Shown here in pieces: positions 1 through 64,000 of a DNA stretch of 64,000 nt; the first letter of the stretch is position 1; the number at the start of each line of letters is the position of its first letter. Below the pieces are notes generated by a model, which saw only the letters and a program-made list of their open reading frames with translations, searched no databases and was not told where the DNA came from. Origin of the DNA: Galbibacter kalidii (lineage in GTDB: Bacteria; Bacteroidota; Bacteroidia; Flavobacteriales; Flavobacteriaceae); contig NZ_JAPFGA010000006.1 of the NCBI RefSeq assembly GCF_026241135.1, forward strand, positions 64,369-128,368, in the 5' to 3' direction. A program made the position numbers and the translations under genes.

Positions 1-2098
1 TGGAATCTTTAGTGATTTCGGGATAGTCTTGTGCTACAAATGCAGTGTCGGTTTGGATATAAAATTGAACCGGATTCCTTTTCGAACTGCCAAAAAAGAT
101 ATCTTCTTTTCCATCGCCGTTAAGATCACCCACAGCCGTTGCCGGACCACGATCGGAAATTTGATACGGAATTAACTTCTGACGGTTAAAATCGGTATAG
201 TTGTTTTCCTTGTGTACAAAATCGATTCCGAGGTTATCTGGAATTTTTTCAAAGAGCCTTTCTTTTTTAGGTTTCAACACATTAAAGTTGAAGGGATCCC
301 TTTTGCTTTTAGCTTGAACAAGTAATGTTTGATTTGTAGTAACATTGTTGAGTTTTTGATAGGTATTATCGGGCCAAACAATTAATAATGAATCAACGGT
401 GGCAATTTTACCATATCCTAAATGAATAACAGGTTCCGAAGAAGCCTGGAATCCTCTTACGGTGTATAATTCTTTATACTGAACGTTTCCATCAACATAC
501 GAAAACACCTTGGTGCCAATTCCAAACGGGTTTTTTGTGTTGTTCTTAAAACGAAGTTTTAAATAGTTGCTTTTTTCATTGGTTTTGTTAATGTATAAGC
601 TGGCAGGAGCATTAATGTTGTTGGTTACTACATCCAGATCGCCATCATTATCCAGATCACCCATGGCCATGGCACCCGAAATAAGGGTGTCTTTTCCAAT
701 CCATGTTCCAGACCTGTCTGAAAAGTTCAATGAATCTGAGCCTTCAAAAATATAATTGTGGGTATTTCCACTAGGCATCATGTCCAGGGCCTTTTTATCA
801 ACCAATCTGGTATTATCAAGTTTTTTCTTAATATGCTCGTCGGATACAAATTTGATGTAATCGAGATCGTTAGGGCGTTTCGGAATTCCGTTGGAAATAA
901 ACAGATCTTGTTCGCCATCCTGATTAAAATCTTCAAACAAGGCACTCCAACTCCAGTCGGTTGCAGCAATGCCGCTTAACAATGCCGTTTCGGCATATCC
1001 TGTGCCTTGTTGATTTACCTGAAGCATATTGCGGGTAAACTGGTAGTGATAACCCAAGGCTTGGGTCCTCATTTTAAGCATCTGTGGATTGTCGTCCCCT
1101 TCAGAGGACTTTAAAACTTTTTCATCTTCGGGAAGCATGTCTAAGGATAAAAGATCGGGATAACCGTCATGATTGATATCGGCCACATCATTCCCCATAG
1201 AGAAGCGGCTGGTATGACCAAAATAGTCTTTCAGGCTTTCAGAAAAAGTACCGTCTCCATTGTTCAGATAGTAATAATCATCTTCATGAAAATCGTTACC
1301 AACATAAATATCGGGCCATCCATCCTGGTTAAAATCAGATACGGCAACACCTAATCCGTAACCATTTACCCCACCAAAAATTCCGGCTTCTTCACTTACA
1401 TCTGTGAACACCCCCCTTGGTCCCCCCTCAAGGGGGGAATTATAAATGTCGTTGCGAAGTAATTTATCACCAGTTTCATAAGTTCTCTTGTTCCGAAGAT
1501 CGACATTGCCAAAAGATTCTTGCGTATGTACGGCATGATTTAGTAGGTAAATGTCCAGGTCGCCATCTTTGTCGTAATCCAAAAATGCAGCCGACGAACT
1601 GTAAGTGTCAAAGTCCAGACCGTATTTGGCGGCACTTTCGGTAAAGGTGTTGTCTCCATTGTTGATGTAGAGTTCGTTATATCCATTAAACCCGTTAATA
1701 CCTACAACGGCACACACATAAATATCGAGTAAGCCATCGCCATTAATATCGCCCATGACGGCTCCGGTGTTCCAACTGCTGTTTCCTGCTACCCCTGCCT
1801 GTTCGGTAATATCTTCAAATTGCAAATTGCCTTTGTTGAGGTAGAGCTTGTTTTTTTCCTGATTGGATGAAAAGAAAATATCGGGCAAACCATCATTGTT
1901 AATATCACCAATAGCAACACCACCACCATTATAAAAGTAGAGGTAGTCGAGGATGTTCAATTCATCCGATTCGGTAATCTTGTTTACAAAATCGATACCT
2001 GTTTCTTCCGGAGACGGGTTAGAAAAGAGAGAACCTTCCTTTTTTCCACATCCGGTAATGGCTACAAAGAGAGTTATATATAAAAACTTTTTAATCAT
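1..2098 (-). CDS. VCBS/ASPIC repeat outer-membrane lipoprotein, first of three paralogues (C-terminus outside window)
   Basis: This reading frame is open from an ATG at 2098 to the window edge, so the ORF track (complete ORFs only) omits it. I translated it by eye, giving about 699 residues. It begins with a short lipoprotein signal (ITGC). Many calcium-binding DxDxDG repeats of the FG-GAP/VCBS type follow (for example GDINNDGLPD and DYDKDGDLD), which normally build a beta-propeller. An ASPIC/UnbV domain lies near residues 520-590, and a second propeller starts after it. It shares architecture and many motifs with the next two minus-strand genes and is probably transcribed after them. Surface ligand or protein binding is inferred; no enzyme motif was seen. 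A run of about 10 residues (IYNSPLEGGPRG) absent from both paralogues interrupts a conserved LLRND...FTDVS segment. Confidence 0.88.
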   Translation of the reverse strand, partial: MIKKFLYITLFVAITGCGKKEGSLFSNPSPEETGIDFVNKITESDELNILDYLYFYNGGGVAIGDINNDGLPDIFFSSNQEKNKLYLNKGNLQFEDITEQAGVAGNSSWNTGAVMGDINGDGLLDIYVCAVVGINGFNGYNELYINNGDNTFTESAAKYGLDFDTYSSSAAFLDYDKDGDLDIYLLNHAVHTQESFGNVDLRNKRTYETGDKLLRNDIYNSPLEGGPRGVFTDVSEEAGIFGGVNGYGLGVAVSDFNQDGWPDIYVGNDFHEDDYYYLNNGDGTFSESLKDYFGHTSRFSMGNDVADINHDGYPDLLSLDMLPEDEKVLKSSEGDDNPQMLKMRTQALGYHYQFTRNMLQVNQQGTGYAETALLSGIAATDWSWSALFEDFNQDGEQDLFISNGIPKRPNDLDYIKFVSDEHIKKKLDNTRLVDKKALDMMPSGNTHNYIFEGSDSLNFSDRSGTWIGKDTLISGAMAMGDLDNDGDLDVVTNNINAPASLYINKTNEKSNYLKLRFKNNTKNPFGIGTKVFSYVDGNVQYKELYTVRGFQASSEPVIHLGYGKIATVDSLLIVWPDNTYQKLNNVTTNQTLLVQAKSKRDPFNFNVLKPKKERLFEKIPDNLGIDFVHKENNYTDFNRQKLIPYQISDRGPATAVGDLNGDGKEDIFFGSSKRNPVQFYIQTDTAFVAQDYPEITKDS
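1408..1440. repeat. GC-rich palindromic repeat translated in frame inside the VCBS gene
   Basis: On the minus strand the core reads CCCCCCTTGAGGGGGG and is followed by ACCAAGGGGGG, giving overlapping C-run/G-run hairpins. The repeat keeps the reading frame and encodes NSPLEGGPRG. Both adjacent paralogues lack the segment, which marks it as an insertion rather than ancestral protein sequence. Confidence 0.8.
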
Positions 2099-2344
2099 TA
2101 AGGTGGTTTCTAAAAATTGCTTTCTTTTGAAAAATGAAGAGAACAAGTAAGATGCAAGGCCTATTTTTTTTGGAATAGCCTTAGCTATTGCAGAAAAATA
2201 TAACGCAGTCAGATTGCTTGTTATATTCGTTCCCTTTGGGTTTTCATAGTTTTTCATATACTGCTTCAAATTTTCTTACGTTATCCCGATAGCGTTGCTA
2301 AAATTTTCATTGTCTCTAAAAAACTATGAAAATTTCAATGCAAA

Positions 2345-5300
2345 TCAATTTTTAGAACCCACCTTTAGTTTAAAAATCTTTGGTTGATCATTATTTAATG
2401 CTACAAAAAGGTGCGTGCTACCGTTCTTATCTTTAAACGGTTTAATATGCTTTACTTCACCCCGTACAAAAAAGCCCGATTTGTTATAGTTCTGCCAATT
2501 AAAATCACCTGTTCCATCGCCGAGGAGCACACATCCGTAATTGGAATCGAGTCTTGAAAATTGTGGTTTGAATTCATAATTGTTACCACCCATTATAAGA
2601 TCTATATTGCCATCGTTGTTGATGTCCTGAGGTGTAATATCGCAAACACATGAAAACTGTACCTGACCGGGTAACGGTTTAATATCGAATTGTCCGTTAC
2701 CATTGTTTATCGCTATTACCGATTGAATGGTGGTTACCGTTTTTTGGATAGCATTGTCGGTAAGTTCCTTAGGAAAAAGTTCCTGTATCGACCTTTTGGC
2801 ATAATCTGAAGCTTTTAGGTTTTCTTTTTTTAAGGAAGATAACTGGGCAGTAAGCTCTTTTTTCATGTGGATGGGTTTGTCTTTACCGTCTATGGTATGT
2901 GTAACAATTTGTTCTATGGTACCATTATTGTCATAATCGTTAATAAACATACGCATAGGGGCATCTTTTGATGCTTTATAAGAGATATTCTCTCCCATAT
3001 TTCCCATTACAAGGTCTAAATCACCATCATTATCTACATCTATGGTTTTTACGGTATTCCACCAGCCGCCATATTCAGATAGGTTGGAAGATAATTTTCC
3101 AAGTCGCCTACCTGAGTTTTTCAAAATCATCGGGGCAGCCCAATCGCCTACAAGAACCAGATCTTTTTTATCATCACCATCGGTATCGGCCCAAATGGCG
3201 TCGGTGATCATGCCGGCATCTTTAAGATCGTAAGCTTTGCTTTCGGTTATGTCTTTAAAAGAGCCATCACCTTGGTTTTCCAGGAACAGGTGCTTCGGGT
3301 TCACTCCATAGATACCCGGTACGCTCCTCGATCCGATAAATACATCTGTATCACCATCACCATCAAAATCATAAGGGGCAATTACAGAGGTGTTGTGGAA
3401 GGTAGACGGAATTTGGCCTTCACTTTTTGTGAATTTACCATGTCCGTTGTTTAAATAGAGTCTTGTAACATATTTGTTGGCATCGGATTCTTCGTTTCCT
3501 CCGGTGCCCACCATTAGATCAAGATCGCCATCATTATCGGTATCAAAAAAGGCAGATGAAGTATCTTCTAATTCTTGGTCGTTTTTAAAAGCTGTTTGCT
3601 GCGATTTTACAAGATTGCCATTACCCGAATTTAAGTATAGCACTCCGGCCTGACCTTTGGCACCGCCAACAAATACATCTTCGTTACCGTCGTTATTTAC
3701 ATCGGCTACAGAAAGCGCTGGCCCTTCTTGGGAAGTCATGGTAGAGATAAGTCCTTCGTAATCAAAATCTACAAAATCATTTTCTTGATGTGCTTCTATG
3801 TTTCCAGAAGCAACTTCCGTTAGGTAGGTTTCCACTTTTTGTTTAACCGGAATGGTATATTTTTCTTCGGCATCGGACTGTTTTAGTTCGATAAGTTGAT
3901 TCACCTGAACATTGGTTAACTTTTGGGTATGGTCGTTAGGCCAGATTACCTTAATGGAATCGATGGTTTTGGTTTCTCCAACACCTATGGTCATGATATG
4001 TTCCATAGTAGATTGAAATCCTCTGTACGGAATCAGCTCTTGCAAGATGGTTTTTTCTCCCATATAAAGTTTCACCGTTGTCCCGATGGCAAATTTGTTC
4101 TTTTCGCTTCCTTCAAATTTTAGTTTTATGTAATTATTGTCACTAAGTTTTTCAGAGTTGTTTTTGTATACAAACGACTCCATGTTTACGTTGTTGACAA
4201 TCAGATCGAGGTCACCATCATTATCGAGGTCGCCATAGGCTACACCATTCGACATGCTCGGAGTTCCTAAGCCCCAGTTATCGGCAACATTGGTAAACCT
4301 AAGGGCGCTATTGTTTTTAAAGGCATAATTAGGAATGGGTTTCCTTGGCATTTTGTTAATAATAGAATCAATAGCCTGTTTTTTACCGGTAAGCGCCATT
4401 TTCTGGATGATCTCATTCGCAAAGAAATTCACAAAATCGATGTCGGTAAGATCATGATTTATACCGTTGGTTACATAGATGTCCCTATACCCGTCATTAT
4501 CCATATCAAATATCAGTCCTGCCCAACTCCAGTCTGTTTTGGCAACACCGCTATAGTAGGCCACTTCAGAAAAACCATTATTACCATTATTAAGCTGAAG
4601 TGTGTTTTGGATGTATTGTTGATAAAAGTCTTTACTTTGTTTAAGCTTAAATACGTCATAGCCTTCAAACTCCATAACCGATTTCACCCTTTCATCTCCT
4701 TCGGGAAGCATATCGGTAATAAAAATATCATTTAATCCATCATTGTTAATGTCTGCTATGTCCACACCCATGGCAGAAAGACACAAGCGTGAAGTCCATT
4801 CTTTGATTTCTTCATTAAAAGTGCCATCTTTTTGATTGATATAGAGGTAATCGCGTTCATAAAAGTCGTTAGATACATAAATATCGGGGTAGTTATCTTC
4901 ATTTATATCGGTGATCATGACCCCTAACCCAAAACCGATAAGACTTCCGTAAATCCCGGCCTCTTCACTGGCATCCGTAAATTTGCCATTGTCGTTTCTA
5001 AGCAACATATCACCAACACCTTTAAAAACATCAGGAATACCTTCCCAGTCCTGGGCTCTGGTTTCCCGTTGTTCGGCATATCCGAGGCTACTTACCGGAA
5101 TATTACTATTGTTCAAAATGTAGGCATCCAGATCACCATCCTTGTCATAATCAAAAAAGGCAGCATGTGTGGTAAATCCACTTTTTGCTAAATTGTATGC
5201 TGCGGCTTTTTCGGTAAAGGTCAGGTCGCCGTTGTTGATGTAGAGGTCGTTGTCGTGATTATTCCCTTCCATATTCCCCGCATTGGCCACATAGATATCC

Positions 5301-5728
5301 AGAAGCCCATCACTGTTGATGTCCACCATGGTTACTCCGGTAGACCAAGGCTTATTTCCGCCAACCCCAGCACTTTCCGTAATGTCTTCAAACTTAAAAT
5401 CGCCTTTGTTGAGAAATAGTTTGTTTTGTCCCATATTGGCGGTAAGGTAGATGTCCGGCAAGCCGTCATTATTAATATCGCCAATAGCAACGCCACCACC
5501 GTTGTAGAAATTTCTGTATTTAAAAATATTGAAGTCTTTCTGGTTTTCTATTTCGTTTATGAAATCGATACCGCTTTCTTCCGAAGAAACTAGTGTAAAA
5601 AGCGTTTCTTTTTCATTTTTCACCTCTTCTTGAGCGTCTTCTTTTTTACATGAAAAAAGTATACAGAACAGACTAAGGCTTAAAACTGTCTTTATTACAA
5701 AGGATTGGATGTTCATTTTATGGTTCAT
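2345..5728 (-). CDS. VCBS/ASPIC repeat outer-membrane lipoprotein, second paralogue
   Basis: 1127 residues. The N-terminus has a hydrophobic signal ending in FSC, with the lipidated cysteine near residue 27, followed by acidic residues suited to surface export. Residues about 55-480 carry repeated DINNDGLPDIY/DYDKDGDLD calcium loops (first propeller). Residues about 540-610 carry an ASPIC/UnbV domain (GTTVKLYMGEKT, YRGFQST, VIWPNDHTQ). Residues about 660-1120 form a second set of FG-GAP repeats. The start codon overlaps the stop of the upstream gene in an ATGA arrangement, so the two are translationally coupled. Such proteins often accompany SusC/SusD pairs in Flavobacteriia; binding of a glycan or other surface ligand is inference. 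A 246-bp gap separates it from the next paralogue. Confidence 0.9.
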   Translation of the reverse strand: MNHKMNIQSFVIKTVLSLSLFCILFSCKKEDAQEEVKNEKETLFTLVSSEESGIDFINEIENQKDFNIFKYRNFYNGGGVAIGDINNDGLPDIYLTANMGQNKLFLNKGDFKFEDITESAGVGGNKPWSTGVTMVDINSDGLLDIYVANAGNMEGNNHDNDLYINNGDLTFTEKAAAYNLAKSGFTTHAAFFDYDKDGDLDAYILNNSNIPVSSLGYAEQRETRAQDWEGIPDVFKGVGDMLLRNDNGKFTDASEEAGIYGSLIGFGLGVMITDINEDNYPDIYVSNDFYERDYLYINQKDGTFNEEIKEWTSRLCLSAMGVDIADINNDGLNDIFITDMLPEGDERVKSVMEFEGYDVFKLKQSKDFYQQYIQNTLQLNNGNNGFSEVAYYSGVAKTDWSWAGLIFDMDNDGYRDIYVTNGINHDLTDIDFVNFFANEIIQKMALTGKKQAIDSIINKMPRKPIPNYAFKNNSALRFTNVADNWGLGTPSMSNGVAYGDLDNDGDLDLIVNNVNMESFVYKNNSEKLSDNNYIKLKFEGSEKNKFAIGTTVKLYMGEKTILQELIPYRGFQSTMEHIMTIGVGETKTIDSIKVIWPNDHTQKLTNVQVNQLIELKQSDAEEKYTIPVKQKVETYLTEVASGNIEAHQENDFVDFDYEGLISTMTSQEGPALSVADVNNDGNEDVFVGGAKGQAGVLYLNSGNGNLVKSQQTAFKNDQELEDTSSAFFDTDNDGDLDLMVGTGGNEESDANKYVTRLYLNNGHGKFTKSEGQIPSTFHNTSVIAPYDFDGDGDTDVFIGSRSVPGIYGVNPKHLFLENQGDGSFKDITESKAYDLKDAGMITDAIWADTDGDDKKDLVLVGDWAAPMILKNSGRRLGKLSSNLSEYGGWWNTVKTIDVDNDGDLDLVMGNMGENISYKASKDAPMRMFINDYDNNGTIEQIVTHTIDGKDKPIHMKKELTAQLSSLKKENLKASDYAKRSIQELFPKELTDNAIQKTVTTIQSVIAINNGNGQFDIKPLPGQVQFSCVCDITPQDINNDGNIDLIMGGNNYEFKPQFSRLDSNYGCVLLGDGTGDFNWQNYNKSGFFVRGEVKHIKPFKDKNGSTHLFVALNNDQPKIFKLKVGSKN

Positions 5729-8700
5729 TCTTGTGTTTTTTTAAGAAAAACAGGTTTGTTGTTATTTATGGTAATGATATAGTTGATCGTATCTTGAATA
5801 CTGATGGTATTGATATCCCTTGCCGGACCCGGAATGTCAAAACCTTGTGACCGAAGTACTTCAAAAAAACCGTTTTGGTCATTCAGCAGAACCAAACCAT
5901 GCAGGGCATCAAGTCTTCCCAGTTGCGTACTTATTTCATAGTTGTTGCCCACGAGTAACAGATCTTCATAACCATCATTGTCGAAATCGTCTTTTTGAAT
6001 ATCGAAGATACTGGATGTTTGTGCCATGAACGGAAGTCTATGCGCTGTAAAAGTACCGTCTCCGTTATTTTCAAAATAAATCGAAGCTAATTCGAACACT
6101 TGTTTTTTGTATGCTTTTTCTATTTTTTCCTTCGGAAAGAGTTCATTGAATGCCGCTGAAGCAAAATCAGAATAGGAAAGGAATTTTTTGTTTAGCATCG
6201 GAATTTGTTTGACGAGTTCGTCTTTTGATGAAAAGGTGGTTTCGGTTCCCTGATAAAAATAAGTAACCACAGGTTCTACATTACCGTTGTCGTCAAAATC
6301 GTTGCTATATAGAGTGATAGGCTCTTCTTTTGAAGCTTTCAAACGGGTGTTCAATCCCCAATTCCCGGCCAAAATATCGATATCCCCATCTTTGTCAAAA
6401 TCGCCTGCTTCAACAGTATTCCACCAACCGTGTGTTTTGTCAAGCGAGTTGCTTTGCAGGCTTAGTTTTTTGCCGTCGTTGATAAAAACGGAAATGGACA
6501 TCCAGTGCCCAACAGCCACAGCGTCTTTAAAACCATCATTGTTCAAATCGATCCATTTCAGGTCCTGAACCAAGCCGATTTCCTGAAATTCTGGGGCGTA
6601 AGATGATGTAATGTCTTTAAATATTCCTTTTCCGTTATTCTGAAAGAGAAACTGTTTAGGGGTTTTCCCAAATTCCCTCGGAATCCCGTTGGAGGTTATG
6701 CAAAGGTCAAGGTCACCGTCATTATCCAGATCGACTGCGGTAATGGTTGAGGCGTTTATGGACAAACTTGTAAATTGAATGCTGTCCTTAACCATTTGCC
6801 CGCTTTCATTAAAATAGAGTCGGGGGGAAAGCGGTTTTCCTGTAGTGAATTCATTTCCTCCACTAACAACAACCAAATCCTGATCGCCATCGCCATCAGC
6901 ATCAAAAAAGAGATTGTCCACATCCTCGCTGATCGCATCTTTTTCGAATATCTCGTTTTGGGTTGCTTCAAAAGTTCCGTTTGCTTGTTGAAGGTACAAA
7001 GTTGAGGCTTGCGTTTTGGCTCCACCAATGAATAGGTCTTCCAAACCGTTATTGTTTACATCGGCAACAGTAGTTTTTGGACCTTGATTGGTGTTGGCAA
7101 AAGGAATCAATGGATCCCGATTAAACTCAATAGAGGCGAAATCTTTGTGTTTGAAATCAATTGGAGAAGCTATATTTTTTAATAAACGGGAGTTTTTTGC
7201 ACTATTTTTCAGGGAGTAATTCCCTTGAGCGTTTTTATAATCAGCTAAGAAGACAGTATCTACCATTTGCTCATTTATTTTTTCATATTTCCCATCCGGC
7301 CAGATAATGTGTACAGAGTCTATTGTAGCGGTTTTCCCCAATCCAAAATGAAGTTCAGGAGTTACTGCCGACATAAATCCGCGGGATGTGTAGTTCTCTC
7401 CGGTTATTGTTTGTGAATCTGCAAAAACAACTACTTTGCTTCCTATCCCGAAATGGTTTTTATCACTTCCTTTAAATTTTATCTTTAGAAAATGATTGTT
7501 CGGAAATACTTGTTCAGCATTATTTTTAAGGATCATAGCCGGTTCGTTCACATTGTTGACTATCACATCCAAATCACCGTCATTGTCCAGATCGGCATAA
7601 GCACTTCCGTTGCTATACGATGGAATTTTGGCAAACCATTCATCGGTCATATCAGTAAAAGTGTGGTCGCCATTGTTTTTGAACATATAATTTGGGACGT
7701 GTTTGGCAGGGATTTTATCAATAAAAGCCATATCTTCTCGGTTCATGCCTTTACTTAGGCGTTTTTGAATATGTTCGTTGGCAATAAAGCTGATAAAATC
7801 CATGTCATTGGTAGCTCCTAAAATGCCATTGGACACAAACACATCTTTAAACCCGTCGTTATCAAGGTCGGCCAAAAGAGGAGCCCAGGACCATTCCGTT
7901 GAAGCAAGGCCGCTTAAAAAAGCCGTTTCAGTAAAATGACCACCGCCGTTGTTGATATGAAGGGCGTTTTGCATGAATTGAGGAGCGTAACCGTTTTTTA
8001 GATAACCGCTGTAGGTTTGAAAGTTGTATTCCGTTCCCGAAGTTTTAAAACTTTTTAGATCTTCCGGGAGCATATCAACCGAAATAATATCGGAAAGGCC
8101 ATCATTGTTAATATCGGCAATGTCGTTTCCCATGGAAAAATGGGTGGTATGCCCAAATTTTGTTTCGTCGGAAGCAATTACTTCTTTAAAAGCACCATTT
8201 TTTTGATTGATATAGAGGTAATCGTTTTCAAAGAAATCATTTCCGATGTAGATGTCGGGATAGCTGTCGTTGTTGATATCGGAAATTGAAATTCCGAGCC
8301 CGTACCCAATACCTCCTTGATGTATGCCCGCTTCTTGGGAAACGTCTGTAAAGAGTCCGTCGTCGTTCCTTAGGAGTTTGTCGCCGGCAAGGATGTCTGT
8401 TTCATGTCTTTTTTTTCCGCTTCCATAAGTTCGGTTAGGGTGTAGGGAATGATTGAGTAAATACATATCCAGATCGCCGTCAAGGTCGTAGTCAAAAAAA
8501 GCGGCTTGCGTGGCATAGGATTGGATATCGAGGCCGTATTTTTCAGATTCTTCTTTGAATTGCGGAAGCTTCCCAGCATTTAATCCCTGATTTACGTAGA
8601 GTAAATTATGACTGTTTTTTTCAGAAAGACTTCCTACCCTGCAGATATAAATGTCCATCCATCCATCATTATTGATATCAACAACAGTAACCCCGGTTGT

Positions 8701-9036
8701 CCAATTTTCAGCATTGGAGATTCCTGTTTTTTCTGTAATGTCTGTAAATTGAAAATCGCCCTTGTTCAAATAGAGTTTGTCTGCAGTTTGATTGCCTGTA
8801 AAATACAAGTCTGTTAAACCATCGTTGTTAAAATCACTTGCGGCGATACCTGCGCCGTTGTAATAGTAGAGATAGTTAAGGATGTTGAGTTCAGGAGTAT
8901 TGGTGAGTTCATTTTTAAAACTGATCCCCGTTTCACTTTCATTTAATTGTGTAAAAAGCCGTTCCTTTTCTGTCGTACAGGAGAGGAAGAATAAAAAAGA
9001 AGGGAGTATTATTTTTACGGCTTTTTTTATGATCAT
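5725..9036 (-). CDS. VCBS/ASPIC repeat outer-membrane lipoprotein, third paralogue (first in operon)
   Basis: About 1103 residues. The ORF track starts at 9096, but I chose the internal ATG at 9036 because it begins a clean lipoprotein signal (MIIKKAVKI...FFLSC, cysteine 20); the extra 20 upstream residues have no signal character. The layout matches its neighbours: an N-terminal propeller of DFNNDGLTDLY/DYDLDGDLD repeats, an ASPIC/UnbV domain near residues 520-590 (GIGSKVVVFAD, YTSRGFMSA, IIWPDGKYE), then a second propeller. It lies at the head of the three-gene series and overlaps the next start by 4 bp. It faces away from the histidine kinase gene across a 308-bp gap. The ligand is unknown. 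Confidence 0.9.
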   Translation of the reverse strand: MIIKKAVKIILPSFLFFLSCTTEKERLFTQLNESETGISFKNELTNTPELNILNYLYYYNGAGIAASDFNNDGLTDLYFTGNQTADKLYLNKGDFQFTDITEKTGISNAENWTTGVTVVDINNDGWMDIYICRVGSLSEKNSHNLLYVNQGLNAGKLPQFKEESEKYGLDIQSYATQAAFFDYDLDGDLDMYLLNHSLHPNRTYGSGKKRHETDILAGDKLLRNDDGLFTDVSQEAGIHQGGIGYGLGISISDINNDSYPDIYIGNDFFENDYLYINQKNGAFKEVIASDETKFGHTTHFSMGNDIADINNDGLSDIISVDMLPEDLKSFKTSGTEYNFQTYSGYLKNGYAPQFMQNALHINNGGGHFTETAFLSGLASTEWSWAPLLADLDNDGFKDVFVSNGILGATNDMDFISFIANEHIQKRLSKGMNREDMAFIDKIPAKHVPNYMFKNNGDHTFTDMTDEWFAKIPSYSNGSAYADLDNDGDLDVIVNNVNEPAMILKNNAEQVFPNNHFLKIKFKGSDKNHFGIGSKVVVFADSQTITGENYTSRGFMSAVTPELHFGLGKTATIDSVHIIWPDGKYEKINEQMVDTVFLADYKNAQGNYSLKNSAKNSRLLKNIASPIDFKHKDFASIEFNRDPLIPFANTNQGPKTTVADVNNNGLEDLFIGGAKTQASTLYLQQANGTFEATQNEIFEKDAISEDVDNLFFDADGDGDQDLVVVSGGNEFTTGKPLSPRLYFNESGQMVKDSIQFTSLSINASTITAVDLDNDGDLDLCITSNGIPREFGKTPKQFLFQNNGKGIFKDITSSYAPEFQEIGLVQDLKWIDLNNDGFKDAVAVGHWMSISVFINDGKKLSLQSNSLDKTHGWWNTVEAGDFDKDGDIDILAGNWGLNTRLKASKEEPITLYSNDFDDNGNVEPVVTYFYQGTETTFSSKDELVKQIPMLNKKFLSYSDFASAAFNELFPKEKIEKAYKKQVFELASIYFENNGDGTFTAHRLPFMAQTSSIFDIQKDDFDNDGYEDLLLVGNNYEISTQLGRLDALHGLVLLNDQNGFFEVLRSQGFDIPGPARDINTISIQDTINYIITINNNKPVFLKKTQE

Positions 9037-9152
9037 TAACGGAATGTGCTTTTTTGTAATTATACGAACAAATACAACATTACAATCGGTCAACACTCGG
9101 TTTGTTGTTTCATATGCTTATATTTATTGTTTGGGTTGTTTCACCAACCAAA

Positions 9153-9179
9153 AAAAGCCAACTTAAAAAGTTAGCTTTT
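9153..9179 (-). terminator. Hairpin with T-tract in the divergent VCBS/kinase gap
   Basis: Read on the minus strand, an AGCTAACTT/AAGTTGGCT stem is followed by TTTTTTT, the form of an intrinsic terminator. It lies upstream of the VCBS start rather than downstream of a gene. It would stop antisense transcription coming from the kinase region or act as a leader attenuator. The remainder of the 9037-9344 gap holds the kinase-side direct repeats listed separately. Confidence 0.5.
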
Positions 9180-9248
9180 CTATAATTGTATAAAGAATGT
9201 TTTTTGAACTAATTGAACATTGCTAAAATAGGGAACAATTCGGTCGGT

Positions 9249-9300
9249 TAAGGTTAATGAGAGTTCAAAAAGATTAATGAAAGGTTAATAGTATTAATGA
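9249..9300 (+). promoter_or_regulatory. Direct TTAATgA repeats upstream of the two-component genes
   Basis: Four TTAAT cores lie at about 9254, 9274, 9285 and 9294, most preceded by AGG or AGA, with spacings of 20, 11 and 9 bp. Helix-phased direct repeats are the usual target of OmpR/PhoB-type regulators, so autoregulation by the downstream response regulator is a reasonable inference. Confidence 0.4.
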
Positions 9301-9344
9301 AAGTATAATAAAGCATATCGAGGGCGATTTTTTAGTTAATTGTT

Positions 9345-10628
9345 GTGATGTTAAATTTTAAAAAAGGATATGTCGTTGTTTTTATAATATCAGTCATAGG
9401 ATTGGCTTTTATTCAGTATCAATATCTGAAAATAGGGCTTAACCTTGCCAAAGTGCAATTCAACAACAAGACCGGACAAGCATTACAGACGATAAAAACC
9501 GATTTGGGGACTAAAAATGAACTTACCTTCTTAATGGTACAGGCTATTAATGAAGATGATTCTCATTTCACCTTGAGTGTGGACAGTATTCAAGATGCCT
9601 CACGCTATTTTTTGAATGATTTTTTGATAGACAGGCTATTGCAGCGAGGTATAAAAACAGAATTTGTCTATCGTTTGCATACCAACGACAGCACTATTTT
9701 TTTATCTCCAGGGTATAAAACGCTTGAAGAAGAAGAATTGAAATTCCCGGTGCTGCTTAGCGGATATTTACCCGAGGCTGTGAACAAGAGGTTGGTACTT
9801 GAAATTCAATTTGAAGACCTGAACAATTATTTCCTGTCGCAACTCAACGGCTTGACCATTCCCAGCCTGATATTTATTGCAGCCATTATTGTAGTAGTTA
9901 TTTGGGTGTTACGCTCGATGTATTGGCAGAAAAATGTGATTGCTACTACTAATGATTTTATCAATAACCTGACACACGAACTTAAAACCCCTGTTTTTTC
10001 TATAGGATTGGCGACCAAATTGCTGGAAGAAAAAGTAGATGAAGAGAGCAAATCGCTGGTAGGAATAGTCAGGGAACAAAACGAGAGACTAAAAGTCCAT
10101 ATCGATAAGGTTTTGGAACTATCGGGTATTGAAAATAAAAAAAGTGTATTAAGACTTAAGAAACAGGATTTTTATCCAAGTTTGAAGAAGTTGGCCGAAT
10201 CGTTTTCGGAACTTTCGGTTATGGAGGATGTTGATTTTAATTATGAATTGAAAGGGGAGACCTACTGGTTGAATTGTGAACAGAACCATTTAGCGAATGC
10301 TGTTGGGAACTTGCTGGATAATGCTAAAAAATATTCGGGAAGCCATCCAGTGATTCAATTAAACGCATATGTTGAAGAAAAAATCTTGTATATTGTTGTG
10401 GAGGATAACGGAATTGGGATTGAAAAAAGTGAATTGAAGAACATCTTCAAGAAATTCCACCGAATCCCTTCCGGGGATTTGCACAATGTGAGAGGGTACG
10501 GACTCGGGTTGAGTTATGTAAAACAAGTGATAAAATTACACAAAGGAAGCGTTTCAGTTGAAAGTGACAGAGGAAAAGGAACAAAAGTAACCATAAAACT
10601 GCCGGTTGTTGAAGATGACAAGAAATAA
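9345..10628 (+). CDS. Membrane sensor histidine kinase
   Basis: 427 residues with the classic layout: a transmembrane segment at about 9-29, a periplasmic sensor region of about 140 residues with no recognised fold, and a second transmembrane segment at about 172-192. The HisKA domain carries the phosphoacceptor histidine in NNLTHELKTP (near residue 212). The ATPase domain has an N box (NLLDNAKKYS), a G1 box (EDNGIGIE), an F box and a G2 box (GYGLGLSYVK). The start may be the ATG one codon downstream of the listed position. The response regulator gene overlaps its 3' end. It lies between the VCBS genes and a SusC/SusD pair and may control one or both; the signal is unknown. Confidence 0.93.
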   Translation: MMLNFKKGYVVVFIISVIGLAFIQYQYLKIGLNLAKVQFNNKTGQALQTIKTDLGTKNELTFLMVQAINEDDSHFTLSVDSIQDASRYFLNDFLIDRLLQRGIKTEFVYRLHTNDSTIFLSPGYKTLEEEELKFPVLLSGYLPEAVNKRLVLEIQFEDLNNYFLSQLNGLTIPSLIFIAAIIVVVIWVLRSMYWQKNVIATTNDFINNLTHELKTPVFSIGLATKLLEEKVDEESKSLVGIVREQNERLKVHIDKVLELSGIENKKSVLRLKKQDFYPSLKKLAESFSELSVMEDVDFNYELKGETYWLNCEQNHLANAVGNLLDNAKKYSGSHPVIQLNAYVEEKILYIVVEDNGIGIEKSELKNIFKKFHRIPSGDLHNVRGYGLGLSYVKQVIKLHKGSVSVESDRGKGTKVTIKLPVVEDDKK

Positions 10629-11307
10629 GCTCTTATTGGTTGAAGACGACAATTCGTTGGGTTATTTACTCAGTGAATACCTAAAAATGAAAAACTTTCA
10701 TTTGGAATGGGCAACCAATGGTGTTAAAGCACTGGAGGTTCTGAAGCAGGAAGCCTTCGATTTGATCATCATGGACGTTATGATGCCCGAAATGGACGGC
10801 TTTACCCTTGCCGGAAAAGTAAGGGATCTGTATCCTTCAATCCCTTTTATATTTTTAACAGCCCGCTCTTTAAAAATTGATGTACTGAAGGGGTTTTCTT
10901 TAGGAGCAGTAGATTATTTGAAAAAACCAATAGACGAAGAAGAATTGGTGGTGCGGATTGAAACCTTACTATCCCGATTACAATCTGGCAATGAAGAAGT
11001 CACAGCGGAAAATTATCAGATAGGGGGGTATAGTTTCAGCAGGAAAAACCAAAAACTGCAATATGGCGATGAAACAATTACGCTTACATCAAGGGAAAGT
11101 GAATTGCTTTTATTCCTTTGGAGGAACAAAAACGAACTCTCCCTTCACAAAGATATTCTAACGCATATTTGGGGCAAGAACGATTATTTTAATCGTAAAA
11201 GTTTGAATGTGTTTATTTCCCACCTTCGAAAATATTTGAGCAAAGACCCGCGTATTTCCATTGAAAATGTTCACAACAAGGGGTTTGTGTTTAAGATTGA
11301 AGAATAA
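10615..11307 (+). CDS. OmpR/PhoB-family response regulator
   Basis: 230 residues from the ATG at 10615, which begins the conserved MTRNKLLLVEDD segment and overlaps the kinase gene by 14 bp; the ORF-track start three codons upstream is less likely. The receiver domain has the acidic pair EDD, the phosphoacceptor Asp54 in IIMDVMMPEMDGF, a Thr in FLTA and a Lys in DYLKKP. The C-terminal winged helix (about residues 130-228) is of the Trans_reg_C type (LTSRESELLLFLW, NVFISHLRKYL). It is the cognate partner of the upstream kinase. A strong bidirectional terminator follows. Confidence 0.94.
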   Translation: MTRNKLLLVEDDNSLGYLLSEYLKMKNFHLEWATNGVKALEVLKQEAFDLIIMDVMMPEMDGFTLAGKVRDLYPSIPFIFLTARSLKIDVLKGFSLGAVDYLKKPIDEEELVVRIETLLSRLQSGNEEVTAENYQIGGYSFSRKNQKLQYGDETITLTSRESELLLFLWRNKNELSLHKDILTHIWGKNDYFNRKSLNVFISHLRKYLSKDPRISIENVHNKGFVFKIEE

Positions 11308-11344
11308 AAAAACACCGCTTTAATTTTTTAAGCGGTGTTTTTAT
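11307..11344. terminator. Bidirectional intrinsic terminator
   Basis: AAAAACACCGCTT and AAGCGGTGTTTTT form a long stem around an 8-nt loop, with A/T runs on both sides. It lies between the convergent response regulator and SusD-like genes and can serve both strands. Confidence 0.9.
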
Positions 11345-11364
11345 TTTAAATAAAAATTGTTCTG

Positions 11365-12981
11365 TTAATATCCCGGATTTTGAACCAAGTTCGGATTAAG
11401 CGGAAGCTGCGATGCCGGAATAGGGAATAAATTTCTATCACTGTTTCCTACAGCATCAGGATCTTTAAAATCCCAATCTTTATTGTACTGTCCAAAACGG
11501 ATCATGTCATTTCTTCTCCAGAACTCCGTATACAATTCTCTACCACGTTCATCCAGTAAACCTTGTTCTGAAATTCCCGTCAATTCAGACGCACCTCTTA
11601 AAGTTCTTAATTCGTTTACTAAAGCTGTAGGATCCCCACCACCTCTCATGATGGCTTCTGCCTTCATTAAGTGTGCGTCAGAGTACCTAAAGAAAATTTC
11701 ATGCTCTTTAAAAGCACCATTTGCAGGGTGATATTTAATAACTCGAATACCTGATACTTCGTCATTATCGGTTAAACTAGGCTCTCCTGTAGAAGCATTG
11801 GTAAAATCTCTGGTATAACCCAAAGGGGAACCACCTCTATCAGTTGCAGCTACGGGTTCAAGGGGCGTGATAATATCACCATCTTCGTTTGTAGCTACAC
11901 TATACTGTTGACTTATTAAAAAGCCATAGCCTATACCATAGTTGGTTTCATCTATATTGTCTGAAGCAATGTCTGGTACAAATCCTCGTCTTTCTTCCTG
12001 GCCCGAACCTTCAGTGTTTACGTTAGGGTCACCTTCAAACAGGTCGTAGAATTCAGCAAGGGTAGAAAATCCATTCCAACCACCGGATTGCTCCGGAGTA
12101 ATCTGGTTGTAATGTAAACCATTCCAAATTCTGTTACCAACAGACGTTGGGATGTACCAGATGGTTTCGTTATCCATATCTTCTTTAAAGATGTCGAAAT
12201 ATCCGGCTACCAAACCGTAACCATCGTTAGCTATTTGGTCAACTAAAGAAACAACTTGATCCATATCAGCCGGATTAGCTGTTCCAGAACCGTTAAAGAT
12301 GTGTTTGTTTAATAAAGTTTTAGCCAATAAATATCTGGCGGCTGCTTTACCGGCACGGTTATTTCCGTCTCCAGGAGCAATAATTGGCAATCCTGAGATG
12401 GCGTTTTCTAAATCGCTTACAATAAAATTAATGGCGTCATCACCTGTTAATACTTCTGGATCGTCTAATGGAGATGCAGCAGTATCTCTGTATGGAACCT
12501 GACCAAAATTATCGAGGATTACATACATACCCAATGCTCTAAGAAAATACGCTTGAGCACGTGATTCATCTGATGAGGCAGAGCGCTCATCAATAACTTC
12601 ACTTGCTCCTAATTGTAATTCGTTCCACTGGTTCCATACATTAGTTATATAATTATGGTCCGGGGTCCAAGAGTGTTGGTGCATTTGTCTCCATATACCA
12701 TTATCACCCCAATCTGATCCTCTGGTTGGAACCAATTGTTCATCTGTAGTTACTTCTGTAAGCGCATATAAGTTTGCCTGATCTCCTATATAACCATTTA
12801 AACTATTATACAATGCACCAACAGAATTTGCAGCTTCTTCAGCGGTTTCAATACCGTTAAAGCCTTCTTGTAGCCTGGAGTCTGTTTCTTCTATTTCTAA
12901 ATCGGTGCACGAAAGAATAGAAAAACAAACTAAAAGTAATATGCCCAGACGGTTATTTTTTATATGATGTGTATTGATCAT
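11365..12981 (-). CDS. RagB/SusD-family nutrient-binding outer-membrane lipoprotein
   Basis: 538 residues with a lipoprotein signal ending FSILSC (cysteine 25). It has the SusD-family N-terminal TPR-like region (YFLRALGMYVILDNFGQVPY), the RGGGDP segment near 450, and the standard C-terminal signature (FPIPASQLPLNPNLVQNPGY). It would cap the TonB-dependent transporter encoded 20 bp upstream and bind the imported ligand. The second SusC/SusD pair in this window belongs to a starch locus; this pair has no glycoside hydrolase beside it, so its substrate cannot be named. Confidence 0.95.
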   Translation of the reverse strand: MINTHHIKNNRLGILLLVCFSILSCTDLEIEETDSRLQEGFNGIETAEEAANSVGALYNSLNGYIGDQANLYALTEVTTDEQLVPTRGSDWGDNGIWRQMHQHSWTPDHNYITNVWNQWNELQLGASEVIDERSASSDESRAQAYFLRALGMYVILDNFGQVPYRDTAASPLDDPEVLTGDDAINFIVSDLENAISGLPIIAPGDGNNRAGKAAARYLLAKTLLNKHIFNGSGTANPADMDQVVSLVDQIANDGYGLVAGYFDIFKEDMDNETIWYIPTSVGNRIWNGLHYNQITPEQSGGWNGFSTLAEFYDLFEGDPNVNTEGSGQEERRGFVPDIASDNIDETNYGIGYGFLISQQYSVATNEDGDIITPLEPVAATDRGGSPLGYTRDFTNASTGEPSLTDNDEVSGIRVIKYHPANGAFKEHEIFFRYSDAHLMKAEAIMRGGGDPTALVNELRTLRGASELTGISEQGLLDERGRELYTEFWRRNDMIRFGQYNKDWDFKDPDAVGNSDRNLFPIPASQLPLNPNLVQNPGY

Positions 12982-13000
12982 GTCTTTTTGAGTTTAATAA

Positions 13001-16000
13001 TTAAAATCTTGCGTTTACACCAAAGGTAAATGTCCTAGGTCTTGGAAAAGATGTATAGTCAATTCCGGCACTAGGAATACCACTTCCAAAATCACCGGTA
13101 GAAGAGGATACTTCCGGGTCCAAACCACTGTAGCCTGTAATTAAAAACAAGTTCTGACCTGTTAAAGACAATCGAAGTGATTTAAGGAATCCTTCATTGT
13201 TTACAGGTACGTTATACCCAATTGAGGCGGATTGCATTCTCACAAAATCCCCTTTTTCCAAGTACAATGTTGAAACCTCCTGCGATTGGTTTTCTAATCC
13301 TGCAGGGGTTACATTCCGGGTAGTCTCAAAAGTGGGTCGGTTTAAGAACGCATTGGCTGTATTGTTGTATACATGAAAACCAAACTGCCCTGCAAAATAT
13401 GTTGAAGCATCCCAGTTTTTATAGCTTACATTCAAAGAAAGACCGGCATTTACATCAGGAAGTGCATCTTTTCCAACAAATACTTTGTCATCTGCATTAA
13501 AATCAGGATTCCCATCTGCATCTTCTGCGTATTCCGCCATATAGTATGAGAATAATGACATTCCTTCTCCTAATTTTTGCGCAAAGGCATCTGTAAGCCC
13601 CGGACCGTTTAACAATCCAAAGTCGGCAGTTGTACCTTCAAGACCTTCAACAGTATTATCATTATATGCAATATTGAAAGAGCTAGAGAAGGTTACATCG
13701 TCTGTCTGGATGAAATCATAATTTAGGGCTAATTCTACACCTTGGTTTATCACTTTTCCGTTTTCAAGGTTTTTAAATGTAAACGGATCGAAAGCCGGTG
13801 CGGCTGCAGCCTGTCTAAACAGTAAATCTTTGGTCTCTTTTCTATAAAAATCCAATGAACCGTTAAAACGATCTAAATCGATACCAAAATCAATTCCAAG
13901 GTTCAGGTCTAATGTAGATTCCCATTTTAAATCAGGGTTTTGAACTGCAACAGTTTCTATTCCTGGTCTAGTTATAGTACCTGCATCAGATATTCCCGGT
14001 TGGGCAAAACGACCTCTTTTTAAATAGTTGGCATATCCTAAACCTTCTTGGTTACCAGTTACACCGGCACCAATTCTAATTTTTAAGGTTGAAAAGGCAG
14101 GACCTACAAAATCTTCTTCGTCTAGTTTCCACGCCAAAGCACCTGAGGGGAAGAAACCATACTTGTTATCATCAGCAAACCTAGAGGAACCATCGGCACG
14201 TAAGGTGGCGGTTAATAAAAACTTCTCATAAAACGTCAGGTTAACACGAGCGAAAAACGATTGTAATTCGTCTGTGTTGTCAAAAGTATCTGCCCAAAGC
14301 GCTCTATAGTTCTTAACGATGTTATCTGATAAAGACCCTGAATCGTCAAAAGGAATAATACTGTTTACAAAACTTGTACCTTCATCATCATAACCAAATT
14401 GTTGGTATGGACCATCTATAGAATTACGTGCACTGTGAACAGACTCTTGTAAAAGGTCTCCCATTTGGTCTAAGTTATTAGACGAAACGCCCCAACCTTG
14501 TGAGTTAAATCCACTTCTTCTAAAGTCTTGGAATGAATATCCTACAAGGGCATCTAAAGAAATGTTCGAAAACTCCTTTTTATAATTTAATGTTCCCTCT
14601 AATAGCTGACTCTTAACATCAAGGGTGTTGAAAGCTGCTTGTCCGTTTCCAGAAACACGGTTTAAATTATTTATATCGGGAGTAACAGCAGTAATGGCTT
14701 CAGCACTCGAATTATCGTAACCAACAGTTACTTTTGCAGCTAGTTCAGGTACTATATCGTATTCAGCAGAAAAGTTTATAAGGAATCGGTCTGTAATGGT
14801 TTCCGATTGAAAATTTTCCAAATAATTAGCTGGGTTTAATTGGTTTCCTTCTAGAAAAAACTTTGGATTTTCAGGCCAAGACGGATTTGCAGAATAGGCA
14901 GCACCTATTAAATTACCACTCGCTCCTGAGGTTCCACTAATTGGAGGCGCTTCATCGTTGACCCTCGAAAGAGTTGATTGAAGGCTTAATTTTAATTTGT
15001 CATCAAAGAGACGTTGCATTGCATTAATCCTACCTGTTATACGATCTTGAGATGATTTTTTTATTACCCCAAATTGTTGACCATACCCAAAAGTAGCTCT
15101 AACGTTACCACTGCCATAATTGTGTGAATAAGAAAGATTTTGATTACGAGATGCTTCTGATTGGATGATATAATCTTGCCAGTCGGTATCAGCACCAAAA
15201 TCATTATCATCTGCTATTTGTTGTGACCTTAGCTGTGCTGTAGTATTTAAAAATGTTTCAGCATCAAATAAGTCATAACGCTCAGCTGGATGATAAAAGC
15301 TTACAGAAGAATTGAATTCAAATACTCCTCCTTGTCCGGCTTTACCACTTTTAGTAGTGACAATTACAACACCATTTGCTCCCCTTGATCCGTAAATAGC
15401 GGTTGCCGATGCATCTTTTAATATCGACATACTTTCTATGTCGGAAGGGTTTAAGAAGCTTAATGGGTTACGGGTCGAGTTTGCCCCATTAATAACATCA
15501 CCTCCTGAAGGTGTAGTTGATTCACCAGAGATAGGAACCCCATCAACAACAAATAAGGGATTGTTGTTGGATCTTATGGAGTTTGATCCACGAATCCTGA
15601 TTGCTACTCCGGCACCAGGCTCACCACTGGCCTGTGCAATTTGCACACCGGCAGTTTTACCTTGGATTAACTGTTCAGGAGAAGAAATAACACCTTGGTT
15701 AAAGTCTTCAGAAGTTACAGCAGATACAGATCCGGTAGCATCTTTAACAGTAGTTGTACCATAGCCGATAACTACTACTTCACCTAATGCCTGTGCATCT
15801 TCTTGAAGGGTGACATTGATAGTTGAGCGTCCGTTTACGGGAATTTCCTGTGCACTGAATCCGACATAGCTGAATACCAGAACGGCGTCAGCGCCTACGT
15901 CGTCTAAAGTGTAATTTCCGTCAAAATCAGTTTGAGTCCCGTTGGTTGTTCCTTTTACAATGACATTGGCCCCGGGTAGCGGACCGTTTTCGTCTGAGAC

Positions 16001-16087
16001 TGTTCCATTAACAGTCTGTGCTTTGACCATGCTGAAACATAAGAATGCTCCGACAAAGGCCAAGCCTTTCAGAAAATTGTTCTTCAT
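13001..16087 (-). CDS. SusC/RagA-family TonB-dependent outer-membrane transporter
   Basis: 1028 residues. A signal peptide ending at KAQ is followed by a carboxypeptidase-regulatory-like domain (GPLPGANVIVKGT, residues about 25-105), a TonB-box-like segment (EVVVIGYGT), a plug domain with IRGSNSI...NPLFVVDGVPI and SATAIYGSRGANGVVIVTTK, and a C-terminal beta-barrel ending in aromatic-rich FTFGVNARF. It has no STN/anti-sigma signalling extension, so control by the neighbouring two-component system rather than an ECF sigma pair is plausible. The SusD-like partner follows after about 20 bp. Substrate unknown. Confidence 0.95.
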   Translation of the reverse strand: MKNNFLKGLAFVGAFLCFSMVKAQTVNGTVSDENGPLPGANVIVKGTTNGTQTDFDGNYTLDDVGADAVLVFSYVGFSAQEIPVNGRSTINVTLQEDAQALGEVVVIGYGTTTVKDATGSVSAVTSEDFNQGVISSPEQLIQGKTAGVQIAQASGEPGAGVAIRIRGSNSIRSNNNPLFVVDGVPISGESTTPSGGDVINGANSTRNPLSFLNPSDIESMSILKDASATAIYGSRGANGVVIVTTKSGKAGQGGVFEFNSSVSFYHPAERYDLFDAETFLNTTAQLRSQQIADDNDFGADTDWQDYIIQSEASRNQNLSYSHNYGSGNVRATFGYGQQFGVIKKSSQDRITGRINAMQRLFDDKLKLSLQSTLSRVNDEAPPISGTSGASGNLIGAAYSANPSWPENPKFFLEGNQLNPANYLENFQSETITDRFLINFSAEYDIVPELAAKVTVGYDNSSAEAITAVTPDINNLNRVSGNGQAAFNTLDVKSQLLEGTLNYKKEFSNISLDALVGYSFQDFRRSGFNSQGWGVSSNNLDQMGDLLQESVHSARNSIDGPYQQFGYDDEGTSFVNSIIPFDDSGSLSDNIVKNYRALWADTFDNTDELQSFFARVNLTFYEKFLLTATLRADGSSRFADDNKYGFFPSGALAWKLDEEDFVGPAFSTLKIRIGAGVTGNQEGLGYANYLKRGRFAQPGISDAGTITRPGIETVAVQNPDLKWESTLDLNLGIDFGIDLDRFNGSLDFYRKETKDLLFRQAAAAPAFDPFTFKNLENGKVINQGVELALNYDFIQTDDVTFSSSFNIAYNDNTVEGLEGTTADFGLLNGPGLTDAFAQKLGEGMSLFSYYMAEYAEDADGNPDFNADDKVFVGKDALPDVNAGLSLNVSYKNWDASTYFAGQFGFHVYNNTANAFLNRPTFETTRNVTPAGLENQSQEVSTLYLEKGDFVRMQSASIGYNVPVNNEGFLKSLRLSLTGQNLFLITGYSGLDPEVSSSTGDFGSGIPSAGIDYTSFPRPRTFTFGVNARF

Positions 16088-16199
16088 ACAATTAAATTTT
16101 AAAGTTCAAATAGTTAGCTCTATTAACATTCTCTCAAAGTTTTCAATGTCCTTAGTTAGCTTGCGTTGAAACTATGAGGTTTTGAATGTTAAATATTTC

Positions 16200-16207
16200 C
16201 AAATATA
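16200..16207 (-). promoter_or_regulatory. Candidate -7 promoter element for the SusC/SusD pair
   Basis: On the minus strand TATATTTG matches the Bacteroidota -7 consensus TAnnTTTG, 112 bp before the susC-like ATG. No convincing -33 TTTG is visible at the expected spacing. The rest of the 16088-16489 gap is AT-rich sequence plus a nested-palindrome repeat. Confidence 0.4.
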
Positions 16208-16324
16208 TGTGAAATTATGAAAAAAATTAAACTATAAATGTGTTTTTTTCATTTTTTACACACTTTTTTCGTTAAAAATATAAAATGTGCAATTTACATT
16301 TATAGTAAATAAATTGAAAATGAA

Positions 16325-16459
16325 AAAGGTTGTCTAAAAAGCCTTGGCAAATTGTTTTATCAGTCTGAGCTTGTCGAAGACGTATTGAACTTCAATAAAT
16401 TATACTTCGATAAGCTCAGTATGACAATTCGTTGTATCTCTTTTTGAGACAACCTTTTT
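16325..16459. repeat. Nested-palindrome (MITE-like) repeat, copy A
   Basis: The outer arms are GGTTGTCTAAAAAG and a matching CTTTTTGAGACAACC. The inner arms are CAGTCTGAGCTTGTCGAAG and CTTCGATAAGCTCAGTATG. The same outer-plus-inner layout recurs at 48759-48880. It lies between the amylase stop and the next susC promoter and may also end transcription. No coding sequence is present. Confidence 0.8.
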
Positions 16460-16489
16460 TATGTAGAACAAAATAATAAATGCATTATG

Positions 16490-17926
16490 TTACTGTACAT
16501 CAGCGATAGACCAAATGGCATATCCATTGGCTGGTGCTTCAAGAGGAGCCTCACCACTTTTGGATGTTTGGGGTGTAGTTGAAGTGCTTGAGGTGTAGTC
16601 TATCAGGTAACTGTTATTCCATTGTGTTTGCACCATGCGCTTTTTTAAACTGCTCGAAGTATTGATGTATAAGATGAGCCCCGGATTTTCAGCGGTTCCT
16701 TTTCTTTTCATGATATATTCATCATTGTCAGCATACACAATTTCAGTTTCCCCGGTGGCAATACTGTTATGGATTTTGATGAGTTGTTTGATAGGGGCTT
16801 TAAACGCATCGTTTTCAAAATCGGAATAGAAGATCGTTGGATAACCGGGATGGGTCAAAATATAGGCGTAAGCCTTCAATTTATTGTCAGCAGCAATATG
16901 ATTATCTGCATTTTCATCCTTTTCTGTGTCGTGATTGGCGGTAAAAGTTACGGCTTTATCCGGATGGGTTTTCCAGAGCATTTCCTGATCGAGGTAAGTA
17001 AGATCGTTATATCTGTCCATAGCTTCCTCAAGTTTGTAAAAAGTAGAAAAATCAAAAACACCGCTTCCGGTCTCGTCGGCATAATCTGCCAGTACGGTTG
17101 CATTGCCGTCCCAGAGTTCGCTTACTGAAAAACCGCCTACTTCTTCCAACCACATTTTAACCACCCAAGGCTCGTAACCCAGGACATAATCAAAGCGCCA
17201 ACCATCAAAACCCATGACATTTTTATAGTATTTTGCTACGGAATTGTCATTTTTCCACAGCCAGTTCTGAACGTACTCCTGATTGTGGTCGAGATTTTGT
17301 TCCGCATAGAACAAGCTACCGTCATCATAAGAGCTGGTACTGTTCGGGTAGAAATTCTCATAATTCCGGTTGAACATTCCCGATGCGTTTCCGTGTTCTT
17401 CATCAAAAAGGGTATAGGTGTTTTTATCGCGATACGGATTGTACTCTTCCCCGCCTCCGGAGTTGTGGTTGATAACAATATCAGCGATAACCTCAAGTCC
17501 GTTGTTGTGGGCTTCAGCAATCAGGGTTTCCAATTCTGTTCGGCTTCCAAAACGGGTTTCTACAGTACCGTGTTGTTCAAATTCACCAAAATCGAAATAA
17601 TCAGAAATATCATATCCCATGGAATACCCTCCCGATTGTCCTTTGGTAGCCACCGGAAGCCATAAACGATCAATCCCTGAGGAAGCCCATTCATCCAGCT
17701 TTCCGGTAAGGAGTGTCCACCATTCACCCCTAGGCTCTACATCCCAGTAAAAAGCTTGCATCATCACACGATTGTTGTTGTCGTATGCTGAAAGATCGAT
17801 GGCCCTTATTTCTGATGGTTCAGGGTTTTCATTTTGGAGAGGATTTTCGGTTACATCATTGTCACTTGAACATGAAATGAACATAAGACCAAAAAGAAGG
17901 CCGAGGGAGTAATAAAAAGTTTTCAT
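16490..17926 (-). CDS. GH13 alpha-amylase lipoprotein, archaeal (subfamily 7-like) type
   Basis: 478 residues with a lipoprotein signal ending FISC (cysteine 19). It has the GH13 barrel start VMMQAFYWDV and the KGQSGGYSMGYD segment, then the four conserved regions: DIVINHNSGG; GWRFDYVLGY with the nucleophile Asp; SVSELWD with the acid/base Glu; and FTANHDTEKD with the transition-state Asp. These most resemble the Pyrococcus/Thermococcus-type alpha-amylases (GH13_7), from memory of the family. It would cut starch at the cell surface. It follows the SusE-like gene after a terminator, and its upstream region repeats the block found before susC, so it is probably a separately transcribed member of the same regulon. 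Confidence 0.93.
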   Translation of the reverse strand: MKTFYYSLGLLFGLMFISCSSDNDVTENPLQNENPEPSEIRAIDLSAYDNNNRVMMQAFYWDVEPRGEWWTLLTGKLDEWASSGIDRLWLPVATKGQSGGYSMGYDISDYFDFGEFEQHGTVETRFGSRTELETLIAEAHNNGLEVIADIVINHNSGGGEEYNPYRDKNTYTLFDEEHGNASGMFNRNYENFYPNSTSSYDDGSLFYAEQNLDHNQEYVQNWLWKNDNSVAKYYKNVMGFDGWRFDYVLGYEPWVVKMWLEEVGGFSVSELWDGNATVLADYADETGSGVFDFSTFYKLEEAMDRYNDLTYLDQEMLWKTHPDKAVTFTANHDTEKDENADNHIAADNKLKAYAYILTHPGYPTIFYSDFENDAFKAPIKQLIKIHNSIATGETEIVYADNDEYIMKRKGTAENPGLILYINTSSSLKKRMVQTQWNNSYLIDYTSSTSTTPQTSKSGEAPLEAPANGYAIWSIADVQ

Positions 17927-17953
17927 TTGTTAATATTTATTTGTTTTTCAATG

Positions 17954-18019
17954 GTCAGATGGAATGCCCCGATTATCATATCGGTTGGTATCTGAAAAAT
18001 TGGTTATGGGCATTTCATA
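17954..18019 (-). promoter_or_regulatory. Shared 66-bp regulatory block before the amylase gene
   Basis: Three segments here match the region before susC in order and almost the same spacing. On the plus strand they are GTCAGATGGAAT, CATATCGGTTGKTATC and GTTATGG.CATTTCATA. The block starts 28 bp before the amylase ATG and is 66 bp long in both places. It probably holds the promoter and an operator for a shared regulator. Confidence 0.7.
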
Positions 18020-18051
18020 AGTGTATCGTTATGTTTGGTTAATGTGATTTA

Positions 18052-18087
18052 AAAACCTCACAGGTTCTGATGTGTCTGTGAGGTTCA
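18052..18087 (-). terminator. Intrinsic terminator after the susCDE genes
   Basis: On the minus strand AACCTCACAG and CTGTGAGGTT form a 10-bp stem followed directly by TTTTT. It lies about 40 bp after the SusE-like stop and separates susCDE transcription from the amylase gene. Confidence 0.8.
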
Positions 18088-18125
18088 CATTAAATACTAA
18101 CTTACTAACTGTTAACTATTAATAT

Positions 18126-19427
18126 TTAGTTTTGAGTGAGGGAATAAGTCAATTCTTCCAGATTGATGGTCACAGCATAATTGCCCGCGGTTACTTCAAT
18201 ATCAGCGCCATTAAGTTCTAATGAACCGTCGGCTCCGTCATCACCATAGTTTACATCCCAAGCATTGTTGGAGCGAAATTTGATCAGACCATCTACGAGA
18301 TCTACGCTGTTGTTGTACCAAACGGCTCCGTCACTGGCATAATCCAGTTTTAGTTCAGCATCGGGACCGTCCCAACCATTGGGCGCAGCACTTCCCACGA
18401 TACCCCAAAAGTCGATGGCTTCGATGGTATAGGTAAGGTCTTTTTCGTTGAAAGTAACCAAGTAATTTCCTGCACTTACAACAATGTTAGAGCCATTGAG
18501 TTCTAAAGTGCCATCAGCTCCATCATCACCATAGTTCACCGCCCAATCGTTGTTTTGTCTGATCTTGATTTCACCATCGGTCAAAGTAACCAAGGCACGC
18601 CATTGGTCTGAAGACGGGTCGTATTCAAACTCTACATCCGGTCCGTCCCAACCATTAGGTGCGGCACTACCTACAATACCCCAGCTGTATGGCTCAATGG
18701 TATAGGTAAGGTCGTTGATGTTGAATTCAATTTTGTATGTTCCCGCAGTAACTTCAATATCGGCACCCCCTTCTTCAAGGGTTCCATCGGCTCCATTGTC
18801 ACCATAATTCAGAGCCCAATCATTGTTTTCGCGGAATTTTATTAATCCGTCAATCAAAGTGGTATAGGCAACATACACTCCGTCTGTTCCTGTTTGATAG
18901 AACGGAACATCCGGGCCATCCCAACCGTTAGGTGTTGCACTTCCTACTACTCCCCAAGTAGTGCTTAGATCCAATACGGTGGAATATGGAGTAACAGTAA
19001 GGCTTACGGGCGTTGAGGTTACCACAGACGAACTGCTCAAACGAGATTCTACAACTATATCTATAGTAGCTTCTACATCGGGCTCAAGCTCCAAATTTAA
19101 TAATCTGGAGTTTAGTTCTGACCCTGTAAAAGTCATGAAAAGATCTGATCCGGCAGGAATGGTTTGGGCCTCTGCAAAATCACCTCCGGCTATATCAAAC
19201 AATATCCGGTAGGTAGGTGCATTAGAAAAACCGAAATCTGGCTCAGTCCAGGAAACGGTAAGTGCTTCATCCGCAGCAGTTTCTTCGGTAAGTACAACCG
19301 AGTTGGTTGAAAGACTTACCGTAGCGTTGGCATTGGAATTTATCATGGTGTATTCCCTGTCATCGCAAGCGGTAAATATCAATACGATACTTAAAAGGAA
19401 TACAGCTTTATTTAGTAGTGTCTTCAT
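18126..19427 (-). CDS. SusE/SusF-like starch-binding outer-membrane lipoprotein with three tandem repeats
   Basis: 433 residues with a lipoprotein signal ending IFTAC (cysteine 21). Residues about 30-150 form a SusE-type N-terminal domain. Three closely similar units of about 90 residues follow (starting near 156, 250 and 340), each opening with WG(V/I)VGSA(A/T)PNGWDGPD and containing IKFR.NN.W.(L/V)NYGD.GADGTLE. This is the pattern of SusE/SusF carbohydrate-binding modules, in which tryptophans stack on the maltodextrin helix. It has no catalytic motif and would hold starch at the surface. It lies directly after susD on the same strand, upstream of a terminator. Confidence 0.9.
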   Translation of the reverse strand: MKTLLNKAVFLLSIVLIFTACDDREYTMINSNANATVSLSTNSVVLTEETAADEALTVSWTEPDFGFSNAPTYRILFDIAGGDFAEAQTIPAGSDLFMTFTGSELNSRLLNLELEPDVEATIDIVVESRLSSSSVVTSTPVSLTVTPYSTVLDLSTTWGVVGSATPNGWDGPDVPFYQTGTDGVYVAYTTLIDGLIKFRENNDWALNYGDNGADGTLEEGGADIEVTAGTYKIEFNINDLTYTIEPYSWGIVGSAAPNGWDGPDVEFEYDPSSDQWRALVTLTDGEIKIRQNNDWAVNYGDDGADGTLELNGSNIVVSAGNYLVTFNEKDLTYTIEAIDFWGIVGSAAPNGWDGPDAELKLDYASDGAVWYNNSVDLVDGLIKFRSNNAWDVNYGDDGADGSLELNGADIEVTAGNYAVTINLEELTYSLTQN

Positions 19428-19438
19428 TGTGTTATTTT

Positions 19439-21010
19439 TTAGTAACCTGTATTTTGTGTTAGGTTTGGGTTAACGGTCAATACACTTGACGGTAATGGGA
19501 ACAGATTAAGGTGTTCACTTACTGAAATACCACCGGGTTCATTTCCTTTGAAAGGCCATAGGTAATCACTGGTAGTAAACAGGCTGTAACGAATCAAATC
19601 GGTACGACGCTGTCCTTCCCAGTACAATTCACGTGAACGCTCATCAAGGACAAAATCAAGGGTTAGATCTCCTGAAGTGATATTACCTGTAGTTCCTCCA
19701 TAGGCACGGGTTCTCAATTCGTTAATTGCATTTACAGCTGTGTTCAGATCACCGCCACCACCTCTGAGGCTGGCTTCGGCGTAGTTCAGATAAATCTCAG
19801 CCAAACGAATAATTGGCAGATCAGTAGAAACAAATTCGCCACTGCTGTCATTCCCTTGATTGCCGTTAGAATCAATGTTCTTGAATTTTGTTATGGCATA
19901 ACCATCAGTAAAAGTGGATATATCTTCTATTTCCAGATTCTGACCTTCGGTGTGGAACATAGCTCTCATGTCTTCGGCTTCAAACTTGTTCACCAAAGAT
20001 TTTGTGGTACGCATACCGCCCCAGCCACCATTTACACCAAAATCACCCGGTACCATATCGCCACCAATAGCTCCGTGTACTAAAAAAGTCGTGCCTCCGT
20101 AGGTAGTGGAATTAATACCGTCAAAATTAAGGGCAAAAATGAATTCGTTTTGAGCACCGTTGGTATCGTTATCTGCTAAAAACAACTCATCATAAGCCGT
20201 CCCATTGCCGTTAGCGTCAGTGGTGTTGATGCTATAGGATGAATTCATCACCCTTTCTGAATACGTTACACAATCAGCATAACGATCTTCTCCAGTCCAG
20301 CTCTCGGCATTGAGATACAATTTTGAAAGGAGTGCCCAGGCACCTGCTTTGTCTATTCTACCATAATCGGAGGACTCGGCCAAAAGGTCTTGGATTTCCA
20401 ACAATTCAGATTCAACAAAAGAAAATATTTCGACTCTTGAATTTTGTGCCGGTAATTCAGTAGTAATCTCTGTTATCAAGGGCACATTGCCATACATATC
20501 CATAAGGTTGTAATAGGCAAATGCCCTTAAAAATCGGGCTTCTGCAATATAATTCTGCACTACATTGTCTTCTAGGACAGAAGCATTGTTTATAAAAGAA
20601 TTGCAAAAAGATACTTCCTGTGCCAATCGGACATACATAGCTTCCGTGAAATCGTTGCTACCAGACCAATACTGACCGTGTAAATCGGGCAGACCGGCAT
20701 CACCCCAACCAATAACAGCATGGTCTGTGGTGAGCTCGTTCAGGTTAAAGAGCATCCTTGAATACTGCGAAAATCCTTCATCTATATCTGCAATATCGGG
20801 TTGTCCTGCAGGTCCTTCCTGACCTGTAAGGGCCAAACTGGCATATAGTTTTGCCAAGGCACCGTAAGCTTGGTCTGCGTTGGCGAATACGTCTTCCTCA
20901 GTAAAACTGTCCGGGTCTATTGGGGATTGGTCTAAATCGTCGTGACAGGACACAAACGATACCAAAACCGCAAATAAAATGTGTTTTATAGTCTTCATCT
21001 TTTTCTTCAT
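19439..21010 (-). CDS. susD: SusD-family starch-binding outer-membrane lipoprotein
   Basis: About 523 residues. The track ORF starts at 21031 inside the end of susC; I prefer the ATG at 21010, seven bases after the susC stop, with another ATG at 20998 also possible. The short signal ends FVSCHDD, giving a lipidated cysteine. SusD-family hallmarks are the TPR-like region (FLRAFAYYNLMDMYGNVPLI), ASLRGGGGDLNTAVNAINELR, and the C-terminal LFPLPSSVLTVNPNLTQNTGY. It is the partner lid of the upstream SusC, and the SusE-like protein follows after 11 bp. Assignment to starch/maltodextrin rests on the neighbouring GH13 and GH65 genes. Confidence 0.93.
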   Translation of the reverse strand: MKKKMKTIKHILFAVLVSFVSCHDDLDQSPIDPDSFTEEDVFANADQAYGALAKLYASLALTGQEGPAGQPDIADIDEGFSQYSRMLFNLNELTTDHAVIGWGDAGLPDLHGQYWSGSNDFTEAMYVRLAQEVSFCNSFINNASVLEDNVVQNYIAEARFLRAFAYYNLMDMYGNVPLITEITTELPAQNSRVEIFSFVESELLEIQDLLAESSDYGRIDKAGAWALLSKLYLNAESWTGEDRYADCVTYSERVMNSSYSINTTDANGNGTAYDELFLADNDTNGAQNEFIFALNFDGINSTTYGGTTFLVHGAIGGDMVPGDFGVNGGWGGMRTTKSLVNKFEAEDMRAMFHTEGQNLEIEDISTFTDGYAITKFKNIDSNGNQGNDSSGEFVSTDLPIIRLAEIYLNYAEASLRGGGGDLNTAVNAINELRTRAYGGTTGNITSGDLTLDFVLDERSRELYWEGQRRTDLIRYSLFTTSDYLWPFKGNEPGGISVSEHLNLFPLPSSVLTVNPNLTQNTGY

Positions 21011-21017
21011 TTTTTTG

Positions 21018-23921
21018 TTAAAAATCAACATTTACTCCCAATACAAACGACCGTGGTCTTGGGTAGAAGTTATTGTCAATACCCCCGTCGATTTCGGGAT
21101 CTAGTCCGTCGTAATCAGTTACAGTCAATACATTTTGTAATGAACTATATATCCTTATGCTGGTATTTTCTATGGCTTGGTCTAAAGTATAGCCCAATGA
21201 GATGTTGTCTATTTTGAAGAAAGAAGCCTCTTGAACAAAATGGTCACTCAATGCATTGGGGTCTGAATAGTTTTCAAATCCGGTGTTGAAATAATCAGCG
21301 TGGATGTTGTCCAGCATACTCAAGTCGGTTACCCCGGCTAGGATTCCTCTACCGGCAAATACGTCATTATACATATAATTACCAAGGCTGGCACGTGTTT
21401 GTGCCGAAAAATCCCATTTTTTATAGTTTGCATTGATATTGAAACCCATAAAGATATCAGCATTCGGACTATTGAAGATGTACTTGTCCTGATCGTTTAT
21501 CATACCGTCTTCGTTTCTATCCACATATACACCCTCTATAGGTTTTCCGGTTTCGTCATACACTTGCTGATAAACAAGGAAGCTTGCAGCTTCTTCACCT
21601 ACCCGATGTACTTGAGCGAAGTTGCCTACACCGGATGAAATACCTCCTGTTGGTTGATCCACAGAAAGTTTTGTGATCTCATTGTCGTTATAGGAAATGT
21701 TGTAGTTGAGTGACAGATTGAAATCATCCCTTCTGATGGCATCAACATTAATATTGAATTCAATTCCTCGATTTTCCATGTTACCGATATTGGCATCGAT
21801 ACGATTCCCAAAGTTGGTAAAAGGATCCACAAGTGAAGAAGCGATTAGATCTTCAGTATTACGGATGTAAGCATTTACCAAACCGGATACACGGCCGTCA
21901 AACAGGCTGTAATCCAAACCAACGTTGAAAGTTTTACCAACTTCCCAACGTAAGTTCTCGTTAATAGGCTCAGGGCGATAGGTTTGATAGAAACTATTGC
22001 CAAGTTGATACCGGGCACTGTCGGTACTACCTGTATAACGTGTCAGGAAGAGGTAATCTCCCAAACCGTTTACGTTGGCAATTTCACCGTAACCTACACG
22101 TAGTTTCAACAAGTTGAATGCAGAGTCTTCCATAAAGGATTCGTCGCTTATCTTCCAAGCCAAAGCTACCGATGGAAAATACCCCCAACGATCTTCCGGA
22201 TTCAGTTTTGAAGAGGCATCGGCCCTAAAAGAAGCCGTTAATAGATATTTTCCTTTGTAATCATAGTTTAGCCTTCCAAAATAAGACAACAGTACATTTT
22301 TACTTTTGTCTATAAATTCATATTTCAATCCGTCTTCCTGAGCTTCACTGTCATAACTTTCGTTGTCATATTCAAACGATTGGTAGGAATGCCCAGCCAC
22401 AAAGGAAATGTTATGCGTGTCGTTTAATGTTTTTGTATAAGTGGCATAGGCATCAAATAAAAGATTTGTCGAAATGTTCGAGTACCTGTTTAAAGAACCG
22501 TTCCAAAGCATATCGGAGGTAGGCATTAATTCTGAAACTATACGCCTTCCGTTGCTATTGGATTTATCGATACCCACGTTTACTGTAGCGGTTAAATCAG
22601 GAAAGAAGTGTAATTTGTAATCTACCTTACCATTTACTACAAAGCGTCTTACTTCGGCACTGTCGTCAATCAGATCCAACAAGGCCACCGGGTTGGTGGG
22701 TGCTTGACTGTTTTGGGTCACACCGTCTGGATTAAGCCATGCATAATATCCAAAGGGAGAGTTTTCATCAAAAACACTTTGTGTAGGATCAAATTGGATG
22801 GCACTACCTATGGCACCTCTGTCTGCAAAAGTGTTTTCAATGTACATTCCCCGGGCGTTGAGCTCTAGTTTTAGGTGGTCGTCCATCAATCTGGGTGTAA
22901 GGTTAATTGAGGCTGTTCCTCTACTGAATTCATCACCTTTTAGGATTCCTTCGTGATTTGAAAAACCTGCAGACACTCTCATGGGTATACCAAAAGCACT
23001 TCCCAAAGCACTAACGTTGTGGTCTTGCCCTACAGCAAAGGTGTAGATTTCGTCTTGCCAATCGGTGTTGGCATTACCCATCCTGGCAGCAGCATCGGGA
23101 TTGTCCAGACTTAAAACCAGTTCCCTGAAACGGTCGGCTTCCAATACATCTACAGTTTCTGTTACATTATAGATTGTGGTCTGTGAGCTGGCATTAAACT
23201 CAAACTCATGTTTTTTTCCTTTTTTGGTAGTAATTAAAATTACGCCATTGGCACCACGGGATCCATAAATAGCTGTTGAAGAGGCATCTTTAAGCACCAC
23301 AAAGCTTTCAATATCGTTAGGATTGATAAAGTTAAGTGGGTTTCTGGTGCCTCCTACACCTGAATTATCGAGTGGAATTCCATCAACAACAATTAGCGGA
23401 GAACTGGTTAACGACAAGGACCCCATACCGCGGATGGTAATTTCCTGTCCGTCACCCGGAGCACCACTACCCGAAGTTACGTTAACTCCGGCTACCCTAC
23501 CGCTAATAAGTGATTGGGCCGATACAATGGGGCCTTTATTAAAATCTTCAGAGGTTACTAAATCGGTAGTACCGGTAAGGTCTTCCTTTTTAACCGATCC
23601 ATAACCAATAACCACAACTTCTTCCAGTTGTTGGGTGTCTTCTTGCAGTGCTACATTCATAGTGCTTCCTGCAACTACTTTTTCAGTAGTAGTGAATCCG
23701 ATATATGAAAATTGAAGTACATCTCCATCGTTGGCATTGATTTCGTATGCACCGTCAAAATCGGTCGTAGTTCCAGTTGTACTTCCTTTTACAAGGACAT
23801 TCACTCCCGGAATAGGTGTTCCCGTAGCGGCTTCTGTTACCACACCACTAACAGTTTGCTGTGCAAAGACCCCTAAGGGAATCAAAAACAGCAATAAGTT
23901 TAGTTTTTGTAATATTTTCAT
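21018..23921 (-). CDS. susC: SusC-family TonB-dependent maltodextrin transporter
   Basis: 967 residues with a signal peptide ending FAQ. The order is a carboxypeptidase-regulatory-like domain (GTPIPGVNVLVKGSTTGT), a TonB-box region (EVVVIGYGSVKKED), a plug domain (IRGMGSLSLTSSPLIVVDGIPL, SSTAIYGSRGANGVILITTK), and a beta-barrel ending FVLGVNVDF. It has no signalling extension. It heads the susC-susD-susE unit and is divergent from the LacI regulator across a 509-bp gap. The starch role is inferred from context: SusE-like binding repeats, amylase, maltose phosphorylase. Confidence 0.94.
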   Translation of the reverse strand: MKILQKLNLLLFLIPLGVFAQQTVSGVVTEAATGTPIPGVNVLVKGSTTGTTTDFDGAYEINANDGDVLQFSYIGFTTTEKVVAGSTMNVALQEDTQQLEEVVVIGYGSVKKEDLTGTTDLVTSEDFNKGPIVSAQSLISGRVAGVNVTSGSGAPGDGQEITIRGMGSLSLTSSPLIVVDGIPLDNSGVGGTRNPLNFINPNDIESFVVLKDASSTAIYGSRGANGVILITTKKGKKHEFEFNASSQTTIYNVTETVDVLEADRFRELVLSLDNPDAAARMGNANTDWQDEIYTFAVGQDHNVSALGSAFGIPMRVSAGFSNHEGILKGDEFSRGTASINLTPRLMDDHLKLELNARGMYIENTFADRGAIGSAIQFDPTQSVFDENSPFGYYAWLNPDGVTQNSQAPTNPVALLDLIDDSAEVRRFVVNGKVDYKLHFFPDLTATVNVGIDKSNSNGRRIVSELMPTSDMLWNGSLNRYSNISTNLLFDAYATYTKTLNDTHNISFVAGHSYQSFEYDNESYDSEAQEDGLKYEFIDKSKNVLLSYFGRLNYDYKGKYLLTASFRADASSKLNPEDRWGYFPSVALAWKISDESFMEDSAFNLLKLRVGYGEIANVNGLGDYLFLTRYTGSTDSARYQLGNSFYQTYRPEPINENLRWEVGKTFNVGLDYSLFDGRVSGLVNAYIRNTEDLIASSLVDPFTNFGNRIDANIGNMENRGIEFNINVDAIRRDDFNLSLNYNISYNDNEITKLSVDQPTGGISSGVGNFAQVHRVGEEAASFLVYQQVYDETGKPIEGVYVDRNEDGMINDQDKYIFNSPNADIFMGFNINANYKKWDFSAQTRASLGNYMYNDVFAGRGILAGVTDLSMLDNIHADYFNTGFENYSDPNALSDHFVQEASFFKIDNISLGYTLDQAIENTSIRIYSSLQNVLTVTDYDGLDPEIDGGIDNNFYPRPRSFVLGVNVDF

Positions 23922-23945
23922 CTGTTCTTTTTTATTGTTTTGTTT

Positions 23946-24011
23946 GTCAGATGGAATTCGCCATAAAACATATCGGTTGTTATCAACTTAAATGTTATGG
24001 CTCATTTCATA
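23946..24011 (-). promoter_or_regulatory. Shared 66-bp regulatory block before susC
   Basis: This is the second copy of the block found before the amylase gene. It starts 25 bp before the susC ATG and has the same three conserved segments and the same overall length. Bases between the segments differ, so this is constraint or partial duplication rather than a recent full copy. The LacI-family protein encoded on the other side of the gap is the obvious candidate binder. Confidence 0.7.
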
Positions 24012-24131
24012 GATAAATTAGAATAATTAGATCTGTTTTGTACTTGATATTTTTACTTCTCGGTGTTAAAACTATGTAAATTTTAAGTGAAGAAATGCTT
24101 AGAAAGCCCGTGGAACGCTACGAAAACGGTT

Positions 24132-24163
24132 TAGTGTTAAAAACTTTTTATTTTTTAACACTT
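24132..24163. promoter_or_regulatory. Inverted repeat in the susC-lacI divergent gap
   Basis: AGTGTTAAAA and TTTTAACACT are perfect 10-bp arms with about 10 bases between. It could be an operator or a hairpin that insulates the two promoters. The rest of 24012-24274 shows nothing recognisable. Confidence 0.4.
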
Positions 24164-24274
24164 CGAGTCCTTTTAAAGCTGCAAATTTTCATATCCATAA
24201 TAAAAAAGGACGCATACTGATGAATTATTAATTTTTAAGTTTTGAACTAGAGATTGTTATATGCTAGAAAACCG

Positions 24275-24282
24275 TACTTTTG
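24275..24282 (+). promoter_or_regulatory. -7 promoter element for the LacI-family gene
   Basis: TACTTTTG matches TAnnTTTG, with a TTG about 18 bp upstream at 24254 serving as a -33 element. The transcript would begin just before the three-hairpin repeat, which would therefore form the whole 5' leader of the regulator mRNA. Confidence 0.6.
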
Positions 24283-24297
24283 TAGGAATTTGATATA

Positions 24298-24420
24298 AAA
24301 TCAACTGCCTCGGGAAATCCATGAGGTATTAAAAGGGGCAAACCTTAATTCATTTCGATGCAGACCATCGGGGAAACTTGCCTAACGGCAGTCAGGTAAA
24401 ACCCACTTAGTGGGATTCAA
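24298..24420 (+). repeat. Three-hairpin dispersed repeat, copy 1 (leader of the LacI-family gene)
   Basis: It has three successive hairpins: CCTC...GAGG with an inner GGA/TCC, CGATG...CATCG, and CCCACTTAGTGGG. It ends about 10 bp before the regulator ATG. It aligns end to end with the reverse complement of 54241-54343. This copy has an extra ~20-bp palindromic stretch (TTGCCTAACGGCAGTCAGGT) between hairpins 2 and 3. Confidence 0.85.
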
Positions 24421-24430
24421 CTCAATTTAT

Positions 24431-25453
24431 ATGAAAAAGAAAATGACTATAAAGGAACTCGCACGAGAGTTGGATGTTTCTGTTTCCACGGTTTCAAAAG
24501 CCATGAGAAACAGTCCTGAAATCAGTAAGGATACCATTGAAAAGGTGCAGGCTTTTGCAAAACTGTACAATTACAAGCCGAATAACATAGCACTGAGTCT
24601 TAAAAACAAAAAAACCAAGAATATTGCGGTGATCATTCCCGAGATCGTTCACCATTTTTTCACCTTGATCGTGAGTGGGATAGAACACAAATCCAATGAA
24701 CTGGGCTATAATGTTATTGTGTGCTTATCCAATGAGTCTTTTGCTAAGGAAGTGATCAATATGGAGACCATGGCCAACGGAAGTATAGACGGCTTCCTGC
24801 TGTCGTTATCCAAGGAGACCCTTTTGAAGAAAGACTTTCAGCATTTAAGGGAAGTCATCAATCAAGGAATGCCTTTGGTGATGTTCGACCGCGTTTCCGA
24901 AGAAATTTATTGTGACAAAGTGGTTATTGACGATGCAAGGGCTTCTTACAATGCCATTCAACATCTTATTTATACCGGATGTAGGCGTATAGCATTGATC
25001 ACCACAGCCGATTATGTCTCCGTAGGTAAATTGCGAACCTCCGGATATATCAATGCTTTAACAGATGAAGGGATTGAGGTAGATCCGAATCTTATTGTGA
25101 AAGTCGATGATATCGGGGAACTTGAACAAAAGGTAAAAGAATTGTTCGACACTCAAAGTTTTGACGCAGTTTTTGGCGTAAACGAAATCTATGCCGTTGT
25201 GGCAATGCGGGAAGCTCACAACAGAGGCTATAAAATCCCGATGGAAATGAGTTTTATAGGTTTTAGTGATGGAATTTTATCCAAATACGCCTATCCATCA
25301 CTAACGACTGTAGTGCAACACGGTTATGAAATAGGTGAAAAAGCGGCTCAACTGCTTATAGAAAGGTTAGAAAATGAGGAAGAAGATGAGAATTTTAAAA
25401 CAGAAGTCATCAAAACATCTTTATTGGTTCGGGAATCTACAAAACCCGTTTAA
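24431..25453 (+). CDS. LacI-family transcriptional regulator of the starch locus
   Basis: 340 residues from the ATG at 24431. The track start 21 bp upstream is a GTG inside the repeat and is rejected. The N-terminal LacI helix-turn-helix reads MTIKELARELDVSVSTVSKAMRN, followed by the hinge (NYKPNNIALSLK) and a periplasmic-binding-protein-like effector domain (IAVIIPEIVHHFF, GFSDGILSKYAYPSLTTVVQ). It probably senses maltose or a maltodextrin and controls susC, the amylase and the plus-strand transporter/phosphorylase genes. This is inferred from position and matches MalR/CcpA-like regulators beside maltose genes. Confidence 0.92.
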   Translation: MKKKMTIKELARELDVSVSTVSKAMRNSPEISKDTIEKVQAFAKLYNYKPNNIALSLKNKKTKNIAVIIPEIVHHFFTLIVSGIEHKSNELGYNVIVCLSNESFAKEVINMETMANGSIDGFLLSLSKETLLKKDFQHLREVINQGMPLVMFDRVSEEIYCDKVVIDDARASYNAIQHLIYTGCRRIALITTADYVSVGKLRTSGYINALTDEGIEVDPNLIVKVDDIGELEQKVKELFDTQSFDAVFGVNEIYAVVAMREAHNRGYKIPMEMSFIGFSDGILSKYAYPSLTTVVQHGYEIGEKAAQLLIERLENEEEDENFKTEVIKTSLLVRESTKPV

Positions 25454-25500
25454 TAGCCATTTGATTAGATTGTTACAAAAAAAGTAGTATCTTAGCCCAC

Positions 25501-25565
25501 ATCAAAACTTATATTTTTACTTCTCAAACATTTAATTTAAGTTTTGATAAGTCATAGCGCTTATC
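25501..25565 (+). promoter_or_regulatory. Inverted repeats upstream of the maltose transporter gene
   Basis: ATCAAAACTTA at 25501 and its complement (AAGTTTTGAT, about 25539) form one inverted repeat. GATAAG...CTTATC (25546-25565) forms a second. A TATCTTAG promoter-like element lies just before them at 25488. They occupy the 138-bp gap before the transporter and could be the local operator. Confidence 0.4.
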
Positions 25566-25591
25566 GTACTATAAATCAATAAATTACGATA

Positions 25592-26965
25592 ATGAAGAAG
25601 CGTATTTTAGGTTTCTGGGAAATTTGGAACATGAGTTTCGGTTTCTTGGGGATTCAATTCGGTTTTGCCCTTCAGGGAGGCTTTATGTCCCGTATCTTTC
25701 AAACACTTGGAGCCGATAAAGACAGTATTCCTTTGTTGTGGATAGCAGCACCACTAACCGGATTGATCATTCAACCCATCATTGGATATTTAAGTGACAA
25801 AACATGGCACCCCAAACTGGGGAGAAGGCGTCCTTATTTTCTTATAGGAGCTATTCTCAGTTCGTTGGCCTTGTTTTTTGTGCCTCATTCACCTGCTTTA
25901 TGGGTAGCTGCGGGATTTTTATGGGTTTTGGATGCTTCCATCAATGTGAGTATGGAGCCTTTCAGGGCACTGGTAGCCGATAAACTTCATGAGTCACAAC
26001 GTTCCTATGGTTTTGTGGTGCAAACCCTTATTATCGGGATCGGAACGTGGATAGCCAGTAACCTGCCTTGGTTGGTCAACAGCTTGGGTGTAAGCAATGA
26101 GGCTGCTCCGGGAGTGGTACCCATGTCTGTAAAAGTGGCTTTCGCTATTGGGGCTTTTGTGTTTATCACCAGTATTCTTTATACCATTTTTACTACGGAT
26201 GAATACCCACCGGAAGACATGGAAGCTTTTAAAAAGATGAAGAAAGAATCCAAAGGGAATTTTGTAAAGGATATCATAGAAAATATAGGAAAAATGCCTC
26301 CAACGATGGTGAAACTGGGCGTTATTCAATTTTTTAGTTGGTTCGCTTTTTTCGCGATGTGGAGTATGGCCACACCTGCGCTTACAGAACATGTTTATCA
26401 AGCACCGGCACCAATAGAGAAAGCGTATAATTTTGAAGATACACAACAGCAAGAAGCGTTTAGTACAGCCAATAGAAAATATCAAGATGCATCAGATAAA
26501 GTAGGTTCTGCAATGGGAGTTTACGGATTGTCGTCCATGGTATTTGCCTTAGCGCTTACGTTTTATGCTTCCAGAAAACGGGTAAATAGAAAACTGACCC
26601 ATATGGTTTCCTTGATCTTAGGAGGAATCGGTTTTATATCGATGTATTTTGTCCCAAGTCCGTCGTTTTTGTATGTGAGTTTTATACTGGTCGGAATTGC
26701 CTGGGGAAGTATTCTCTCCATGCCGTACGCCATGTTGTCGAGTTCTATCGACGCAAAGAAAATGGGGGTTTATATGGGCTTGTTCAACATGTTTATCGTA
26801 ATTCCGCAAATTGTGGCGGCCCTTGAAGGAATCAACTTCACTTATAAACTGTTGGGGGATGAAACCATCAACGCAATGATCATAGCTGGGATGTGTTTGA
26901 TTATCGCCGGATTTTCAAATCTTCTTATTACCAATAAAAAAGCAATTGCATATACATTAGATTAA
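25592..26965 (+). CDS. Major facilitator superfamily sugar transporter (SLC45/GPH-like, probable maltose carrier)
   Basis: 457 residues with about 12 transmembrane segments. The N-terminal NMSFGFLGIQFGFALQGGFMSRIFQTLGA and the loop SDKTWHPKLGRRRPY are typical of the SLC45/GPH sucrose-maltose group. The central loop (about residues 205-300) is charged and longer than usual. It would move maltose or short maltodextrins across the inner membrane to the cytoplasmic phosphorylase. It is the first of a plus-strand series, and pgmB follows after 4 bp. Confidence 0.9.
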   Translation: MKKRILGFWEIWNMSFGFLGIQFGFALQGGFMSRIFQTLGADKDSIPLLWIAAPLTGLIIQPIIGYLSDKTWHPKLGRRRPYFLIGAILSSLALFFVPHSPALWVAAGFLWVLDASINVSMEPFRALVADKLHESQRSYGFVVQTLIIGIGTWIASNLPWLVNSLGVSNEAAPGVVPMSVKVAFAIGAFVFITSILYTIFTTDEYPPEDMEAFKKMKKESKGNFVKDIIENIGKMPPTMVKLGVIQFFSWFAFFAMWSMATPALTEHVYQAPAPIEKAYNFEDTQQQEAFSTANRKYQDASDKVGSAMGVYGLSSMVFALALTFYASRKRVNRKLTHMVSLILGGIGFISMYFVPSPSFLYVSFILVGIAWGSILSMPYAMLSSSIDAKKMGVYMGLFNMFIVIPQIVAALEGINFTYKLLGDETINAMIIAGMCLIIAGFSNLLITNKKAIAYTLD

Positions 26966-26969
26966 AAAA

Positions 26970-27626
26970 ATGAAGGAAAAGAAAGGATTTATATTCGACC
27001 TCGACGGCGTGATTGTCGATACCGCCAAATACCATTTTTTAGCGTGGAAGAATTTAGCTGAAGAACTCGATATCAACTTTACCGAAAAAGACAACGAACG
27101 TTTAAAAGGCGTAAGTCGGGTACGGTCGTTAGAGATTATTTTGGAACTCGGAAACAAAACACTTTCGAAGGAAGATTTTGATAACTACCTCGTTCAAAAA
27201 AATGAAGAATATCTGGACTACATCGACAAAATGGATGAAAATGAAATTCTACCTGATGTGTTGAAAACTTTAAAATTCCTAAAAGAAAAAGGTTACCACA
27301 TTGTGTTGGGTTCTGCAAGTAAAAACGCCCGTAGAATCTTGAAACAGGTCAATCTGATTGATTATTTCGATGCCATTGTGGATGGCAATGATGTTTCCAA
27401 AGCCAAGCCCGATCCTGAAGTTTTTGTGATTGGTGCCACAAAAGTGGGTGTTGAGAATGAAGCTTGCGTGGTGTTTGAAGATTCCGTAGCCGGTATTCAA
27501 GCGTCCAATACTGCCGGGATGACAAGCATCGGTATAGGCAGCAAAACTGTTTTGGGCGAAGCCGATTATGTGTTTGCCGATTTTACGGAGATGAGTGATG
27601 AATTTTTAAATAAACTAATAAAATAA
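26970..27626 (+). CDS. pgmB: Beta-phosphoglucomutase
   Basis: 218 residues, HAD superfamily. Motif I is FDLDGVIVDTAKYH, with the phosphoacceptor Asp and the acid/base Asp two residues later. A cap domain follows (LKGVSRVRSLEIIL), then motif II (LGSASKNA), a Lys in KAKPDPEVF, and motif III (VFEDSVAGIQA). It converts beta-glucose 1-phosphate made by maltose phosphorylase into glucose 6-phosphate. Its place between the transporter and the GH65 gene is the usual order of maltose phosphorolysis loci. Confidence 0.95.
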   Translation: MKEKKGFIFDLDGVIVDTAKYHFLAWKNLAEELDINFTEKDNERLKGVSRVRSLEIILELGNKTLSKEDFDNYLVQKNEEYLDYIDKMDENEILPDVLKTLKFLKEKGYHIVLGSASKNARRILKQVNLIDYFDAIVDGNDVSKAKPDPEVFVIGATKVGVENEACVVFEDSVAGIQASNTAGMTSIGIGSKTVLGEADYVFADFTEMSDEFLNKLIK

Positions 27627-27631
27627 CCCCT

Positions 27632-27682
27632 CAACTGCGCTCGGGGTGACAATGTCAGGTCGAGCGCAGTCGAGACCTATTA
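27632..27682. repeat. Intergenic palindromic repeat between pgmB and the GH65 gene
   Basis: CTGCGCTCGGGGTGACA and TGTCAGGTCGAGCGCAG form an imperfect stem, flanked by TCAA/TCGAGACC. The GTCGAGAC end also occurs in the palindrome inside the diphosphomevalonate decarboxylase gene at 37887-37915. It fills most of the 70-bp gap. Confidence 0.7.
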
Positions 27683-27696
27683 ATTGAAAAAATAAA

Positions 27697-30003
27697 ATGA
27701 ATCAGGATTATATAGTTCCAAACGAATGGTCCTTAATTGAGGAAGGATTTAATGCAGAAAAAGTAAAGTCGTCCGAAAGCTTGTTCAGTATCGGAAACGG
27801 TGCCATGGGACAACGTGCGAATTTTGAAGAAACATATAGTGGAGATACTTTTCAGGGAAGTTATATTGCCGGAGTTTATTATCCCGACAAAACCCGCGTG
27901 GGCTGGTGGAAAAATGGCTATCCCGAATATTTTGCCAAAGTGCTTAATGCGCCTAATTGGATTGGAATCGACGTAAAGATTGATGGAGAAATGCTCGACC
28001 TTCACACTTGTAAATCGGTGAGTGATTTCCGTCGCGAACTCAATATGAAAGAAGGTTGGCACAAACGCAGTTTTAAAGCAATTTTACCTAATGATGTGGA
28101 AGTTGAGGTGGTAGCCACCCGTTTTTTGAGTTTAGACATGGATGAAGTAGGTGCCATCAATTACGAAGTAAAACCGCTTAACAAGGATGTGGAAATTACG
28201 TTTTTACCCTATGTAGATAGTGGAATTACCAATGAGGATTCCAATTGGGATGATAAATTTTGGGATGTTTATGAAGCAAATGTTGAAGATGATTTTGGCT
28301 ATGTAGTTTCCAAAACCATGAAAACCGAATTTCACGTGTGTACGGGAATGATAAACCAACTTTTTGTCGATAAAAATGAAGTAAATGTAGCTCCCGGAAT
28401 AGTGCAAACAGAAGCAAAAGTAAGTTTTTGCTACACCACTTCAGTAAAACAAGGACAAATGGCTTCTTTGGTAAAAATGGCGGGGTATGTAACCTCGATG
28501 AACCATTCACAGGATAAATTAGTCTCTGCTTCAAAAAGTGTTTTGGAAAAAGCCATAAATCTTGGTTTTGATGCGTTGAAAGCACAACAAAAAGATGCTT
28601 GGGCCAACATTTGGGAAATGGCCAATATCACTATTGAAGGCGATGTAAAAGCACAGCAAGGGATACGTTTTAATATTTTTCAGTTGAATCAGACCTACCT
28701 CGGGAAAGACGCCCGATTGAACATCGGTCCGAAAGGGTTCACCGGTGAAAAATACGGAGGGTCGACCTATTGGGATACCGAAGCTTATTGCTTGCCTTTC
28801 TATATGGCAACTAAAAATCAAAGTGTAGCGCGAAATCTTTTGGAATACCGCTATAAACACTTAGAAAAAGCCATTGAAAACGCTGAAAAACTCGGTTTTT
28901 CCGGTGGAGCAGCTTTGTATCCAATGGTGACGATGAACGGAGAAGAATGTCACAACGAATGGGAAATTACCTTTGAGGAAATCCACCGAAACGGAGCGAT
29001 TGCCTATGCCATTTTCAATTACCACCGCTTTACGGGAGATTACAGTTACATTCCCGAAATGGGATTGGAGGTGCTAATCGGGATTGCCCGTTTTTGGCAG
29101 CAGAGAGCTACGTTTTCAACTGCAAAAAACAAATATGTCATTTTAGGTGTAACCGGACCAAACGAATATGAAAACAACGTAAACAACAACTTTTACACCA
29201 ACTATATTGCCAAATGGTGTATCGAGTATGCTTTGGGACAAGTTCACAAAGTAAAAGCCGAATATCCTTCGGATTACAAAAGGGTTATGGACAAGGTGAA
29301 ATTGTTTGAAACCGAAATGGAACAGATGAAAACTGTGGCCGAGGAGATGTATTTTCCATATTCTGAAGAACATCAAGTCTATTTGCAACAAGATGGCTTT
29401 TTGGACAAGGAACTCATCACTGTGACCGATTTGGACAAATCGCAACGTCCGATTAACCAAAAATGGTCATGGGACAGAATCCTGCGTTCGCCTTACATCA
29501 AACAAGCCGATACCTTGCAAGGATTTTACTTTTTTGAAGATGATTTTACTGATAAGGAACTGGAACGTCATTTCGATTTTTACGAACCTTTTACCGTACA
29601 CGAAAGTTCGTTGTCTCCTTGCGTACATAGCATTCAGGCAGCGAAGCTAGGTAGGATGGAACAGGCGTATACATTTTACTTGAGAACATCAAGGTTGGAT
29701 TTAGACGACTACAATAAAGAAGTGCATCAAGGCTTGCACATCACTTCCATGGCTGGTACGTGGATGAGTATTGTGGAAGGTTTTGGCGGAATGCGTGTAA
29801 AAGACGATGTGCTGCATTTTAATCCGCAGATTCCGGAGCAGTGGAAAAGTTATTCGTTTAAAGTGAACTTTAGAAATCAGATTTTAAAAGTGAATGTAAG
29901 TCACGATGAAACTGAGTTTACAACGGATAATGATAAGGAATTAACGATTGTTGTTAATGGTGAAGAAAGAGTAACTTTATCTAGAAAAGTAGAAAAGATT
30001 TAA
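27697..30003 (+). CDS. GH65 maltose phosphorylase
   Basis: 768 residues, the usual length for GH65 phosphorylases. The N-terminal beta-sandwich starts WSLIEEGFNAEKVKSSES with SIGNGAMGQRANFEE. The (alpha/alpha)6 barrel has GEECHNEWEITFEEIHRNG and, near residue 490, the general-acid Glu in VTGPNEYENNV. It has no signal peptide and is cytoplasmic. It splits maltose with phosphate into beta-glucose 1-phosphate and glucose, feeding pgmB. Kojibiose or trehalose phosphorylase activity is possible by family, but maltose fits the neighbouring GH13 and Sus genes best. Confidence 0.93.
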   Translation: MNQDYIVPNEWSLIEEGFNAEKVKSSESLFSIGNGAMGQRANFEETYSGDTFQGSYIAGVYYPDKTRVGWWKNGYPEYFAKVLNAPNWIGIDVKIDGEMLDLHTCKSVSDFRRELNMKEGWHKRSFKAILPNDVEVEVVATRFLSLDMDEVGAINYEVKPLNKDVEITFLPYVDSGITNEDSNWDDKFWDVYEANVEDDFGYVVSKTMKTEFHVCTGMINQLFVDKNEVNVAPGIVQTEAKVSFCYTTSVKQGQMASLVKMAGYVTSMNHSQDKLVSASKSVLEKAINLGFDALKAQQKDAWANIWEMANITIEGDVKAQQGIRFNIFQLNQTYLGKDARLNIGPKGFTGEKYGGSTYWDTEAYCLPFYMATKNQSVARNLLEYRYKHLEKAIENAEKLGFSGGAALYPMVTMNGEECHNEWEITFEEIHRNGAIAYAIFNYHRFTGDYSYIPEMGLEVLIGIARFWQQRATFSTAKNKYVILGVTGPNEYENNVNNNFYTNYIAKWCIEYALGQVHKVKAEYPSDYKRVMDKVKLFETEMEQMKTVAEEMYFPYSEEHQVYLQQDGFLDKELITVTDLDKSQRPINQKWSWDRILRSPYIKQADTLQGFYFFEDDFTDKELERHFDFYEPFTVHESSLSPCVHSIQAAKLGRMEQAYTFYLRTSRLDLDDYNKEVHQGLHITSMAGTWMSIVEGFGGMRVKDDVLHFNPQIPEQWKSYSFKVNFRNQILKVNVSHDETEFTTDNDKELTIVVNGEERVTLSRKVEKI

Positions 30004-30038
30004 AAGAGAGGCTGTCTAAAAAAAAGATACTGAAACAA

Positions 30039-30056
30039 TCCCGATAATTATCGGAA
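30039..30056. repeat. Palindrome TCCCGATAATTATCGGAA before the cyclomaltodextrinase gene
   Basis: A near-perfect 18-bp palindrome with a CCGATAATTATCGG core lies 14 bp before a GH13 start. The same palindrome family occurs in frame inside that gene at 31590-31607. A TGTCTAAAAA fragment like the outer arm of the nested repeats lies just upstream. Confidence 0.75.
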
Positions 30057-30069
30057 CAAAATAAAAAAA

Positions 30070-31950
30070 ATGAAAAAATTACTCATACTTACATTATTTA
30101 TCACGTTTCAACTTTCAGCGCAAGTTGAAAAAATAGAACCGCCTTTTTGGTGGAGTGGAATGAACAACACCGAACTGCAATTGTTGGTGTATGGAGAAAA
30201 CATTTCAGAACTTCAACCCGAATTTTCGGATGGTATTGCCATTGAGAAAATCAAAAAAGTGGAAAATCCGAATTACCTTTTTGTAACGATTGATACTGAA
30301 AATGTGAGTCCGAAGACGGTACAACTTCAGTTTAAAAAAGGGAAGAAAATTGTTCAGGAATTCGATTATGAATTTAAAGAGCGAGCTGAAAATTCCGCAG
30401 GAAGAAAAGGTTTTGACAGCTCGGATGTTATCTACCTCTTGATGCCCGATCGTTTTGCCAATGGCAATCCGAAAAACGACAGTACAAAAAACACCGCTGA
30501 AAAAGCTGACAGGGAAAACAATGGTGGTCGCCACGGGGGCGATATCGAAGGCATCATTCAGCATCTGGATTATATTGAAGAACTCGGCGCTACTGCTATT
30601 TGGAGTACACCGCTTTTGGAAGACAACGAGCCACGGTATTCCTATCACGGTTATGCGCAGAGCGATTATTACAAAATCGATCCGCGTTTTGGCAGCAACG
30701 ACGATTACAAGCGTTTGGCCGATGAGCTTCATAAACGTGAAATGAAATTGTTGATGGATTATGTGACCAATCACTGGGGAAGCAAACATTGGCTGATTCA
30801 AGATCTGCCTTCCAAAGATTGGATTCATATTTGGGAAAACAGCAACCTTGATGCCAATGGTCGCGATGGCTTTCAGCGAAGTAATTATAGAATGACGACA
30901 CAGTTTGATCCCAATGCATCACAAGCTGATGCCGAAGGTTGTATGAACGGTTGGTTCGACACCACTATGCCTGATATGAACCAAAGCAATCCGTTGGTGT
31001 TGAATTATATGGTACAAAATGCCATTTGGTGGATAGAATTTGCCGGATTAGATGGTTTTCGCGTGGATACCTATTCCTATAATGACAAACACGGTATAGC
31101 CGAATGGACCAAACGTATCATGGATGAATACTCGAACTTCAACATTGTAGGTGAAGTGTGGATGCACGATCAGGCGCAAATGGCCTATTGGCAAAAAGAC
31201 AGTAAAATAGGTGCAATAGACGGTTACAACTCACATTTACCTTCGGTAATGGATTTTACGCTTCACGATGCCATCATGCAGGCCTTTGACGAGAACGAGC
31301 AAGGTTGGGATACTGGAGCCATGCGGTTTTATGATAATTTTGCCAACGATTTCTTGTATCCAAATATCAACAATTTATTGGTTTTTGCCGGAAATCACGA
31401 TACGCAACGTATCCAGACTGTTTTTGGTGGCGATGTAAATAAATACAAATTGGCCATGACCTTGATTGCTACTGTTCGCGGGATTCCGCAGTTGTATTAT
31501 GGCGACGAAATCGGAATGGAAGGTGATAAAGGCAAAGGCGATGGTGATATCCGTAGGGATTTTCCCGGAGGTTGGAAAGGTGATACAGATCCCGATAACT
31601 ATCGGGACGCTTTTACTGCTGAAGGAAGAACTGAGACACAAAAGGAATATTTCAACTTCACCAAAAAACTGTTGAACTGGCGTAAAAACAAGGTGGTAAT
31701 TCATTCAGGAAAAACCACGCATTATATTCCGCAGGACAATGTGTATGTGTATTTCAGATATAATGATGAGGAAACCGTTATGGTGGTACTGAACAATTCC
31801 GATAAAGAACAAAGTGTAGGTTTGAAGCGTTTTTCAAAGCATATTCAGGATAAAAAATTAGGAAAAGAAGTGATATCCGGACAAGAATTTACGCTGAATG
31901 AACCCTTGAAAGTGGAAGCCAAATCGGCACTAATATTTGAGCTAAAATAA
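30070..31950 (+). CDS. GH13 cyclomaltodextrinase/neopullulanase-like enzyme (SusA-like)
   Basis: 626 residues with a signal peptide ending QLSAQ, so periplasmic. Residues about 25-110 form the cyclomaltodextrinase N-terminal domain (IEPPFWWSGMNNTELQLLVYG). The catalytic barrel begins DVIYLLMPDRFANGNP and has GFRVDTYSYND (nucleophile Asp, near 332), IVGEVWMHD (acid/base Glu, near 363) and FAGNHDTQR (near 443). It would hydrolyse maltodextrins or cyclodextrins entering through SusC. Near residue 510 the segment DPDNYRD is encoded by a perfect palindrome (31590-31607) and looks like an insertion after GGWKGD. Confidence 0.93.
   Translation: MKKLLILTLFITFQLSAQVEKIEPPFWWSGMNNTELQLLVYGENISELQPEFSDGIAIEKIKKVENPNYLFVTIDTENVSPKTVQLQFKKGKKIVQEFDYEFKERAENSAGRKGFDSSDVIYLLMPDRFANGNPKNDSTKNTAEKADRENNGGRHGGDIEGIIQHLDYIEELGATAIWSTPLLEDNEPRYSYHGYAQSDYYKIDPRFGSNDDYKRLADELHKREMKLLMDYVTNHWGSKHWLIQDLPSKDWIHIWENSNLDANGRDGFQRSNYRMTTQFDPNASQADAEGCMNGWFDTTMPDMNQSNPLVLNYMVQNAIWWIEFAGLDGFRVDTYSYNDKHGIAEWTKRIMDEYSNFNIVGEVWMHDQAQMAYWQKDSKIGAIDGYNSHLPSVMDFTLHDAIMQAFDENEQGWDTGAMRFYDNFANDFLYPNINNLLVFAGNHDTQRIQTVFGGDVNKYKLAMTLIATVRGIPQLYYGDEIGMEGDKGKGDGDIRRDFPGGWKGDTDPDNYRDAFTAEGRTETQKEYFNFTKKLLNWRKNKVVIHSGKTTHYIPQDNVYVYFRYNDEETVMVVLNNSDKEQSVGLKRFSKHIQDKKLGKEVISGQEFTLNEPLKVEAKSALIFELK
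31590..31607. repeat. Palindrome translated in frame inside the SusA-like gene
   Basis: TCCCGATAACTATCGGGA has perfect 8-bp arms around AC. It encodes part of TDPDNYRD. The same palindrome family lies in the 5' gap of this gene (30039-30056). Confidence 0.75.
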
Positions 31951-31952
31951 AT

Positions 31953-32009
31953 TCTTTGCGCCTCTGCGTCTTTGCGAGAAATAATATTACTTAAAACACG
32001 CAAAGAGAA
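31953..32009. repeat. CTTTGCG-type intergenic repeat
   Basis: TTCTTTGCGCCTCTGCGTCT is followed by TTGCGAGAA and, 20 bp later, by ACGCAAAGAG, giving CTTTGCG/CGCAAAG arms. Similar pyrimidine-rich repeats are common in Bacteroidota intergenic DNA. It fills the gap between the two GH13 genes. Confidence 0.6.
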
Positions 32010-32020
32010 AGCTAACAATT

Positions 32021-33889
32021 ATGAAACAAACAATCGTATTAAGCTTATTAGTTTTATATTTATTTTGCACTTGCAAGACAGAAAAAAAAGTGAAAGAAGA
32101 TAACAGCACAGACAAAGTGACCAAAAAAGTAGTCTATCAGGTTTTTACAAGACTTTTTGGTAATACAAATACCACTAACAAACCTTGGGGAACGATAGAA
32201 GAAAACGGGATAGGTAAATTTGCTGATTTTACTGATCAGGCTTTGCAGGAGATAAAAGAGCTGGGGATTACCCATATTTGGTATACAGGAGTGCCGCATC
32301 ATGCTTTGGTAAACGATTATACACAATACGAAATTTCCAATGACGATCCGGATGTGATAAAAGGCCGTGCCGGATCTCCCTATGCAGTAAAAGATTATTA
32401 CAATGTAGATCCCGATATGGCTGTGGATCCTGCCAATCGCTTGGAGGAGTTCAAACAGTTGATCGCCCGCACACACAAGACCGGACTGAAAGTGATTGTC
32501 GATATTGTGCCCAATCACGTAGCGAGAAAATATGAAAGTACCTCAGTTCCGGAAGGGGTAGAAAGTTTTGGTGCTTCGGATGACACTTCGGTAACCTATA
32601 AAAAGAATAACAATTTTTATTACAATCCCGGAGAGGAATTTGAAGTACCGGAATGGGAAAACGGTTATCAACTGCTTGGCGGGGAAAAACATACATCAGC
32701 TGATGCAAAATTTGTGGAGATTCCCGCAAAATGGACAGGAAACGGTTCACATCTTTCTCAGCCGAATTTTAATGATTGGTATGAAACCGTAAAGATCAAT
32801 TATGGGGTTTCACCCGATGGTGATAGAGATTTTGATTCCTTGCCGGAAGGTTTTGATAAAGCATCCTACAAAAAGCATTTTCAGTTTTGGAAAGATAAGG
32901 AAGTACCCGATTCATGGAAGAAATTCAAGGATATTGCCTTGTATTGGGTGGAAATGGGAGTGGATGGTTTTCGTTATGACATGGCCGAAATGGTGCCGGT
33001 GGAGTTTTGGAGCTATATGAATTCAGCCATAAAAATGGAAAATCCTGATGCTTTTTTAATGGCAGAAGTCTATCAACCCGATTTGTACAGGGATTATATC
33101 CGTCTTGGGAAAATGGATTACTTGTATGACAAGGTGGACATGTACGATTCCATTGCTCATATTATGAAAGGTTACGGTTGGACAGATCACATTCCTGTAG
33201 TGCGGGATAAGTTTACCGATATTGAGCCGAACTTACTTTATTTCCTGGAAAATCACGATGAGCTTCGCTTGGCGAGTCCGCAGTTTTTGGGTGATGCCCG
33301 AAAAGCCAAGCCGGCCATGGTGACTTTAGCTACTATCGGCACCGGGCCTTTGATGATTTACTTCGGACAGGAAGTAGGGGAAGATGCTGAAGAAGATGGT
33401 GGTTTTGGTGATCCCGGACGCACATCAATTTTTGATTATGTGGGTGTTCCACATCATCAACGATGGATGAATGATGGGAAGTTCGACGGCGGACAATTAT
33501 CCTCTTCAGAAAAAGAATTGCGTGATTTTTATAAGCGTTTGCTCAATTTTACAATCAAAAGCGAAGCTTTAACGGGAGATTCCCGTGAAATTCATTATTA
33601 CAACAAAGAGCATACAGAAAATTACGACCACAGGGTGTTTTCTTTTGTGCGTTGGAAAGGAGATGAGAAACTTTTGGTTATTTCCAATTTTGATGCTGAA
33701 AATCACTGTGAGTTTGAATTGAAAATCCCAGAAGACATTATAAAAGAATGGGATTTGGAAGAGGGAAGTTATGTGTTGACCGATCAATTATTCGGAGAGC
33801 AAAAAGCAGATTTGATATTAAGAAATGGTAAAGGAAGCGTGAAAATAGCGCTCAATCCGTTGCAATCGTTTATTTTTAGACTTGATTAG
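32021..33889 (+). CDS. GH13 alpha-amylase-family lipoprotein
   Basis: 622 residues with a lipoprotein signal ending FCTC. The barrel begins KVVYQVFTRLFGN and contains DIVPNHVARKYES (region I), GFRYDMAEM (nucleophile Asp, near 320), LMAEVYQPD (acid/base Glu, near 350), FLENHDELRL (transition-state Asp, near 411) and a C-terminal beta domain. All catalytic residues are present. Its exact linkage specificity cannot be read from sequence; an exo- or maltogenic amylase of the starch locus is likely. It is the third GH13 of the locus, and the GDPD gene follows after 18 bp. Confidence 0.9.
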   Translation: MKQTIVLSLLVLYLFCTCKTEKKVKEDNSTDKVTKKVVYQVFTRLFGNTNTTNKPWGTIEENGIGKFADFTDQALQEIKELGITHIWYTGVPHHALVNDYTQYEISNDDPDVIKGRAGSPYAVKDYYNVDPDMAVDPANRLEEFKQLIARTHKTGLKVIVDIVPNHVARKYESTSVPEGVESFGASDDTSVTYKKNNNFYYNPGEEFEVPEWENGYQLLGGEKHTSADAKFVEIPAKWTGNGSHLSQPNFNDWYETVKINYGVSPDGDRDFDSLPEGFDKASYKKHFQFWKDKEVPDSWKKFKDIALYWVEMGVDGFRYDMAEMVPVEFWSYMNSAIKMENPDAFLMAEVYQPDLYRDYIRLGKMDYLYDKVDMYDSIAHIMKGYGWTDHIPVVRDKFTDIEPNLLYFLENHDELRLASPQFLGDARKAKPAMVTLATIGTGPLMIYFGQEVGEDAEEDGGFGDPGRTSIFDYVGVPHHQRWMNDGKFDGGQLSSSEKELRDFYKRLLNFTIKSEALTGDSREIHYYNKEHTENYDHRVFSFVRWKGDEKLLVISNFDAENHCEFELKIPEDIIKEWDLEEGSYVLTDQLFGEQKADLILRNGKGSVKIALNPLQSFIFRLD

Positions 33890-33907
33890 TTTTAAACAGC
33901 CTGAGAA

Positions 33908-34657
33908 ATGCGAAGAATCTTTTTTTGTAGTGTATTTTTGATGTTCATGCAAAGTTGTGAACAGATGAAACAAGAACCCATAGTGATTGGACACAGAGGT
34001 GCCAGGGGACATGTAATTGAAAACAGTTTGCCTTCGGTGCAAAAAGCACTCGACCTTAATTCCGATGGGATTGAGATTGATGTTTTTAAGATTGCTGATG
34101 GAACCATTGTTGTTTTTCATGATGATACAGTCGATAGGCTTACCGATGCAACCGGTCCGATTGAAAAATATACCAAAAAAGAGTTGGATACCCTTACTTT
34201 GGAAGGTGGAGTGAAAATACCTACGCTGGAGGAAGTATTGGATTTGATGGACAAAAAAGCAATGTTGAACATCGAGTTGAAAGGTTCCGGAACAGCCAAA
34301 GATGTAAACAGGATAGTGAAAAAATATATCGCTGAAAAAGGCTGGAAATTATCCGATTTTCTTATTTCAAGTTTTAAGTGGGATGAGCTAGAGGAAATGA
34401 GGGAAGTGAATGACGATATTGCGATAGGAATACTGACAAGTGAAGACCCCGTGGAGGCTTTGGAAGTAGCAGACGAACTGAACGCAGTAGCAATTCACCC
34501 CAACTATAAAAAATTGACTGCTGAAAATGTGAAAAAGATTCAGGAAGAAGACTTGAAAGTCTATGTATGGACGGTCAATAAGCCTTCAGATATCAAAACA
34601 ATGAAATCTTTTGGAGTGGATGGAATCATTACCGATTTCCCGGAAAGGGTACAATAA
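33908..34657 (+). CDS. Glycerophosphodiester phosphodiesterase-family lipoprotein
   Basis: 249 residues with a lipoprotein signal ending FMQSC. The GDPD signature is intact: VIGHRGARGHVIENSLPSV, with the catalytic HRG and metal-binding EN, then GIEIDVFKIADGTIVVFHDDTVDR, and a C-terminal VWTVNKPSDIKTMKSFGVDGIITDFP. It hydrolyses glycerophosphodiesters, releasing glycerol 3-phosphate, probably in the periplasm. It follows the starch genes in the same direction and may be co-transcribed, though no functional link is obvious. Confidence 0.92.
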   Translation: MRRIFFCSVFLMFMQSCEQMKQEPIVIGHRGARGHVIENSLPSVQKALDLNSDGIEIDVFKIADGTIVVFHDDTVDRLTDATGPIEKYTKKELDTLTLEGGVKIPTLEEVLDLMDKKAMLNIELKGSGTAKDVNRIVKKYIAEKGWKLSDFLISSFKWDELEEMREVNDDIAIGILTSEDPVEALEVADELNAVAIHPNYKKLTAENVKKIQEEDLKVYVWTVNKPSDIKTMKSFGVDGIITDFPERVQ

Positions 34658-34679
34658 GGTTTTGGTTATTTAAACCTTA
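34655..34679. terminator. Hairpin between convergent GDPD and PhzF genes
   Basis: TAAGGTTT and AAACCTTA form an 8-bp stem spanning both stop codons in a 12-bp gap. There is no clear T-tract, so it may be a weak terminator. Confidence 0.4.
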
Positions 34680-35473
34680 ACTTTTGCTTCAAATACGGTT
34701 AACGCTTTTCCTTTAATCTCTACTTTGTTATCAGCTAACTTTACCTTCAATTTGCCTGTTCGTTTTGATAATTGTAACGAATCCATTTCTGCCTTTCCCA
34801 GTTTTTCTGCCCATAAGGGAGTCAAAGCACAATGAGCCGATCCGGTAACCGGGTCTTCGTTAATGCCAACTCCGGGAACAAAACACCTTACTACAAAATC
34901 TGCCGGATAGGAATCGCTTTTGGCAGTAACCATTAAATGGGAAAATGCACTGGTTTTCATCTGTTCAAAATTGGGCGATGCATTTACTATTTGTAGTTCG
35001 TTTTCGGCGACGGCAACTACCCAATTATACTTGCTGGTGTAGACCTCAAGCGGCTGAAAACCTACAATGGTTTTAAAGCCATTAGTAGGGATGTCAATTT
35101 TGTTTAGCGGGTATTTAGGAAAAACCATTTTTATCCAATCCCCTTCCTTGGTGATGGTTAAATTTCCGCCTCGAGCTTCAAATTCTATGGTTTCATCCTC
35201 TTTTTTGAGTTTGTTTTGGTAAATAATATGCGAACTCGCCAAAGTAGCATGTCCGCACAAGGGCACTTCTTTAGTAGGGGTAAAATACCTTATCTGAAAT
35301 TTTTCTCCTTTTGGAATCACAAAGGCGGTTTCGGAAAGGTTCATTTCCTTAGCCATGTTTTGCATCCACTGGGAAGAAACACTTTCGTCAACAATCATCA
35401 CCCCGGCAGGGTTTCCTTTGAAAACTTCTTCGGTAAAAGCGTCTACCTGATATATGGTTTTGTTGTTTGTCAT
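34670..35473 (-). CDS. PhzF-family isomerase/epimerase-like protein
   Basis: 267 residues. Family signatures are YQVDAFTEEVFKGNPAGV, NLSETAFVIP with the catalytic-type Glu, PTKEVPLCGHATLASSH, and GINEDPVTGSAHCALTPLW. PhzF-like proteins have a diaminopimelate-epimerase fold; most act outside phenazine synthesis on unknown substrates. It has no phenazine genes beside it and stands alone between convergent and divergent neighbours, so only the family assignment is supported. Confidence 0.9.
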   Translation of the reverse strand: MTNNKTIYQVDAFTEEVFKGNPAGVMIVDESVSSQWMQNMAKEMNLSETAFVIPKGEKFQIRYFTPTKEVPLCGHATLASSHIIYQNKLKKEDETIEFEARGGNLTITKEGDWIKMVFPKYPLNKIDIPTNGFKTIVGFQPLEVYTSKYNWVVAVAENELQIVNASPNFEQMKTSAFSHLMVTAKSDSYPADFVVRCFVPGVGINEDPVTGSAHCALTPLWAEKLGKAEMDSLQLSKRTGKLKVKLADNKVEIKGKALTVFEAKVKV

Positions 35474-35555
35474 TTTATGGTTTTAATGAGAAATTGTTCA
35501 TTATAAATGATATTGTAAATATAACAAATGTCTTAAACTGACCATCCTAAATCCC

Positions 35556-35563
35556 TACCTTTG
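35556..35563 (+). promoter_or_regulatory. -7 promoter element TACCTTTG
   Basis: A perfect TAnnTTTG lies six bases before the ATG of the flavoprotein gene, implying a very short or absent leader. The 95-bp divergent gap otherwise shows only AT-rich sequence. Confidence 0.6.
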
Positions 35564-35568
35564 CGACC

Positions 35569-36813
35569 ATGATTTTTGATGTACTCATAGTTGGTGGCGG
35601 AGCTGCCGGGTTTTTTGCGGCTATTCAAATAGCGGAACGGAATCCGAACCTTAAAGTTGTTATCCTTGAACGTGGCAAAGAGGTACTGACCAAGGTAAAA
35701 ATATCCGGAGGCGGACGATGTAATGTTACCCATGCTGAGTTTGTCCCCAACGAGTTGACAAAATCATACCCAAGAGGGGAAAAAGAATTGCGGGGACCTT
35801 TCCACACTTTTGCAAGCGGCGATACGATGGCTTTTTTTGAAGAGCGGGGTGTGGCATTAAAGATTGAAGAAGACGGACGTATATTTCCGCAAGCAAACAC
35901 TTCACAAGCCATAATCGACTGTTTTATGGAGGAAATAAATAGACTTGGCGTAAAACTGAATACTCAATGTGGCGTAAAAAACATAGCACAACTTGAAGAT
36001 AAAACCTGGAAATTAACAACAACCCAAGGCGAATTCTTATCCCGTAAATTAATGGTCGCTTCAGGAAGCAATCCTAAAATATGGAAGTTACTTGAAAATT
36101 TAGGTCATACCATTGTTCCCCCGGTACCTTCACTGTTTACTTTCAATATAAAAGACCCCAGAATCAACGGACTTATGGGACTTTCTACTCCGGCTACGGT
36201 TCAGCTATTGGACAGAAAAGGAGCGCCATTGAAAATCGACAGTACCAAAAAAAACATTGCCGGTGGACCTTTGCTTATCACACATTGGGGAATGAGCGGT
36301 CCGGCTATTTTGAAATTGTCCGCTTGGGGTGCACGGGTATTACACGAACACGATTATCAGTTTAAAATCAAAGTAAACTGGCTTCAACATTATTCTTTTG
36401 AGGAAACTTTAGAACAATTAAAAGAAATAAAAACCGATGAAGCCAGAAAAAGAGTCTTCAATACACGTCCGTTTGACCTGCCAAAACGTTTATGGTTCCG
36501 TTTTTTGGAAGAATTGGGATTTGATAAAAATGTAAAATGGGCAGAAGTGAGCCATCAATTACTGCGCCAACTGGCCAAAGAATTGACTGAAGCTGAATTT
36601 TCAGTAAACGGGAAGAGCACTTTTAAGGAAGAGTTTGTTACCGCAGGAGGGATAGACTTGAAAGACATTAATTTTAAAACTTTCCAGAGCAAACGGTGTG
36701 AAAATTTGTATTTGGCGGGCGAAGTTTTGAATATTGATGCTATCACCGGCGGATTTAACTTTCAAAATGCGTGGACAGGGGCGTTTGTTGCCGCACAGGA
36801 TATATCAAAATAA
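35569..36813 (+). CDS. HI0933/YhiN-family FAD-binding oxidoreductase
   Basis: 414 residues. The N-terminal dinucleotide fold reads DVLIVGGGAAGFFAAIQIAE, then KVKISGGGRCNVTHAEF, typical of the HI0933 family. The C-terminal TAGGIDLKDINFKTFQSKRCENLYLAGEVLNIDAITGGFNFQNAWTGAFVAA segment completes the FAD site. It is cytoplasmic. Members are linked to flavin-dependent reduction with poorly defined substrates. The toxin-antitoxin operator overlaps its last codons. Confidence 0.92.
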   Translation: MIFDVLIVGGGAAGFFAAIQIAERNPNLKVVILERGKEVLTKVKISGGGRCNVTHAEFVPNELTKSYPRGEKELRGPFHTFASGDTMAFFEERGVALKIEEDGRIFPQANTSQAIIDCFMEEINRLGVKLNTQCGVKNIAQLEDKTWKLTTTQGEFLSRKLMVASGSNPKIWKLLENLGHTIVPPVPSLFTFNIKDPRINGLMGLSTPATVQLLDRKGAPLKIDSTKKNIAGGPLLITHWGMSGPAILKLSAWGARVLHEHDYQFKIKVNWLQHYSFEETLEQLKEIKTDEARKRVFNTRPFDLPKRLWFRFLEELGFDKNVKWAEVSHQLLRQLAKELTEAEFSVNGKSTFKEEFVTAGGIDLKDINFKTFQSKRCENLYLAGEVLNIDAITGGFNFQNAWTGAFVAAQDISK

Positions 36814-36837
36814 TATATTTTTTATATATTTGATATA
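36801..36837 (+). promoter_or_regulatory. Inverted-repeat operator and promoter of the toxin-antitoxin pair
   Basis: TATATCAAA (36801-36809) and TTTGATATA (36829-36837) are perfect 9-bp arms. The right arm overlaps a -7 element TATATTTG at 36825-36832, 21 bp before the antitoxin ATG. The left arm lies in the last codons of the upstream flavoprotein gene. A repressor bound here would cover the promoter, as expected for antitoxin autoregulation. Confidence 0.6.
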
Positions 36838-36852
36838 TTAATTATATATATT

Positions 36853-37098
36853 ATGGGAAAGACAAAAAAACTGATAGAATTGGACGACAAGGCCATTAAA
36901 GCCCTTGAAAAACAGGCTAAATTGGAAAAAAGATCGCTTAAAAACTATATGGAATGGTTGTTGGAAGACACTGCACAGCGCTATAGCGAACCTTCGGAAG
37001 AATATAAAGCAATGATGGATGATATGTTGGAACGAATGAAAAACGATGAGATTAATTTTATATCTGTAGAAGAAGTGCGTGAAAAATATGGCTTATAA
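36853..37098 (+). CDS. Antitoxin of a type II toxin-antitoxin pair
   Basis: 81 residues. The N-terminus (KKLIELDDKAIKALEKQAKLEKRSLKNYMEWLLE) is consistent with a ribbon-helix-helix DNA-binding domain. The acidic C-terminal tail (EEYKAMMDDMLERMKNDEINF) would neutralise the toxin. The stop overlaps the toxin start by 11 bp, and the inverted repeat upstream fits autoregulation. Confidence 0.82.
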   Translation: MGKTKKLIELDDKAIKALEKQAKLEKRSLKNYMEWLLEDTAQRYSEPSEEYKAMMDDMLERMKNDEINFISVEEVREKYGL

Positions 37099-37357
37099 AA
37101 TTATTATTTCACCAGAAGCGTATCGTGAACTTGATTTAGCTGAATGTTATTTTAAATTTAAAGGACTTTCAAAAGAATTTTTGGAAGATTTCAACATTCA
37201 ATTAAGTTATCTAGAACAAATGCCATTGTCTAGACAAAAACGATATAAGAATATTAGAATTCACCTTTTTGATAAATTTTCATACTCTATTCATTATGTG
37301 GTCATGGGATATGAAGTTCGTGTTTTACACATTCTGAGTCAAAAACAGGGTTTTTAA
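37088..37357 (+). CDS. RelE/ParE-superfamily toxin
   Basis: 89 residues from the ATG at 37088; the track start is a GTG three codons earlier. The fold signature is YKIIISPEAYRELDLAECYFKFKGLSKEFLEDF followed by the basic KRYKNIRIHLFDKFSYSIHYVVMGYEVRVLHILSQKQ, typical of ParE-like plasmid-stabilisation toxins. The target (gyrase for ParE or ribosome-bound mRNA for RelE) cannot be decided from sequence. It overlaps the antitoxin gene. Confidence 0.85.
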   Translation: MAYKIIISPEAYRELDLAECYFKFKGLSKEFLEDFNIQLSYLEQMPLSRQKRYKNIRIHLFDKFSYSIHYVVMGYEVRVLHILSQKQGF

Positions 37358-37404
37358 ACCGAAAATGCTTTATACAGCCTACTGCAAATCGATGTTAAAC
37401 TTAT

Positions 37405-37412
37405 TATCTTTG
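37405..37412 (+). promoter_or_regulatory. -7 promoter element TATCTTTG before mvaD
   Basis: A perfect TAnnTTTG lies 16 bp upstream of the mvaD ATG. No clear -33 TTTG is seen. Confidence 0.55.
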
Positions 37413-37427
37413 TGCAGATAAAGATAT

Positions 37428-38558
37428 ATGGACGCACAACAATTCATTCCAAACCCCTACATTTATTCCGTAGAGAAAGGGAAGGTTTCATGGCAATCGC
37501 CAAGTAATATTGCCTTGGTAAAATACTGGGGGAAAAAGCAGGATCAGATTCCGACCAACCCATCTATTAGTTTTACGTTGAATGATTGCAAGACGATGAC
37601 CTCACTTACATTCACCAAAAAAGAAAATGATGGTAATTTCTCTTTTGAAGTCTATCTGGATGGGGAGAAAAAAGATAGTTTTAAGCCTAAAATCGAAACT
37701 TTTTTTAAGCGGGTGGAAAGTTACTTACCATTTTTAAAGGATTATCATTTTAAAATTGAAACTCATAATACCTTTCCGCATAGTTCAGGAATAGCATCAT
37801 CGGCCAGCGGAATGAGTGCGTTAGCCTTATGTCTACTTAGTGTTGAACAACAATTGATAGATAAAGCTGTTAGGTCGGTCGCACCTGTCTCGACCAAAGC
37901 GTCGGGAGTCGAGACCTCAGGAAAAAAAGCCTCTTTTTTAGCGCGATTGGGCTCAGGAAGTGCTTGCAGAAGTATTGAGGGGAGCCTTGTGGAATGGGGA
38001 ACGCATCCTGAAATTGAAGGCAGCACCGACCTTTTCGGTGTAAAATATCCGTATGAGGTGCACGAGGTTTTTCAGAATTATCAGGATACTATCCTGTTGG
38101 TCGATGTGGGGGAGAAAAAAGTGAGCAGTACGGTGGGTCATAATTTGATGCACGGTCACTCCTATGCCGAATCGAGATTCAAACAAGCGGGTGAAAATCT
38201 TTCAGCCTTAAAAGATGTTTTTAAAAGAGGAGACCTCGATCGGTTTGTTGAAATTGTAGAGAGTGAGGCCTTGACGCTTCATGCCATGATGATGACCTCC
38301 TTGCCCTATTTTATTTTGATAAAACCGAATACACTCCAGATCATTGAAAAAATATGGGCTTTTAGAAAAAGTACGGGATCGAAAGCCTGTTTCACACTCG
38401 ATGCCGGAGCGAATGTACACTTGCTATATCCCGAAACCGAAAAAGATAAAGTCTTGCAATTTGTTCAAGGTGAACTCGTCGAACATTGTAAAGACGGAAA
38501 ATATATTTGCGATAGTGTCGGATTGGGAGCTCAACCGATTATTGAGAATGAAGAATGA
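37428..38558 (+). CDS. mvaD: Diphosphomevalonate decarboxylase
   Basis: 376 residues, GHMP superfamily. Motifs are SPSNIALVKYWGKKQDQIPTNPSISFTL (substrate site), FPHSSGIASSASGMSALAL (ATP-binding loop) and KASFLARLGSGSACRSIEG with the catalytic region. It converts mevalonate 5-diphosphate to isopentenyl diphosphate, the mevalonate route used by Flavobacteriia. The mevalonate-kinase-like gene and a prenyltransferase follow. Residues about 148-163 (RSVAPVSTKASGVETSG) are encoded by a palindromic repeat and appear to be a lineage-specific insertion between the ATP loop and the KASFLARL motif. Confidence 0.94.
   Translation: MDAQQFIPNPYIYSVEKGKVSWQSPSNIALVKYWGKKQDQIPTNPSISFTLNDCKTMTSLTFTKKENDGNFSFEVYLDGEKKDSFKPKIETFFKRVESYLPFLKDYHFKIETHNTFPHSSGIASSASGMSALALCLLSVEQQLIDKAVRSVAPVSTKASGVETSGKKASFLARLGSGSACRSIEGSLVEWGTHPEIEGSTDLFGVKYPYEVHEVFQNYQDTILLVDVGEKKVSSTVGHNLMHGHSYAESRFKQAGENLSALKDVFKRGDLDRFVEIVESEALTLHAMMMTSLPYFILIKPNTLQIIEKIWAFRKSTGSKACFTLDAGANVHLLYPETEKDKVLQFVQGELVEHCKDGKYICDSVGLGAQPIIENEE
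37873..37918. repeat. Palindromic repeat translated in frame inside mvaD
   Basis: GTCTCGAC (37887) and GTCGAGAC (37908) are perfect 8-bp arms inside a G/C-rich stretch that includes GGTCGGTCGCACCTG. The reading frame is kept. The GTCGAGACC end matches the intergenic repeat at 27632-27682. Confidence 0.7.
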
Positions 38559-38568
38559 AAGATTTATA

Positions 38569-39048
38569 ATGAAGAAGAATATACCCATATTAATATTTTT
38601 TATTTTAAGCCAAATTGGATTTTCTCAAGAAGGAAAATATTTTGGAGAAGAGTATGCTTGTACAGGAGTAAGTCCAATAAATCATTATTACTGGATTGAT
38701 TTAAAAAAAGATAAGACTTTCGAATATCATATTTTTAATAATGACGATGAATTAAGATGCAAAGAGATAAAAGGAATTTGGGAGGTTAAAAATGATACGT
38801 TGTATTTGACTAAAAATAAACGAAAAAAGTATTACTATCTGATTTCGGTTGATACAATTAAAAGCCCAACACAAGATATTTTTCATAAAATAATGACTGG
38901 ACAAGATAAGGATATCGTGAATAAAGGAATTGATGATTTTGGACTAGGAATCACTCAAATGATAAAATTAGATAAAGTACTTAAAGGAAAAACCGGTTTA
39001 ACTCGTAAAGTAATAATGAGATGGAGTAATAAAAAATACTGTCGCTGA
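38569..39048 (+). CDS. Secreted protein of unknown function within the mevalonate locus
   Basis: 159 residues from the ATG at 38569 (an ATG at 38548 is also possible). The longer track ORF starts inside mvaD and its extension is out-of-frame mvaD sequence. The N-terminus is a clear signal peptide (KKNIPILIFFILSQIGFSQ). The mature part (EGKYFGEEYACTGVSPINHYYWIDLKKDKTFEYHIF, GIWEVKNDTLYLTKN) resembles a small beta-rich lipocalin-like or META-type exported fold, but I do not recognise the family. It has lower GC than its neighbours. It lies 10 bp after mvaD and 112 bp before the kinase gene, which has its own promoter. Confidence 0.7.
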   Translation: MKKNIPILIFFILSQIGFSQEGKYFGEEYACTGVSPINHYYWIDLKKDKTFEYHIFNNDDELRCKEIKGIWEVKNDTLYLTKNKRKKYYYLISVDTIKSPTQDIFHKIMTGQDKDIVNKGIDDFGLGITQMIKLDKVLKGKTGLTRKVIMRWSNKKYCR

Positions 39049-39085
39049 TTTTGATTTCTGTAAAAGTAATATCTCAATTTTTATG

Positions 39086-39093
39086 TACCTTTG
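39086..39093 (+). promoter_or_regulatory. -7 promoter element TACCTTTG before the GHMP kinase gene
   Basis: A perfect TAnnTTTG lies 67 bp before the kinase ATG, giving it transcription independent of mvaD. Confidence 0.55.
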
Positions 39094-39160
39094 CAATGGT
39101 AAATGAAAGGTTTACAATGCAAAATTTTTCATTTTCACTTTTAATTATTCATTATAAAAA

Positions 39161-40099
39161 ATGAAAGGACCTTTATTTTATTCAAAAATATTACTCTTCG
39201 GGGAATATGGGATCATCAAGGATTCCAAAGGCTTATCCATTCCGTATAATTTTTATAATGGCGGATTGAAGCTTAGTGACGAGTTGGATACTTCTGCAAA
39301 AAAATCCAACAAAAGTTTAAAACACTTTTCTGCCTATCTCAAAGATTTGCAAACGGAACAACCTGATCTTGTTTCTTTTGATTTGGAGAAACTAGATGCC
39401 GATGTTACCAAAGGAATGTATTTCGACAGCAGTATTCCGCAAGGATATGGTGTGGGGAGTAGCGGTGCTCTTGTAGCAGCTGTTTACGATAAGTACGCTT
39501 TTGATAAAATAACGGTATTGGAAAATTTGACCCGGGAAAAACTCCTGAAACTAAAAGCTATTTTCGGGGCGATGGAGTCCTTTTTCCATGGAAAATCTTC
39601 CGGATTGGATCCGTTGAACAGCTATTTAAGTCTTCCAATACTGATCAATTCCAAAGATAATATAGAACCTACAGGAATTCCTTCACAAACCGTTGACGGA
39701 AAAGGAGCTGTGTTTTTGTTGGATAGCGGAGTGACAGGGGAAACCGCACCTATGATCCAGATCTTTTTGGAGAATATGAAGCACGAAGGTTTTAGAAATA
39801 TGCTGAAAGATCAGTTTATAAAACATACCGATGCTTGTGTGGATGATTTCCTGAAAGGGGATGTGAAATCACTGTTTAAAAACCTGAAACAACTCTCCAA
39901 TACGGTGTTGAACAACTTTAAGCCTATGATTCCGGCACAATTTCATAAACTGTGGAAATACGGGATCGACACCAACGAGTATTATCTAAAACTTTGCGGT
40001 TCTGGTGGTGGAGGTTATATTTTGGGCTTTACCCAAGATATTGAAAAAGCGAGAAAAGCGCTGGAAGGGCACAAATTGGAGGTGGTTTACAACTTCTAA
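39161..40099 (+). CDS. Mevalonate-kinase-like GHMP kinase
   Basis: 312 residues, GHMP family. The N-terminus reads YSKILLFGEYGIIKDSKGLSIPY and the ATP loop SIPQGYGVGSSGALVAAVYDKYA. HGKSSGLDPLNSYLS supplies the catalytic-type Asp, and LCGSGGGGYILGF is the third GHMP motif. It phosphorylates mevalonate (or possibly phosphomevalonate) ahead of MvaD. The Bacteroidota proteins are divergent, so the exact step is inferred from neighbourhood. Confidence 0.87.
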   Translation: MKGPLFYSKILLFGEYGIIKDSKGLSIPYNFYNGGLKLSDELDTSAKKSNKSLKHFSAYLKDLQTEQPDLVSFDLEKLDADVTKGMYFDSSIPQGYGVGSSGALVAAVYDKYAFDKITVLENLTREKLLKLKAIFGAMESFFHGKSSGLDPLNSYLSLPILINSKDNIEPTGIPSQTVDGKGAVFLLDSGVTGETAPMIQIFLENMKHEGFRNMLKDQFIKHTDACVDDFLKGDVKSLFKNLKQLSNTVLNNFKPMIPAQFHKLWKYGIDTNEYYLKLCGSGGGGYILGFTQDIEKARKALEGHKLEVVYNF

Positions 40100-40119
40100 G
40101 AATTTCAAAACCTGCATAT

Positions 40120-41025
40120 ATGTTCAATCGGAAGCAAAAGCTCTTATTCCTTAAGTTGTTAAGTTTGTTTTCGGTAGTTCGTGGTTATAATGTGTTGGTC
40201 ATTGCCTTGGCACAATACCTAACCTCTATCTATATTTTATCTCCCGATACACCATTGTACCAAGTGTTGTTTGATCCTAATCTGTTTGCCATTGTTGTGG
40301 CTTCGGCTATTGCCATTGCGTCAGGTTATATCATCAATAATTTTTATGATGCGGAGAAAGACTTGATCAACAGGCCGACGAAAAGCATGTTGGATAGGTT
40401 AGTCGGACAGCGATTCAAACTATCGGCTTATTTTGTGCTCAATTTCCTGTCGGTTGTTTTTGCCAGTTATGTTTCTTTTCGGGCGGTGATATTCTTTTCG
40501 CTCTATATTTTCGGAATTTGGTTTTATTCACATAAACTGAAAAAAGTAGCGTTTATTGGTAATTTTGTATCAGCAACTCTTGCTATTACACCTTTTTTTG
40601 CCGTTTTTATCTATTATAAGAACTTCGATCCGGTTATTTTTGTCCATGCAACCTTCTTGTTCCTCATCATTCTTATCCGTGAAAAGGTAAAAGACCTGGA
40701 AAATATGAAAGGCGATATGGCGCAAAATTACAAGACCATTCCGGTGGTTTACGGAGAGCGTGTATCGAAGATCGTTATTACTGTATTGACTGCACTAACA
40801 TTGATTCCGGCCTATTTGTTGATCACTAGATTTGAAATTGGATATATGCATATTTTCTTTTATGGATGTATATTCCTCTTGTTGATCTTTGTGATTCTTC
40901 TATGGCGTTCGTCGGTCAAAATGCATTATCTGTTACTTCACAATATTTTGAAGTTCATTATAGTCTCCGGGGTTTTCAGTATTTTACTGATTGATGTAGA
41001 TTTGGTATTGAACAGGATTTTTTAG
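40120..41025 (+). CDS. UbiA-family membrane prenyltransferase
   Basis: 301 residues with about eight transmembrane helices. The prenyl-diphosphate sites are NNFYDAEKDLINRP (first Asp-rich motif) and REKVKDLENMKGD (second). It transfers a prenyl chain to an acceptor in the inner membrane. Homologues in Flavobacteriia are often labelled geranylgeranylglycerol-phosphate geranylgeranyltransferase, but the acceptor here is unproven. Position after the mevalonate genes fits use of their product. Confidence 0.88.
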   Translation: MFNRKQKLLFLKLLSLFSVVRGYNVLVIALAQYLTSIYILSPDTPLYQVLFDPNLFAIVVASAIAIASGYIINNFYDAEKDLINRPTKSMLDRLVGQRFKLSAYFVLNFLSVVFASYVSFRAVIFFSLYIFGIWFYSHKLKKVAFIGNFVSATLAITPFFAVFIYYKNFDPVIFVHATFLFLIILIREKVKDLENMKGDMAQNYKTIPVVYGERVSKIVITVLTALTLIPAYLLITRFEIGYMHIFFYGCIFLLLIFVILLWRSSVKMHYLLLHNILKFIIVSGVFSILLIDVDLVLNRIF

Positions 41026-41271
41026 ATAATCCTCCAAAGGAGAAAATTGAATTGAACTTTGCTGATTGGAGTTGACCGGTTTTTTTTAATCCAAATCCCA
41101 ATTTCGGTAACCTGTCATCGATCAAAACTTCTAACTTCCCACTTCATGCTTCCGTCATCGGTCATCCGTCTTCAAACTCTATTGTACATCCCTTAATCAG
41201 GCTGACCGTTTTTCAAAATTCCTAATTTCGTATTTCTAATCTTGTATTTCAAATTTCACACTTTATTCATC

Positions 41272-41279
41272 TATCTTTG
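41272..41279 (+). promoter_or_regulatory. -7 promoter element TATCTTTG before the pseudouridine synthase gene
   Basis: A perfect TAnnTTTG lies 15 bp before the ATG. The rest of the 268-bp gap (41026-41293) is pyrimidine-rich, with short CATCGGTCATC-type repetition, and shows no gene. Confidence 0.55.
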
Positions 41280-41293
41280 CAAAAAAGATTTTT

Positions 41294-42166
41294 ATGAGTA
41301 GAGAGGATAAGTCTAAAAAGGGAAAAAGTTATGGTAGACAAGGAGGCGGCAGCAAAAAAGTATCGGGTAGACAGGGAGGAAAGATGAAAGGGGAAAGTTA
41401 CGGACGTGGATATTCCCCCAGCCGAAAACCGACTCCCAAAAAAAATCAATTGGCACCAGACGAAATACGACTCAATAAATATATATCAAATAGTGGGGTT
41501 TGTTCAAGAAGGGATGCCGATATTTATATAGCTTCGGGAAATGTGACCGTTAATGGAAAAGTAGTGACAGAAATGGGCTATAAAGTGAAACTGACCGATG
41601 AGGTAAAGTTTGACGGGCGCAAAATCAATCCTGAAAAAAAGGAATACATATTGCTGAACAAACCCAAAGGTTTTATCACCACCACAAACGATGAAAAAGG
41701 AAGACGTACTGTGATGGATTTGGTGAAGAATGCTACCAAAAGCAACATAGTGCCTGTTGGGCGATTGGACCGGAATACCATCGGACTCTTGCTGTTTACC
41801 AACGACGGCGACTTGGCTAAAAAGCTTACACATCCTAAACACGGGGTTCGAAAAATCTATCATGTGGCTTTGGATAAAAACTTTAAGGGCGAAGATTTGC
41901 TTAAGGTAAAAGAAGGTTTAAGACTTGAAGATGGAGAGATCAAGGTGGATGAAATTTCCTTTATCGATGGCGGAAAGAAAAATGAAGTGGGTGTGAAAAT
42001 ACACAGCGGACGCAACCGTATCGTAAGACGTATTTTTCAACATCTGGACTATGAAGTGGTGAAGTTGGATCGTGTTGTCTTTGCCGGACTGACAAAAAAA
42101 GACCTTCCACGAGGGACTTGGAGACATTTGACAAAACAGGAGGTCATCAATCTAAGGATGCTTTAA
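41294..42166 (+). CDS. RluB/RsuA-family rRNA pseudouridine synthase
   Basis: 290 residues. Residues 1-55 are a basic, glycine-rich, disordered tail (GKSYGRQGGGSKKVSG). An S4 RNA-binding domain follows (IRLNKYISNSGVCSRRDADIYIASGNVTVNG, about 57-105). The catalytic domain has PVGRLDRNTIGLLLFTNDG with the nucleophile Asp, and SGRNRIVRRIFQHLDYEVVKLDRV. It makes pseudouridine in 23S or 16S rRNA; the exact site cannot be read. It ends at a convergent terminator. Confidence 0.92.
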   Translation: MSREDKSKKGKSYGRQGGGSKKVSGRQGGKMKGESYGRGYSPSRKPTPKKNQLAPDEIRLNKYISNSGVCSRRDADIYIASGNVTVNGKVVTEMGYKVKLTDEVKFDGRKINPEKKEYILLNKPKGFITTTNDEKGRRTVMDLVKNATKSNIVPVGRLDRNTIGLLLFTNDGDLAKKLTHPKHGVRKIYHVALDKNFKGEDLLKVKEGLRLEDGEIKVDEISFIDGGKKNEVGVKIHSGRNRIVRRIFQHLDYEVVKLDRVVFAGLTKKDLPRGTWRHLTKQEVINLRML

Positions 42167-42170
42167 CCAA

Positions 42171-42209
42171 AAAAACTCCTTGGGACTTGCTCCAAGGTTT
42201 TTCGTTTTT
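42171..42209. terminator. Bidirectional terminator
   Basis: CCTTGG and CCAAGG arms (42178-42197) lie between A and T runs (AAAAAAACT ... TTTTTCGTTTTTT), between the convergent pseudouridine synthase and mannosyltransferase genes. Confidence 0.8.
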
Positions 42210-43591
42210 TACCTCTTCCGCCTTGGGCGGATCGAAACTGTTCGGATGAGGAAAGGTTTTTTCAGAATAACTTCTCTAATAAAGCAGAAGTATACAACAA
42301 GGTATTCCAGGGCGATAAGCCAAAGGTTTTCGTTGAAGTTTTCCCGGGCATAGGCATGATAACTAATCATGATCACCAGACTCCATACCACCGGGAACCT
42401 GTATGGGGTGAACACACATAAAACAAGTGGAGTGGCAATGTACCACGGATGAACGGTAGTGGACAGGAACAAATAAAAAGAACAGGTTATTAGCATTGAG
42501 ATGATCAGGGTTTGTGGCGTGCTGTTCTTTTTGAAAAAGGATAAATAGAGAACAATCAATACTACGGAAATAGCCAAAACGATTCCGGTCGATTGAATGA
42601 TGTTATAGCCCTTTATCAAGAACCCGACTTCCCTGATGATATAATAAATCCCCGCATTGAATTCGAATTTCTGAAACCACAATCCGATGCTTTTCCCGAA
42701 ATTGGAAATCAGATTGTCGGACATGAAAGGAAGGAATGAAATCACAAATCCGATAATGACGATAGCATAAAAAGCGATAAGTTTCAACAGGCTTGTTTTT
42801 TGATCTTTTTTAAAGAACCAATAAACCAGCAGGGGTAAAAAGATAAGTGGAATCAGTTTTACGGAAATGGAAATGGAGAGCAAAAATGCTGCAAGTACCC
42901 ATTTCTTCCGAAGTAAAAAATAAAGAGCAGCTACCAAGAAGAAAAGCATCACCCCTTCAAAATGAAGATTTCCACATAGCTCGATAATGATAAACGGATT
43001 CAAAAAATACCAAAATATCTGATGTGTAGGAAGTTTGAGTAAGTTCAATACCTTTCTTCCGAAGTAAAGTATCCCTAGATCAGCAGCAATCATAAAAACA
43101 CGTAGCACAATTGTAGTGCCCAGAATACTTTTACCTCCTAAGAGTGCAGCCAAAGCAAAAAACAGTTGATGTACGGGGGGATAATTGCTGTAATTGCCAG
43201 CGCTTAAACTCCCCATTCCGTCCAACAGAGCCTTGTAATTTTCCATTGGGATCATTTCAGAATTAAAAAGTTGTTGGGGAGTAAATTCGTATGGGTTTAT
43301 TCCTTCCAGAATCATTCTACCATCCCAGATAAAACGATAAAAATCCTGTGATAAGTTTGGGGCAGCCACAATAAATACTAATCTGAAAAGAATTCCTGTA
43401 AGCAAAAGGAATTTAAAATTCCCCTTCTCCATTTGAAGGGTTTTGTAAAAGAAATAGAACAGCACGGCGTATAAACCGAAAAGTTTCACGGTGTCGGATC
43501 TTTCCAAATCATAAGCAAAACTGAAATAGAAAAGTAAGGCTGAAAGGGTGAAAATTATCGGGTACTTGTGCGCGCTCCAATAATCAAGCAT
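42209..43591 (-). CDS. Polytopic GT-C glycosyltransferase, mannosyltransferase-like
   Basis: 460 residues with about 11-12 transmembrane helices. The first extracytoplasmic loop carries SQDFYRFIWDGRMILEGINPYEF, the pattern of GT-C enzymes that use polyprenyl-phosphate-mannose donors, with an acidic residue before helix 3. It would add a sugar to a lipid or glycan outside the inner membrane. It overlaps the upstream glycosyltransferase by 8 bp and is last in a five-gene operon. Its C-terminal RPRRKR is encoded by a palindrome (42217-42231) and may be acquired. Confidence 0.82.
   Translation of the reverse strand: MLDYWSAHKYPIIFTLSALLFYFSFAYDLERSDTVKLFGLYAVLFYFFYKTLQMEKGNFKFLLLTGILFRLVFIVAAPNLSQDFYRFIWDGRMILEGINPYEFTPQQLFNSEMIPMENYKALLDGMGSLSAGNYSNYPPVHQLFFALAALLGGKSILGTTIVLRVFMIAADLGILYFGRKVLNLLKLPTHQIFWYFLNPFIIIELCGNLHFEGVMLFFLVAALYFLLRKKWVLAAFLLSISISVKLIPLIFLPLLVYWFFKKDQKTSLLKLIAFYAIVIIGFVISFLPFMSDNLISNFGKSIGLWFQKFEFNAGIYYIIREVGFLIKGYNIIQSTGIVLAISVVLIVLYLSFFKKNSTPQTLIISMLITCSFYLFLSTTVHPWYIATPLVLCVFTPYRFPVVWSLVIMISYHAYARENFNENLWLIALEYLVVYFCFIREVILKKPFLIRTVSIRPRRKR
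42217..42231. repeat. Palindrome in the last codons of the mannosyltransferase gene
   Basis: TCCGCC-TTG-GGCGGA has perfect 6-bp arms and encodes part of the basic C-terminal tail just before the stop codon. Confidence 0.6.
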
Positions 43592-45077
43592 AAGATGTTC
43601 TTGAGGTTATGGAATGAAAAAATACAAAACCAAAGCCCAAGCACAAAATTAAATGGAAAGGGAAGAAGCTGAAATCGTTAAAATGAAAGGCGCTGAACAT
43701 TCCGAATAGAAAATAAAGGAGCAGTATTCCTTCGGGGATAAGACTTTTTGAAATCCCGTTGGAGAGGTACTTGTTGCTTTTCCAAGAATCAGATATGTTT
43801 TTGATATTGAACTTTGGGGTTCTTACAAATCCGCTGCGTTTTCCCAAATGTCCTTGAATAACCGCAACGCTATTGTGCAATGTAAAACCGAGGACAATGG
43901 TGAAAAAAGCGATAAATACCCTGGTGTATGAAAAAATTCCCGTCCAACCTTCATTTTTCAAGTTTTTGTAGGTAAACCAATAGCAGATATACAAAATTAG
44001 GGTGCTGGCGATAAAGATGCCTGTGAAATCGAATATCCATGCCGGAATAAAATCCAATTGTCTGATAAACAACACAGGAACACTTAAAAAAGCAATGAGA
44101 AACGCACATAAGAACATACTACTGTTCAAAAGGTGGATAAAACCGTGGATTTTTGTTTTCAGTGGAAGCTTGTCAGCTTTCAATAGCTTGCTTACGGTTT
44201 TTCTGAAGTTTTCGGCACCCCCTTTATTCCATCTGAATTGTTGTGTTCTCGCAGCACTGATAACTACCGGAAGCTCTGCCGGGGTTTCCACATCTTCCAG
44301 ATATTTGAATTTCCAGTTTTTCAGCTGAGCCCTATAGCTCAGGTCGAGGTCTTCGGTCAGGGTATCCGCTTCCCAATTCCCGGCATCAACGATACATTCT
44401 TTACGCCATATCCCTGCGGTACCGTTAAAATTGATAAAATGTCCTTTGGCATTTCTTCCCACCTGTTCGATAGTAAAATGGGCATCCAAAGCAAAAGCCT
44501 GAATCTCTGTGAGTAACGAGTAATTCCTGTTGAGGTGTCCCCATCGGGTCTGTACAACCCCGATCTCAGGGTCTTTAAAATAGGGAACTGTTTTTTTAAG
44601 CCAGTCTTTTTCCGGGAGGAAATCAGCATCAAAAATAGCGATAAAGTCGCCTTTGGCAGCCTTTAGGCCTTCTTTTAACGCACCCGCTTTAAAGCCTTCA
44701 CGATTATTTCTTCTGATGTGTTTTATATCGAAACCGAGTTGCTGTAATGCTTCGATCTTTTTTATTGTTTTTTCAACGGATTCCTCAGTAGAATCGTCCA
44801 AAACCTGAATTTCCAGTTTTTGCGATGGATATTCCAGTTTTACAATATTGTCGAGCAGTCTTTCAATCACATAATCTTCGTTGTAGACGGGTAGTTGAAC
44901 GGTGATGTTTGGAATTTCCGAAGCATTCAGGGAATTGAATTTAGGAGCCGGCGATTCATTTTTCTTAAAGTGCAGGTAATTAACGAGTAGATTCAGCTGT
45001 GTTAAACTGTAAATCAGAATAAACACCAAAGCAAAGATGTAAATACCGAGGATGCTGTATGAAACGATCTCGATCAT
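43584..45077 (-). CDS. Membrane GT2 glycosyltransferase, cellulose-synthase-like
   Basis: 497 residues. An N-terminal transmembrane helix is followed by a GT-A catalytic domain with QLPVYNEDYVIERLLDNI, LDDSTEE, IFDADFLPEKDW (DxD), LTEDLDLSYRA (TED) and QQFRWNKGGAENF (QxxRW). Four to five C-terminal helices complete it. These are the hallmarks of processive CesA/CsLA-like synthases, so polymer or glycolipid synthesis from a nucleotide sugar at the inner membrane is expected. It overlaps the next upstream gene by 4 bp (ATGA). Confidence 0.9.
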   Translation of the reverse strand: MIEIVSYSILGIYIFALVFILIYSLTQLNLLVNYLHFKKNESPAPKFNSLNASEIPNITVQLPVYNEDYVIERLLDNIVKLEYPSQKLEIQVLDDSTEESVEKTIKKIEALQQLGFDIKHIRRNNREGFKAGALKEGLKAAKGDFIAIFDADFLPEKDWLKKTVPYFKDPEIGVVQTRWGHLNRNYSLLTEIQAFALDAHFTIEQVGRNAKGHFINFNGTAGIWRKECIVDAGNWEADTLTEDLDLSYRAQLKNWKFKYLEDVETPAELPVVISAARTQQFRWNKGGAENFRKTVSKLLKADKLPLKTKIHGFIHLLNSSMFLCAFLIAFLSVPVLFIRQLDFIPAWIFDFTGIFIASTLILYICYWFTYKNLKNEGWTGIFSYTRVFIAFFTIVLGFTLHNSVAVIQGHLGKRSGFVRTPKFNIKNISDSWKSNKYLSNGISKSLIPEGILLLYFLFGMFSAFHFNDFSFFPFHLILCLGFGFVFFHSITSRTSYA

Positions 45078-45763
45078 TTGAAACTATATTTAAAAATCCA
45101 ACCCAATATTTTGATTCCTGCCATAATGGTTCCTTTTACGGTTCCTGAAACTTTTGAAACACCTATTCTGTTTCTGTATTTTACGGGCACTTCCACATAT
45201 TTCAACCCTTTTTTGATGGCTTTTAATTGCATTTCTACCGTCCATCCATAGGTTTCGTCTTCCATTTCCAAGCTTAAAAGCTTTTTGTATTTGATCGCCC
45301 TGAAGGGTCCAAGGTCGGTAAAATTTGCTTTAAAGAAAAGCCGCATCAATGTGGTGGCCAACCAATTCCCGAAAACTTGCTGTGGTGTCATCGAATTTTT
45401 AGCCCTCAAAACTTTTGTCCTAGCTCCGATAACCAGATCGACATCATCTTCAAGAATAGGAGCTACCAATTTGGGGAGCTCCTCCGGATAATCGGAATAA
45501 TCACCATCCAAAAAAACAACAACTTCAGGCCTCTTGTCTTGGTCGGCTATATATTCCATTCCTTTCAGGCAGGCATAGCCATATCCTTTTCTGTGTTCGT
45601 TTAAAACCGTTGCTCCGGCTTGTTTTGCCACTTTTTCAGTCTTATCCGTCGAACGGTTGTTGACGACAATCACCTCATCGACCATTTCCGGAATATCACG
45701 AATTACAGAAGTAATGGAAGCCTCTTCGTTATAAGCCGGAATGATTACTTTGATGCTTGTCAT
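45074..45763 (-). CDS. GT2 glycosyltransferase, polyprenyl-phosphate mannose synthase-like
   Basis: 229 residues. The catalytic domain reads VIIPAYNEEASITSVIRDIPEMVDEVIVVNNRSTDKTE, with a DGD metal site in FLDGDYSDYPEEL and the later GYGWTVEMQLKAIKKGLKYVEVPVKYRNRIGVSKVSG. This resembles dolichyl/polyprenyl-phosphate mannose or glucose synthases, without a long membrane extension. It could make the lipid-linked donor used by the GT-C gene two places downstream. It overlaps both neighbours by 4 bp. Confidence 0.87.
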   Translation of the reverse strand: MTSIKVIIPAYNEEASITSVIRDIPEMVDEVIVVNNRSTDKTEKVAKQAGATVLNEHRKGYGYACLKGMEYIADQDKRPEVVVFLDGDYSDYPEELPKLVAPILEDDVDLVIGARTKVLRAKNSMTPQQVFGNWLATTLMRLFFKANFTDLGPFRAIKYKKLLSLEMEDETYGWTVEMQLKAIKKGLKYVEVPVKYRNRIGVSKVSGTVKGTIMAGIKILGWIFKYSFK

Positions 45764-47361
45764 TTTTCGGTATCAGATGATGAACTCAAGGACAACAAAT
45801 CTACATCATTTCCAAGAAGAACCTCCTTAGTGTTGATGCGTCCTTTTTGCGGGCCGTTTTCAAGTTTTAAGACACCACGCGGACAAACAGCAGAGCAGAT
45901 ACCACAACCTACACAAGAAGCCCTCACGATATTTTCTCCTCTTTGGGCGTAGGCTCTTACATCAATTCCCATTTCGCAATAGGTAGAACAATTTCCGCAG
46001 GAAATACATTGTCCGCCATTGGTCGTGATCCTGAATTTTGAAAAAAGGCGTTGTTGTAACCCTAAAATAGCAGCCATGGGACAACCAAAACGACACCACA
46101 CCCTGCTACCGAAAATGGGATAGAATCCGGTACCGACAACTCCCGCAAAAATTGAACCGATCAAAAAGGCATAAGTACTTCGCAACGTTTCCGGACCGAA
46201 GATGAAAATATTGTTTCCGCTGAAGTAATGAATACTGATAAGCCCAAGAATGATTGCCGTAAAACCAATAGCACCATAACGGGCATCTTTTTCCAGTTCG
46301 TGACGTTTAAAGATCCATATAACGGCAAACAATAGCCCGATCAATACAGCAACACCAATCAAAAAGGTGTCTTTGTTCAGCCAGTATTTATCAGCGTCAT
46401 AACTTAAATAACTGTGGACAACGGCTGTGGTCATCAAGACAGAAAATACGAGGACAATGTGTACCATCCAGCGTTCCAATTTCCAAGCGGATAATCTTTT
46501 ATCTGATAAATGCCTGAAAGGATCTCCTGCGGTTTCGGCTAGGCCTCCGCAGCCACAAACCCAAGAGCAGTACCACCGCTTTCCGTATTTATAGGTCAGT
46601 ATTGGGGTGATAATCAAGATAGAAGCGACACCAAAAATCAAAAGTGCTATGCCAATATTTCCTGAGCTTATAAAATCGTCAACGCGGTATTGGTCAAAAT
46701 TGTAATAGTTGAGCGGCCAAATGTTTTTTAGGTCGTAATAAGGAAGTGAAAACGAATCGGAGTTCATGCGCGCCATCAATTCAGGAATGATAAAGGCGAA
46801 TGACAATTGAAAGAACATCACACTGAATGTCCGCAACACTTCATAACGGTTGTTTCTGTATTTCCAGAGGAATTTAATACCAAAAGCAAGAATGGCCACC
46901 GTGTAGAGCGTTCCATAAACAAACCACTGACTGGCTGGGTTACCGTTTAGAAACCGACTCAGAGGATCGAATAAAGCGACGAGTCCAGTGTTTTTATCAG
47001 TATTGAGTCCGAGATATTGCGGATAAAAATAGAGAACGATATAAAATCCGGTAATCGCAATTCCCGTTATCCAAGCAATAAGGCCTTTGGAAGTCATGGG
47101 TTTTAGCCAAACCCCGTCGTTTTTAATCCCAGCGGGTTGTGAAGTGTATAAACCATAAGAAAAAAGAGATATTCCAAGGGTGATCGAAATTAAAGAAACC
47201 GTAAGCCAAAGCGTTTTGTTGGGGAAATTAACATTGAAAATTGCCAACAAAAGAATACCAAGTCCAAACATCCCGACAAGAACCCCGATTTTTTGCCAAG
47301 TAGACAAAGCCACAGGAGGTTCTCCGGATAATGACATATTGTGTTGTATGGAAGTATTCAT
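45760..47361 (-). CDS. Membrane 4Fe-4S ferredoxin-type protein (NapH/CcoG-like)
   Basis: 533 residues with about ten transmembrane helices. The cysteine motifs are CSWVCGCGGLAE, CRFGCPMA, and two C-terminal ferredoxin clusters near residues 450-490: CISCGNCSTYCEMGID and CVGCGICSAVCPRG. This layout is that of membrane polyferredoxins that pass electrons to or from the quinone pool. The gene lies 6 bp after an FAD oxidoreductase and overlaps a glycosyltransferase start, so it sits in the middle of a coupled operon. The electron acceptor is unknown. Confidence 0.88.
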   Translation of the reverse strand: MNTSIQHNMSLSGEPPVALSTWQKIGVLVGMFGLGILLLAIFNVNFPNKTLWLTVSLISITLGISLFSYGLYTSQPAGIKNDGVWLKPMTSKGLIAWITGIAITGFYIVLYFYPQYLGLNTDKNTGLVALFDPLSRFLNGNPASQWFVYGTLYTVAILAFGIKFLWKYRNNRYEVLRTFSVMFFQLSFAFIIPELMARMNSDSFSLPYYDLKNIWPLNYYNFDQYRVDDFISSGNIGIALLIFGVASILIITPILTYKYGKRWYCSWVCGCGGLAETAGDPFRHLSDKRLSAWKLERWMVHIVLVFSVLMTTAVVHSYLSYDADKYWLNKDTFLIGVAVLIGLLFAVIWIFKRHELEKDARYGAIGFTAIILGLISIHYFSGNNIFIFGPETLRSTYAFLIGSIFAGVVGTGFYPIFGSRVWCRFGCPMAAILGLQQRLFSKFRITTNGGQCISCGNCSTYCEMGIDVRAYAQRGENIVRASCVGCGICSAVCPRGVLKLENGPQKGRINTKEVLLGNDVDLLSLSSSSDTEK

Positions 47362-47367
47362 AGGATT

Positions 47368-48663
47368 TTATACAGTTTGTAAGGGTTGTTTATATGAATT
47401 CTTTATCGCCTTATGATGTTGCTTATAAAACTCAGGATCAAAATTGGCCTGATGGAAATTTTCAATAACAAAATCGATGCTTTTTTCTTCGGATAACCAA
47501 CGGTCGATAACCTCATGACATATACGGATACCAAGACTATTGATGCCCAAAATGGCCCTGGAGTTTTTATGATAAGCTATCCGAATACATTTTTCTTCTG
47601 TGGAGTGTTCCCAGTAAAAATGCAGTTCATCATCTTTAGGTTTTGGCCACACCCAACCGTAGGTTTGGTATTCAATATCAAAGAATTTAGCAGAATTGAA
47701 CCAATGCCCGGGTTGATAAGCCATTTTATTTCCGCAGAGGGTCTGTGCCACAGTTTCGCCCATCATCCGTCCGGTGTACCATACCGCTTCCACGGGTCTT
47801 CTCAAACCGGTGGGCTCTGTTTGTTCAGCACAATCGCCTATGGCATAAATCCCCGGAATGTTGGTTTCCAGATATCGGTTTACTTTTACGCCTTTCCCCA
47901 ATTCGATTCCTGAATTTTTTAAAAAATCGATATTTGGAGAAACACCGGCGGTAAGTCCGACAAAATCACAAGGAATTTCTTCATCTTCGGAAGTGATTAC
48001 AGCTCTGGCTCTTCCGTTTTCATCAGCTTTGATTTCCTTCAATTCGGTGGAGAGTCTCAAATCCACATGATGTTTTCTGATGTGTTTATTGATGGTTTCT
48101 GATTCGTCATCAGGTAAGACATTATTCCAAAACGAATCTTCCCTCACCAAAAAAGTAACAGGAATGTCCCTCGTACGAAGCATTTCTGCCAGTTCAATAC
48201 CGATAAGTCCGCCACCGACAATAATAGCTCTTTTGCAAAGCTTGTTGTTGGGCGCATTGGTTTCCAGCAGTTCCAGATCTTGTTTTGAGTACAATCCCTG
48301 TACCCTTTCCAGATCCTGTCCGGGCCATCCAAATTTATTGGGTTTAGAACCTGAGGCAATAATGAGTTCGTCATAATTCAATGTAGAATGATCACTAAAA
48401 ACGAGTTTATTTTCTTTGGGAACCACTTTAGAAACATAACCTTTTTTGAGTTCGATCCGGTTCTTTTCCCAAAACCAATTTTCATAAGGTTGTGTGTGTT
48501 CAAACTTCTGATGTCCCATATAGACATACATCAGTGCCGTTCTGGAAAAAAAGTATTCCGATTCGGCGGAGATTACAGTGATCTTATGATCGCTCCATTT
48601 CCGAATATGCCTGGCAGCTGTGATGCCGGAAATTCCGTTCCCTATAATCGCAATGTGTTTCAT
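47368..48663 (-). CDS. NAD(P)/FAD-dependent pyridine-nucleotide-disulfide-type oxidoreductase
   Basis: 431 residues from the ATG at 48663; the track start is a TTG six codons earlier. The FAD fold reads MKHIAIIGNGISGITAARHIRK, the NAD(P) fold IIVGGGLIGIELAEMLR, and the second FAD contact GIYAIGDCAEQ. There is no redox-active CxxxxC, so it is a ferredoxin- or NADH-oxidase-like member rather than a disulfide reductase. It heads the five-gene operon and probably passes electrons to the adjacent Fe-S membrane protein. Confidence 0.9.
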   Translation of the reverse strand: MKHIAIIGNGISGITAARHIRKWSDHKITVISAESEYFFSRTALMYVYMGHQKFEHTQPYENWFWEKNRIELKKGYVSKVVPKENKLVFSDHSTLNYDELIIASGSKPNKFGWPGQDLERVQGLYSKQDLELLETNAPNNKLCKRAIIVGGGLIGIELAEMLRTRDIPVTFLVREDSFWNNVLPDDESETINKHIRKHHVDLRLSTELKEIKADENGRARAVITSEDEEIPCDFVGLTAGVSPNIDFLKNSGIELGKGVKVNRYLETNIPGIYAIGDCAEQTEPTGLRRPVEAVWYTGRMMGETVAQTLCGNKMAYQPGHWFNSAKFFDIEYQTYGWVWPKPKDDELHFYWEHSTEEKCIRIAYHKNSRAILGINSLGIRICHEVIDRWLSEEKSIDFVIENFHQANFDPEFYKQHHKAIKNSYKQPLQTV

Positions 48664-48758
48664 TTTTACCGACTTGAACAATCAACATAAACAAGATAAG
48701 AACTTAATATGGGATAGCCGTTTTATAGCGGATAAAATTATGTGAATTGGTATGGAGG

Positions 48759-48880
48759 ATGTCTAAAAAGACTGTTTTTACACAAATGTCAGTCTGAGCT
48801 TGTCGAAGACGATTTGGTTTTCAACACATTACACTTCGACAAGCTCAGTGTGACAAAGGTTTTTAAGTCTTTTTAGACAT
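48759..48880. repeat. Nested-palindrome (MITE-like) repeat, copy B
   Basis: The outer arms ATGTCTAAAAAGAC/GTCTTTTTAGACAT are perfect over 14 bp. The inner arms GTCAGTCTGAGCTTGTCGAAG/CTTCGACAAGCTCAGTGTGAC differ at one or two positions. The length is 122 bp, and the layout matches copy A at 16325-16459. It lies between clpP and the oxidoreductase gene. Confidence 0.85.
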
Positions 48881-48908
48881 TCTCTCTTTTCATCTACAGG
48901 TCAGAACT

Positions 48909-49451
48909 TTATTTCAAAATACCATCAACAATGCCGTAGTCAATCGATTCATCGGCATTCATCCAATAATCCCTGTTGAAATCTTTCATGATCTTTTCAA
49001 CGGTTTGTCCGCAGTTATCAGCTAAAATTTGTGCACCGATCTCTTTGGTTTTCAAAAGTTCCTGGGCTTGGATTTCTATGTTTGAAGCCTGTCCTTGAGC
49101 ACCGCCACTGGGTTGATGTATCATCACTCTTGCATACGGATATACAAAACGCTTTCCCTTTTCTCCTGCTGAAAGTAGGATGGACCCCATTGAAGCAGCC
49201 AAACCTGTGCAAATAGTAGAAACTGGACTTTTTAGTGATTTCATGGTGTCGTGAATGGCAAAACCAGAAGTGACATAACCACCCGGACTGTTGATAATGA
49301 GCTTTATTTCATCCTTGCCCAATTGATCTAAATACAACAATCGATCTATTACGTGTTTTGCAGATTTATCATCTACCTGCCCCCATAGAAAAACCTTGCG
49401 GTCGTCAAGGAGTGTTTCGTCTATTTTGTCTTGAATTTTTTTACTCGCCAT
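48909..49451 (-). CDS. clpP: ATP-dependent Clp protease proteolytic subunit
   Basis: 180 residues from the ATG at 49451 (MASKKIQDKIDE); the 16 extra residues of the track ORF are not ClpP-like. The catalytic triad is visible: Ser in GLAASMGSILLSAG (near 87), His in RVMIHQPSGG (near 110), Asp in YWMNADESIDYGIVD (near 160). It forms a tetradecameric cytoplasmic chamber with a ClpX/ClpA-type ATPase. No ClpX or trigger factor gene is adjacent, so this may be a second ClpP copy. Confidence 0.95.
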   Translation of the reverse strand: MASKKIQDKIDETLLDDRKVFLWGQVDDKSAKHVIDRLLYLDQLGKDEIKLIINSPGGYVTSGFAIHDTMKSLKSPVSTICTGLAASMGSILLSAGEKGKRFVYPYARVMIHQPSGGAQGQASNIEIQAQELLKTKEIGAQILADNCGQTVEKIMKDFNRDYWMNADESIDYGIVDGILK

Positions 49452-49527
49452 ATATTTGGTGTTTTTATTGTCTTCGAATATAACTATTTTAACCCACATT
49501 CTACATCTTGAAATTTATTGAAAAAAC

Positions 49528-49649
49528 CGTCAGTTCGAGTTTTTTTCTGAAAGAAAAAAGTATCGAGAATCGTTTTTTAAAGTTCAAATTCCTATTCTCG
49601 ATACATTTTTTACTCTGTTATCACTCCGTAAAAATCACTCGAATTGACG
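49528..49649. repeat. Nested-palindrome repeat of a second family
   Basis: The outer arms CGTCAGTTCGAGT/ACTCGAATTGACG match at 12 of 13 positions. The inner arms GTATCGAGAAT/ATTCTCGATAC are perfect. The length is 122 bp, the same as copy B of the other family. It fills the gap between clpP and the sterol desaturase gene; the short plus-strand ORF across it is not credible. Confidence 0.8.
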
Positions 49650-49683
49650 AATTTGAATTCATAATTCATAACAGGTTATTTTT

Positions 49684-50577
49684 TTACTGTGATTCTGTTG
49701 CCTTTCTCTCATTCAAAGGATAAATTTCCTGCTGAAAAAAATGCTTCGGAAATCCTTCGTCCCCCTCAAAACCGAGTTCGATATCCCTCCCGTCGTAGGG
49801 GATATAATTGGTTTTAAACAGATAATCCCAGAGACTTAATGTAATTCCGAAGTTAACCCCGTATCTATTCGGAATCTTTTTGCTGTGGTGCCAAATATGC
49901 ATTTTAGGGTTGTTGAAAATGTATTTGAAGGGTCCGTAATCCCAGCCAATGTTTGCATGGTTTAAGTGTCCGATGGTAATATTGAAAAAATGGACAATAG
50001 CAATGGCTTCAATGTCAAAACCGCCAATAATAGCTATGGGGATGTATAAAATGGATTTATACACCACAGGTTCCATCCAGTGATACCGAAAATGTGCCGC
50101 AAATCCCATCTCTTTTACCGAATGATGGATTTTGTGAAAATTCCATAAAAAAGGCACACGGTGCAACAACATATGCGTAGCCCATTGTACAAAATCGGCA
50201 ATGACAAAAAATATAAGTACGCCGGCCCACCAAGGAAATTGAGAAACATCAAACAACTGAAAATGAGAAACGGATAAACCTACCACACCTAAAATATCAT
50301 TGAAAATAACTTCAGCAAGGTTAGACAAGGCTATGAGCGCTATTAAATTCAGTAAAAAGAAATTGAAAAAAAGATAGAAAGTATCCAGCCAAAAATCTTT
50401 TCTGAAGATCTTCTGGTTTTTCCTCCACGGAAATAATATTTCGAGCATCCAAACAGCAAAAGAAATAATCAGAAGTCCATAAAAGTAGTTCTCCCAGTGA
50501 AATGCAGTGATTTCTGAGATGAGGTAATTAAAATACCCCGAATAGGAATTTTTTATGATCTCTAAATATTTTTCCAT
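49684..50577 (-). CDS. Sterol desaturase/fatty acid hydroxylase-superfamily membrane protein
   Basis: 297 residues with about five transmembrane helices. The di-iron histidine motifs are HMLLH, HKIHH (in WNFHKIHHSVKEMGFAAHFRYHW) and HIWHH. Such enzymes hydroxylate or desaturate lipids, carotenoids or alkylglycerol ethers at the membrane; the substrate cannot be told. It lies between two repeat-filled gaps and reads in the same direction as the arsenosugar genes but is probably separate. Confidence 0.9.
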   Translation of the reverse strand: MEKYLEIIKNSYSGYFNYLISEITAFHWENYFYGLLIISFAVWMLEILFPWRKNQKIFRKDFWLDTFYLFFNFFLLNLIALIALSNLAEVIFNDILGVVGLSVSHFQLFDVSQFPWWAGVLIFFVIADFVQWATHMLLHRVPFLWNFHKIHHSVKEMGFAAHFRYHWMEPVVYKSILYIPIAIIGGFDIEAIAIVHFFNITIGHLNHANIGWDYGPFKYIFNNPKMHIWHHSKKIPNRYGVNFGITLSLWDYLFKTNYIPYDGRDIELGFEGDEGFPKHFFQQEIYPLNERKATESQ

Positions 50578-50586
50578 TACTGAGTG

Positions 50587-50758
50587 TTAAGTACTAAGTA
50601 TAAAGTACAAAGTATTAAGATTTTCCGCAACTGAATTGTGTTTCTTCGATTATGTTATATACATTTTTGTTAGTAATCAAGCGGCTTCATTTGCCATCGC
50701 GCCAGCTGGCTCGTTCGCTAAAACAGTCCACCGGACTGTTTCTTAACGCTCCGCCCTC
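50587..50758. repeat. Repeat-rich gap: AAGTA-type direct repeats and palindromes
   Basis: At 50587-50620, TAAGTACTAAGTATAAAGTA-type units repeat about every 7-10 bp. At 50695-50740, GCCAGCTGGC and AAACAGTCCACCGGACTGTTT are perfect or near-perfect palindromes. The second is placed where an arsM terminator would be. Confidence 0.55.
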
Positions 50759-50767
50759 TAATTTCCT

Positions 50768-51736
50768 TTAACAACATCCTCCACCGTCATAATGCCAGGT
50801 GGACTTTGATATAAAAATATCATTTCTGCCGAGATTTTCAAGTACGGCAGCGGTTTTATCACAGATCGCCAAAGGTTGATTTTGAGGCAGTACATGTCCT
50901 TTTTGATCATCAAAAAAATCATCTTCCCCATAATACAGGGCTGTTTTTCCGGTAAACACACATGGACCATCCTCGGGTATGGGGTCTTTTATCGCCGCTA
51001 CTTCTATCGATTCAATAAAAATCAACTCTTCAGTATCATAATGATTCGGATCCAGAATACGGTATGGTTTTCTCGCTCGGATTTCAATAGTACCAAAGCC
51101 TGCACCAGTAAGCATTTTTACATATTCAGTAATGGGCAAACTTCCGCTAAGGCATAAAGCGCGTAATTTTTCGTCGTTTCTTAAGGCTTCATTCATGGGC
51201 TGCTCACAAGTGGGATCACTCATAATCAGTCGTCCATGGGGTTTAAGCACCCGATACATTTCTGCAATGGCTTTTTTTAGCTCTTCTTTTTTGAAAATAT
51301 TGAACAAGCAATTTTGAGCAGCGACATCTATACTGTTATCAGTTACGGGAAGGTGTAAAGCATCACCTTTTTTTAGATCGACAAATTCGCTTTTAAACCA
51401 ATCGTTTTGTGCTTCAGCCTCTTTAAAGTTTTTTCGGGAAGCTTCCAGCATTTCATCGACCACATCGATGCCAATCACTCCGTTTTTTTGGCGGGAGAAA
51501 TAAGCAAATTGCAACAATTCCATTCCGCCGCCAACACCTACATAAAGGATATTGGGGTTATTGACCAAATCCCTTGCGTGTACGGTGCTTCCACATCCGT
51601 AGTTCATTTCCTGCATGATCTTCGGGATCTTTAAGCCCGGTAATTCCCACACCGGATTGGTGGTACAGCACAAACCAACATTGGGAGTAAGTGCCGCTTC
51701 CTGATAAACATTTATTGTGGTATCTAGATAACTCAT
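50768..51736 (-). CDS. arsM: Arsenite methyltransferase of the arsenosugar cluster
   Basis: 322 residues. The SAM-binding site is ILYVGVGGGMELLQFAYFSRQ, followed by GVIGIDVVDEMLEASRKNF and DVAAQNCLFNIF. Cysteines that could bind As(III) occur in VGLCCTTNPVW, MNYGCGSTVHARDL and the extreme C-terminal GGGCC. It methylates arsenite toward dimethylarsenite. It is the last gene of the cluster and overlaps the phosphorylase gene by 4 bp. The arsenic role is strongly supported by the ArsS-like gene nearby. Confidence 0.9.
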   Translation of the reverse strand: MSYLDTTINVYQEAALTPNVGLCCTTNPVWELPGLKIPKIMQEMNYGCGSTVHARDLVNNPNILYVGVGGGMELLQFAYFSRQKNGVIGIDVVDEMLEASRKNFKEAEAQNDWFKSEFVDLKKGDALHLPVTDNSIDVAAQNCLFNIFKKEELKKAIAEMYRVLKPHGRLIMSDPTCEQPMNEALRNDEKLRALCLSGSLPITEYVKMLTGAGFGTIEIRARKPYRILDPNHYDTEELIFIESIEVAAIKDPIPEDGPCVFTGKTALYYGEDDFFDDQKGHVLPQNQPLAICDKTAAVLENLGRNDIFISKSTWHYDGGGCC

Positions 51737-52548
51737 AATTCTTTGATCAATTCTTTAAATAAAGCGATCATTTTAGGTTCTGTTTCGCCTGCTACACGGA
51801 TAATATCATCAAGATTCACAGGTTTTAGATTGTCCGGGTTGCCTTCATCAGTAATAACAGAAATAGCGACAATCGGTAGCCTGAGGTGGTTAGCGACAAT
51901 CACTTCAGGAACAGTGCTCATCCCTACGGCGTCGGCTCCGATAATCTTCAAATAGCGGTATTCGGCTTTGGTTTCCAATTGAGGTCCTACAACGGATACA
52001 TAAACTCCTTTTTTCAACGGAATCTGCTTTTTTTCGGCAATTTCTGTAAGCATACGGCGCATTTCCGGATTGTATGGTTCACTCATATCTACAAATCGGT
52101 CACCAAATTGTGCTACGTCTTTAAAAGCTAGGGGAGAACCGCCTTGCAGGTTGATATGGTCTTCGATAAGCATAAGATCCCCTTTTTTGAGGTCGAGATT
52201 GATAGACCCCGCCGCATTGGAAATCAATAGTTTTTTGATGCCCAATTCGTGCATAGCCCGTATCGGGTAGGTGATATCTATAAAATCATAACCTTCATAC
52301 AAGTGGAAACGTCCTTGCATCACCACTACTTTTTTTCCTTCAATCTCACCATAAATAAGTTTCCCGCTGTGGAATTCTACCGTGGCCATTGGAAAGAACG
52401 GAATATGGTTGTAGTGCGCTACAATAGGGTTTTCAATTTCTTCTACTAATTTTCCCAAACCTGTTCCTAAAACAATACCGATCTCGGGCTTGTCAAAACC
52501 TTTGCTTTTTAAATACTCGGTGGTTTCTTGCAGTTGTTTTTTGGTCAT
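51733..52548 (-). CDS. Purine nucleoside phosphorylase, arsenosugar cluster type
   Basis: 271 residues, trimeric PNP family: IGIVLGTGLGKLVEEI, QGRFHLYEGYDF, LLISNAAGSINLDLKKGDLM and GADAVGMSTVPEVIVANHLRLPIVAISVITDEG. It removes the purine base with phosphate. In this cluster the likely substrate is the dimethylarsinoyl-adenosine made by ArsS, giving a 5-deoxyribose 1-phosphate derivative; this is inferred from context. It overlaps arsM and the transferase gene by 4 bp each. Confidence 0.9.
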   Translation of the reverse strand: MTKKQLQETTEYLKSKGFDKPEIGIVLGTGLGKLVEEIENPIVAHYNHIPFFPMATVEFHSGKLIYGEIEGKKVVVMQGRFHLYEGYDFIDITYPIRAMHELGIKKLLISNAAGSINLDLKKGDLMLIEDHINLQGGSPLAFKDVAQFGDRFVDMSEPYNPEMRRMLTEIAEKKQIPLKKGVYVSVVGPQLETKAEYRYLKIIGADAVGMSTVPEVIVANHLRLPIVAISVITDEGNPDNLKPVNLDDIIRVAGETEPKMIALFKELIKEL

Positions 52549-53159
52549 ATTTTTATGCTTTTTAAAAATTTTTGAAAAGCCGGGTGGGCTTTTATGTCGT
52601 TATAGTTATCAATATCGTTGCGTGTGTCTAACAAAGCTACATCAACTGTTTTTAAATCTTCTAAAGTATCTCTTAAAACCGTGTCTGTACTCCACTTTTT
52701 TTGCTGAAAGACCTTCGGGAACAACTGTTTTAAACCTAAGAGATAATAACCACCGTCTGCTGCAGGTCCTATTACGGCATCGTGGGCTTCCAGTTTTTTG
52801 AATGCGGTTTCGATATGCGACGGAGTAATATCATATAAATCACTACCAATAATGATTACTTTTTTATATCCTTCGGAAAAACATTCAAAAAAGGCATTTT
52901 CCATACGCTGCCCCAAATTATCACCTTTTTGGAGCTTTTTGCTGAATGTTTCTGGACTCCACAAGTCGTTTTCAATGATTTCTTCAGAATAATACACTGC
53001 TTTGTCACAAGGAAGATTACGGGTTACCTGTTTTGTTTTATTAAGAAGGAACTTATAAATTTCGAGTGCTTTTTCTTTTCCGACACTTTGGGCGAGACGG
53101 GTTTTTACCTTTCCCAATTCGGGATTTTTCGTAAATATGATGAGGATACTATTATTCAT
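52545..53159 (-). CDS. TIGR04282-type GT-A glycosyltransferase, arsenosugar-associated
   Basis: 204 residues from the ATG at 53159 (MNNSILIIFTKNPELGKVKTRLA); the 12 extra residues of the track ORF overlap arsS sequence. The nucleotide-sugar fold has KTRLAQ at the start and IIGSDLYDITP with the metal Asp, then AVIGPAADGGYYLLGL. These motifs match the DUF2064/TIGR04282 family found with ArsS genes. It would help build the arsenosugar glycoside. Confidence 0.85.
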   Translation of the reverse strand: MNNSILIIFTKNPELGKVKTRLAQSVGKEKALEIYKFLLNKTKQVTRNLPCDKAVYYSEEIIENDLWSPETFSKKLQKGDNLGQRMENAFFECFSEGYKKVIIIGSDLYDITPSHIETAFKKLEAHDAVIGPAADGGYYLLGLKQLFPKVFQQKKWSTDTVLRDTLEDLKTVDVALLDTRNDIDNYNDIKAHPAFQKFLKSIKI

Positions 53160-53173
53160 CTGATGTTGTATGC

Positions 53174-54229
53174 TTATGTGACAGTCCCCTGACAACTGCT
53201 TCCTGATCCTGCAGTGCAGCCATAGCAGTGTTGGGAAATCAAAATATTCCGGTCGTTTAAAATGTCTTCGTTGTAGTCTTTGATGTGTTTTACCGGGCTA
53301 TTGACTTTCAAGCCCAACATCTGATTGAAATCACAGTCGTATAACCAACCGTCCCAACTCACCGAGATGGTGTTGGTACACATTACGTTTTGCACAGCTG
53401 CCGGATTGAAGGCTTCAACAAGCGAATACATATAATCTTCATAGTTTTCTGAGGCGATGAGGTAATCCAAAAACCTGGAGATAGGTAGGTTGGTAATTGC
53501 AAAAAGTTCGTGAAAATGAATCCCAAAATCTTCCAGCAATACCTTTTTAAAGTCTTTCTCCATAGAAGCCTGATCGGTGGGCAAAAAAGCCCCTGACGGA
53601 TTATAGATCAAATCCAGCTTCAAATCGCTATCCGGCATGCCATAACCCACAGCGTTTAGTTTTTTCAACGCACTGATCGATTTGTTAAAGACACCATCGC
53701 CACGCTGTCTGTCGGTTTTTCCCTTGGTCCAATGTGGCATGGAAGAAACAACATGGATCTTGTGTTTTTTGAAAAACCCGGGCAGGTCGTGATATTTTTT
53801 GTTCGCCATGATGATGGTCAGGTTGCTGCGCACGATAAAATCCTTTACCCCAAGCTTGGAAGCCTCTTCCACAAACCACCTGAAACTAGGGTTCATTTCC
53901 GGAGCACCTCCTGTGAGATCGAGCGTGTGGGCGCCGGTATATTTGATAACGTCGAGGCATTGTTGCATGGTTTCCCGGGTCATGATCTCTTTTCTGTCCG
54001 GACCGGCATCTACATGGCAGTGGGAACACACCTGATTGCACATATATCCCACATTGATCTGTAGGATCTCTGTTTTTCTCGGCCGTAAAGGAAATTGACC
54101 TGTTTCGGCAATTTTTTCCTTAAATGTGGGTAATTCCCCATTGACGAAAATTCCGTTGGACAAAATTTCCAGTTGTTTTTCGGTATTTGCGAGTTCGTTT
54201 TTTCGTTTATGTAACGATTGGGTCGGCAT
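53174..54229 (-). CDS. arsS: Radical SAM arsenosugar synthase
   Basis: 351 residues from the ATG at 54229; the track start is a GTG inside the upstream repeat. The radical-SAM cluster motif is C64xxxC68xxC71 (CNQVCSHCH). The glycine-rich SAM site is LDLTGGAPEMNP. The C-terminal cysteine-rich segment (CDFNQMLGL, QHCYGCTAGSGSSC) is typical of the ArsS family, some members of which use selenocysteine there; this one has ordinary cysteine and no in-frame TGA. It adds 5'-deoxyadenosyl to methylated arsenic. The three-hairpin repeat lies directly before its start. Confidence 0.91.
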   Translation of the reverse strand: MPTQSLHKRKNELANTEKQLEILSNGIFVNGELPTFKEKIAETGQFPLRPRKTEILQINVGYMCNQVCSHCHVDAGPDRKEIMTRETMQQCLDVIKYTGAHTLDLTGGAPEMNPSFRWFVEEASKLGVKDFIVRSNLTIIMANKKYHDLPGFFKKHKIHVVSSMPHWTKGKTDRQRGDGVFNKSISALKKLNAVGYGMPDSDLKLDLIYNPSGAFLPTDQASMEKDFKKVLLEDFGIHFHELFAITNLPISRFLDYLIASENYEDYMYSLVEAFNPAAVQNVMCTNTISVSWDGWLYDCDFNQMLGLKVNSPVKHIKDYNEDILNDRNILISQHCYGCTAGSGSSCQGTVT

Positions 54230-54240
54230 GTATTTGTTTT

Positions 54241-54343
54241 TTAATCCCACTAAGTGGGTTTAATTCCTCGATGCTCTTCATCGAAATGAGTTAAGGTTTT
54301 GTTCCTTTTAATACCTCGTGGGTTTACCCCGAGGTAGTTGATT
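54241..54343 (-). repeat. Three-hairpin dispersed repeat, copy 2 (leader of arsS)
   Basis: On the minus strand it has ACCTCGGGGT...ACCCACGAGGT, TCGATG...CATCGA and CCCACTTAGTGGG, ending 11 bp before the arsS ATG. It aligns with copy 1 at 24298-24420 apart from a 20-bp stretch present only there. It fills the gap between the AhpD-like gene and arsS. Confidence 0.85.
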
Positions 54344-54345
54344 CT

Positions 54346-54681
54346 TTACATCGAAAGCTTTTCATATTTATTCATCATTTGGACACCGTGAACCAAGGTC
54401 GCGCCACTTTCGATAGCAGCTCCTGCATGTACGGCTTCCATCATTTCCTCTTTGGTGATACCACGTTGCAGTCCGTCTTTTGTGTAGGCGTCGATACAAT
54501 ACGGGCATTTAACCACATGTGATACGGCCAAGGCAATCAATGATTTTTCCCTGGCGGAAAGTGCGCCTTCTTCAAAAACCTTTCCGTAGTATTCAAAAAA
54601 TTTATCACCAAGCTCTTTACTCCATTCAGTGATAGAGCTGAATTTTTTTAGATCGGCAGGATCATAATATGTCTTTTTCAT
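54346..54681 (-). CDS. AhpD/carboxymuconolactone decarboxylase-like protein of the arsenosugar cluster
   Basis: 111 residues. The core EGALSAREKSLIALAVSHVVKCPYCIDAYTKDGLQRGITKEEMMEAVHAGAAIESGATLVHG has the CxxC and distal acidic/His residues of AhpD-like peroxidase folds. Related small proteins are found in arsenosugar clusters. A thiol redox role in arsenic reduction is inferred. It is first in the cluster, separated from arsS by the three-hairpin repeat. Confidence 0.88.
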   Translation of the reverse strand: MKKTYYDPADLKKFSSITEWSKELGDKFFEYYGKVFEEGALSAREKSLIALAVSHVVKCPYCIDAYTKDGLQRGITKEEMMEAVHAGAAIESGATLVHGVQMMNKYEKLSM

Positions 54682-54873
54682 GATTTCTTGTTATAAATTA
54701 GTGTTCAATCTATAAAAGTAAAAGAAATAAAGATGAGTTCAGTTTTAATTCCTGAAAAAGGGCTTTACATTGTTATGGACGACATAATTCAGTACACCTT
54801 ACAAATAGAACACATATAAGCGACGGATTTGGAGCCATAATGGGACTTAATATGTGTTTTCAATATATCAAAC

Positions 54874-54917
54874 ACGCCATATATACGCTATATACACGCT
54901 ATAAATACGCTATAATC
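54874..54917. repeat. Four 11-bp tandem repeats in the arsenosugar/sugar-porter divergent gap
   Basis: ACGCCATATAT, ACGCTATATAC, ACGCTATAAAT and ACGCTATAATC follow one another with exactly 11-bp period. They lie 193 bp from the AhpD-like gene start and 118 bp from the sugar porter start. The rest of this 353-bp gap shows a TATCTTTC promoter-like element at 55002 and no gene. Confidence 0.7.
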
Positions 54918-55034
54918 ATATCGAATCCATGGTTTATAACGGTTTTAATTCCGTGACCGGGGGAAGGTAGAGGCAAAGCTTTGAAGCTTCCATAAAATCA
55001 CTATCTTTCAGAATTCAAAAAAATAGAAAGAAAG

Positions 55035-56366
55035 ATGAGTAAAGTTTTTCAATGGGCCATCATCATATCGCTTGGTGGCTTTTTGTTTGGTTTTGATACG
55101 GCCGTTATTTCCGGGGCGGAACAATCGATTCAACAAGTATGGGGATTAAGTGATCTCATGCATGGATTTTCCATCGCAGTTGCTTTATACGGGACTTTAG
55201 TAGGTGCTATTTTTGGCGGATTCCCATCGGATAGAATGGGGAGGAGAAAAACTTTATTTTGGATTGCAATCCTGTTTTTGGCTTCGGCTGTGGGTTCTGC
55301 CCTTGCACCGGAGGTCTATTCCTTTATTACGTTTCGATTTATAGGGGGGATTGCTGTTGGGGCTTCCTCAGTTACTGCTCCAATCTATATTTCTGAGATA
55401 TCACAAGCGAAAAACCGGGGGAAATTAGTGGCTTCTTTTCAGTTGAATCTGGTTTTGGGTATTCTTATGGCTTATGTGTCCAATTATATTATCAGTTTAT
55501 TGAATTTGGAAAGTGCATGGCGTTGGATGCTGGGTGTAGAGGCTCTCCCTGCTTTGGCTTTTGCTTTGTTGGTGAGGAAACTGCCACGGAGTCCGCGTTG
55601 GGTGCTTGCAAAATTGGGTGCTGAAGAAGAGGCAGTCGAGACCTTAAAAAGTATTAATGAAGAGAACTATCGTGAAGAATTGGAAGCGATCAAAGAATCG
55701 CTGAATGAAGACAAAGAAAAAACTTCCCTTAAAGAGCGTTTCTTTTCCATGAAATTCAGCTTCCTTATTCTTTTAGCGTTTCTGTTTGCGTTTTTCAATC
55801 AGCTTTCAGGAATCAATTCCGTGATCTATTTCGCACCGCGGATTTTTGCCGATGCAGGATTGGGGAGTGAGTCCTCTATGCTTTCCACAGTAGGGATTGG
55901 TATTGTAAACCTCGTTTTTACGATGTTGGGAATGTACCTGATCGATCGTAGTGGGAGGAAAAAATTGATGTACATAGGTTCCATAGGCTATATTATTTCC
56001 CTGTTTTTTATCGGAAGGGCTTTTGATACCGGAAATACCGGAGGAAGTATCGTGCCGGTATTGTCATTTCTTTTTATAGCTTCTCATGCCATTGGGCAAG
56101 GGGCGGTGATCTGGGTGTTTATTTCAGAAATATTCCCAAACAGGATCAGGGCTTATGGAATGTCCCTCGGGAGTTCAACCCATTGGGTTTTTGCGGCATT
56201 GATCACTAACTTTTTTCCATACTTTACCAAGAGCGTTGGTCCGTCAGTCATTTTTTACTTTTTCTGCGGAATGATGGTCTTGCAATTATTGTTCGTTATC
56301 TTTCTGATGCCGGAGACCAAAGGAAAGTCATTGGAAGGATTATCTAAAATACTACTAAGAAAATAA
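55035..56366 (+). CDS. Sugar porter of the major facilitator superfamily
   Basis: 443 residues with 12 transmembrane helices. The sugar-porter signatures are GGFLFGFDTAVISGAEQ, PSDRMGRRKTLFW, RFIGGIAVGASSVTAPIYISEI, NQLSGINSVIYFAPRIF, LIDRSGRKKLM and the terminal PETKGKSLE. It probably imports a hexose or pentose by proton symport; the substrate is not readable. It stands alone, divergent from the arsenosugar genes and 194 bp before the Moco cluster. Confidence 0.92.
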   Translation: MSKVFQWAIIISLGGFLFGFDTAVISGAEQSIQQVWGLSDLMHGFSIAVALYGTLVGAIFGGFPSDRMGRRKTLFWIAILFLASAVGSALAPEVYSFITFRFIGGIAVGASSVTAPIYISEISQAKNRGKLVASFQLNLVLGILMAYVSNYIISLLNLESAWRWMLGVEALPALAFALLVRKLPRSPRWVLAKLGAEEEAVETLKSINEENYREELEAIKESLNEDKEKTSLKERFFSMKFSFLILLAFLFAFFNQLSGINSVIYFAPRIFADAGLGSESSMLSTVGIGIVNLVFTMLGMYLIDRSGRKKLMYIGSIGYIISLFFIGRAFDTGNTGGSIVPVLSFLFIASHAIGQGAVIWVFISEIFPNRIRAYGMSLGSSTHWVFAALITNFFPYFTKSVGPSVIFYFFCGMMVLQLLFVIFLMPETKGKSLEGLSKILLRK

Positions 56367-56560
56367 AGGGGCTTATTTTTATGAAGTGAGAAAAAAGCGC
56401 ATGCTGTTTTAAGAATCTATTATTTTAAGTGTTAAATATAATATAAGGGCAGGTGAGTTAATTCAATTTTATTTAACTTAATCCTCTGAAAAATACCGAG
56501 ATATCGCTGTTTAGAAGAAAACTTTGAGTAGTAGATGAAATAAAAACTTAAGGAGAAATA

Positions 56561-56800
56561 ATGAACATATTGCTTTTTGGCATAGCAAGGGAGATTGTAG
56601 GGGGAGATTCATTAAAAGTGGAATCCAATAATGAAATTGGTAATGTAAAGCAATTAAAATCGTATCTTACCAATAACTACCCCAAACTGAACAAGTTGTC
56701 TTCATTCGCCATTGCGGTAAACAATAAATACGCACAGGAAGAAACAGCGATAGGAAGTTCAGATGAAGTTGCTTTGATTCCACCTGTAAGCGGAGGATGA
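56561..56800 (+). CDS. moaD: Molybdopterin synthase small subunit (sulfur carrier)
   Basis: 79 residues with a ubiquitin-like beta-grasp (MNILLFGIAREIVGGDSLKV) and the essential C-terminal Gly-Gly (ALIPPVSGG), which is adenylated and thiocarboxylated. It gives sulfur to molybdopterin together with MoaE, but no moaE gene is in this window. It is the first gene of the Moco cluster. AAGGAG lies 6 bases before the ATG, a clear Shine-Dalgarno sequence unusual for this phylum. Confidence 0.93.
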   Translation: MNILLFGIAREIVGGDSLKVESNNEIGNVKQLKSYLTNNYPKLNKLSSFAIAVNNKYAQEETAIGSSDEVALIPPVSGG

Positions 56801-56833
56801 CATGATAGCACATAAAAAACATACACTATCCTG

Positions 56834-56893
56834 CCTATGGTAGGATTTGTGTCTTTATAAAGACCGGATTAACCACCAAACCAAAGGAGAAAA
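56834..56893 (+). promoter_or_regulatory. Leader hairpins and Shine-Dalgarno before moaA
   Basis: ATCCTGCC...GGTAGGAT and GTCTTTATAAAGAC form two small hairpins, followed by AAAGGAG seven bases before the moaA ATG. The sequence does not match the known Moco riboswitch. A local RNA control element is possible but unproven. Confidence 0.35.
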
Positions 56894-57877
56894 ATGCTGA
56901 TAGATAATCACAATAGAGTCATAAATTACTTGCGATTGGCCGTTACAGACCGTTGTAATCTGCGTTGCAATTATTGTATGCCTGCAGAAGGGATTGATTT
57001 TGCAAAGAGGGATAATCTGTTCACTATGGAAGAGTTGTGTGAGCTGAGCAGTATTTTGGTGTCACAGGGGATAGACAAAATCCGTTTAACGGGCGGGGAA
57101 CCTTTTGTGAGAAAAGACCTGATGACGCTTTTCCGGCACCTGTCAACCTTGGAAGGCTTGAAAGATATTTCGGTAACGACCAATGCTACCATCATAGGAC
57201 CTTATATTGATGAATTAAAATCCCTGGGCATTAAAGATATCAACGTGAGTTTGGATGCCATCAACAAGGAGGTTTTTGAACGCATTACCCGTCGTAAGCA
57301 ATATGATATTGTATATGAAAACCTGATCAGATTGATCACTGAAGGTTTTAATGTTCGGGTCAATTTTATTGTGCTAGACGGACAAAATGTGGAGGAGATA
57401 CTTCCTGTTTTAGAACTTACTAAATATTATGATGTTTCCGTGCGGTTTTTGGAGGAGATGCCTTTTAATGGAGGCTCCAAAAATTTCAACACTATAAAGT
57501 GGGATTACAAAACCATTTATGAATATATAGCCGGGCATTTTCCGGAAATAGAAAAATTAAAGTCGCATAAAACATCGACTTCCATCAACTACAAAATAAA
57601 AGGACATAAAGGCACATTCGGACTGATTCCTTCATTTTCAAGAACTTTTTGTGGCAATTGCAACCGCCTGCGGATCTCTGCTACCGGGGATGTGATTACC
57701 TGCCTATATGGAAAACCGAGGATGAATATCCGTGATATCATGAGAGGGGAAAATTCAGAAGAAGAAGTGAAGAGTCACATCATAGCAGCCGTTGGCAGTC
57801 GTTCAAAAACCGGATTTGAAGAACAACAGCAGTACAAAGGGGTGTTCAACAATTCCATGACTTCTATAGGAGGGTAA
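56894..57877 (+). CDS. moaA: GTP 3',8-cyclase
   Basis: 327 residues. The N-terminal radical-SAM cluster is C21xxxC25xxC28 (CNLRCNYCMP), with TGGEPFVRKDL. The C-terminal cluster is CGNCNRLRISATGDVITCLYG (three cysteines near 253, 256 and 270). The terminal Gly-Gly needed for activity is present (TSIGG). It turns GTP into 3',8-cyclo-GTP, the first step of Moco synthesis, and works with MoaC encoded downstream. Confidence 0.96.
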   Translation: MLIDNHNRVINYLRLAVTDRCNLRCNYCMPAEGIDFAKRDNLFTMEELCELSSILVSQGIDKIRLTGGEPFVRKDLMTLFRHLSTLEGLKDISVTTNATIIGPYIDELKSLGIKDINVSLDAINKEVFERITRRKQYDIVYENLIRLITEGFNVRVNFIVLDGQNVEEILPVLELTKYYDVSVRFLEEMPFNGGSKNFNTIKWDYKTIYEYIAGHFPEIEKLKSHKTSTSINYKIKGHKGTFGLIPSFSRTFCGNCNRLRISATGDVITCLYGKPRMNIRDIMRGENSEEEVKSHIIAAVGSRSKTGFEEQQQYKGVFNNSMTSIGG

Positions 57878-57937
57878 AAGAATTTTTCCTAATTTAAGAG
57901 ATGAATGGATGCATAGAATGGTGTCACCCTAAGTAAT

Positions 57938-58011
57938 GTCATGCTGAGCTTGTCGAAGTACAGTCAAAGGTTTGGAAAAATAGGCTTCGACCCCCGACGG
58001 GGGCAGTCTGA
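57938..58011. repeat. Nested-palindrome repeat, altered copy C
   Basis: The left arm GTCATGCTGAGCTTGTCGAAG matches the inner arm of copies A and B. The right arm keeps CTTCGA and CAGTCTGAC, but the middle AAGCT is replaced by the small palindrome CCCCCGACGGGGG. It lies in the 193-bp moaA-moaC gap. Confidence 0.7.
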
Positions 58012-58070
58012 CAATTTGATAAATAAACTACAAACAGGAATCAGCACGTTAAAATAATATCAGAAAGAAG

Positions 58071-58544
58071 ATGAGTGAACAATTATCACATATCAACGAA
58101 CACGGAGAAGCGGCTATGGTCGATGTTTCCCATAAAGATAAAACAGCCCGGGTAGCGGTAGCTTCGGGGAAAGTGGTTTTCCCAAAAGCGGTGTTTTCTA
58201 TGCTGAAAGAAAATCATTTTTCAAATAAAAAAGGAAGTATTATCCAAACGGCAGTGATTGCCGGGATACAAGCGGTAAAAAAAACAGCCGATCTGATTCC
58301 ACTTTGCCATCAATTGGCCTTATCAAAAATTAAAATTGATATTGAACCCGGAAAAGACTTGCTGGCTATCCGATGTACAGTAAAATGCAACGAACGAACA
58401 GGAGTGGAGATGGAGGCATTGACAGGAGTTTCGGTGAGTGCGCTTACCATTTACGATATGTGCAAGGCCTTGTCGCACGATATCAAGATTTCCGATATTC
58501 AGTTGGAAGAGAAAACAGGAGGAAAAAATGACTTCAGCAGATAA
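58071..58544 (+). CDS. moaC: Cyclic pyranopterin monophosphate synthase
   Basis: 157 residues, the normal length. The motifs are MVDVSHKDKTARVAVASGKV, AAVKKTADLIPLCHQLALSKI and GVEMEALTGVSVSALTIYDMCKAL, which hold the catalytic Lys and Asp residues of the family. It rearranges the MoaA product into cPMP. The next gene starts inside its last codons. Confidence 0.96.
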   Translation: MSEQLSHINEHGEAAMVDVSHKDKTARVAVASGKVVFPKAVFSMLKENHFSNKKGSIIQTAVIAGIQAVKKTADLIPLCHQLALSKIKIDIEPGKDLLAIRCTVKCNERTGVEMEALTGVSVSALTIYDMCKALSHDIKISDIQLEEKTGGKNDFSR

Positions 58545-59133
58545 ACTATACGGATTGGTTCTTTGCGGTGGAAAAAGCACCCGTATGGGCAGTGATAAAA
58601 GCCTAATTGCTTATCACGGAATTCCGCAGCGAATCCATTTGTGTCAATTGCTGGAAAAAGCCTGTGATAAGGTGTTTATGAGTATCAGGAAAGATCAAAA
58701 AGGGGAGTTTTCAGATACTTCCAATTTTATTGTAGATCAAGATATTCACAAAGGTCCCTACAACGGTTTGTTGAGTGCACATGAATATGATAAAAATGTG
58801 GCTTGGTTGGTGTTGGCATGCGACTTACCTTTGATAGATGAAGAAGCCATACAGGCCTTGGTAAAAAAAAGAGATCGGCAAAGGTATGCCACAGCCTACG
58901 CCTTGCTGAGTAGGAAGTTACCTGAACCGCTTTGTGCGATATGGGAATCAAAAGCATTGGCGGAATCTAAATGCCGTTTGGCAGAAGGAAAGGGTTTTGG
59001 TCCGAGGAAATTTTTATTGGATCACGGCGTTAAAATGATATATCCGAAGCGATCTTCTGTGTTGATGAATGCAAATTCAGCAGAAGAATATAATGAAGCG
59101 ATACAAAAACTGAAGATAGTTGAAAACAAATAG
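58528..59133 (+). CDS. mobA: Molybdenum cofactor guanylyltransferase
   Basis: 201 residues from the ATG at 58528, which begins MTSADKLYGLVLCGGKSTRMGSDKSLI, the GTP-binding loop of MobA. The track ORF extends 30 codons upstream through moaC in another frame. AGGAGG lies seven bases before this ATG, inside moaC, and the genes overlap by 17 bp. LACDLPLIDEEA carries the metal-binding Asp. It links GMP to molybdopterin for DMSO-reductase-type enzymes, while MocA downstream makes the cytosine form. Confidence 0.93.
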   Translation: MTSADKLYGLVLCGGKSTRMGSDKSLIAYHGIPQRIHLCQLLEKACDKVFMSIRKDQKGEFSDTSNFIVDQDIHKGPYNGLLSAHEYDKNVAWLVLACDLPLIDEEAIQALVKKRDRQRYATAYALLSRKLPEPLCAIWESKALAESKCRLAEGKGFGPRKFLLDHGVKMIYPKRSSVLMNANSAEEYNEAIQKLKIVENK

Positions 59134-60193
59134 GTACATAAGACAAACCATCTTAAAGGGTTTTGGGGCAGAAGCCCAAAGCAAGTTAAAGAATGCCAAA
59201 GTTTTGGTGGTGGGCGCCGGCGGATTGGGCGTTCCCGTTTTGCAATACCTCAATGCGATGGGGATTGGAACCTTGGGAATTGTCGAGAACGATACGGTAG
59301 ATTTGTCCAATTTACAACGTCAGGTGTTGTATGGCGAAGCTGATGTAGGCTTGTCTAAATTAGAGGTTGCCAAAATGAAATTGATGGATCAAAATTCGGA
59401 AACGGATATCAATGCCCATGAAACCTTCTTGAATCGGGAAAATGCCTTGGAGATCATAGAAGAATATGATGTAGTAGTCGATGCGACTGATAATTTCCCG
59501 ACGAGATACCTCATTAACGATGCTTGTGTGATTTTGAAAAAGCCATTTGTATATGGGGCTCTGCATGAATTTGAAGGACAAATAAGCGTGTTTAATTACA
59601 AAGGAGGTCCCACCTACCGCTGTTTGTTTCCTACAATGCCGGGAAAAGATGAGGTTCCCGACTGTAACGAAAACGGGGTTTTGGGGATCATTCCCGGAAT
59701 CATAGGAAATTTGCAGGCTTTGGAGACCGTAAAAGTGATCACTGGGATTGGGGAAGTATTGTCCGGACAGTTGCTGATCTTTGACGGATTGCAACAGGAA
59801 TACCGAAAGTTTCATTTAGACGTACAAGAAGAAAACCTGAAAAGAACCGAATTGGAAGAAAGTTATGAAGCCATTTCCTGTGATGTGGGTGCACTCATTT
59901 CCGTAGCGGATTTTTCTACCTTACTGAATACCAAAACCGGAATCCAGATTATCGATGTGCGCACAACCGAAGAATTTGAAAACTTCCATTTTGAAGGCGC
60001 AAACAATATTCCGTTACAACAATTGCCGGAAAGGATAAACGAGATAGACATTTCTAAACCTGCATATTTGGTGTGTCAATCGGGTATAAGAAGCACCAAG
60101 GCTTTACAAATATTAAAACCGGTATTAGATATCGATCTTTTCGAATTGGAAGGAGGCATAAATAAGTACTTGCAGTATGCAGTTAACACCTGA
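59120..60193 (+). CDS. moeB: MoeB/ThiF-family adenylyltransferase fused to a rhodanese domain
   Basis: 357 residues. The start must be TTG at 59120: an in-frame TAG directly precedes it, and the conserved NRYIRQTILKGFG begins there. The adenylation domain has VLVVGAGGLGVPVLQYL, NLQRQVLYGEADVGLSK and VVDATDNFPTRYLIND. The rhodanese domain covers about 255-357, with the active Cys in YLVCQSGIRSTKA. It activates the MoaD C-terminus and probably supplies the sulfur. Unlike typical MoeB, the zinc cysteines are mostly missing: TYRCLFP keeps only one Cys, and no second CxxC was seen. It overlaps mobA by 14 bp. Confidence 0.92.
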   Translation: MKTNRYIRQTILKGFGAEAQSKLKNAKVLVVGAGGLGVPVLQYLNAMGIGTLGIVENDTVDLSNLQRQVLYGEADVGLSKLEVAKMKLMDQNSETDINAHETFLNRENALEIIEEYDVVVDATDNFPTRYLINDACVILKKPFVYGALHEFEGQISVFNYKGGPTYRCLFPTMPGKDEVPDCNENGVLGIIPGIIGNLQALETVKVITGIGEVLSGQLLIFDGLQQEYRKFHLDVQEENLKRTELEESYEAISCDVGALISVADFSTLLNTKTGIQIIDVRTTEEFENFHFEGANNIPLQQLPERINEIDISKPAYLVCQSGIRSTKALQILKPVLDIDLFELEGGINKYLQYAVNT

Positions 60194-60965
60194 ATCCCTC
60201 GTTATACTGGGAATAAGCTTTTTTATCATAGCCGTTTTATATTCTTCAGTTGGATTTGGAGGAGGGTCCAGCTATTTGGCCTTGTTGACCTTGTTCTTTG
60301 CCAGTTTTTTTGTGATTCGTTCCGTAGCTTTGGTATGTAATTTAGTGGTGGTCTCGGGGAGTACGATTTTGTATTACCGAAGAGGGCATTTTGATATAAA
60401 AAAATTCGTACCTTTTGTGGTGACAAGTATTCCTTTGGCATTTTTAGGAGCGTCATACCGGCTTGAAGAATACATTTTTTTCATAATTTTAGGTATCGCT
60501 TTGATGATATCAGCAATTTCTTTGGGTGCTCAAAGTGTAAAGGAAAAACGTAAAAGAATTAGGCTGACGGCCAAGAAATATCCTTGGTGGATTACCTGTG
60601 CCTTGGGAGCAGCAATCGGATTTTTATCCGGCTTGGTTGGTATTGGAGGCGGAATATTTCTGGCGCCAATACTCAATCACATGCGATGGGATTTTTCCAT
60701 AAAAGTAGCGGCATTGGCGAGTTTCTTTATTTTGGTGAATTCCATTTCGGGTATAGCAGGCTTGGTTACAAACGATATGTTTGTTTTTCCGTGGAAAGAA
60801 GGCTTGATCCTGTTGGCAATTGTGTTTGTTGGCGGACAAATAGGAATTCGCATCAGTTTGAATAAACTCAGCGGGAAAAGTATAAAACTACTCACTGCTG
60901 TGTTGGTGTTTTTGGTAGGCCTTCGGGTATTACTGAATAATGGTTTGGGACTAATCAATATTTAA
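60177..60965 (+). CDS. TauE/SafE-family inner-membrane anion exporter
   Basis: 262 residues with about eight transmembrane helices. It has the duplicated family motif SSVGFGGGSSYLALL near residue 22 and GLVGIGGGIFLAPIL near 160. Family members move sulfite, sulfoacetate or other sulfur anions. It overlaps moeB by 17 bp and precedes moeA by 12 bp, so it is part of the Moco operon. A role in handling sulfur by-products or an oxyanion is inferred. Confidence 0.88.
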   Translation: MQLTPESLVILGISFFIIAVLYSSVGFGGGSSYLALLTLFFASFFVIRSVALVCNLVVVSGSTILYYRRGHFDIKKFVPFVVTSIPLAFLGASYRLEEYIFFIILGIALMISAISLGAQSVKEKRKRIRLTAKKYPWWITCALGAAIGFLSGLVGIGGGIFLAPILNHMRWDFSIKVAALASFFILVNSISGIAGLVTNDMFVFPWKEGLILLAIVFVGGQIGIRISLNKLSGKSIKLLTAVLVFLVGLRVLLNNGLGLINI

Positions 60966-60977
60966 AAAAACAAAGAG

Positions 60978-62174
60978 ATGATTTCTTTTGAAGAAGCGTA
61001 TGAAAAAGTAATGGAAAATACTTTTTCCTTCGGGGTTGAAAAAACATTACTTACACATAGTAGGGGAAGGGTTTTAGCTGAAGATGTTTTGGCAGACAGG
61101 GACTCCCCTCCCTTTAACCGATCGACCAAAGATGGAATAACCATTAATTATAAAGCTATTGAAGATGGACAAAAAGCCTTTAAAATTGAAGGGGTGATAG
61201 CTGCAGGAACAGCCAAAACCCAATTAAAAGATTCAGCAAATTGTTTGGAGATCATGACAGGGGCGGTATTGCCGGACAATGCCGATACGGTAGTGATGTA
61301 TGAAGATATTGAGATAAATGATGGTGTTGCAACCCTAAAAAAAGAGGTTGTAAAAGGACAGAATATCCATCGACAAGGAAGCGATGTTAAACAAGGAGAA
61401 GTCATCATCAAAAAAAACACAAAGATAACAGCTGCTGAAATTGGTATTCTGGCATCAGTGGGAAAAGTGGAAGTTTCCGTAAAGGAATTACCAAAAATTA
61501 CACTGATCTCTACGGGGAATGAGTTGGTTGCGGTACACGAAAAGCCACTACCACATCAAATAAGGGGGTCGAACACATTATCACTGCACGCTCTTTTGGA
61601 AACAGAAAATATCCATGCAGAGCACCTGCATCTGGATGATGAAAAAGAAAGTATCAAGAACAATTTGAGGGAATTGTTTGGTGAAAATGATGTTTTGATG
61701 CTAAGTGGAGGTGTCTCCAGAGGCAAGTTTGACTATATCCCGGAAGTGTTGGATGAATTGGGAGTGGAAAAAGTATTCCACAAGGTAAAACAACGCCCGG
61801 GAAAACCTTTTTGGTTCGGTTTGCATAAGGCGAGCAAAACTATCATTTTCTCTTTTCCCGGAAATCCGGTGTCGACCTTTGCCAATTATCACGTCTATTT
61901 TAAAGATTGGCTGTACAAGGCTATGGAAATTCCCGCAGAATCAAAGTCTGCCATATTGATGAATGAGGTGGAGAACGATTCTCCTTTGACCTTGTTTGTG
62001 AGGGTGAAATTAAAAACGGAAGCTGAAAAATTACACGCTTTTCTAATCAGTGAAAATGGCTCGGGAGATTTGAGCAGTTTGGCACATACCGACGGTTTTA
62101 TACGATTGTCGCCCGATAAGAAAAAATATGAAAAAGGAACAGTGGTGCCGTGTATACTATCCAGATATAATTAA
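60978..62174 (+). CDS. moeA: Molybdopterin molybdenumtransferase
   Basis: 398 residues. The N-terminal domain contains LAEDVLADRDSPPFNRSTKDG. The MoCF-type domain has LISTGNEL, RGSNTLSLHALL, DDVLMLSGGVSRGKFDYIPEVL and KVKQRPGKPFWFG. A C-terminal beta domain completes the standard MoeA layout. It inserts molybdate into adenylated molybdopterin. Only MoeA is seen; no MogA/MoaB adenylyltransferase is in the window. xdhC follows after 3 bp. Confidence 0.95.
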   Translation: MISFEEAYEKVMENTFSFGVEKTLLTHSRGRVLAEDVLADRDSPPFNRSTKDGITINYKAIEDGQKAFKIEGVIAAGTAKTQLKDSANCLEIMTGAVLPDNADTVVMYEDIEINDGVATLKKEVVKGQNIHRQGSDVKQGEVIIKKNTKITAAEIGILASVGKVEVSVKELPKITLISTGNELVAVHEKPLPHQIRGSNTLSLHALLETENIHAEHLHLDDEKESIKNNLRELFGENDVLMLSGGVSRGKFDYIPEVLDELGVEKVFHKVKQRPGKPFWFGLHKASKTIIFSFPGNPVSTFANYHVYFKDWLYKAMEIPAESKSAILMNEVENDSPLTLFVRVKLKTEAEKLHAFLISENGSGDLSSLAHTDGFIRLSPDKKKYEKGTVVPCILSRYN

Positions 62175-62177
62175 AAG

Positions 62178-63212
62178 ATGACACACGAATTCAAAAAAAT
62201 ACTGGAAACACACCTCAAGGCAAAAGCCAAAGGCACGAAAACGGTTTTGGCAACAGTGGTAGCACTCGATGGCTCGTCTTACCGAAGACCCGGAGTGCGA
62301 ATGCTCATCCGCGAAGACGGAAAAATGACCGGAGCCGTGAGCGGAGGTTGTGTTGAAAAAGAAGTTTTCAGGCAAAGTCAGTCCGTTTTTGAAACAGATA
62401 TGCCAAAATTAATGACCTACGATGGGCGCTATCGTTTGGGCTGTGAAGGCGTGTTGTATATTCTGATTGAACCTTTTTTGATTGATCCGGAATTTTATCA
62501 AGCCTTTGTGGAAGCAGAAGAAAACAGGACTCCGTTTACCATCACTTCCTATTTTGGTGAAAAAGAAGAATCCTCAGCTGATTTCGGTTCTTTTATTACA
62601 TTTTCAGAAGCGAAAAGCTTTGGTTTTTCAGAAAATGAAGTAGACACAACCAACAAAAAAGGATTGAACACCTTCTCTCAGGAATTAGAACCTTCCTTAA
62701 AACTGATTATCATCGGTGCCGAACACGATGCCGTACAGCTGTGTTTGATGGCATCTTTATGTGGGTGGGAAATAACTATTGTTGCTTCAGAAAGCGATCC
62801 AAAGACCTTGATGAACTTCCCCGGAGCTAAAAATATTGAAAATCTGCGTCCGGAAATTTTTGATGCATCGATAATTGATGATAAAACCGCTGTGATGTTG
62901 ATGACCCATAGTTATACAAAAGACCTTCAATACCTTTTGAAATTGTCAGGGCAACAAATAAAATACCTTGGGATTTTGGGTCCTTCCCGCCGTCGGGAAA
63001 AGCTTTTTCAGGAGTTGCTGGAGCGTCTTCCCGAACTGGACGATCGTTTTTTGGACAATATTTACGGTCCGGCAGGGATCAATATTGGGGCAGAGACACC
63101 ACAGGAGATTGCACTTTCGATCATAGCAGAAATCCTTTCTGTATTCAGGGAGCAAACCACGATTCCGTTGAAGGAAAAGAAAGGAACTATCCACTCCGGG
63201 GTAAAATTATAA
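62178..63212 (+). CDS. xdhC: XdhC/CoxI-family molybdenum cofactor insertion protein
   Basis: 344 residues. The N-terminal XdhC/CoxI domain has TVVALDGSSYRRPGVRMLI, MTGAVSGGCVEKEV and YDGRYRLGCEGVLYILIEP. The C-terminal Rossmann domain has LKLIIIGAEHDAVQL and IKYLGILGPSRRREKLFQELL, then IYGPAGINIGAETPQEIALSIIAEI. These proteins bind, sulfurate and hand over Moco to xanthine-dehydrogenase-family enzymes. No such enzyme lies in the window. Confidence 0.93.
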   Translation: MTHEFKKILETHLKAKAKGTKTVLATVVALDGSSYRRPGVRMLIREDGKMTGAVSGGCVEKEVFRQSQSVFETDMPKLMTYDGRYRLGCEGVLYILIEPFLIDPEFYQAFVEAEENRTPFTITSYFGEKEESSADFGSFITFSEAKSFGFSENEVDTTNKKGLNTFSQELEPSLKLIIIGAEHDAVQLCLMASLCGWEITIVASESDPKTLMNFPGAKNIENLRPEIFDASIIDDKTAVMLMTHSYTKDLQYLLKLSGQQIKYLGILGPSRRREKLFQELLERLPELDDRFLDNIYGPAGINIGAETPQEIALSIIAEILSVFREQTTIPLKEKKGTIHSGVKL

Positions 63213-63266
63213 ATATAACCTCTCAACAGCATAACTCCGTAACACCGTAACTTCATAACAATCAAT

Positions 63267-63854
63267 ATGAAAACAGCCATTGTTATTCTCGCAGCAGGAG
63301 CTTCCACTCGTATGGGACAGCCCAAACAACTTTTGAAGTGGGGGGACACTACCCTTTTGGGACATAGCGTGTTTTTGGTGAGAAATACTGTAGCCGAAGC
63401 TCTTTTTGTGGTTTTGGGAGCTAATGCCAAACAGATCAGCAAGACTCTTGATGAGAATGTTGAGGTGTTACTTCATAAAGATTGGGAAAAAGGTCTGGGA
63501 ACTTCCATCGCTTTTGCAGTATCGGAATTGGAAAAAAAGAATTTCGATGGCTTGCTATTCATCTTGGCAGACCAACCTTTTGTGACAAGCGCCTATCTGA
63601 ATCAGCTTATAAAAAGCTTCCATAATGACGGAAAAGGGATTGTAGCTTCAAAATTTAATGGAAGGATGGGAGTGCCGGCTATTTTTTCATCGACTTATTT
63701 TGAAATGCTCAAAAAACTTAATAGCGATGTTGGCGCCAAGCACATCATTCAATCCCATCAGAATGATTTAAAAACATTTAAAGCCGATGACCTTATTACA
63801 GATTTGGATACGATGGAGGATTATGAAAGAGCGCTAAAGGATAAACTGAAGTAA
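63267..63854 (+). CDS. mocA: MocA-like molybdenum cofactor cytidylyltransferase
   Basis: 195 residues. The nucleotidyltransferase loop is VILAAGASTRMGQPKQLLKWGDTTLLGHS. FDGLLFILADQPFVTSAYLNQL holds the metal Asp, and GRMGVPAIF and DVGAKHII follow. It attaches CMP to molybdopterin to make the cytosine dinucleotide form used by xanthine-dehydrogenase-type enzymes, which matches the adjacent xdhC. It ends at a bidirectional terminator. Confidence 0.92.
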   Translation: MKTAIVILAAGASTRMGQPKQLLKWGDTTLLGHSVFLVRNTVAEALFVVLGANAKQISKTLDENVEVLLHKDWEKGLGTSIAFAVSELEKKNFDGLLFILADQPFVTSAYLNQLIKSFHNDGKGIVASKFNGRMGVPAIFSSTYFEMLKKLNSDVGAKHIIQSHQNDLKTFKADDLITDLDTMEDYERALKDKLK

Positions 63855-63872
63855 TCATGCTTCTCAAAACCA

Positions 63873-63903
63873 AAAAACCCAGACAAAACTGTCTGGGTTT
63901 TTA
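63873..63903. terminator. Bidirectional terminator after mocA
   Basis: AAACCCAGAC and GTCTGGGTTTTT form a strong stem around AAAACT, with A and T tracts on the two sides. It lies between convergent mocA and tRNA-Phe. Confidence 0.92.
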
Positions 63904-63904
63904 A

Positions 63905-63980
63905 TGGTGGTGCCTCCAGGAATCGAACCAGGGACACAAGGATTTTCAGTCCTTTGCTCTACCAACTGAGCTAAGGCACC
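63905..63980 (-). tRNA. tRNA-Phe (GAA anticodon)
   Basis: The 76-nt minus-strand sequence folds as a full cloverleaf. The acceptor arm is GGTGCCT/AGGCACC with an A discriminator and encoded CCA. The D arm is GCTCAGTTGGTAGAGC, the anticodon stem-loop GGACTGAAAATCC gives GAA, and the T arm has GGTTCGATTCC. Confidence 0.97.
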
Positions 63981-64000
63981 AGTTGTTGCCTGTTTAGCGG

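Follow-up and report, generated by a model that had tools for sequence, protein, structure and literature searches.

In a stretch of 64,000 nucleotides of the Galbibacter kalidii genome (hereafter the window), a C-run/G-run palindrome lies in frame within a protein gene, raising the question of whether an intergenic type of repeat has become protein sequence, and of what brought it there.

An in-frame palindrome in a propeller gene

The features that bear on this question are:

2..2098, minus strand: lipoprotein gene with FG-GAP/VCBS propeller and UnbV_ASPIC domains (Pfam), cut by the window edge
1408..1442, minus strand: palindromic element AATTCCCCCCTTGAGGGGGGACCAAGGGGGGTGTT, right-end type B', giving NSPLEGGPRGV in frame as part of the insert IYNSPLEGGPRGV
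1421..1438, minus strand: 18-base core TTCCCCCCTTGAGGGGGG of the element
2345..5728, minus strand: paralogue 1, 1127 residues, empty site LLRND-NGKFTDASEEAG
5725..9096, minus strand: paralogue 2, 1123 residues, empty site LLRND-DGLFTDVSQEAG

The whole open frame of the host gene in the genome is 1153 residues. Positions 1405-1443 of the window lie, on the minus strand of the gene, inside ...CGCAACGAC-ATTTATAATTCCCCCCTTGAGGGGGGACCAAGGGGGGTGTTCACAGATGTA..., and the translation across the insert reads LLRND-IYNSPLEGGPRGV-FTDVSEEAG, with NDIYNSPLEGGPR as the predicted tryptic peptide for it. Both paralogues adjoin the window gene and carry a short turn in place of the insert. At the DNA level, 9 nt (e.g. 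AATGGTACA) are exchanged for 39 nt containing AATTCCCCCCTTGAGGGGGGACCAAGGGGGGTGTT, a net gain of 30 nt; the insertion is therefore not clean, and no target duplication was found at the site. The initial annotation had described an in-frame palindrome of about ten extra codons, and this is confirmed by the net gain of ten codons relative to paralogues without the insert.

The short turn is also present in 6/6 orthologues of 72–75% identity, five from the same genus (G002-G006) and one from a sister genus (G007), as well as in more distant orthologues. The latter were checked for the same residues without the palindrome, and the orthologues lack the residues. Among the sequences compared, the insertion in the window gene is found in this lineage only. 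In a distant Cytophagales VCBS protein with 41% identity to the window protein, this turn also holds an insert, formed by the same palindrome in another reading frame (IPPLRGARGV).

An AlphaFold2 model of the window protein (mean pLDDT of 71), for which the closest solved fold is CRTAC1, has the insert at a propeller hairpin turn that joins strands 191-195 and 210-212. Residues 201-205, at the tip of the insert, have pLDDT values <50, and the modelled tip is probably disordered. Selection of the insert as a functional loop of a surface propeller, such as a ligand, glycan or protease site, would suit both the surface-type window protein and the recurrence of an insert at the same turn in the distant Cytophagales homologue. 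However, the two insert peptides are unlike each other, since the same palindrome is read in different frames, the tip is of low confidence in the model, and the same peptides are found in unrelated cytosolic enzymes. We regard selection for such a function as highly improbable, with the insert probably tolerated rather than useful.

The palindrome is well beyond chance expectation, as a second copy of the element is present in the same genome (91% identity over 33 nt, E = 1.4e-5) and the exact 18-mer occurs in at least 118 stretches of other genomes; the core pattern CCCCCTNNAGGGGG, allowing ≤1 mismatch, is expected 0.09 times by chance in the window. Almost no weight can be given to an accidental transcription terminator or RNA hairpin inside the gene, or to a chance C-run/G-run. 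A 9-bp hairpin is possible on the strand and there are weak, sub-threshold matches to the Rfam family whalefall-1, however the folding z-score of just approximately −1.1 to −1.7 is not informative, and the Rfam scores fall far under the gathering cut-off, with no Rfam family over threshold for the palindrome region. Furthermore, orthologues lack the element, and many genomes share the exact core together with its AATT and GGGGTGTT flanks. The whalefall-1 matches, at window positions 1412-1438, score 17.9 and 13.9 bits on both strands against a cut-off of 37, and this family might be worth checking as a DNA palindrome instead of an RNA.

A dispersed palindrome family

A loose pattern, CCCC..GGGG..GGGG, gives 103 matches in the genome of the window (G000), compared with 13 for a reversed control, and these collapse to approximately 50 C-run/G-run elements of a few subtypes:

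Subtype A: CCCCTCCTTTGGAGGGGTTGGGGGAGG
Subtype B: TGTCCCCTTGAGGGGACTTTAGGGGTGTT
Subtype B', the window type: AATTCCCCCCTTGAGGGGGGACCAAGGGGGGTGTT
Subtype C: CCCCCTTCGGGGGAGCTGGAGGGGG

All seven type B copies lie outside long open frames, and both type B' copies lie in genes, namely the window gene and a 1621-residue frame in which an eCIS-type DUF4157 motif was recognised by eye. Approximately 18 elements are in frame in approximately 13 long open frames, with most of the host genes named by Pfam; they include HemC, a methylmalonyl-CoA mutase fusion, LeuRS, urocanase (two), GH115, PurL and IleRS (three). The elements are dispersed both between genes and in frame within them and form an element family, as do the Rickettsia palindromic elements. 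The earlier proposal that a repeat of intergenic type had turned into protein is supported by this largely intergenic family, together with the empty sites in paralogues and orthologues. The LeuRS of this genome (L091) has a second C-run palindrome peptide, TTPPLEGLGED, and also the peptide SLCHAEPVEAS, probably a different dispersed repeat in translation.

The search of relatives suggested in the initial annotation extends the family beyond the genus. In a set of one genome per species, the at least 118 genomic stretches with the exact core TTCCCCCCTTGAGGGGGG come from Flavobacteriaceae, Cytophagales, Bacteroidales, Desulfobacteraceae, KSB1, Magasanikbacteria and others, so that the core is present in Bacteroidota, Desulfobacterota, KSB1 and Patescibacteria, and it is usually followed by a GGGGGGTGTT tail. 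A longer exact pattern had no match over the genome contigs, the shorter 18-mer being the one that matched. The element is therefore not limited to one lineage. In Arenibacter, Muricauda and Aureibaculum, it lies in frame at about the same site of LeuRS.

Palindromes bracket DUF559 genes

A layout repeated in several phyla consists of a left palindrome whose tail points to the gene, a spacer of ~31 bp, a DUF559 gene and an inverted right palindrome. Palindromes of the window type bracket DUF559 at L306, L316, L277, L261, L155 and L152, with the left palindrome 31 bp ahead of the DUF559 domain at L316 and L277, and the exact 18-mer at the DUF559 gene of L261. L316 is a Desulfoferrobacter locus and L155 is from genome G145. 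At L306, the left end is of type B and the right end is of type B' with the 18-mer of the window, both of these subtypes being found solo in G000. In the congener G004, palindrome pairs flank a free DUF559 gene (C1:452885-453241).

Hairpins with C-/G-rich arms are found within 200 bp on the left of 31/46 and on the right of 28/46 free DUF559 genes, compared with a background of 4% expected from the same loci at >500 bp distance (p ~1e-32 and ~1e-27 respectively), with no hairpin detected on either side of 8/46. All 71 DUF559 genes were also tallied; those embedded in host genes show similar flanking hairpins with a p value that is overstated, since the embedded genes are partly orthologous.

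DUF559 domains within host proteins

DUF559 (PF04480) is found in 72 of 149 family genomes, often within longer host frames, although the weakest matches cover the C-terminal third only and probably represent another protein family. In the IleRS of G000 (L113:2405-6268), two palindromes bracket an in-frame DUF559 domain of approximately 110 residues (Pfam E = 3.9e-33), which is matched by the solved endonuclease-like protein 3hrl, and a third palindrome insert lies closer to the N-terminus. Of the six congeners searched, only G005 has this DUF559 insert as well; in the other five, and in eight further genomes tested, residues ~642-783 of IleRS are missing. The IleRS of G003 (L363), which is without DUF559, retains GGGGGGGGCTTTTTCCCC at precisely the place where the G000/G005 insert has its right junction, resembling an excision or deletion scar.

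In representatives analysed with Pfam, LeuRS, MetH and RecG also contain an in-frame DUF559, and HemD, QueG and CutC carry one as an in-frame upstream fusion. In nine DUF559-carrying proteins the frame is continuous and Pfam gives only host domains and DUF559-like nuclease models. Of 25 embedded domains, 24-25 retain residues D51, E62, D64 and H68, and comparison of the embedded DUF559 of G000 and G005 gives a dN of 0.11 (dS ~2.9, saturated). Given the conserved residues and this dN, purifying selection appears to act on the embedded domain. In Caulobacter, the DUF559 protein VsrA is a Vsr-like nuclease that causes an SOS response in the absence of a solitary methyltransferase (PMC12907096).

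DUF559 and Y1 transposases as correlates of palindrome richness

Across 149 family genomes from 148 genera, with statistics uncorrected for phylogeny, DUF559 is present in 25/26 palindrome-rich Flavobacteriaceae compared with 29/123 of the rest (Fisher p = 2e-12), and Y1 transposases in 21/26 compared with 38/123 (p = 4e-6). The association with DUF559 holds in both Y1-positive and Y1-negative strata, and within DUF559-positive genomes Y1/RAYT co-occurs with palindrome richness at p = 0.018. DUF559 is the stronger correlate of palindrome richness. One genome, G163, is an exception, being palindrome-rich (25 matches) with one Y1 match and no DUF559 match.

These figures bear on the suggestion that Y1/RAYT (TnpA_REP) proteins move the palindromes, which would then be ordinary REPs, with DUF559 genes as passengers that insert at REP palindromes. 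The tracking of palindrome richness by Y1 genes, their presence in G000, and the atypical REPs of Bacteroidetes Y1 subclasses (PMC6006769) are in keeping with this suggestion, however DUF559 correlates better, and G044, G048 and G093 are palindrome-rich with no Y1 match. Additionally, the ends around DUF559 lie in opposite orientation and are not always of one subtype (B and B' at L306), as befits element ends rather than one split target. The single RAYT-like gene inspected in G000 (L112:4500-5500; SNHVH..YIHFNP) is flanked by a palindrome of its own, CTCCGCAAAGTC..GACTTTGCGGAG, and not by the C-run family. This different palindrome and the weaker Y1 correlation count against RAYT as the mover, and we consider the passenger account unlikely. 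No C-run palindrome was found near the other two of the three Y1 loci inspected in G000, and the gene adjoining the RAYT-like gene has two C-run palindromes in frame.

A proposed DUF559-associated element

The window insert is, in our view, likely to be the solo end of a small mobile element associated with DUF559. The full element would consist of a gene of approximately 128 codons for DUF559, a Vsr-like PD-(D/E)XK nuclease, flanked by a pair of inverted C-run/G-run palindromes, with both GGGGTGTT tails facing the gene. Single palindromes, mostly between genes, would be non-autonomous copies or remnants, much as REPs or MITEs are. The nuclease would probably cut or nick at or near palindromes, with repair copying the element into breaks. 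Since the palindrome encodes a short Gly/Pro-rich loop and most of its frames are open, copies in surface turns with a length divisible by three would survive as protein, and the copy in the window gene sits where a beta-hairpin of the FG-GAP propeller turns.

Mobilisation of the palindromes by DUF559 is inferred, and we give it about an even chance; its mode, and the continued working of the host protein, are inferred likewise. The genome of the window has one full DUF559, that inside IleRS, and as its bracketing palindromes are of subtypes A/C there is no B/B' partner there now. This counts against the proposal, as do the palindrome-rich G163, the co-occurrence of Y1/RAYT genes, the 8/46 free DUF559 genes with no detected hairpin and the unclean insertion in the window gene. 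There is also about an even chance that these elements form a so far unnamed class of prokaryotic mobile element, present in several phyla, in which a minimal DUF559 (Vsr-like) gene ending in palindromes would insert unspliced and in frame into conserved essential genes (LeuRS, IleRS, MetH, RecG) and seed genomes with solo palindromes that become protein segments.

Significance and comparison with known systems

To our knowledge, most protein-coding palindromes described so far come from Rickettsia, Wolbachia and certain genomes rich in REPs, with no clear mover. Beyond what was first noted at this locus, the analysis adds the spread across phyla, the partnership with DUF559 and many further in-frame copies in the same genome, and this wider nuclease-linked, cross-phylum, in-frame palindromic system is a more interesting result than the single insert. 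With a cross-phylum palindrome now linked to a specific nuclease family, the entry of repeats into genes can be put to the test using a single small enzyme and short DNA as its substrate. An apparently unspliced nuclease domain within tRNA synthetases also bears on annotation, protein evolution and mobile-element biology. In the open-access full text searched, we found no report tying DUF559 to palindromes or describing DUF559 inserted in tRNA synthetases.

The likeness to Rickettsia palindromic elements (RPEs) drawn in the initial annotation holds for behaviour and fails for sequence. RPEs are found in frame in protein genes (Ogata et al. 2000, 2002, reviewed in PMC2229807), and both they and the present elements are dispersed palindromic repeats, in frame within conserved protein genes and probably neutral. 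However, RPEs are 105-146 bp long, have a Rickettsia-specific sequence and have no known partner gene, whereas the element here has C/G-run arms and a length of ~35 bp, is found across phyla, and is probably partnered by a DUF559 nuclease gene.

Similar to REPs and their RAYTs (PMC3733652, PMC6006769), the element is a short one-tailed palindrome, present singly or in inverted pairs, with a nuclease gene as partner, and REPs too are mostly intergenic with some in frame in genes, intragenic GTAG/CGTC REPs being reported from several genomes, tRNA synthetases included (PMC3733652). In contrast to these REPs, the tetranucleotide is absent here, the ends being AATT and GGGGTGTT, and the associated nuclease is a PD-(D/E)XK DUF559 protein, not an HUH Y1 transposase.

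Homing endonuclease genes likewise place a selfish nuclease in conserved host genes, patchily among close relatives, however they are found in introns, in inteins or free-standing, whereas the DUF559 here has no intein or intron noted around it and, as far as Pfam shows for splicing domains, apparently stays in the protein, in frame and with palindromes on both sides. The protein itself resembles DUF559/Vsr-like endonucleases (PF04480; Caulobacter VsrA, PMC12907096; PDB 3hrl), with which it shares the domain and the conserved acidic and histidine residues; these are described as free genes, whereas here the nuclease appears as a mobile-looking insert with palindromic ends.
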